In this document: piece by piece, positions 1-22,380 of the stretch | Layout of the letters: every line of letters begins with the position of its first letter | Numbering within the stretch: position 1 is the stretch's first letter | Source of the DNA: a virus | IMG/VR virus record: IMGVR_UViG_3300036981_000036 | Location: 1-22,380 of that record | Reading direction: 5' to 3' (one strand) | DNA length: 22,380 bases | The notes under the pieces: generated by a model | Databases searched by the model: none | The model's input: the letters and a program-made list of their open reading frames with translations, nothing else | What the model was told of the DNA's origin: nothing | Position numbers and translations under genes: made by a program

Positions 1-2
1 TT

Positions 3-1061
3 GGTGATCAAGTGACCGTTGCACAAACTGATGGTGGTGTATTAAAGCCAATGCTTCAAGGTGTTCAAACGGTTATCGCTCCAACCGTTGCTGGAACTTC
101 TGATTTATATATTGATGTTCCTTTTTCATTAGTTGGAACGGGTGCAGCTGTTGGTGGAAGTGTTATTTATTCGGACAACAGAAAAACAATTTCCGCTGTT
201 CAATATACTTCTGACTTACATTATGTTTTCAATGGTGCTGTTCCTTTTTTGGACTTCATTAATTGGATTGGCGATGATTATATAATGGACACGGCAAGTG
301 TAACGCATAAGTTTTTGACATCAATGCCAAGAGAATTTTATGTTACTGAATCACAAGATGTACGATTGAACTTTACAAATTGGTTTGCAAATACAAGATC
401 ATTATACTTTGAGAATGATGGTGGTGATATTCTTGAACTAACAACTGCAACGGGAATGACTGCTGAAGCTGTTATTTCTGCAAGTGTTGGACCACTAACA
501 ACAATGAGTTCAATCATATTTGGAAGCACACCATTAGTGAAACCAAACACAATATATTATGATGTTTGGGTTGAAGTTGCTGGTGTTCAGTACTCCGAAA
601 AGATAAGATTCTACATTGATAGACGTTGCGAAATTCAACCATTTGAAATTTCATTCATGGATCGGATGGGTTCATTCGGTTCATTTGCTTTTCAGCTTCG
701 TGACACGGTGACAAACAACAATCAAAAATCTACATTCAAAAGATTGGCTGGTGGATTAGGAACGGATGCAACAACGAATCCAGCTTACACTTATGATTCA
801 AAAGCAACTGGTGAACAAGTTTACAACGTGAATTTCGACAAGGTGCAACAGCTGACAACGAACTGGATGGATGATGCAAGCTCTTTGTATTTCCAAGAAT
901 TGATTAGCAGTCCAGTGGCGTATTTAAAAACTGAAGATGGCACTTATGTCGCTGTTGTTGTGACCGATTCATCAAGCGTTGAACAAAGACAGATTGATAA
1001 AAGATTAATAAAATATACAGTGAATGTAAGATTCGCAAACGCAGATAACATAAATATTTGA
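3..1061 (+). CDS. Minor tail / tail-tip structural protein, 5' end outside the window
   Basis: The reading frame is open from the first complete codon (base 3). A GTG at base 12 could be a start, but GDQ-VTVAQTDGG reads like the interior of a protein, so I treat the gene as cut by the window edge. The visible ~350 residues are beta-rich. The C-terminal third has a pattern I know from many Bacteroidota phage minor structural proteins: an FMDRMGSFGSFAFQL-like motif (about bases 655-700), then a region ending in W-x-D-x-x-S...L-x-E-L-x-x-SP-V-x-Y-L (about 860-930), then a strand-rich end with the ANAD tail. The stop overlaps the next start by one base (TGATG), so the two genes are translationally coupled. 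Its place before a large hub-like protein suggests a tail-tip or Dit-like role; that role is inferred. Confidence 0.7.
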   Translation, partial: GDQVTVAQTDGGVLKPMLQGVQTVIAPTVAGTSDLYIDVPFSLVGTGAAVGGSVIYSDNRKTISAVQYTSDLHYVFNGAVPFLDFINWIGDDYIMDTASVTHKFLTSMPREFYVTESQDVRLNFTNWFANTRSLYFENDGGDILELTTATGMTAEAVISASVGPLTTMSSIIFGSTPLVKPNTIYYDVWVEVAGVQYSEKIRFYIDRRCEIQPFEISFMDRMGSFGSFAFQLRDTVTNNNQKSTFKRLAGGLGTDATTNPAYTYDSKATGEQVYNVNFDKVQQLTTNWMDDASSLYFQELISSPVAYLKTEDGTYVAVVVTDSSSVEQRQIDKRLIKYTVNVRFANADNINI

Positions 1062-3940
1062 TGGAAAATTCAACACAAATTCAGTTCATTCAAACATTCG
1101 GACAAGATGGGCCGATTGGAATTATTGACGTTGATACGGCCGTTCAATTTTCAATCAACTTTGCTGTTGGTGACATTAAAGAACCATTTGCAAAGAAGGG
1201 TGTGAAGTCATATAAATTTTCAATTGTTGGAAGCAAAGAAACGAATCAGCTGTTGAATCATTACTACGACATTAACATCGTTGACGGGACTTACAACAAC
1301 AATCTAAAGCAGAAGGTGGCAATACTTCGGAACGGTGTCATCATCTTGGATAACGCTTATATGCAACTATTAAGCATCAAGAAACAGACACACGATGTTT
1401 ATAGTGATCAACAGATCATTTATGACATCGAAGTTGGTGATGATGTGACTTCATTCTTTACAAAGATTACAAACAAATATCTTGATGAATTGGATTTCCA
1501 AGATATGAATCACACATACGAAGCTGCAGAAGTTATTGCTTCATTTCCAAATTCAGCGGTCAGGGACAATGTTCTTTTGACTGGTGGCTACAAATATGTT
1601 TTGGCTTGGACACCATTGTCAAAGTATCAACTTGAAGAATGCCGACCAGCCATTTCAGTTTATGAATATTGGAATCGCATCCATCAAAATGCTGGCTATC
1701 AATGGGAGTGGAACGGATTTGATAGTGACCAAATACGAATGGACAAACTTTGGATTCCATACAACGGTGACAAGCCGAAAATATCGGACCAATTAAGCTA
1801 TCAAGTTGCAGCTGAAATAACAACACCGTATACATTAACTGAATCTTATTATGCTGGTTTGGGACATATTACACAAATTCCAAAAACGCAATTTATTGCT
1901 GACATTGAAGTGCTTGATTTATTAGGTGCTTACAATCCAGTGACGGGCGAATATACATCACCAATTAATACGGGAACAGCTGCTGTTGATGTTACATTCA
2001 AAGTTGATTATAGTTTTTCTGTTGACAATACTCACGGAGGAACAGCATATTTGACGGGACCGTCTGGCCTTCCGACATCAAACAAGCAATGGCAATATCG
2101 GTCCTATTGCAATATTAAAAATGAAACATCTGGAATATTTGGAGCACAATCAACTTTTAAAACAGATGTATTGTTGACAACGCCATCGGCAGCTTACACT
2201 TTAGCATCTGGAATGAATTTGATTTCTTCAGGTGTTTTTATGACTTCAACTGTTCCAATAACATCGGTTAATTTATTCGATGTATTAACTTCTTTTGTTG
2301 GATGTACTGGAACGGAATCTGCTGGTGTAGTATTTAGAACAGCCATTTCTGGTGGTGTACCAATTCACATTGTTCCATATCTGACAATCAATTCAATTGA
2401 AATGATTATCATTCCGAGGGTTGACACTTACGGATTTGGTGCTTTGGTTGGAATGAATGACTTTGTACCAGCGAAAATAAAGCAATCCGATTTCATCAAG
2501 TCAATTGCCAATATGTACAACCTTGTAATTGTTCCAGATGCAACAAATGACAGAAGAATAATTTACCAAACAAGGGATGACTATTATGACAATGGCGAAG
2601 AAAGGGACTGGACTGATAAAATAGCAACAGACAAAGGTTCTGACATTTCATTTATAAGCAATACGAATGCAAAGAAAATCACGCTTTCATATAAGCCAGA
2701 CACTGACGTTGTGAACAAAGATTATTTGGCTGAAACGAAAGAAGTTTATGGACAGTTGGAATATGAATTGCAGAATGAAAACATCAAGGGAGTTGAAACA
2801 AAAGAAATCATTTTCAGTCCAACACCGATTGACAACACTTCATTCGGAACTTATGCACCAATGTGGCCCGGACAATTTCCGAAATGCAACATTCGTATTT
2901 TGCTTGATGGCGGTGAACAGCCAACGGGATTGGCTGGTGCAATGACTTATGACATAATTGACTACACTGTTGGAACTGTTGAAACGGGAATCTTTGGCAT
3001 TGATACCTATTCAATGTTAACGCATCAAGACAATCCAAACACACCGCTGTTTGACATTAACTTTGGACTATGCGACAAATACTATCACGATTTCACATCG
3101 GTAACAAACAACAATCTTTATTCAATGTTCTGGCGGCGGACCATTGGTCAAGTTGACAATGGCAAACTGTTCACAGCTTATTTTTACCTGAATGAATATG
3201 ACATTTCAATACTGAAATTAAGTGACAAAATCTTTGTGAAAGACACATGGTACAACATTAATTCATTGCAATACGATCCCAATTCATTCGGACCAACAAA
3301 GGTTGTTTTGATGACCACTGATGATGAACTTGCGATTGATATAATTAAGCCAAGACCGGGATGGCCATTGCTTGGAACATTGACACTGGCAACATTATCT
3401 GAACAAATTTACAGCGGTTTGAATTGGAACTATGCTGACAGTTCTGTTGTGATACAAGGAACAGGCAACGTGGTTGTTGGTGACATTAAAAATGTTTTGG
3501 TAGTTGGCAACAACAGAATAGTTGAAGATTCAAATACTATTTATACAGAGAATCTTGAAGCGGATAAGATTGTTTTAAATGGTGTTGATATAACAACTAA
3601 TTTCAGAACGGTTGATACTTTACAAACAACAAATGCAACAACAACATCGGTATCAATATTTGACATTCCAGATGATACGATGATAATAATCGAGGGCCGA
3701 ATAACTGGATATAAGAGCGACTTTACAGAAGCCATTGCAAGTTTTTATGTTGGCACATTCAGAAAAACTGGTGGTGTTATTGTTCAAGTTGGGACAACAA
3801 GCTATGTTACTGATAATGATTTTGGTGTTGCTCCAGTTATTGATTTGAATACGGATGGGACAAATATAATATTTGATGTAAAAGGCGGTGCAGCAACGAC
3901 AATCAACTGGACAAATTCTTATGAATATACCATTAGTTAA
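1061..3940 (+). CDS. Large tail-tip / baseplate hub-like protein
   Basis: Encodes 959 residues from the ATG at 1061. An in-frame TTG one codon earlier is less likely, because the ATG sits on the preceding TGA in the classic coupled overlap. The N-terminal ~130 residues (FSINFAVGDIKEPFAKKGVKS, then YNNNLKQKVAILRNG) resemble the opening of the large tail-associated proteins of Bacteroidota phages, where a hub-like beta domain begins the tip protein. The middle is beta-rich with many Tyr/Asp/Asn. The last ~150 residues are low-complexity beta (repeated VVVGDIKNVLVVGNNRIV-like strands and Thr/Asp-rich turns) and may be a carbohydrate- or fibre-contacting tip. No enzymatic motif was recognised. 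Baseplate hub or Tal-like is inferred from size, neighbours and the N-terminal pattern. Confidence 0.65.
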   Translation: MENSTQIQFIQTFGQDGPIGIIDVDTAVQFSINFAVGDIKEPFAKKGVKSYKFSIVGSKETNQLLNHYYDINIVDGTYNNNLKQKVAILRNGVIILDNAYMQLLSIKKQTHDVYSDQQIIYDIEVGDDVTSFFTKITNKYLDELDFQDMNHTYEAAEVIASFPNSAVRDNVLLTGGYKYVLAWTPLSKYQLEECRPAISVYEYWNRIHQNAGYQWEWNGFDSDQIRMDKLWIPYNGDKPKISDQLSYQVAAEITTPYTLTESYYAGLGHITQIPKTQFIADIEVLDLLGAYNPVTGEYTSPINTGTAAVDVTFKVDYSFSVDNTHGGTAYLTGPSGLPTSNKQWQYRSYCNIKNETSGIFGAQSTFKTDVLLTTPSAAYTLASGMNLISSGVFMTSTVPITSVNLFDVLTSFVGCTGTESAGVVFRTAISGGVPIHIVPYLTINSIEMIIIPRVDTYGFGALVGMNDFVPAKIKQSDFIKSIANMYNLVIVPDATNDRRIIYQTRDDYYDNGEERDWTDKIATDKGSDISFISNTNAKKITLSYKPDTDVVNKDYLAETKEVYGQLEYELQNENIKGVETKEIIFSPTPIDNTSFGTYAPMWPGQFPKCNIRILLDGGEQPTGLAGAMTYDIIDYTVGTVETGIFGIDTYSMLTHQDNPNTPLFDINFGLCDKYYHDFTSVTNNNLYSMFWRRTIGQVDNGKLFTAYFYLNEYDISILKLSDKIFVKDTWYNINSLQYDPNSFGPTKVVLMTTDDELAIDIIKPRPGWPLLGTLTLATLSEQIYSGLNWNYADSSVVIQGTGNVVVGDIKNVLVVGNNRIVEDSNTIYTENLEADKIVLNGVDITTNFRTVDTLQTTNATTTSVSIFDIPDDTMIIIEGRITGYKSDFTEAIASFYVGTFRKTGGVIVQVGTTSYVTDNDFGVAPVIDLNTDGTNIIFDVKGGAATTINWTNSYEYTIS

Positions 3941-3941
3941 T

Positions 3942-3951
3942 TATAATATAT
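3942..3951 (+). promoter_or_regulatory. TATAATATAT element just before the tape measure gene
   Basis: This exact 10-mer lies four bases before the ATG at 3956. Identical copies sit ahead of the protease (11334-11343) and the capsid gene (12368-12377), and the variant TAATATATAA lies before the fibre gene (6153-6162). It could be a phage late promoter core giving near-leaderless messages, or an AT-rich initiation enhancer. Only recurrence and position support it. Confidence 0.35.
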
Positions 3952-3955
3952 AAGT

Positions 3956-5875
3956 ATGGCTGAAGATACTGAAGATATAAACATAAATTTAAACACGAAC
4001 ATTCCAGAGCAGTCTGCTGATAGTATAAACTCATTGAAGGGTTTGAAATCAGCATATAAGGATGCGATGGATGGGATTGCGAAAGGAACAAAAGGAGCTG
4101 CTGAAAGAGCTGCTGAATTGAAAGATAGACTTGAAGATTTAAAAGATGAAACGCAATCTTTAAAAGGAACAGGAATTGAAAAGCTGACATCATCAATGTC
4201 ATTGTTGAAAGATGGATTTGTGAATGCTGATCCAGGCAAGTTGGGAATTGCGATGAAAGGATTGGGAGCTGCAATGAAAGCCATTCCTATTTTTTTAATC
4301 ATTGAAGGAATCAGATACTTAGTTGAAAACTTTGAGAAACTTGCAAATAGTGGTGGCATATTAGGAAAAGTATTTTCGTTTATTGGTGATGTTGTTGGTG
4401 CCGTAATTCAAGCATTTAAAGATTTGACTGATTGGCTTGGTATTACAAATTTTGCTGTTGAAGACAATGCAGAAAAAACAATTGAAGCTGCCAAGTCAAT
4501 GCAAGCTGCAACAACTGAAAGATACGATTCTGAAATAAAACTTGCAAAGGCAGCTGGAAAAGATACGCTTGATTTAGAAATAAAAAAGCAACAAGCCATC
4601 ATTGATTCGACAAGAATACAGTTTGAAGCAATCAAAGCTGTTGCAGCTGCCAATGGCGAAGTAACTGAAGAGCAAGCAAAAAAGGTTGCTGAACTTGGAA
4701 AAGTTATCAAAGATGCACAGCTTGAAATTGAAGTTCAAAGAACAACAGCGGAGAAAAAAGGTGTTGATGATGCCAAGAAACTTGGCGAAGAACGAAATAA
4801 AATTGCTGAAGAAAATGCAAAAGCGTTAAGGAATCTTGAAACCGACAATATTGTTTTATCTTATGACAGAAAGAAAAAAGAGATTGAAAATTATTATGAT
4901 GATGAAACTAAAAAATTCAAGGGACAAACAGCTATTTTAGAGCAGCTGACTATTGCTAAAAATAATAAATTAACAGAGCTTTATCGAACACAAAAAGCGG
5001 AAGAACAGAAAATTCGTGATGGTGCTGAACAATCAAAGTTGAAAGCAATGGATGCTGAAGATGTTACATTCTCTAAATTTACTGCAAAGAAAATTGAAAA
5101 AACAATTGAAACAGCTGAAAAAGAAAAGAAGATACGGGAACTATCTAATCAAGAAATTCTTGCTGGAATCAATTCACTTGCTTCATCTGCTCAAACATTA
5201 CTTTCAGCAATAAGCGACTACAACCAAGCAAAGGCAGATGAAGCTGTGAAGGTAAATGAAGAAGCATTGACTACACAATTGAGTGCTTTGGATGTTGCTC
5301 GTGAACAAGAATTAGCAAAAGAAGGATTAACAGCGGATCAAAAGATTGCAATTGAAAACCGATACAAGCAACAAAAGTATGAACTTGAATTAAAAGAATA
5401 CAATGCAACCACAGCGATAAAGAAGAAAGCATTTGAGCAAGATAAGAAGATGAAGATTGCGATGGCAATTATCTCTACTATTACGGGTGCAATTTCCGCT
5501 GTTACTGGAATGATTCAAGCAATACCAGGACCAGTTGGAATAATCTTGGGTGTTGTTGCTGGTTTGGCTGTTACTGCAGCTGGGGTGTTACAAGTTGCAA
5601 AAATAAAGAACACAACATTTGATGCTGGAACGGCACCATCACCGCCAAGTTTTTCAGTTCCATCTGCATCAAGTGTTGGTGCTGAAAGTAGTTCGGCATC
5701 TGCAACACCATCATTTGACTTGTTTAAAAAAGACACAAATCAGAATGGTGCAAACAATAACGCTTCAAATAATAGTACAAATCAACCAACGGTTGTAAAG
5801 GCTTATGTTGTTTCACAAGAGATTACGGATCAACAGACTGCAAATAATTATTCAACTTCGATGGGTTCATTATAG
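3956..5875 (+). CDS. Tail tape measure protein (short)
   Basis: Encodes 639 residues. The N-terminus is acidic (MAEDTEDININLN), then comes a helical segment rich in Lys/Glu/Asp/Ala. A first hydrophobic block at about residues 100-150 contains AIPIFLIIEGIRYLVENFE and FSFIGDVVGAVIQAF. A long charged coiled-coil stretch spans about residues 165-480. A second strongly hydrophobic block (about 500-550) contains AIISTITGAISAVTG and GPVGIILGVVAGLAVTAAG. The end is Ser/Asn-rich and low-complexity. Helix-rich architecture with two hydrophobic patches is typical of tape measure proteins, which fill the tail tube and set its length. At the usual ~1.5 angstrom per residue this predicts a tail near 100 nm. 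The gene follows the tip proteins instead of preceding them, which is unusual. No peptidase or lysozyme domain was seen. Confidence 0.78.
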   Translation: MAEDTEDININLNTNIPEQSADSINSLKGLKSAYKDAMDGIAKGTKGAAERAAELKDRLEDLKDETQSLKGTGIEKLTSSMSLLKDGFVNADPGKLGIAMKGLGAAMKAIPIFLIIEGIRYLVENFEKLANSGGILGKVFSFIGDVVGAVIQAFKDLTDWLGITNFAVEDNAEKTIEAAKSMQAATTERYDSEIKLAKAAGKDTLDLEIKKQQAIIDSTRIQFEAIKAVAAANGEVTEEQAKKVAELGKVIKDAQLEIEVQRTTAEKKGVDDAKKLGEERNKIAEENAKALRNLETDNIVLSYDRKKKEIENYYDDETKKFKGQTAILEQLTIAKNNKLTELYRTQKAEEQKIRDGAEQSKLKAMDAEDVTFSKFTAKKIEKTIETAEKEKKIRELSNQEILAGINSLASSAQTLLSAISDYNQAKADEAVKVNEEALTTQLSALDVAREQELAKEGLTADQKIAIENRYKQQKYELELKEYNATTAIKKKAFEQDKKMKIAMAIISTITGAISAVTGMIQAIPGPVGIILGVVAGLAVTAAGVLQVAKIKNTTFDAGTAPSPPSFSVPSASSVGAESSSASATPSFDLFKKDTNQNGANNNASNNSTNQPTVVKAYVVSQEITDQQTANNYSTSMGSL

Positions 5876-5900
5876 GTGATTAATTAAAGCCACTAAATTA

Positions 5901-6155
5901 TTGTGGACAGAAGATAGAAAAAAAGAAGTAAGGCTTAATCAATCAAATAAAAACATTGGAAAGCCTTGGAGTGAAGCAAGAAGATTGGCTTTTAAAACGC
6001 AAAAGAAAACGGGAAGATTTGGGTTTTCGCATAGTGAAGAAACAAAGAAAAAAATGTCAGAATCGAAAAAAGGGAAAACAACTTGGAATAAAGGATTAAC
6101 AAGAAAAACGGATAAAAGGGTGGATCGTGTTGCAAGAATGAAAGAGAAAAAGTAA
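5901..6155 (+). CDS. Small NUMOD3-type DNA-binding protein, possible homing-endonuclease remnant
   Basis: A short, very basic product of 84 residues, about a third Lys/Arg. [19 protein letters not shown] (about residues 41-59), and less clearly [17 protein letters not shown] (about residues 20-36), match the NUMOD3 pattern: a helix-forming DNA-binding module normally repeated in GIY-YIG and HNH homing endonucleases. No GIY-YIG or HNH catalytic core is present in the ORF or the flanking 25 bases. The only conventional start is TTG at 5901; ATT at 5883 is the alternative, and the frame is closed by TGA at 5877. It lies between tape measure and fibre genes, a typical site for a homing-gene insertion. 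It may be a decayed endonuclease C-terminus or a small phage DNA-binding protein. I am confident of the motif and unsure the gene is functional. Confidence 0.5.
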
Positions 6156-6166
6156 TATATAAAAAG

Positions 6167-8650
6167 ATGATAAATATTTCATACATAAGATTGCTGAATG
6201 CGTTTGAATCTTTTTCAAATGCACATCTTCAAATCAAAAGATTTGCAAGTGATTTTCCTGAACAAGTGCCAAATTTTGGAACGGAAAAAGAAAACTATCC
6301 AATTTTATTTGTGTCACCAAACAACACGATATTTGATGAAAATGCGAATCAGTTCACAGTTGATGTTTATTGTTTTGACATAATTGAAAAGGACCGTATC
6401 AACATCAACACAATTCTTTCAGATACAAACACGATTCTGAATGATGTTTATAGATGGTTTAAAGATGGCGAAATCTTCGGCATTGATGTAATTACTGACA
6501 CGCCAACGTGTACACCAATAAACAACGGTTTGTTAGATTATGCAGCTGGCTGGCAAATGTCAATCACATTTGTTGTTGACACTTATGGCATTTGTGAAAT
6601 ACCATTCAACGGATCACCCGTTGTGATCACTGAAGTTTGTGACATTGTTTATTCGCAATATCTAACTTGTGAAACACTTGCAGACTGTCCAACAATAATT
6701 GACATTCAGGCATTGCTTCCAACGCAAGATCAAAAGGATGCAATGGACAATGCCAACGGACCAGATGCAGCAAATCCATTTGCAACAATGGCTGACGTTG
6801 GTGGAGGTGGAACATTGGACTTGCAACAGGTAACGGACAACGGAAATACAACAGACAATGACATTCAGTTTGATGCTGGTGTTGGTGTGTTGTTGGACAA
6901 CGGTTCACGATTACGGGAAGGAACAATTGATGCTGGATTTGGTGGTACAAAAGGTATTGCTCAAATTTGTGCTGTTGGTTATGAATTGAAATGGGAAGCT
7001 GGTCGGCAATATGTTATGGATGGCAATGGACTTTTGATTCGTCATTCATTGAACAATTTTACAACTGTTCCAAGTGCAACGGATGATTCAACTAAAGGTT
7101 ATTATGTTGGCAGTTTATGGACACTTGACAATGGTATAAGTTACATTTGTACTGATTCAACAATTGGTGCAGCTACGTGGTCCTTATACGATGCAAATCC
7201 GCAAGTCAATTCAGATTGGAATGCAGTCAGCGGTGTTGCTGAAATATTAAACAAGCCGACCATAACAAGCGGAACGGTCACATCTGTTGCAACAGCTGGA
7301 TTGATTTCTGGCGGAACAATCACATCAAGCGGAACAATCACAACTTCAATGAACACGAACAAGCTTGTTGGAAGATTCACAGCTGGTACTGGAGTGATGG
7401 AAGAAATAACCATTGGCAGTGGATTGACGTTGACTGGTGCTGGAACATTAAACAATACAGCGACACCAACACCTTTGGGATATTATGGTGCGTTTTCTGA
7501 TATAACAAATCAAACAGCCGCTGTAATCAATACGGGTTATCCAATGCTTTTGGGTGTCACTGATTTATCAAATCAAGTAACTGTTGTCAGTGGTTCACGG
7601 GTTACAATTGCAAACACTGGAATCTACAACATTCAATGGAGTGGACAATTTAGAAATCCATTAGCAGCGGAACACGATGTGACTATTTGGCTAAGAAAGA
7701 ACGGTGTTGATGTTCCGGGTTCAGCTGGTGTTGTTTTAGTTCCTAAAAAACACGGAAGTGCTGACGGTCACGTTTTGCCATCTTGGAATTTTCTTCTTGA
7801 TGTTGTTGGCGGTGACTATTATGAATTTGTATGGTCAACAGAAAATACATCTGTTTATTTATCATTTCAACCAGCTGGAAGTCCACCGCCATCAACAGCA
7901 TCTGTTGTGTTGACAGTAACGCAACAAAGCGGAATCATGGCTGGAACGGGAATCACTGCAATAAATTCTTTGACTGGATCAGTTCAAACAATTGCATCTG
8001 GAACAAGCGGAACTGACTTTGCGGTTTCTTCAGTTGGAACAACACACACTTTGAATTTACCAGATGCAAGTGCAACAGCAAGGGGTGTGATAACAACTGG
8101 AACGCAAACAATTGCTGGTGCTAAAACATTCACTGGCACAATTGTGCTACCAGCAACCACATCAATAGGAAATGTTAGTGATACAGAGATAGGTTATCTT
8201 GATGGGGTGACCAGTGCGATTCAAACACAAATAAATTCAAAATCTGAAAAAAGTATTTTATTATTTTCGTCTAATTTAAGTCCTGCAGATTTAACTGATT
8301 ACTATTTTTCAATTGGATATATTGCTGGAGCAACATCACCAAATTCAAAAAGATTTAAATTTGAAGCAGGTTCTACAACAGCAATAAAACTTGCTTTGCA
8401 AATGACAAATGCATCAGCTGCTTCAAGTGAATTAGTTACTTTAAATTTAAGAAATCAAACAACTGGAACTGATTATCTTATTGGAACATTTAATATGTCT
8501 TTAGTTGTTGTAAATACAAATTGGATTTTTGAATTTGCTTTTTCACATACAATTAATACAACAGACCAATGGGCAATAAAAATGACAACACCAGCTTGGG
8601 CAACAAATCCAACAGCAACAGTTATGCAATTTAAACTTTATTATAAATAA
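6167..8650 (+). CDS. Tail-completion-like N-terminus fused to a tail fibre / receptor-binding protein
   Basis: Encodes 827 residues in several modules. Residues ~1-145 ([19 protein letters not shown], then [14 protein letters not shown]) look like the ~140-residue tail-completion/terminator-type protein of Bacteroidota phages. Residues ~180-210 carry [20 protein letters not shown], a linker common in phage fibres. Residues ~366-395 repeat [18 protein letters not shown], a known fibre motif. Residues ~436-588 form a C1q/TNF-like jelly-roll candidate beginning [14 protein letters not shown] with [13 protein letters not shown]. Residues ~666-692 carry the phage-fibre motif [20 protein letters not shown], and the C-terminal ~130 residues are beta-rich and probably bind the receptor. 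The modules are seen in the sequence; the roles come from family patterns. The gene follows a short AT-rich spacer and its stop overlaps the next start by one base. Confidence 0.72.
7269..7342 (+). repeat. Short in-frame repeats in the fibre gene
   Basis: GCGGAACAATCACA occurs at 7311-7324 and again at 7329-7342, with a diverged copy (GCGGAACGGTCACA) at 7269-7282. The 18-base offset of the two exact copies keeps the frame and encodes the SGTIT-type repeat of tail fibres. Such repeats may promote recombination between fibres. Confidence 0.6.
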
Positions 8651-8829
8651 TGGCAAACATATACACATACAAAAAACAAGGTGATGGCCGTGATTCTTGG
8701 AGGGTAGAAACACCAGAAGGCGAAATCTTTATGGTTTACGAAGATCCCACAAAGATTGAAACGCTTGAAGAAAAAGCCATTCGATTGTCGAGTGAACTGA
8801 ATGAAATTATATACCAACTAAAAAAATAA
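8650..8829 (+). CDS. Small conserved-type hypothetical protein (59 aa)
   Basis: The ATG overlaps the fibre stop by one base (TAATG). The product begins [17 protein letters not shown] and continues through a short beta-type segment (RVETPEGEIFMVYED) into a helix ending ELNEIIYQLKK. It has no signal peptide, membrane segment or Cys. The tight coupling, sensible start and codon use like its neighbours support a real gene. Small genes of this sort directly after fibre genes are often accessory fibre or lysis-cassette members, but I do not recognise this one and assign no function. Confidence 0.55.
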   Translation: MANIYTYKKQGDGRDSWRVETPEGEIFMVYEDPTKIETLEEKAIRLSSELNEIIYQLKK

Positions 8830-8838
8830 CTCTCTCTT

Positions 8839-9003
8839 ATGACACGATTATTAGATTATTTAGATGTACCTTTATTGCATTGCATTGCCATTTCAATTAC
8901 TTTCACAGATGCTGAAGGTGGGTTAAAAATATTTTCTTTACTTTTGGCCATTGGTTACACTGTTTGGAAATGGATTACTGAATATAAAAACAAGAAAAAA
9001 TGA
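8839..9003 (+). CDS. Small single-membrane-span protein, holin/lysis-cassette candidate
   Basis: Encodes 54 residues beginning MTRLLDYLDVPLLHC. Residues 30-47 (KIFSLLLAIGYTVWKWIT) form one membrane span, and the end is strongly basic (EYKNKKK). A shorter hydrophobic stretch lies at 11-22. The stop and the next start overlap as ATGA, coupling it to the two-span protein downstream. Small size, membrane span, charged C-terminus and pairing with another membrane protein resemble holin/antiholin cassettes. That assignment is inferred from architecture; no sequence family was recognised. Confidence 0.5.
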   Translation: MTRLLDYLDVPLLHCIAISITFTDAEGGLKIFSLLLAIGYTVWKWITEYKNKKK

Positions 9004-9200
9004 AAAACTACTACAAACCAACACCAGCAAAATGGCGGAAAATAGGGGATGCAATCCTGTTGACAACTGCAACACTTTCAACATTGATGATGACAGCTCC
9101 ATTCAGCGACCATACTATTGCAATCACTGTTTGGCTTTTATCTGTTGTCGGTGTTGTCGGCAAAGTATTGACCAACTTTTTTAAAAATGAAAGTATCTGA
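9000..9200 (+). CDS. Small two-span membrane protein, putative holin
   Basis: Encodes 66 residues. A polar N-terminus (MKNYYKPTPAKWRKIGDA) is followed by two hydrophobic helices at about residues 16-33 and 39-55, joined by a short loop (APFSDHT), and a basic tail. The PTPAKWRKIGDA opening matches small putative holins I associate with Bacteroidota phages. Holins form inner-membrane lesions that time lysis. The 5' end overlaps the preceding small membrane gene (ATGA), and the 3' end overlaps the gp10-like gene by 14 bases. The endolysin partner is not adjacent; the nearest candidate is the DUF5675 gene at 16332. Confidence 0.55.
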   Translation: MKNYYKPTPAKWRKIGDAILLTTATLSTLMMTAPFSDHTIAITVWLLSVVGVVGKVLTNFFKNESI

Positions 9201-9579
9201 TTACGTCTGGACACAAAAGTATATGCATCAGTATGGCAATGCTGTTGTTGTTGCCATTCGGGACAGAATCAGAAAGGATGATTTGATTGATACTGGTGAC
9301 TTGCTTAATTCAATCAATTACGATTTGAAAATGACAGCAAATAATTTCCAGGTTGTTTTCAAGATGGGTGATGGAAAATTCAAATATGGTTCCGGCTTGC
9401 CATCTGAATATGGTGTTTATCAAGATCAAGGAACAATTTATATTGAACCACACTACTTTTTCACAGCTCCAATTCCCGGACTGACAAAAAAAATATTCAA
9501 GGAAAAGATAACAGCAGCAATGAAAAAAGATGTTAGTATATTTATGAAAAAAGAAATTAAAAAATCATTTGCAAAATGA
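9187..9579 (+). CDS. HK97 gp10-like head-tail / tail completion protein
   Basis: Encodes 130 residues. The pattern IDTGDLLNSINYD (about residues 34-46), followed after ~30 residues by YGVYQDQGT (about 75-83), matches the HK97-gp10-like family: a D-T-G-x-L-x-x-S core and a Y-x-x-x-x-x-x-GT motif. These proteins complete the neck or tail end and are about this length. The C-terminus is basic and helical (MKKDVSIFMKKEIKKSF). The start overlaps the holin-like gene and the stop overlaps the next start (ATGA). In most siphophages this gene lies between connector and tail tube genes; here it is far upstream of the capsid gene. Confidence 0.65.
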   Translation: MKVSDYVWTQKYMHQYGNAVVVAIRDRIRKDDLIDTGDLLNSINYDLKMTANNFQVVFKMGDGKFKYGSGLPSEYGVYQDQGTIYIEPHYFFTAPIPGLTKKIFKEKITAAMKKDVSIFMKKEIKKSFAK

Positions 9580-10019
9580 AAAACCCATTCGCATCATTAG
9601 GGAAATACATCACAAAACAAAGAGAAGAAAAAGCATTGTCAATTTTTTGTAGTGATACATTCGGAACAAAAGTGAACAAAGATGAAATTGAAATCATTGA
9701 CAAAAATCACTATGCTTCTATTGATCCAAACAAATCATTTTACTTTTACGATGGTCCGCTTGATGACAAAACAAGGCCTTTCTGTGCTACCTTATTACTT
9801 CAGGGCAAATTCTATTCACAAAGGGAAATTGACTATTTGTCAACCCGTTTGGGTTACAACGTGGACTTGTATATGGGTTCATACAATTGCCGCCATCAAT
9901 GGAAGCGTGCAAGAATAAAAGGGAAAATTCAAGATGGCACACTTGATGAAAGTTTGATTGCAACAAATTCAGATGCAAACAAAGCCATCAAAGAACAGCC
10001 AGCAAATTTAAGGGGTTAA
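9576..10019 (+). CDS. Stand-alone Mu F / SPP1 gp7-type C-terminal domain protein
   Basis: Encodes 147 residues. The central part carries DDKTRPFC (residues 63-70), then a GKFYSQREI segment, then YNCRHQW (103-109). This is the D-x-R-T-C/P-F-C ... NCRH-x-W signature at the C-terminus of minor head (morphogenesis) proteins of the Mu F/SPP1 gp7 family. Those proteins are normally 250-500 residues with a long helical N-terminal region bound to the portal. Here only ~45 residues precede the motif region, so it is a truncated or split version, and no N-terminal partner is visible in the window. Its TAA overlaps the stop of the convergent minus-strand gene, leaving no room for a terminator. Confidence 0.6.
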   Translation: MKNPFASLGKYITKQREEKALSIFCSDTFGTKVNKDEIEIIDKNHYASIDPNKSFYFYDGPLDDKTRPFCATLLLQGKFYSQREIDYLSTRLGYNVDLYMGSYNCRHQWKRARIKGKIQDGTLDESLIATNSDANKAIKEQPANLRG

Positions 10020-10768
10020 TCTAATTTTAAATCACGCATCATTGAAAGTTGATTGAACACGAAGATCAGTTTCAATTCAGTGACCTGGTCAAATGTGAGT
10101 GTGTGCGTTTGTGCGAAGTGGAAAATGATGCGTTCCCAGTTCCATTTGACAACGGCTTTTTCTTTTCTCACAGCTTCAAAATCTTCAGCGGTCAATGGCT
10201 CTGGTGCTTCTTCTTCTTCCTGTTCCGTGATCGGTTCTTCAAATAGGTTTTCAAAGCCATCAATGAACTTCTTTTTGAATGTCAAATATGCTTGAAGGAT
10301 TCCAAACACTTCAGTGATTTTCACATCCATAAATTCATCGGCCCGGTCAGCTTCGTTGTATGTTCTGGGTTCAATGATGTTGTGATTCCATTCGTTCAAT
10401 CGGTTTTGTCTATAAAGGATAGCACAGATTTCTGGAAGCTTCAGCAAATAGTTGATGTTGAATAAGTGTTCCAAGTCAATAAATTCGCCCAGCGTTATTG
10501 AATTTAATTCTTTGAAGTGATACTTTAAAACCTTTCGTGAAAAGTTCAATGTTGGTTGCACGTTCAACCATTTCATTTGCTCAAAAATCTGTTGCAGTTC
10601 ATCCGTATCAACACCCTCCCAATATTCATCATCAATGGTGGTATCGGTAAGGATAAAAAGCTGGTCCATCTTGAATGATAAAAGAGAATGAAAATCATCC
10701 ACTTCAACACTTTTCAATTGAATGAACTGGTCCAGCGTTATTTCTTCCCAGCTATTTAGTAACTGCAT
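10016..10768 (-). CDS. Minus-strand protein B, paralogue of its neighbour; tail-assembly-chaperone-like candidate
   Basis: I chose the ATG at 10768; a GTG one codon upstream is possible. The product has 250 residues. Residues 9-20 (EEITLDQFIQLK) begin a helical domain, QPTLNF (71-76) a short beta part, and ICAILYRQNRLNEW (114-127) a second motif, followed by helices, a Glu-rich linker (about 178-190) and a C-terminal helical region with WNWERIIFHFAQ. The same succession of motifs occurs in the gene just upstream on this strand, with which it overlaps by 17 bases, so the two look like diverged duplicates. Phage proteins of this general pattern often sit near tail genes, and a tail-assembly-chaperone role is possible but unproven. 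Its stop overlaps that of the convergent Mu F-like gene. Confidence 0.6.
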   Translation of the reverse strand: MQLLNSWEEITLDQFIQLKSVEVDDFHSLLSFKMDQLFILTDTTIDDEYWEGVDTDELQQIFEQMKWLNVQPTLNFSRKVLKYHFKELNSITLGEFIDLEHLFNINYLLKLPEICAILYRQNRLNEWNHNIIEPRTYNEADRADEFMDVKITEVFGILQAYLTFKKKFIDGFENLFEEPITEQEEEEAPEPLTAEDFEAVRKEKAVVKWNWERIIFHFAQTHTLTFDQVTELKLIFVFNQLSMMRDLKLD

Positions 10769-11309
10769 CACCTTTTAATTTCGTAACAATATCCTTCAAG
10801 ATTAAATTCACATAAGGCAGAATGACATCGGCAGTTACTTTTGTTCTGAACAATTCAGCCTTCGCTTTGATGTGTGCATCTTCGTAGTGAACACTTCTAT
10901 CAAGTGATAAATCTTTGTAAAGCACAGCCAACATTTCACCCATATATTTTTGATTATCTTGCTTGATGTACTTTTCAATTTTTGCCAAATCACGCACCGA
11001 CAATTTAAATTCTGATCCAGAATAAGCAGTATAAACAACACCATCAACTTCAATCGTTGGTTTGAACTCCTTACATTCCCAATCTTCATCGGTGAATGTT
11101 TTTGTCAAATCAATAAATTCTGATGGAGTTATTACATCAATTTCTTCATCGGTCAAACCTAATACACCAAAGACACGAAGGTACCTATCAAAAACATCTT
11201 CATCATCACCATTTAAGATAATACAAAGCTGTTCAAATTCAGCAACCTTGATTTCATTAATAGCATTGTTCATTGTTCTTTTTTGTCCATTGATTTCAAT
11301 TTGTATCAT
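10752..11309 (-). CDS. Minus-strand protein A, small paralogue; tail-assembly-chaperone-like candidate
   Basis: Encodes 185 residues from the ATG at 11309. A short beta start (MIQIEINGQKRTMNNAINE) precedes EIKVAEFEQL (19-28), a helical stretch FGVLGLTDEEID (47-58), KPTIEVDG (83-90) and MLAVLYKDLSLDR (126-138). The order and spacing match protein B downstream: EITLDQFIQL, then a loop, then QPTLNF, then CAILYRQNRL. The first gene of a divergent unit, it starts 39 bases from the protease start on the opposite strand. A paired short/long gene with shared N-terminal architecture resembles the G/GT-type chaperone arrangement, but here they are separate, overlapping and on the opposite strand. No frameshift signal was found. 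Function is unassigned. Confidence 0.6.
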   Translation of the reverse strand: MIQIEINGQKRTMNNAINEIKVAEFEQLCIILNGDDEDVFDRYLRVFGVLGLTDEEIDVITPSEFIDLTKTFTDEDWECKEFKPTIEVDGVVYTAYSGSEFKLSVRDLAKIEKYIKQDNQKYMGEMLAVLYKDLSLDRSVHYEDAHIKAKAELFRTKVTADVILPYVNLILKDIVTKLKGDAVTK

Positions 11310-11333
11310 ATTTTAAAAAGTTTTAAGGGTTAT

Positions 11334-11343
11334 TATAATATAT
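11334..11343. promoter_or_regulatory. TATAATATAT element in the divergent intergenic region
   Basis: The exact 10-mer occupies the 39-base gap between the minus-strand pair and the protease gene. It is embedded in TATTATAATATA, which is nearly symmetric and so could serve both directions. The right-hand ATG follows by five bases. Same element as at 3942-3951 and 12368-12377. Confidence 0.35.
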
Positions 11344-11348
11344 GTTTA

Positions 11349-12350
11349 ATGAAGCTACCTATTTATAAAATTACTATTGATCCAGAGTATTCGGATGGAG
11401 AGGACTTAGGCATCTCCCAATTTGCTTATACAGCAAGACCTGCAATAAAGGTCAAAGGTATGGCTTTTTCTTCACAAGAAAAAAAATATTTTGCCGATGA
11501 AGTAAAGATGCGTATTGCTGCACCAGCATTGATTCCAATGGAAATATATCGTTGTGATGAAGATGGTGAGTATTATGCTGAATTTACTGAAGAAGAAATT
11601 GAAAAATTGACTTCAAAGTTTATGGCAAATCTTACCAATCAAGGTAAATTTAATTTAGAACACAGCGATAAAAGTGTTGCACCAGCTTACATATTGGAAG
11701 CGTGGATTGTAAACGATCCAATTGCAGATAAAGCAAAAAGCACATTTAACATTGATGTTCCAAAAGGAACTTTAATGATTGTTAGCCAAGTAACCGATAA
11801 AGCGTATTATGATATGTTGGTTGCTAATGGGCAATTAGGATATAGCATTGAAGGGTTTCTTGGATTGAAACTTTCTGAACAAATAAACAAACACAAAAAT
11901 AAATATACAATGGAAGGAAAACCAACATCACTACCAGAGGGCACAAAGTTCGAGGTGGATGGAATTAAATACATCGTTAAAGATGGCAAAGTAATGACTG
12001 AAGCATTAGAAGAAGCGGTTGTTGCAGATACAACAAATGAAGCACAACTTGCACTTCCATTGGAAGAAGGAACAACTGAAGAAACACCAGCAGAAGAAAT
12101 GGCTGTTGAACCAGTAGTTGAACCAGCTGCAGTTGTTGAACCTGTTGTTGCGGCTCCAGCTGCAATGCCAACTGAAGCGGAAATTCTTGCAATCATTCAG
12201 CCGAAGCTTGATGAAATTTACAAGATGATTGCAGAATTGAAAGCTGAAGAAGTATCTGAAGAAATTGTTGTTCCGGTTGATATGACTAAAACAAAGATGT
12301 CTATTCACGATCGGTTTTCGCAAGTGATGAAGATTTCAAAAGAAAATTAA
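11349..12350 (+). CDS. XkdF-like prohead serine protease with C-terminal scaffold region
   Basis: I start at the ATG at 11349 (333 residues). Reading further upstream would run into the divergent gene, and the sequence MKLPIYKITIDPEYSDG is a natural N-terminus. Residues 1-180 form the protease: the putative catalytic His lies in FNLEHSDKS (H105) and the Ser in GYSIEGFL (S166), matching the XkdF/S78-type prohead protease layout. From ~220 the protein turns into Glu/Ala/Pro/Val-rich low complexity and then a helix (AEILAIIQPKLDEIYKMIAE), as expected of a fused scaffold delta domain that is cleaved out during capsid maturation. It lies directly before the capsid gene, which supports the call. 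Confidence 0.8.
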   Translation: MKLPIYKITIDPEYSDGEDLGISQFAYTARPAIKVKGMAFSSQEKKYFADEVKMRIAAPALIPMEIYRCDEDGEYYAEFTEEEIEKLTSKFMANLTNQGKFNLEHSDKSVAPAYILEAWIVNDPIADKAKSTFNIDVPKGTLMIVSQVTDKAYYDMLVANGQLGYSIEGFLGLKLSEQINKHKNKYTMEGKPTSLPEGTKFEVDGIKYIVKDGKVMTEALEEAVVADTTNEAQLALPLEEGTTEETPAEEMAVEPVVEPAAVVEPVVAAPAAMPTEAEILAIIQPKLDEIYKMIAELKAEEVSEEIVVPVDMTKTKMSIHDRFSQVMKISKEN

Positions 12351-12367
12351 AAAAAGTATAATTAAAA

Positions 12368-12377
12368 TATAATATAT
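12368..12377 (+). promoter_or_regulatory. TATAATATAT element upstream of the major capsid gene
   Basis: Third exact copy of the 10-mer, 16 bases before the capsid ATG; another TATAAT lies at 12357-12362. The 43-base spacer is almost pure A/T, with an A/C-rich leader (AAAACAAAACTAAG) just before the ATG. It probably holds the promoter and initiation region of the most strongly expressed gene. Confidence 0.4.
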
Positions 12378-12393
12378 TAAAAACAAAACTAAG

Positions 12394-13335
12394 ATGGCAC
12401 GTAAATTAAAATTCGACATTACAATTGATGCAAACGCATTGCTTTGTCCAAACCCAAATGAGTTCTATTCAAAGGCATATATCTCTGAAGATATTGTTGG
12501 AAATTACAGAACTTTAGCTGGTATAAAATATAAAACAAAAATTGCAAACGTATTGTTCAACGACTTGTTACAAGCATCAACTTGTACTTGGGCAGCAACA
12601 GATTCAACGCTTGATGCAGTTGATATTGATGTTTGCCCTTTATCAGCAATGGCACAAATTTGCCGTTTTGATATTGAACAATCATTTGTTTCTGCTTGGA
12701 TGGCAAAAGGTTCATCTGCACCATTTGATGTAAATGCTTTTATGTCGTACTACTGGGATGAAATGAGCAAACAAATTGCTTCTGAAGTTGAAGAAATTCG
12801 TTGGAGAGGTAACACTGCTGGAACACCAGGAACAACTTTAGATTTGTGTGATGGATATGAAATCCAATTGTGTGCTGATGCTAATGTTGTTCAAATTGCT
12901 TCAACAACAGTTGATGCAACAAATGTTATCGCTCAAATGAATTTAGTATATGCTGGTTTAATTCCAGCATTGCAAGGAAAGCGTAAAGATTTACGTTGGT
13001 TCGTTTCTTCAAATGTTTATGCAGCATTCTTACAAGCTACATATTCTTATTCAAATGCAAATATCCCATCAATTGATGGAAGCCTTGCAGCAACTTGGTT
13101 AGGAATTAAATTGGTTATTGCTGAAGGAATGAGCAACAACACAATGGTTCTTACTCACAAAGACAATTTAATTTATGCTTTTGATGGTGATAACGATGCG
13201 AAAGTATTGAAATCAGTAAACTTGGAAGATACGGTTGCAGAACCAATTCTAAGAACAAGAGTTGATTTGAAGATGGGTTTCTTTTATGTAAATCCAACTG
13301 AAATTGTTTTCTATTCTGCTGGACCTTGTTCATAA
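12394..13335 (+). CDS. Major capsid protein
   Basis: Encodes 313 residues. Evidence is position and pattern: directly after the protease/scaffold gene, own AT-rich leader, strong terminator immediately downstream, and a mid-protein segment (MSKQIASEVEEIRWRGNT, about residues 124-141) that fits the spine-helix-plus-W-x-G-N/D-T pattern of HK97-fold capsid proteins. The end (RVDLKMGFFYVNPTEIVFY) fits the last P-domain strands. It has seven Cys in 313 residues (CPNP, CTW, CPLS, ICRF, LCDG, LCAD, PCS), unusual for a cytoplasmically assembled shell. The length is normal for Bacteroidota siphophage capsids. HK97 fold is inferred, not demonstrated. Confidence 0.8.
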   Translation: MARKLKFDITIDANALLCPNPNEFYSKAYISEDIVGNYRTLAGIKYKTKIANVLFNDLLQASTCTWAATDSTLDAVDIDVCPLSAMAQICRFDIEQSFVSAWMAKGSSAPFDVNAFMSYYWDEMSKQIASEVEEIRWRGNTAGTPGTTLDLCDGYEIQLCADANVVQIASTTVDATNVIAQMNLVYAGLIPALQGKRKDLRWFVSSNVYAAFLQATYSYSNANIPSIDGSLAATWLGIKLVIAEGMSNNTMVLTHKDNLIYAFDGDNDAKVLKSVNLEDTVAEPILRTRVDLKMGFFYVNPTEIVFYSAGPCS

Positions 13336-13362
13336 GAATAAATAAAAACTAAAATTGAATAG

Positions 13363-13392
13363 GGGCGGATCACAAAGTCCGCCCTTTTTTTT
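13363..13392 (+). terminator. Rho-independent terminator after the capsid gene
   Basis: The perfect 7-base stem GGGCGGA/TCCGCCC (13363-13369 with 13378-13384) has an 8-base loop and is followed by eight T. It lies 27 bases after the capsid stop and would give a separate, abundant capsid message. Confidence 0.9.
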
Positions 13393-13415
13393 AAACAATA
13401 TAAAAACAAAACAAA

Positions 13416-13940
13416 ATGGCTTGTAACGAAATTGAAAGTATAATTAAAAGTTGCGACAACAACACTGGTGGAATTTATTCCGCTTATATTGGTGACATGG
13501 ATGACATCGCAACAATAGTAGAAAACCAAGCAACGTGGTCAGTTACCACATTGACATTGGCTGCATTAACACCAGCTTTAGCATTTTACTTCAAAAGAAA
13601 CACTTCAAACTATACAGATGAAGTTGCTTCTGATTTAGTTGCTGGAAGTTCTTTTGCAACGTCAACAATCAATTTGGTTTTTCACCGCAGAGATGCTGAC
13701 AAATCAAAAGCAATCAAAATTCTTGGCGAAGGTCAAAGATATTTATACGTTGTAATCGGTGATGCAAATGGCTTATTCTGGTACTTCCCATATATGCAGT
13801 TAACTGCAAACACTGGCGGTTCTGGAACAGCTCGTGCTGACGGATCAAATTACAATGTAACGCTTGTTGGTCAGAATGAATTTACAGCTTACACAATGAG
13901 TGCAAATTTAGCCGCTTCTTTATTAGTTGCTACTTCATAA
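13416..13940 (+). CDS. Probable major tail tube protein (alternative: capsid decoration protein)
   Basis: Encodes 174 residues beginning MACNEIESIIKSCDNNTGG. The N-terminus GGIYSAYIGDMDDI, a central FHRRDADKSKAIKILGEG, a strand-rich segment (YLYVVIGDANGLFWYFPYMQ) and a closing NYNVTLVGQNEFTAY are the layout I associate with tail tube proteins of Bacteroidota phages: a beta sandwich with a late hairpin, ending in a change-of-domain signal. It sits between two strong terminators, so it forms its own transcription unit like the capsid gene, which suits an abundant virion protein. An A/C-rich leader (AAAACAAAACAAA) precedes the ATG. A capsid cement protein is the main alternative. Confidence 0.55.
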   Translation: MACNEIESIIKSCDNNTGGIYSAYIGDMDDIATIVENQATWSVTTLTLAALTPALAFYFKRNTSNYTDEVASDLVAGSSFATSTINLVFHRRDADKSKAIKILGEGQRYLYVVIGDANGLFWYFPYMQLTANTGGSGTARADGSNYNVTLVGQNEFTAYTMSANLAASLLVATS

Positions 13941-13960
13941 GTTTAATGGGTTTAAACTTG

Positions 13961-13993
13961 AAAGGCCAGACCGTAAATGGTTTGGCTTTTTTT
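13961..13993 (+). terminator. Rho-independent terminator after the tail-tube-like gene
   Basis: The hairpin 13963-13972 with 13979-13988 (AGGCCAGACC against GGTTTGGCTT, with G-U pairs) has a 6-base loop and runs into a seven-T tract. It isolates the 174-residue gene between two terminators. Confidence 0.8.
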
Positions 13994-14007
13994 AATTAAT
14001 AGAACGA

Positions 14008-14403
14008 ATGATTTACATCATAAGAAACACAACAAACCAGGTTGTTTTGACATTGACTGAAAGCGTGACAATACCAAACCCGTTTTTTATTTTTTCATTT
14101 CAGCCGTTGGCAACATTAAATGAATACCAACCATTGATTTATTTTACTACCTTAGACGTATCAAATTATTGCAACAGATACAACTTGTTTGAAATTGTTG
14201 AAGATGATGCTGGATCAACAAATGGTGGGAATGACATTCCATTATATTTGAAACCCGGCCAATATCAATACAAAGTTTATCAGTCAACAACGGATTCATT
14301 GAATCCAAACACGTTTGGTTCATTGCTTGAAGAAGGTAAAATGGTTGTTGGTGATTTAACGCAGCCAGATCAAGATACTGGTGTAACAGAAATATACAGA
14401 TAA
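14008..14403 (+). CDS. Conserved flavobacterial-phage virion-region protein of unknown function
   Basis: Encodes 131 residues. It opens MIYIIRNTTNQVVLTLTESV, then NPFFIFSFQPL, a CNRYNLFEIVED segment and LKPGQYQYKVYQS, ending in a Glu/Asp/Thr-rich tail (EEGKMVVGDLTQPDQ). This sequence of short beta motifs (IIRN..N.VVLTLTE, RYN.FEI, PG.Y.Y.VY) recurs in proteins of this size encoded next to portal and capsid genes in Bacteroidota phages. No catalytic or metal motif was recognised. It is probably a beta-rich minor virion or assembly protein. The stop is one base from the portal start. Confidence 0.55.
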   Translation: MIYIIRNTTNQVVLTLTESVTIPNPFFIFSFQPLATLNEYQPLIYFTTLDVSNYCNRYNLFEIVEDDAGSTNGGNDIPLYLKPGQYQYKVYQSTTDSLNPNTFGSLLEEGKMVVGDLTQPDQDTGVTEIYR

Positions 14404-14404
14404 A

Positions 14405-15793
14405 ATGAAAATATTCGGAAAAACATTTTTTGAAAACAAGAAAACTGCAACTGAAGTTGTTAGTTATAACGATGGCAAAATGTCCTTTTCAACGCCATTC
14501 TTTAAGATTGGAAAAGGTGATCTGGGCAAACCATTTGTCAGTAGTTGGTACACGATTAGCGGAATTGTTCAGTTTGGAAGTGAAAACTTATACCCGCAAA
14601 TTCTTGATCAAATGTATTATACCAGTCCAATGCATTCAGGTTGTTTGGAATTTATTTCAAGGGCAGCAATTGGTGGCGGATTTGAATATACAATTCCACC
14701 AGTGACGGGTGTCGAAAAAGTTGACTTATATACTTTTGAAAAGAAAAACAAGTTCAAAAAAATATTTAGATATTTGCCGATTGACTTCTTGATTCACAAA
14801 CGTGTTTGTATGTTGATCAGAAAAGATGTCAATGGCAAATTCGTATCAATGACAAAGCTGAATCCAGCAACAATCAGAAACAACCAAACAGTTGATAAAT
14901 TTATTTATTGCAATGACTGGTCAAGAAGAACAGATCTGATTCAATTTAATAAATATACACCAAACGGAAAAGATTTGGAATCACTATGGGTGTATCAAGC
15001 TGAAACGGTTGGACAAGATACCTATCCACTACCTTCGTATATATCCGTTTTGAATGATGTATTTCTTGATGGCGAAATTTCCTATTTGCAGAAAAGCAAC
15101 ATTCAAAATTCAATCTGGCCTTCGTTATCAATACGAGTTCCAAAGATGTTTGAATCAGATGCTGAAAGAGAAAGTTTCAAACAAGGATTGATTGACAATT
15201 CTGGAGCTTCAGGTGCTGGAAAAATTATCATAATGCAAGGCCAAGGATTTGACAACACACCAGAGGTGACATCAATTCCAACAAATCAAAATGACAAATT
15301 ATTTGATTCGACCATTGAAAACATCTTGAACAAGATCTGTTTTGCTCACGGAATCAATCCGTCAATTATGGGAATCAAAGTTGCTGGTGGAATGGGAAAT
15401 TCTGAAGAACTTCAAATGTCTTATTCTATATTTGAAAAAAATGTGATTATGCCGTTGCGTGATGAATTGACTGACATATACGATGAATTGCTTGATATTG
15501 CTGGAGTGAAAAATTCAATTGTGATCAATGATTTCCAAATCATTGAAAAGGCAATCATCCCCGGTCAAGAAAAAGCAATGCAAGAAGAACAAGAATTGAC
15601 AGCTGAAACACCACAAGAAGAACAGTTGATGACAAACCCAGCAATAAAAAATATGACTGGCAGACATCAACAACAGCTGTTGCGAATCATTCGCCAATAC
15701 GGTCAAGGCAAATTAAACAAGAAACAAGCTTCCGTTTTATTACGGACTGGCTTGGGATTGAAAGAAGAAGATATTAACTTAATGCTTCAATAA
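14405..15793 (+). CDS. Portal protein
   Basis: Encodes 462 residues, typical for a portal. The layout agrees with the Bacteroidota phage portal family. The N-terminal region contains FGSENLYPQILDQMYYTSPM, followed by a GCLEFISRAAIGGGFEY stretch. The middle contains PLPSYISVLNDVFLDGEISY, and a helical clamp lies at about residues 310-360 with FAHGINPSIMGIKVAGGMGN. The C-terminus is Glu/Gln-rich and helical (QEKAMQEEQELTAETPQEEQ) and ends in a putative helix-turn-helix-like segment (LLRIIRQYGQGKLNKKQAS). The portal forms the dodecameric DNA gate at one capsid vertex. It lies after the capsid gene rather than before it. No terminase gene is visible in the window. The next gene follows after two bases. 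Confidence 0.8.
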   Translation: MKIFGKTFFENKKTATEVVSYNDGKMSFSTPFFKIGKGDLGKPFVSSWYTISGIVQFGSENLYPQILDQMYYTSPMHSGCLEFISRAAIGGGFEYTIPPVTGVEKVDLYTFEKKNKFKKIFRYLPIDFLIHKRVCMLIRKDVNGKFVSMTKLNPATIRNNQTVDKFIYCNDWSRRTDLIQFNKYTPNGKDLESLWVYQAETVGQDTYPLPSYISVLNDVFLDGEISYLQKSNIQNSIWPSLSIRVPKMFESDAERESFKQGLIDNSGASGAGKIIIMQGQGFDNTPEVTSIPTNQNDKLFDSTIENILNKICFAHGINPSIMGIKVAGGMGNSEELQMSYSIFEKNVIMPLRDELTDIYDELLDIAGVKNSIVINDFQIIEKAIIPGQEKAMQEEQELTAETPQEEQLMTNPAIKNMTGRHQQQLLRIIRQYGQGKLNKKQASVLLRTGLGLKEEDINLMLQ

Positions 15794-15795
15794 AC

Positions 15796-16332
15796 ATGGC
15801 AACAGTAATTTATTTTGTAACAGAAAACTATTTGAAAGTGAACACACCAATCACTGCAAATGTGAACATCACTGAAGTGCTTCCATTGGTCAAAGGTGCG
15901 GCGGATATGTGGACACAATCAACATTGGGAACATATTTTTATAATGATTTGCTTGTAAAATACAACGCACAAACATTGAATCCAGACGAAGAAACACTTG
16001 TTGCATTAATGCAGCCATCCATTGCTTGGAGGGCAGCAGCCGATGCTATTATTGAATTATCTTTTCAATTAAAGAACAAAGGTGTTCAAACTCAAAGCGG
16101 TGATAATTCTGCAAGTGCTGAATCAAAGATGGTTCAATTTATGAATCGCCATTATGCACAAAAGGCTGAATTTTACGAGCAACAAATGTGGAATTATTTA
16201 GTAAAGAATAAAGCGTTATATCCAGAGTTTACATCAGCATTAAATCACAATTCAACTTGCTTAGATTATTGCGTGAACTCTTGCAATGGTAATGGACATA
16301 GTAAATTTAATTCACAAATATTCTTTTCTTAA
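15796..16332 (+). CDS. Head-tail connector-like protein (DUF6712-like)
   Basis: Encodes 178 residues. The pattern EVLPLVKGAADMWTQSTLGT (about residues 28-47) ... ETLVALMQPSIAWRAAADAI ... LSFQLKNKGVQTQSG is the arrangement I associate with DUF6712-type head-tail connector proteins of Bacteroidota phages: helical bundle, L-G-x-x-x-Y-x-x-L motif, central helix, then a loop with the Q-x-x-G pattern. The C-terminal ~25 residues hold a Cys cluster (CLDYCVNSC) ending in Asn/Ser/His-rich sequence that looks appended. Position after the portal fits a neck protein. Stop and next start overlap by one base. Confidence 0.55.
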   Translation: MATVIYFVTENYLKVNTPITANVNITEVLPLVKGAADMWTQSTLGTYFYNDLLVKYNAQTLNPDEETLVALMQPSIAWRAAADAIIELSFQLKNKGVQTQSGDNSASAESKMVQFMNRHYAQKAEFYEQQMWNYLVKNKALYPEFTSALNHNSTCLDYCVNSCNGNGHSKFNSQIFFS

Positions 16333-16733
16333 TGACATTATCAATAGAAATTACCAGATTTAAAGACAGCGACAAATCGCAAACAATAGGTGAATTTCAC
16401 GTTATTGGTGCAGATTTTTATGGTGTTACAATGGAGTTGGAATATAACGATAACAAAAAAAGAATCAGTTGCATCCCTTGTGGAACTTATATTGTAAAGA
16501 AAAGAACCAGCAAAAAATATGGTGAACACTTCCATATAACAGATGTTCCGAATCGTGATTTTATATTGATCCATTCAGCAAATTATTCCAGACAATTGTT
16601 AGGTTGTATTGGAGTAGGCAAGAATCACATTGATATTGATAAAGATGGATTGAAGGATATAACAGAAAGCAAAGCAACATTAAAGAAGTTGTATGAAATT
16701 ATGCCAAATGAATTTAAACTAACCATAAAATAA
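16332..16733 (+). CDS. DUF5675 family protein, candidate lysis-associated enzyme
   Basis: Encodes 133 residues, the usual length. The family features are visible in order: TMELEYNDNKKRISCIPCGT (about residues 33-52), then TSKKYGEHFHITDVPNR and FILIHSANYSRQLLGCIGVG (77-96). The IH-x-x-N ... G-C-I arrangement (H81, N84, C92) resembles, at motif level, the catalytic H-G/S-x-x-x-GC element of YkuD-type L,D-transpeptidases. That resemblance is my inference; DUF5675 has no proven activity that I know of. In many Bacteroidota phages this gene lies close to holin-like genes, which suggests a cell-wall role. No signal peptide is seen. No other endolysin candidate is visible in the window. Confidence 0.65.
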   Translation: MTLSIEITRFKDSDKSQTIGEFHVIGADFYGVTMELEYNDNKKRISCIPCGTYIVKKRTSKKYGEHFHITDVPNRDFILIHSANYSRQLLGCIGVGKNHIDIDKDGLKDITESKATLKKLYEIMPNEFKLTIK

Positions 16734-16740
16734 AACCAAT

Positions 16741-16992
16741 ATGAAATTCGACAAACAACTTGAAAAACTTGCAAATTTAGAAGATGTAAGTATTGACACA
16801 GAAGCAACAAACGACAATGGTGAACGCATCAAAGAATTGTATTGCGACCATTTGCCATTTGCAATCAAAGGGCACGAAATGGCTCTTGCAGTTGTTAAAA
16901 ACCCTTTTGCAAAGATTATCATTCAATTGGCTATTACCTTATTAACTGCTATTGGGAATCGTTTTTGCGAAGAAAACGAAGAAGAAAAATAG
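16741..16992 (+). CDS. Small protein with one membrane span, last late gene
   Basis: Encodes 83 residues. A charged N-terminal half (MKFDKQLEKLANLEDVSIDT) is followed by a hydrophobic segment at 57-72 (AKIIIQLAITLLTAIG) and a highly acidic tail (CEENEEEK). It follows the DUF5675 gene by seven bases and precedes a terminator. Membrane span and position suggest a lysis-cassette accessory or anchor, but no family is recognised. Confidence 0.5.
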   Translation: MKFDKQLEKLANLEDVSIDTEATNDNGERIKELYCDHLPFAIKGHEMALAVVKNPFAKIIIQLAITLLTAIGNRFCEENEEEK

Positions 16993-17002
16993 TAGTTTTT
17001 TA

Positions 17003-17024
17003 ATTTATAATCATTATAAATAAG
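17003..17024. repeat. Palindromic 22-base direct repeat, copy 1 (operator candidate)
   Basis: The 22 bases are identical to 17068-17089. The first 19 form a palindrome with nine-base arms around a single central C (ATTTATAAT-C-ATTATAAAT). This copy lies 11 bases after the late-gene stop, immediately before the terminator hairpin. Symmetry and exact duplication suggest a protein binding site. Confidence 0.6.
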
Positions 17025-17053
17025 ACCTACACCGCAATAGTGGTGTGGGTTTT
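17025..17053 (+). terminator. Terminator closing the late operon, between the two palindromes
   Basis: The stem 17026-17033 with 17042-17049 (CCTACACC/GGTGTGGG, one T-G pair, extended by A25-T50) has an 8-base loop followed by TTTTC. It separates late and early transcription. The T tract is short. Confidence 0.75.
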
Positions 17054-17067
17054 CTTGCTTTATGGCT

Positions 17068-17089
17068 ATTTATAATCATTATAAATAAG
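17068..17089. repeat. Palindromic 22-base direct repeat, copy 2 (operator candidate)
   Basis: Identical to copy 1, 65 bases downstream. It ends ten bases before the -33 TTG of the early promoter, so a bound protein would touch the polymerase. The ribbon-helix-helix protein encoded 65 bases downstream is the natural candidate ligand. Confidence 0.6.
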
Positions 17090-17099
17090 GAATAATGTA

Positions 17100-17129
17100 T
17101 TGCCGTATTGATATATATGTATATATTTG
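17100..17129 (+). promoter_or_regulatory. Bacteroidota-type promoter of the early operon
   Basis: TTG at 17100-17102 and TATATTTG at 17122-17129 are separated by 19 bases, an exact match to the primary sigma factor pattern of Bacteroidota (TTG-N~19-TAnnTTTG). Transcription would begin near 17134-17138, about 18 bases before the first early gene. Confidence 0.75.
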
Positions 17130-17153
17130 TATACAATTAAAACCCAAAACAAA

Positions 17154-17300
17154 ATGAAAACAGAAAAACCAAAGTATTTGTACACCTTTAAAAATAAGAA
17201 GGTGAGAAAAGCATTCAGCCAATTAGCATTGGATAGTGAAAAGACTTTACAAGAATTAATCACCGAAGCATTAGAAACGAAATATCCCAAAATCAAATGA
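17154..17300 (+). CDS. Ribbon-helix-helix DNA-binding protein
   Basis: Encodes 48 residues. A basic start (MKTEKPKYLYTFKNKK) includes a short strand (residues 8-12), followed by helix A (KVRKAFSQLALDSE, 16-29), a turn and helix B (TLQELITEALETKY, 31-44). This is the Arc/CopG/ParG ribbon-helix-helix layout, in which a dimer's strands enter the major groove. It is the first gene of the early operon, preceded by an A/C-rich leader (AAAACCCAAAACAAA). The palindromic repeats upstream could be its operators, making it an autoregulator or early/late switch; that link is inferred. Its TGA overlaps the next ATG (ATGA). Confidence 0.65.
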   Translation: MKTEKPKYLYTFKNKKVRKAFSQLALDSEKTLQELITEALETKYPKIK

Positions 17301-17650
17301 TTTACGATGATTGGAAATTTCAGCAACCAGACGATGATTATTATGCTGAACAAGAAGAAGAAATTAACGAACCAATAAACTATATAAAAATGGAAACACT
17401 AAAGTACATTATCGAAAACAACATCAATATTGCAAACAACATTATAAAAGAATATCCTAATGTTGATTATGTTCCTTTTAAAATTAACAATTGTTCATAT
17501 AATGAATTGAAGGGAATTGCAACGGAATACCAGAGAGAAATCAGTATTAAAAACGGATATGGAACAATGTCATTGTACACGGGCAAAGCATATTTTGCAT
17601 TTGAAACGAAACTATTGATTGTTTCCGAACCTATAATTGTGGAGGGATAA
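17297..17650 (+). CDS. Hypothetical early protein
   Basis: Encodes 117 residues. The N-terminal 31 residues are very acidic and aromatic (MIYDDWKFQQPDDDYYAEQE). The remainder is a mixed alpha/beta domain with PNVDYVPFKINNCSYNELKG and YGTMSLYTGKAYFAFETKL. The ATGA overlap with the upstream gene favours this start, but an internal ATG at 17390, preceded by ACTATATAAAA, could start a shorter product without the acidic part. No family was recognised. An acidic tract in an early phage protein could indicate a DNA mimic or inhibitor, but there is no further evidence. Confidence 0.5.
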   Translation: MIYDDWKFQQPDDDYYAEQEEEINEPINYIKMETLKYIIENNINIANNIIKEYPNVDYVPFKINNCSYNELKGIATEYQREISIKNGYGTMSLYTGKAYFAFETKLLIVSEPIIVEG

Positions 17651-17653
17651 GAT

Positions 17654-17923
17654 ATGAAAGAAGAAATCGAAAAAAAGATTCTTGAAGGAACTATTGTTTC
17701 ATACATAGAAGATAAGAAGGACACAATCACAGCGTTATGGGTTATTATTATAACAATGGCTTTATTTCAGCTAATGACTTGTGGACTGCCAAAAACAATT
17801 GTTGTTCAAGATGGTGTTGCTTATGCAAAGAACTATTGCGATTCATTACAGAACTTTGTTGATACAACTTACAATATTGCAAACCGAGTTAAAACCCAAA
17901 ACAATGAAAGATTTCATAAATAA
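17654..17923 (+). CDS. Small early membrane protein
   Basis: Encodes 89 residues. A charged N-terminus (MKEEIEKKILEGTIVSYIED) is followed by one membrane span at about residues 24-43 (TITALWVIIITMALFQLMTC) and a longer tail (SLQNFVDTTYNIANRVKTQN). CG directly follows the span, but no lipobox signal is at the N-terminus. It starts three bases after the previous stop, and its last 20 bases overlap the next gene. Small membrane proteins in early operons are sometimes superinfection-exclusion factors; that remains a guess. Confidence 0.5.
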   Translation: MKEEIEKKILEGTIVSYIEDKKDTITALWVIIITMALFQLMTCGLPKTIVVQDGVAYAKNYCDSLQNFVDTTYNIANRVKTQNNERFHK

Positions 17924-18143
17924 ATCAGAACTGATGCCACCAACAACCGTTTCAGATATGGATAAGGTTGTTCAATATCGGGATGCTCTTTGTGCTTTAC
18001 TTGTTCAAGAGCCACCAAGGCATCCAGGCGGACAAAAAAAACAATCACAATGCACGGAAATAGCACTTGAAATAATGCAATGCAATCAATGGTTGAAGTA
18101 TAATTTTAAACTATTTTTCACAGAAGGAAATATAAAATTATGA
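17904..18143 (+). CDS. Hypothetical early protein (79 aa)
   Basis: The start is the ATG at 17904, preceded by AAAACCCAAAACA, the same leader as before the ribbon-helix-helix gene. The frame stays open for 40 codons further upstream, but those overlap the membrane protein gene. The product is soluble, beginning MKDFINKSELMPPTTVSDMD, with HPGGQKKQSQCTEIALEIMQ and a helical end. No family was recognised. The stop overlaps the next tiny gene (ATGA). Confidence 0.5.
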   Translation: MKDFINKSELMPPTTVSDMDKVVQYRDALCALLVQEPPRHPGGQKKQSQCTEIALEIMQCNQWLKYNFKLFFTEGNIKL

Positions 18144-18232
18144 CAACAACCCAACTAATCGCAATGCAATCATTCTGGACCAATGTCAATTATGATTTGC
18201 TTATCAAAATTTTAAAACTTAAAAATCAATAA
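18140..18232 (+). CDS. Very small coupled ORF (30 aa)
   Basis: Begins in ATGA overlap with the preceding stop and encodes MTTTQLIAMQSFWTNVNYDL plus ten further residues ending KLKNQ. The coupled start and amphipathic composition are the only support; length is at the limit of what can be believed. It may be a real micropeptide or only the spacer before the ERF gene. Confidence 0.35.
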   Translation: MTTTQLIAMQSFWTNVNYDLLIKILKLKNQ

Positions 18233-18251
18233 CTAAAAAACCCAAAAAACA

Positions 18252-18821
18252 ATGAAAGACAAAAACATTTACCAAAAACTATTGGAGTTTCAAACCACAA
18301 TAGAAACAATCAAAAAGGATGGCAAAAATTCATTCTTTAAAAAACCAAACGGAAAAGAAAGTTCTTATGCTACTTTGCCGAATATCCTTGCAGAGGTCAA
18401 ACCGTTGTTGAATGCTTTAAAACTGGTATTAACACAGCCAATTATTAATGGTGAGGTGTTCAGCATCATCACTTGTTCTGAAACAAAAGAAGAAGTTAAA
18501 AGTTCAATGGTTATTCCTTCAAATCTAAATGCACAACAAAGTGGTTCTGCTGTTACTTACTTCAGAAGATACACACTTTCTTCTTTATTATCTTTAGAAA
18601 TTGATGAAGATGATGATGGAAACAAAGCAAGCCAACCACAAGCAGAAAGTAAACCAGAAACAATATGGTTGAAAGATGCTGAATTTGAAATTGCAATGAA
18701 GGGAACTAAAAAGCAAATCATCGCAACATTGAATGCTTACAATGGCAAAAATGGTAAGTCGATGAAGAAAGAATTTACAACAAAATTAAGTGAACAATTA
18801 TCAAAAGCACCAACTGAATAA
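18252..18821 (+). CDS. erf: ERF-family single-strand annealing recombinase
   Basis: Encodes 189 residues. The family pattern is clear: an N-terminal helix (NIYQKLLEFQTTIETIKKDG), then FFKKPNGKESSYATLPNILA, a strand pair, and SGSAVTYFRRYTLSSLLSLE followed by DEDDDGN, the conserved G-S-A-x-T-Y-x-R-R-Y-x-L ... D-D-D-G-N signature of ERF proteins. A linker with Gln/Lys/Pro leads to a small C-terminal helical domain. ERF anneals complementary single strands in phage recombination and genome repair. An A/C-rich leader (AACCCAAAAAACA) precedes the ATG. The next gene starts two bases after the stop. Confidence 0.88.
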   Translation: MKDKNIYQKLLEFQTTIETIKKDGKNSFFKKPNGKESSYATLPNILAEVKPLLNALKLVLTQPIINGEVFSIITCSETKEEVKSSMVIPSNLNAQQSGSAVTYFRRYTLSSLLSLEIDEDDDGNKASQPQAESKPETIWLKDAEFEIAMKGTKKQIIATLNAYNGKNGKSMKKEFTTKLSEQLSKAPTE

Positions 18822-18823
18822 AT

Positions 18824-19315
18824 ATGAAGATAGCACTATACCAGATTGAGCAAGAATATATTTCATTAGCCAATCAAATAATCGACAACGAAGGTGAACT
18901 TACTGAAGAATTAGAAACAGCCTTAATGATTAACCAAGAACAACTTGAACAGAAAGGGAAGGGATATGGTTATATCATCAAAGATATTGAAGCAGAGATT
19001 GATGCAATTGATGTTGAAATCAAAAGGCTATCAGCAATGAAGAAATCAAGAACGAATGCAGTTGATAAATTAAAAACATCATTATCTAATGCAATGCAGT
19101 TGTTTGATATTTTAGAACTGAAAACACCTACTTTAAAAATCAACTTCCGTAAATCAGAAAGTGTTGATGTTGATATTCCTTTTCTTGATAAAAAGTATAT
19201 CAAAGTAGTAACGACTGAAACAGCAGATAAGATAGCCATAAAAGCAGCACTTAAAAATGGTGAACAAATAACTGGTGCAGCATTAATAACAAATCTAAAT
19301 TTGCAAATCAAATGA
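18824..19315 (+). CDS. Gp157-family (siphovirus Gp157-like) recombination-associated protein
   Basis: Encodes 163 residues. The first ~95 residues are a long charged helix/coiled coil (EQEYISLANQIIDNEGELTE, QKGKGYGYIIKDIEAEIDAI). A short beta C-terminus follows with TLKINFRKSESVDVDIPF and IKVVTTETADKIAIKAALKN. This is the usual Gp157 layout, including the K-x-G-Y-x-x-x-I/L-K-x-x-E motif and the K-x-x-L-K-x-G-x-x-x-x-G-A/V-x-L end. Family members sit beside ERF or RecT in many phages. Their biochemical role is not settled, though phage-resistance and recombination functions have been proposed. It overlaps the next gene by four bases. Confidence 0.82.
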   Translation: MKIALYQIEQEYISLANQIIDNEGELTEELETALMINQEQLEQKGKGYGYIIKDIEAEIDAIDVEIKRLSAMKKSRTNAVDKLKTSLSNAMQLFDILELKTPTLKINFRKSESVDVDIPFLDKKYIKVVTTETADKIAIKAALKNGEQITGAALITNLNLQIK

Positions 19316-19668
19316 AGATAATCCTATCAGCAACCATTGAAGGTATTTCTACAAGAGTGGACAATACAATAGCAATCAAATTAGGAACACAAGAACTTGA
19401 TCCGGCAATGTGTGGGCACCTTTTCCAACTTAGAAATAAGTTGGTTAAGGTGTTGCTTTCAGATTCAAACATCACAAAGCTGGAAGAAGATTTGGTTGAT
19501 GCAGAAAACATTGCACAAGTAAAAAAAGGTAAATCACCAAGCCAACGATTCAGAGCTGTTTTGTTCTTAGTCAATAAAACGCTTGGTGGTACGGATGAAA
19601 TGTTTGAACAATTTTATGCAACTGAATTAGAAAAGTTAATTGAACATTATAAAAAGAAACTGGACTAA
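19312..19668 (+). CDS. Conserved-type hypothetical protein of the recombination cluster
   Basis: Encodes 118 residues. A beta N-terminus (MKIILSATIEGISTRVDNTI, then IKLGTQELDP) is followed by a helical C-terminus (MFEQFYATELEKLIEHYKKK). I recall the opening pattern EGISTRVDNTIAIKLGTQEL from small proteins next to ERF/RecT and RusA genes in Bacteroidota phages, with no known function. The lack of catalytic motif and the position between Gp157 and HNH suggest an accessory or ssDNA-binding role. It shares ATGA-type overlaps at both ends. Confidence 0.6.
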   Translation: MKIILSATIEGISTRVDNTIAIKLGTQELDPAMCGHLFQLRNKLVKVLLSDSNITKLEEDLVDAENIAQVKKGKSPSQRFRAVLFLVNKTLGGTDEMFEQFYATELEKLIEHYKKKLD

Positions 19669-19943
19669 TGAAAGCACACACAAAAATATACTTTGATTAT
19701 TTCGGGTTCACAAAAGCTGATTTTATTGCTTGTGAGATTTGCGGAAACCAAGCGGTTGATATTCATCACATCGAAGCAAGGGGAATGGGTGGCAATCCAT
19801 CTGGAAGTAAAGATGTGATTGAAAACCTTCAAGCAGTTTGCAGAAAATGCCATATTGATTATGGTGATAAATCGGAGTTCAAAGAAAAGCTAAAAGAATG
19901 TCACTTAAAATTTATGGAAGTATATGGTAAAAATAGATATTAA
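19668..19943 (+). CDS. HNH endonuclease
   Basis: Encodes 91 residues. Zinc-site cysteines C22-x2-C25 and C58-x2-C61-H62 flank the core DIHHIEARGMGGNP (31-44) and IENLQAVCRKCH (51-62), a complete HNH motif (D31/H33/H34, N53, H62). Small HNH proteins of this size in recombination clusters are probably structure- or site-specific nucleases acting with ERF and RusA. They are distinct from homing HNHs, which carry extra DNA-binding modules. Its last 20 bases overlap the RusA-like gene. Confidence 0.82.
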   Translation: MKAHTKIYFDYFGFTKADFIACEICGNQAVDIHHIEARGMGGNPSGSKDVIENLQAVCRKCHIDYGDKSEFKEKLKECHLKFMEVYGKNRY

Positions 19944-20247
19944 AGCGTTATCAGTAAACGATGCGTGGCAAGGGAAAAGGTATAAGACATATAAATATGA
20001 TAAATATATTTACTCAATGTTGATGCTACTTCCAAAAATAGAAATACCACCAGCACCATTTGAACTGGATGTTGAGTTTGGTTTTAGCAGTAAATTAAGC
20101 GACATTGATAATTGTCTGAAACCTTTCTTGGATTGCTTGGTGAAGAAATACGGGTTCGATGATAGGGATATTTATTTGTTGAATGTAAAAAAAACAATTG
20201 TAGCAAAAGGAAAAGAATTTATAAACTTTAAAATCAAATCAATATGA
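19924..20247 (+). CDS. rusA: RusA-like Holliday-junction resolvase
   Basis: Encodes 107 residues, slightly shorter than E. coli RusA (120). The RusA signature is present: SVNDAWQGKRY (about 10-20), then SDIDNCLKPFLDCLVKKYGF (59-78) with the metal-binding aspartates D60 and D62, plus N63, K66, D70, and a DDRDI element (79-83) carrying further aspartates. RusA dimers cut four-way junctions made during recombination and replication. It starts inside the HNH gene and overlaps the next gene by four bases, suggesting coordinated translation of the resolvase pair. Confidence 0.85.
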   Translation: MVKIDIKALSVNDAWQGKRYKTYKYDKYIYSMLMLLPKIEIPPAPFELDVEFGFSSKLSDIDNCLKPFLDCLVKKYGFDDRDIYLLNVKKTIVAKGKEFINFKIKSI

Positions 20248-20534
20248 GCCACTACAACACAACACACGAATCTGGGCAATTACTATTGCAATATGAGTAT
20301 GTTGCACTATCACTTGAAAAGATTGTTTTAGAAATCTATAAACAACAAAACAGACCATTAACTTGGAGTGATGTGCATTTGATTATTCCAAACGTGAATG
20401 AAGTCAGCTTAAAAAGAAGCATCACTAACTTGAAAACCTCTGGACATCTGGAAAAGACAAAAGAAAAAGGAATCAGTATTTACGGCAGACCAGCTTATAA
20501 ATATAAACTTATTAAAAATAAATTTGCAGATTAA
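20244..20534 (+). CDS. Small winged-helix DNA-binding protein, putative regulator
   Basis: Encodes 96 residues. An N-terminal helix (SLEKIVLEIYKQQNRPLTWS) is followed by a helix-turn-helix-like part (WSDVHLIIPNVNEVSLKRSI, then LKTSGHLEKTKEKG) and a wing with basic end (YGRPAYKYKLIKNKF). This fits a winged helix of the kind common in phage replication operons. It is the last gene of the early operon; the -33 element of the next promoter lies inside its 3' end, so its product may control that promoter. That control is inferred. Confidence 0.55.
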   Translation: MSHYNTTHESGQLLLQYEYVALSLEKIVLEIYKQQNRPLTWSDVHLIIPNVNEVSLKRSITNLKTSGHLEKTKEKGISIYGRPAYKYKLIKNKFAD

Positions 20535-20553
20535 AAATAAATGTTTATATTTG
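20523..20553 (+). promoter_or_regulatory. Bacteroidota-type promoter driving a non-coding leader
   Basis: TTTG at 20523-20526 and TATATTTG at 20546-20553, separated by 19 bases, match the Bacteroidota primary promoter pattern exactly and share the -7 octamer and spacing of the early promoter. The -33 element overlaps the end of the winged-helix gene. The predicted start is near 20558. Confidence 0.75.
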
Positions 20554-20557
20554 CAAT

Positions 20558-20676
20558 CAGTTCTTAGTTTTATACAAAAAGTTATTTGGTAGAATAACAA
20601 TCGAAATAGTCCAACGGAAACAATGGATGAACACGATTAAGCCCCTTTTCTGCTACCACAGAACTGGGGCTTTTTC
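20558..20676 (+). ncRNA. Structured non-coding RNA or attenuated leader upstream of the replication gene
   Basis: The region between promoter and terminator holds no credible gene. It contains the hairpin GTTATT/AATAAC (20581-20586 with 20593-20598, loop TGGTAG), a five-codon ORF (MDEHD, 20623-20640) and the terminator hairpin. The first predicted transcript bases CAGTTCT (20558-20564) are perfectly complementary to AGAACTG (20660-20666) in the terminator's loop and base. The RNA could therefore either close on itself as a ~119-base small RNA or switch between terminated and read-through forms. The downstream replication gene shows no promoter of its own. No known RNA family was recognised. 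Confidence 0.5.
20639..20675 (+). terminator. Terminator with a nested hairpin before the replication gene
   Basis: The outer stem AAGCCCC/GGGGCTT (20639-20645 with 20666-20672) encloses an inner stem TTCTG/CAGAA (20648-20652 with 20659-20663, loop CTACCA), followed by a T run to 20675. It would end both the early operon and the transcript from the 20523-20553 promoter. Confidence 0.85.
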
Positions 20677-20694
20677 GTTTTAAAATAAAATACA

Positions 20695-21450
20695 ATGGCA
20701 TCAGAACTTCCTTACTTTAGATTTACCGTTCAAGAATGGCAGAACGGAAATATAGCACTTGAAAGATATGAGCTTCAAGGTTTGTTTATTTCAATTTGTG
20801 GCTTCTACTGGTTGCAAGATTGTAGCATTACTCTGGCATTGCTACAAAAGAAATTCAATACAAATATGATTCAAGAGTTGATTGATTTAGGTATTTTAAA
20901 GCACGAAAACAGACACGATAAAATTGAAATTGTGTTTTTAAATAAGCAGTATGATTTACTAAGTGAGAAACGGAAACTTAGACAGATTGCTGGTTCTAAG
21001 GGTGGCAATGCTAAAGCAATGCTCAAGCAAAAAGGTAGCTATAAAGATAAGGATAAAGATAATAATAAAGATAAGATAAGAACTGATGCAAAAATGCATC
21101 TTGAATTTTATCAACCTTGTTTAGATTTTTGGTTAAAAGAATTTCATCCAGATTGGACCTTTGGCGGAGTGCAAGGTAAAGCATTAAAATCTTTAATTAA
21201 AAAAATTGAAAAGTTGCGTAAAAATGAAAACGATTCAATTGTGGAGTTGTTCAAAATCATTTGCTGGAAGCTTCCAGATTGGTACAAAGACAAAGATTTG
21301 CCAATAATAGATTCAAAATTCAACGAAATAATCGAACAAATAAAAACACAAAACAATGGAAAATCTGCCAACAAACACAACGAACTTAGCAAAGGCCAAC
21401 ACACAATTAACGCAATCAATGAACTCATCAGAGATGTTGGTACTGAATAA
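20695..21450 (+). CDS. Replication protein, replisome-organiser / DnaD-like (DUF4373-like)
   Basis: Encodes 251 residues. The N-terminal ~100 residues are a winged-helix-like domain (MASELPYFRFTVQEWQNGNI, then GFYWLQDCSITLALLQKKFN and QELIDLGILKHENRHDKIEI), as in DUF4373/replisome-organiser proteins that recognise the phage origin. SKGGNAKAMLKQKG and a charged linker (KDKDKDNNKDK, about 117-127) lead to a second helical domain (about 133-215) resembling the DnaD-like/DnaB-recruiting half. The linker's DNA is a run of GATAA-like repeats. The start codon is the ATG at 20695 after TAAAATAAAATACA. Its 3' end overlaps the next gene by 95 bases in another frame. Confidence 0.65.
   Translation: MASELPYFRFTVQEWQNGNIALERYELQGLFISICGFYWLQDCSITLALLQKKFNTNMIQELIDLGILKHENRHDKIEIVFLNKQYDLLSEKRKLRQIAGSKGGNAKAMLKQKGSYKDKDKDNNKDKIRTDAKMHLEFYQPCLDFWLKEFHPDWTFGGVQGKALKSLIKKIEKLRKNENDSIVELFKIICWKLPDWYKDKDLPIIDSKFNEIIEQIKTQNNGKSANKHNELSKGQHTINAINELIRDVGTE
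21041..21080 (+). repeat. GATAA-type simple repeat inside the replication gene
   Basis: AAAGATAA/GGATAAAGATAA-like units repeat about six times and encode the Lys/Asp linker of the replication protein. In many phages the origin lies inside the initiator gene in such AT-rich repeats, so this could be an origin candidate; that use is inferred only. Confidence 0.35.
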
Positions 21451-22183
21451 AATGACTACATCAGAAAAGGAAATTGCAATTGCTTCGTTCCAAGTTAAAA
21501 TTGCGGTTTTGGATCGTTTAGATTTGAAAATGGAGTTGTTGAAATTGGTTGGACAAACGCATCTGGATTGCGGTTTTAAGGTTGATAAAGAAACATTAGC
21601 ACAAACAATTGATACTTTGGTTGATGATTTACAAAAATACAATTCATCACTTTCGTTCCAAGAAATTGAACTTGCATTTAAAAATGGCTGGAAAAAGGAG
21701 TATGGTGATTTCTTCGGTTTAAACAACGCAACATACTTTGGATGGGTAAATGCTTACACCTTCGGAGAAAAGCGATTACGGGTAAAGAAAACGCTATCAG
21801 AAGCTAAAGAAAACGCAAATAAGGAACCAGCTAAAAAGACTGAAGCTGAAATTGATGAAATTATGAAGGATGCCTGTTTGAGAAGTTTTGATGATTTTAG
21901 GCGAAAAGTTCCAGTTGTTGACGCTGGAAATGTAAAATATAATTACTTGGTTAAATGTGGCCTTATAAATTTCACTAAGGAACGGAAGCAAGAAATTAGA
22001 AACAGAGTTGAATCAAGATTGAAAGCAGAAGCAATTGAAAGCAGACAAAAAGCGGAAACAATAGAAAAAGCGGTTGCAAAGATTTTACCAGATTCAATTG
22101 TTGCAGAATCACGAAGGGAAGCATTAATTGTTTTTTATCAAGATTTGGTTGAAACAGAAACGGAGTTGAAAGATTTGTTTTAA
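21356..22183 (+). CDS. Conserved-type Bacteroidota phage replication-region protein
   Basis: Encodes 275 residues. The start at 21356 follows the AACACAAAACA leader seen before other early genes. It lies 95 bases inside the preceding gene, and ATGs at 21431 and 21452 are alternatives. A first helical region (EIAIASFQVKIAVLDRLDLK) is followed by a central motif SSLSFQEIELAFKNGWKKEY and GDFFGLNNATYFGWVNAYTF, which I recognise from unnamed Bacteroidota phage proteins encoded after the replisome organiser. Then comes a long basic/acidic coiled coil (VESRLKAEAIESRQKAETIE). No Walker motif is present, so it is not a DnaC-type ATPase. The role is probably helicase loading or an accessory replication function, unproven. 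Confidence 0.6.
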   Translation: MENLPTNTTNLAKANTQLTQSMNSSEMLVLNKMTTSEKEIAIASFQVKIAVLDRLDLKMELLKLVGQTHLDCGFKVDKETLAQTIDTLVDDLQKYNSSLSFQEIELAFKNGWKKEYGDFFGLNNATYFGWVNAYTFGEKRLRVKKTLSEAKENANKEPAKKTEAEIDEIMKDACLRSFDDFRRKVPVVDAGNVKYNYLVKCGLINFTKERKQEIRNRVESRLKAEAIESRQKAETIEKAVAKILPDSIVAESRREALIVFYQDLVETETELKDLF

Positions 22184-22245
22184 CCCGATTACAAAAAGAG
22201 AACGAGAATTTAAAAAATAACATTAACCTTTAAACAACTAAACAG

Positions 22246-22380
22246 ATGAAAACAGAACTAATAAAAATATACAATAAACACTTAACTCCATTAGATAGTG
22301 GAGATTTTGGAAGTGGTGTTCAACTATGGATGAGTGAACAAGATTTTTTAGATGCCCTTCACGATTACGAATTACTAAAA
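22246..22380 (+). CDS. Hypothetical protein, 3' end outside the window
   Basis: The first 45 codons are visible (MKTELIKIYNKHLTPLDSGD...). The start follows an A/C-rich leader (CCTTTAAACAACTAAACAG). The ~60 bases before it hold no recognisable promoter or terminator. The product is soluble and acidic, with GSGVQLWMSEQDFLDALHDY; no family was recognised from this part. Confidence 0.45.
   Translation, partial: MKTELIKIYNKHLTPLDSGDFGSGVQLWMSEQDFLDALHDYELLK

Follow-up and report, generated by a model that had tools for sequence, protein, structure and literature searches.

We analysed a 22,380-base virus record from IMG/VR (hereafter, the window), which carries genes for phage recombination, HNH, portal-like, and replication proteins. 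The features that concern us here lie at and immediately ahead of a replication gene; hairpin loops are given in brackets.

20523 to 20553, plus strand: Bacteroidetes-type promoter TTTG-N19-TATATTTG (consensus from PMC6847099), with the predicted transcription start site (TSS) at 20558
20558 to 20680, plus strand: leader RNA, about 115 nt measured from the TSS to where the terminator stem ends (20672), with the U tract in addition; fold z score of -4.0
20581 to 20598, plus strand: P1 hairpin GUUAUU[UGGUAG]AAUAAC, the loop of which is the 5' kissing partner
20587 to 20592, plus strand: kissing segment UGGUAG, a perfect 6-nt complement that pairs with 20653 to 20658
20599 to 20638, plus strand: linker of 40 nt containing a nonconserved open reading frame (ORF), MDEHD (20623 to 20640)
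20639 to 20672, plus strand: P2, the terminator stem AAGCCCC/GGGGCUU, followed by a U tract (from the fold and the descriptor scan)
20648 to 20663, plus strand: P3 hairpin UUCUG[CUACCA]CAGAA, nested in P2, with its loop (20653 to 20658) as the 3' kissing partner
20695 to 21450, plus strand: gene for a replication/primosomal-type protein (PHROG 29280), the first gene past the leader and without a promoter of its own

The promoter consists of TTTG (20523 to 20526), a 19-nt spacer, and TATATTTG (20546 to 20553). The Flavobacterium -7 element is TAHHTTTG with the G at -5 (PMC6847099), and since TATATTTG fits this pattern, the transcript should start at 20558. When both strands of the whole window were scanned, the exact pattern TTTG-N19-TAnnTTTG occurred this one time (0.4 expected per shuffled window). 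The perfect promoter and the start near 20558 that an earlier, sequence-only reading had proposed were thus confirmed. That reading had also described a gene-free leader of about 115 bases, which held up: the terminator stem ends 115 nt into the predicted transcript, no plus-strand ORF of at least 60 amino acids lies between the TSS and the replication ORF, and the sole ORF listed over the region is on the minus strand (20409 to 20600). The strong terminator said to stand directly before the replication gene is there as well (20639 to 20672, AAGCCCC/GGGGCTT plus a T tract, with the gene starting at 20695), and the gene indeed lacks a visible promoter. There is no room for a second one, and transcription from the upstream genes may also reach the replication gene.

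The leader folds well. Its predicted energy was -34.6 kcal/mol, compared to -21.6 ± 3.25 kcal/mol in shuffled sequences (z = -4.0; 0 of 200 shuffles as good), and the second hairpin noted earlier at 20581 to 20598 is present as P1. The P1 loop, UGGUAG (20587 to 20592), and the loop at the tip of the terminator, CUACCA (20653 to 20658), are exact complements, and this pairing sits 37 nt from the replication ATG, upstream of the start codon. The full arrangement of P1, P2, P3, and kissing loops had a descriptor score of 59.5, which none of 1,000 shuffles reached. As the loop-to-loop pairing is compatible with the terminator, the leader is predicted to adopt one compact fold, not two rival ones.

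The only close homologue of this leader was found in contig IMGVR_UViG_3300042524_000063 (L008). The gene upstream of the L008 leader is 96% identical to that in the window, and the replication gene behind it starts differently. The L008 hairpins are GUUAUU[GGUCAG]AAUAAC (P1, starting at +25) and UGUA[CUGACC]UACA (P3). Three of the six loop pairs are compensated, with TGGTAG/CTACCA in the window becoming GGTCAG/CTGACC in L008; the P3 stem has also changed with compensation, and the stems of P1 (identical) and P2 are retained. The compensatory changes sought in relatives were thus found for the P1/P3 loop pairing and the P3 stem, but not for the pairing between the 5' end and the terminator that the sequence-only reading had favored. 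Other searches for the leader returned little: a scan of viral contigs for the exact pattern AAGCCCC...GGGGCTT gave no match, a scan with GAATAACAATCGAAATAG found it as a leader in the L008 contig alone among viral contigs (matches in bacterial genomes being due to chance), and a DNA search among cultured phages gave no match.

The replication proteins of the window (20695 to 21450) and L008 (3436 to 4131) share their C-terminal halves and differ in their N-terminal domains behind homologous leaders, an apparent domain swap at the replication initiator; the start of the L008 protein resembles the start of the elemoA replication protein (DUF6291). Locus L009 (3311 to 3438) has the same upstream gene as the window and a nonhomologous leader with a pseudoknot-type pairing of 14 to 15 bp and no clear U tract, so that the leader appears to have been replaced at the same place.

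We then looked at other phages through one protein family, the relatives of the replication protein found by tblastn in viral contigs. Among the cultured relatives, gp44 of Flavobacterium phage morran9-1 (L109) also matches primosomal-protein PHROGs. A search of 299 Flavobacteriaceae genomes did not find the gene, leaving no prophage copies for comparison. Upstream of the relatives, we observed leaders of unrelated sequence in which a 5' segment is complementary to the terminator loop. In 31 of 72 nonredundant upstream regions, the score for two crossing helices was in the top 5% of shuffles, an excess driven partly by the terminator alone. The first helix given the terminator had a Fisher P of about 5e-8, and a pairing score of at least 20 between a locus's own loop and its terminator was seen in 40% of cases, compared to 3.7% when the loops were swapped between loci. 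A descriptor combining P1, a loop-loop helix of at least 6 pairs, P2, P3, and a T tract gave 8 hits with scores of at least 55 in the 72 replication-gene upstream regions (0.1 expected) and 11 with scores of at least 60 upstream of 380 genes in 25 phage genomes or contigs (0.12 expected); because the descriptor demands at least six perfect loop pairs, perfect pairing among the hits is by selection, and the enrichment is the evidence. When the U tract was not required in the scan, all 12 hits with scores of at least 60 still had at least four Ts in the 9-nt tail, which makes them genuine terminator signals by sequence.

Altogether, about 30 leaders with the same architecture and different sequences precede genes of related Bacteroidetes-type phages, both uncultured and cultured. 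Their common layout is a promoter, P1 (usually at the 5' end), an AU-rich linker, and the terminator P2 around P3, the loop of which kisses P1. The window leader matches this layout, but its P1 is at +23, not near +1. In our table of 30 leaders, 27 have a recognized -7 element, and in 17 of these 27, P1 starts between -2 and +3 of the predicted TSS. The tabulated RNAs are 71 to 129 nt long with AU-rich linkers of usually 9 to 40 nt, and P2 ends 6 to 53 nt ahead of an ATG in all of them except the portal gene leader of Nekkels_1, where the gene starts with GTG. The linkers between P1 and P2 (e.g., in L095, L047, L126, and L108) often contain a motif like AAGAAAUUUUA in otherwise unrelated surroundings. 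In a variant subgroup, a linear 5' segment with a longer helix replaces P1 (L009, with 14 to 15 bp; L102, with 11 bp; and L104). Some relatives had no leader (e.g., L003 and L006), nor was one found in the cultured phages phi38:1 (first 50 kb), B124-14, and 11b. All loop sequences differed (31 out of 31), and leaders within one phage did not cross-pair, which speaks for recognition in cis.

The best-aligned subgroup (A4), comprising Flavobacterium phages morran9-1, stinky9-1, and elemoA and the uncultured L076, allowed us to look at covariation. In this alignment, 94% of the cells were paired (34 to 45% in slid controls), and both sides had changed in 13 pairs, compared to 4.9 in shuffles (0 of 500). 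The kissing helix has seven contiguous pairs, all of them paired, and one appears as AU, CG, GC, and UA across the four sequences. A second group (L095, L097, L099, and L048) aligns less well; the P1 loops GCGTGAGA, GCGTTGGA, and GGTCGGA each have an exact complement in P3. A covariance model built from the four A4 leaders (R1) located L030, L091, and L007 where leaders were expected, with weak scores for the last two or three. Over 199 Flavobacteriaceae genomes, it gave two borderline matches, which we attribute to chance since both lack the kissing architecture. R1 does not reach the window leader, and given that this leader has one close homologue (L008), copies of the architecture could have converged.

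The genes behind the leaders are varied: replication operons as well as methylase, helicase, portal, and homing endonuclease genes. Further leaders with other loops were found within single phages, before a DNA methylase with a ParB-like part (L120), a helicase (L137), a helicase-methylase (L134), an endonuclease VII-like protein (L136; start at 11824, minus strand), an HNH/NUMOD4 protein (L126; start at 6456, minus strand), and a GIY-YIG homing endonuclease (L131; start at 10930, minus strand). The free-standing homing or other endonuclease genes in L131, L126, and L136 thus each come with their own promoter and kissing-loop leader. Cellulophaga phage Nekkels_1 has a second leader, before its portal gene (L110; 10187 to 10312), with a 9-nt loop pairing, CTACCTTAC/GTAAGGTAG; late genes may therefore be controlled too. 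Since the same design, with its own loop pair in each copy, stands before several operons in one phage, it resembles a reusable expression cassette and not a switch specific to replication. In morran9-1, a match to the Rfam DUF805b RNA (12838 to 12872; 52 bits) lies just upstream of a ParB-like gene. In the window, a palindrome-containing repeat, TTTATAATCATTATAAATAAG, occurs twice (17003 to 17091), flanking a terminator-like hairpin (17022 to 17053), and a Bacteroidetes-like promoter (TTG at 17100) with a short ORF at 17154 comes shortly after; the repeats look like an operator pair.

The claim that no known RNA family matches the leader agrees with our search: Rfam 15 covariance models gave no match above the gathering threshold in the window or at the leaders of the related loci scanned. 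Our literature search returned no description of such leaders, and noncoding RNA, terminators, and promoters are not mentioned in the paper that reports how the Baltic Flavobacterium phages were isolated. In type III toxin-antitoxin systems (ToxIN), a promoter, a short pseudoknotted RNA, a terminator, and then a gene follow each other. The order of elements in the kissing leaders is similar, but the genes behind them are for replication, methylase, helicase, portal, or endonuclease proteins; we rejected a type III system for the window, where 20558 to 20680 contains no tandem RNA repeats. The nut sites of lambda and the put sites of HK022 are structured RNAs that open phage operons and govern terminator read-through; they have conserved sequence boxes and are not known to be followed directly by a terminator of their own or to kiss with one. 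The phage leaders likewise place a structured RNA at the start of an operon, but we noticed no such conserved boxes in them (lambda N is reviewed in PMC4496710).

In the rep attenuators of plasmids pT181 and pIP501, too, the leader of a replication gene contains an intrinsic terminator and loop-loop kissing has a central role (PMC4878617, PMC4485353), but there an antisense RNA kisses the leader, whereas the two loops of the phage leader belong to a single RNA and one of them is part of the terminator. The window has the intrinsic terminator (P2, 20639 to 20672, plus the U tract). A potential antiterminator pairing, CAGTTCT/AGAACTG, is present, but it is within chance and not conserved, and a scan for consensus-type promoters found no Bacteroidetes promoter on the minus strand opposite the leader. 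The repZ pseudoknot leaders of IncI-alpha/IncB plasmids (ColIb-P9 and pMU720) activate translation and require a leader peptide and an antisense RNA. They resemble the phage leader in the long-range loop pairing just upstream of the replication initiator gene (cited in PMC10724649). Such pairing upstream of the start codon is found in the window, conserved with compensation; the phage leader differs in having a terminator and in standing before several operons, and its short ORF is not conserved. The five-codon MDEHD ORF reported earlier does exist (20623 to 20640), but it is absent from L008, which has no ATG at the matching place. As neither an antisense RNA nor a leader peptide was found, we did not file the leader under plasmid attenuators or pseudoknot leaders, although by analogy it would seem to work most like them (PMC4878617, PMC4485353, PMC10724649).

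Our computations show a promoter and a terminator, complementary loops that are conserved through compensation, and recurrence of the design directly upstream of phage genes. From these, we infer that the leader is a cis-acting transcription attenuator with kissing loops (probability of about 0.6). RNA polymerase would start at 20558 and make P1, the AU-rich linker, and then P2 enclosing P3; the P3 loop would pair with the P1 loop in the same molecule, and the resulting compact RNA, about 115 nt long, would have its 3' end at the U tract. Some of the polymerases would read through to the replication gene 22 nt downstream, in a proportion that depends on whether the fold with kissing loops and terminator has formed. 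With a terminator between the promoter and the gene, expression should depend on read-through. The reading presumes a terminator that is functional in the host, an effect of kissing on termination, and relief of the terminator by some trans factor or kinetic cue. The kissing helix and the terminator can form together, so the helix probably either drives the folding of the terminator, or sets when it folds, or offers the relieving factor a place to bind; a static kissing fold alone is no proof of a switch. The leaders of the same design point to an undescribed class of RNA switch. The Rop protein recognizes the kissing fold, not the sequence, of the ColE1 RNAs. By analogy, one factor recognizing the fold might release all leader terminators of a phage at a set stage of infection, with the orthogonal, hypervariable loop pairs as identity tags against cross-talk between operons and coinfecting phages; such a phage-wide regulon is a doubtful extension.

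The earlier suggestion of an attenuator or a small RNA was partly supported, in that a structured, promoter-driven leader with a terminator stands before the replication gene and relatives retain it through compensatory substitutions. A separate, highly stable small RNA that acts in trans and is closed by kissing, which would stand before genes through shared promoter use and not for regulation, nevertheless seems improbable. With P1 at the 5' end and a terminator at the 3' end, an RNA of about 70 to 130 nt would be protected, and the terminators are complete with U tracts, but the loops, the obvious seeds of such an RNA, offer no conserved target (31 out of 31 being different), and P2 nearly always ends 6 to 53 nt before a same-strand ATG, ahead of many unrelated genes. 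Loops that are hypervariable yet self-complementary argue instead for pairing in cis. That P1 often starts at +1 and the fold ends just ahead of the start codon would also suit a 5' untranslated region stabilizer or translation device, with the fold protecting the mRNA 5' end or presenting an AU-rich start region and the hairpin not being a working terminator; Flavobacterium johnsoniae tunes translation via structure and A-rich starts, without Shine-Dalgarno sequences (PMC6847099). We consider this distinctly improbable, as the U tract after P2 is real even when not required and a stabilizer needs no T-rich tail.

The version put forward in the sequence-only reading, mutually exclusive antiterminator and terminator folds made by 5' CAGUUCU and terminator AGAACUG, is very improbable. 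The 7-nt complementarity at the predicted 5' end (20558 to 20564 with 20660 to 20666) is exact, and it adjoins the kissing partner, so that CAGUUCU and UGGUAG jointly cover nearly all of CUACCACAGAACUG. Its significance did not stand, however: 9 of 100 shuffles equaled it in the same topology, L008 keeps AGTTCTTA without a partner (CTACACTT), and P1 takes the 5' end in most other leaders, which lack such a segment. Least probable of all is a plasmid-type attenuator in the manner of pT181/pIP501, in which a counter-transcript kisses the leader and controls rep. Its hallmarks are kissing hairpins and a replication gene whose leader contains a terminator (PMC4878617, PMC4485353), but the complementary loops sit in one RNA, the opposite strand has no consensus promoter, and nonreplication genes are preceded by the same design.

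If the attenuator reading is true, many Bacteroidetes-type phages would have an RNA gate before key genes (replication, DNA methylation, packaging, and homing endonucleases), built on a principle absent from Rfam, in which a hairpin upstream captures the terminator's own loop. As the loop sequences are free to vary while the structure is kept, the leaders would provide ready-made orthogonal transcription switches. The timing of expression in this little-studied phage group would then be testable in the cultured Flavobacterium phages morran9-1, stinky9-1, and the elemo phages, as well as in Cellulophaga phages phi19:1 and Nekkels_1.
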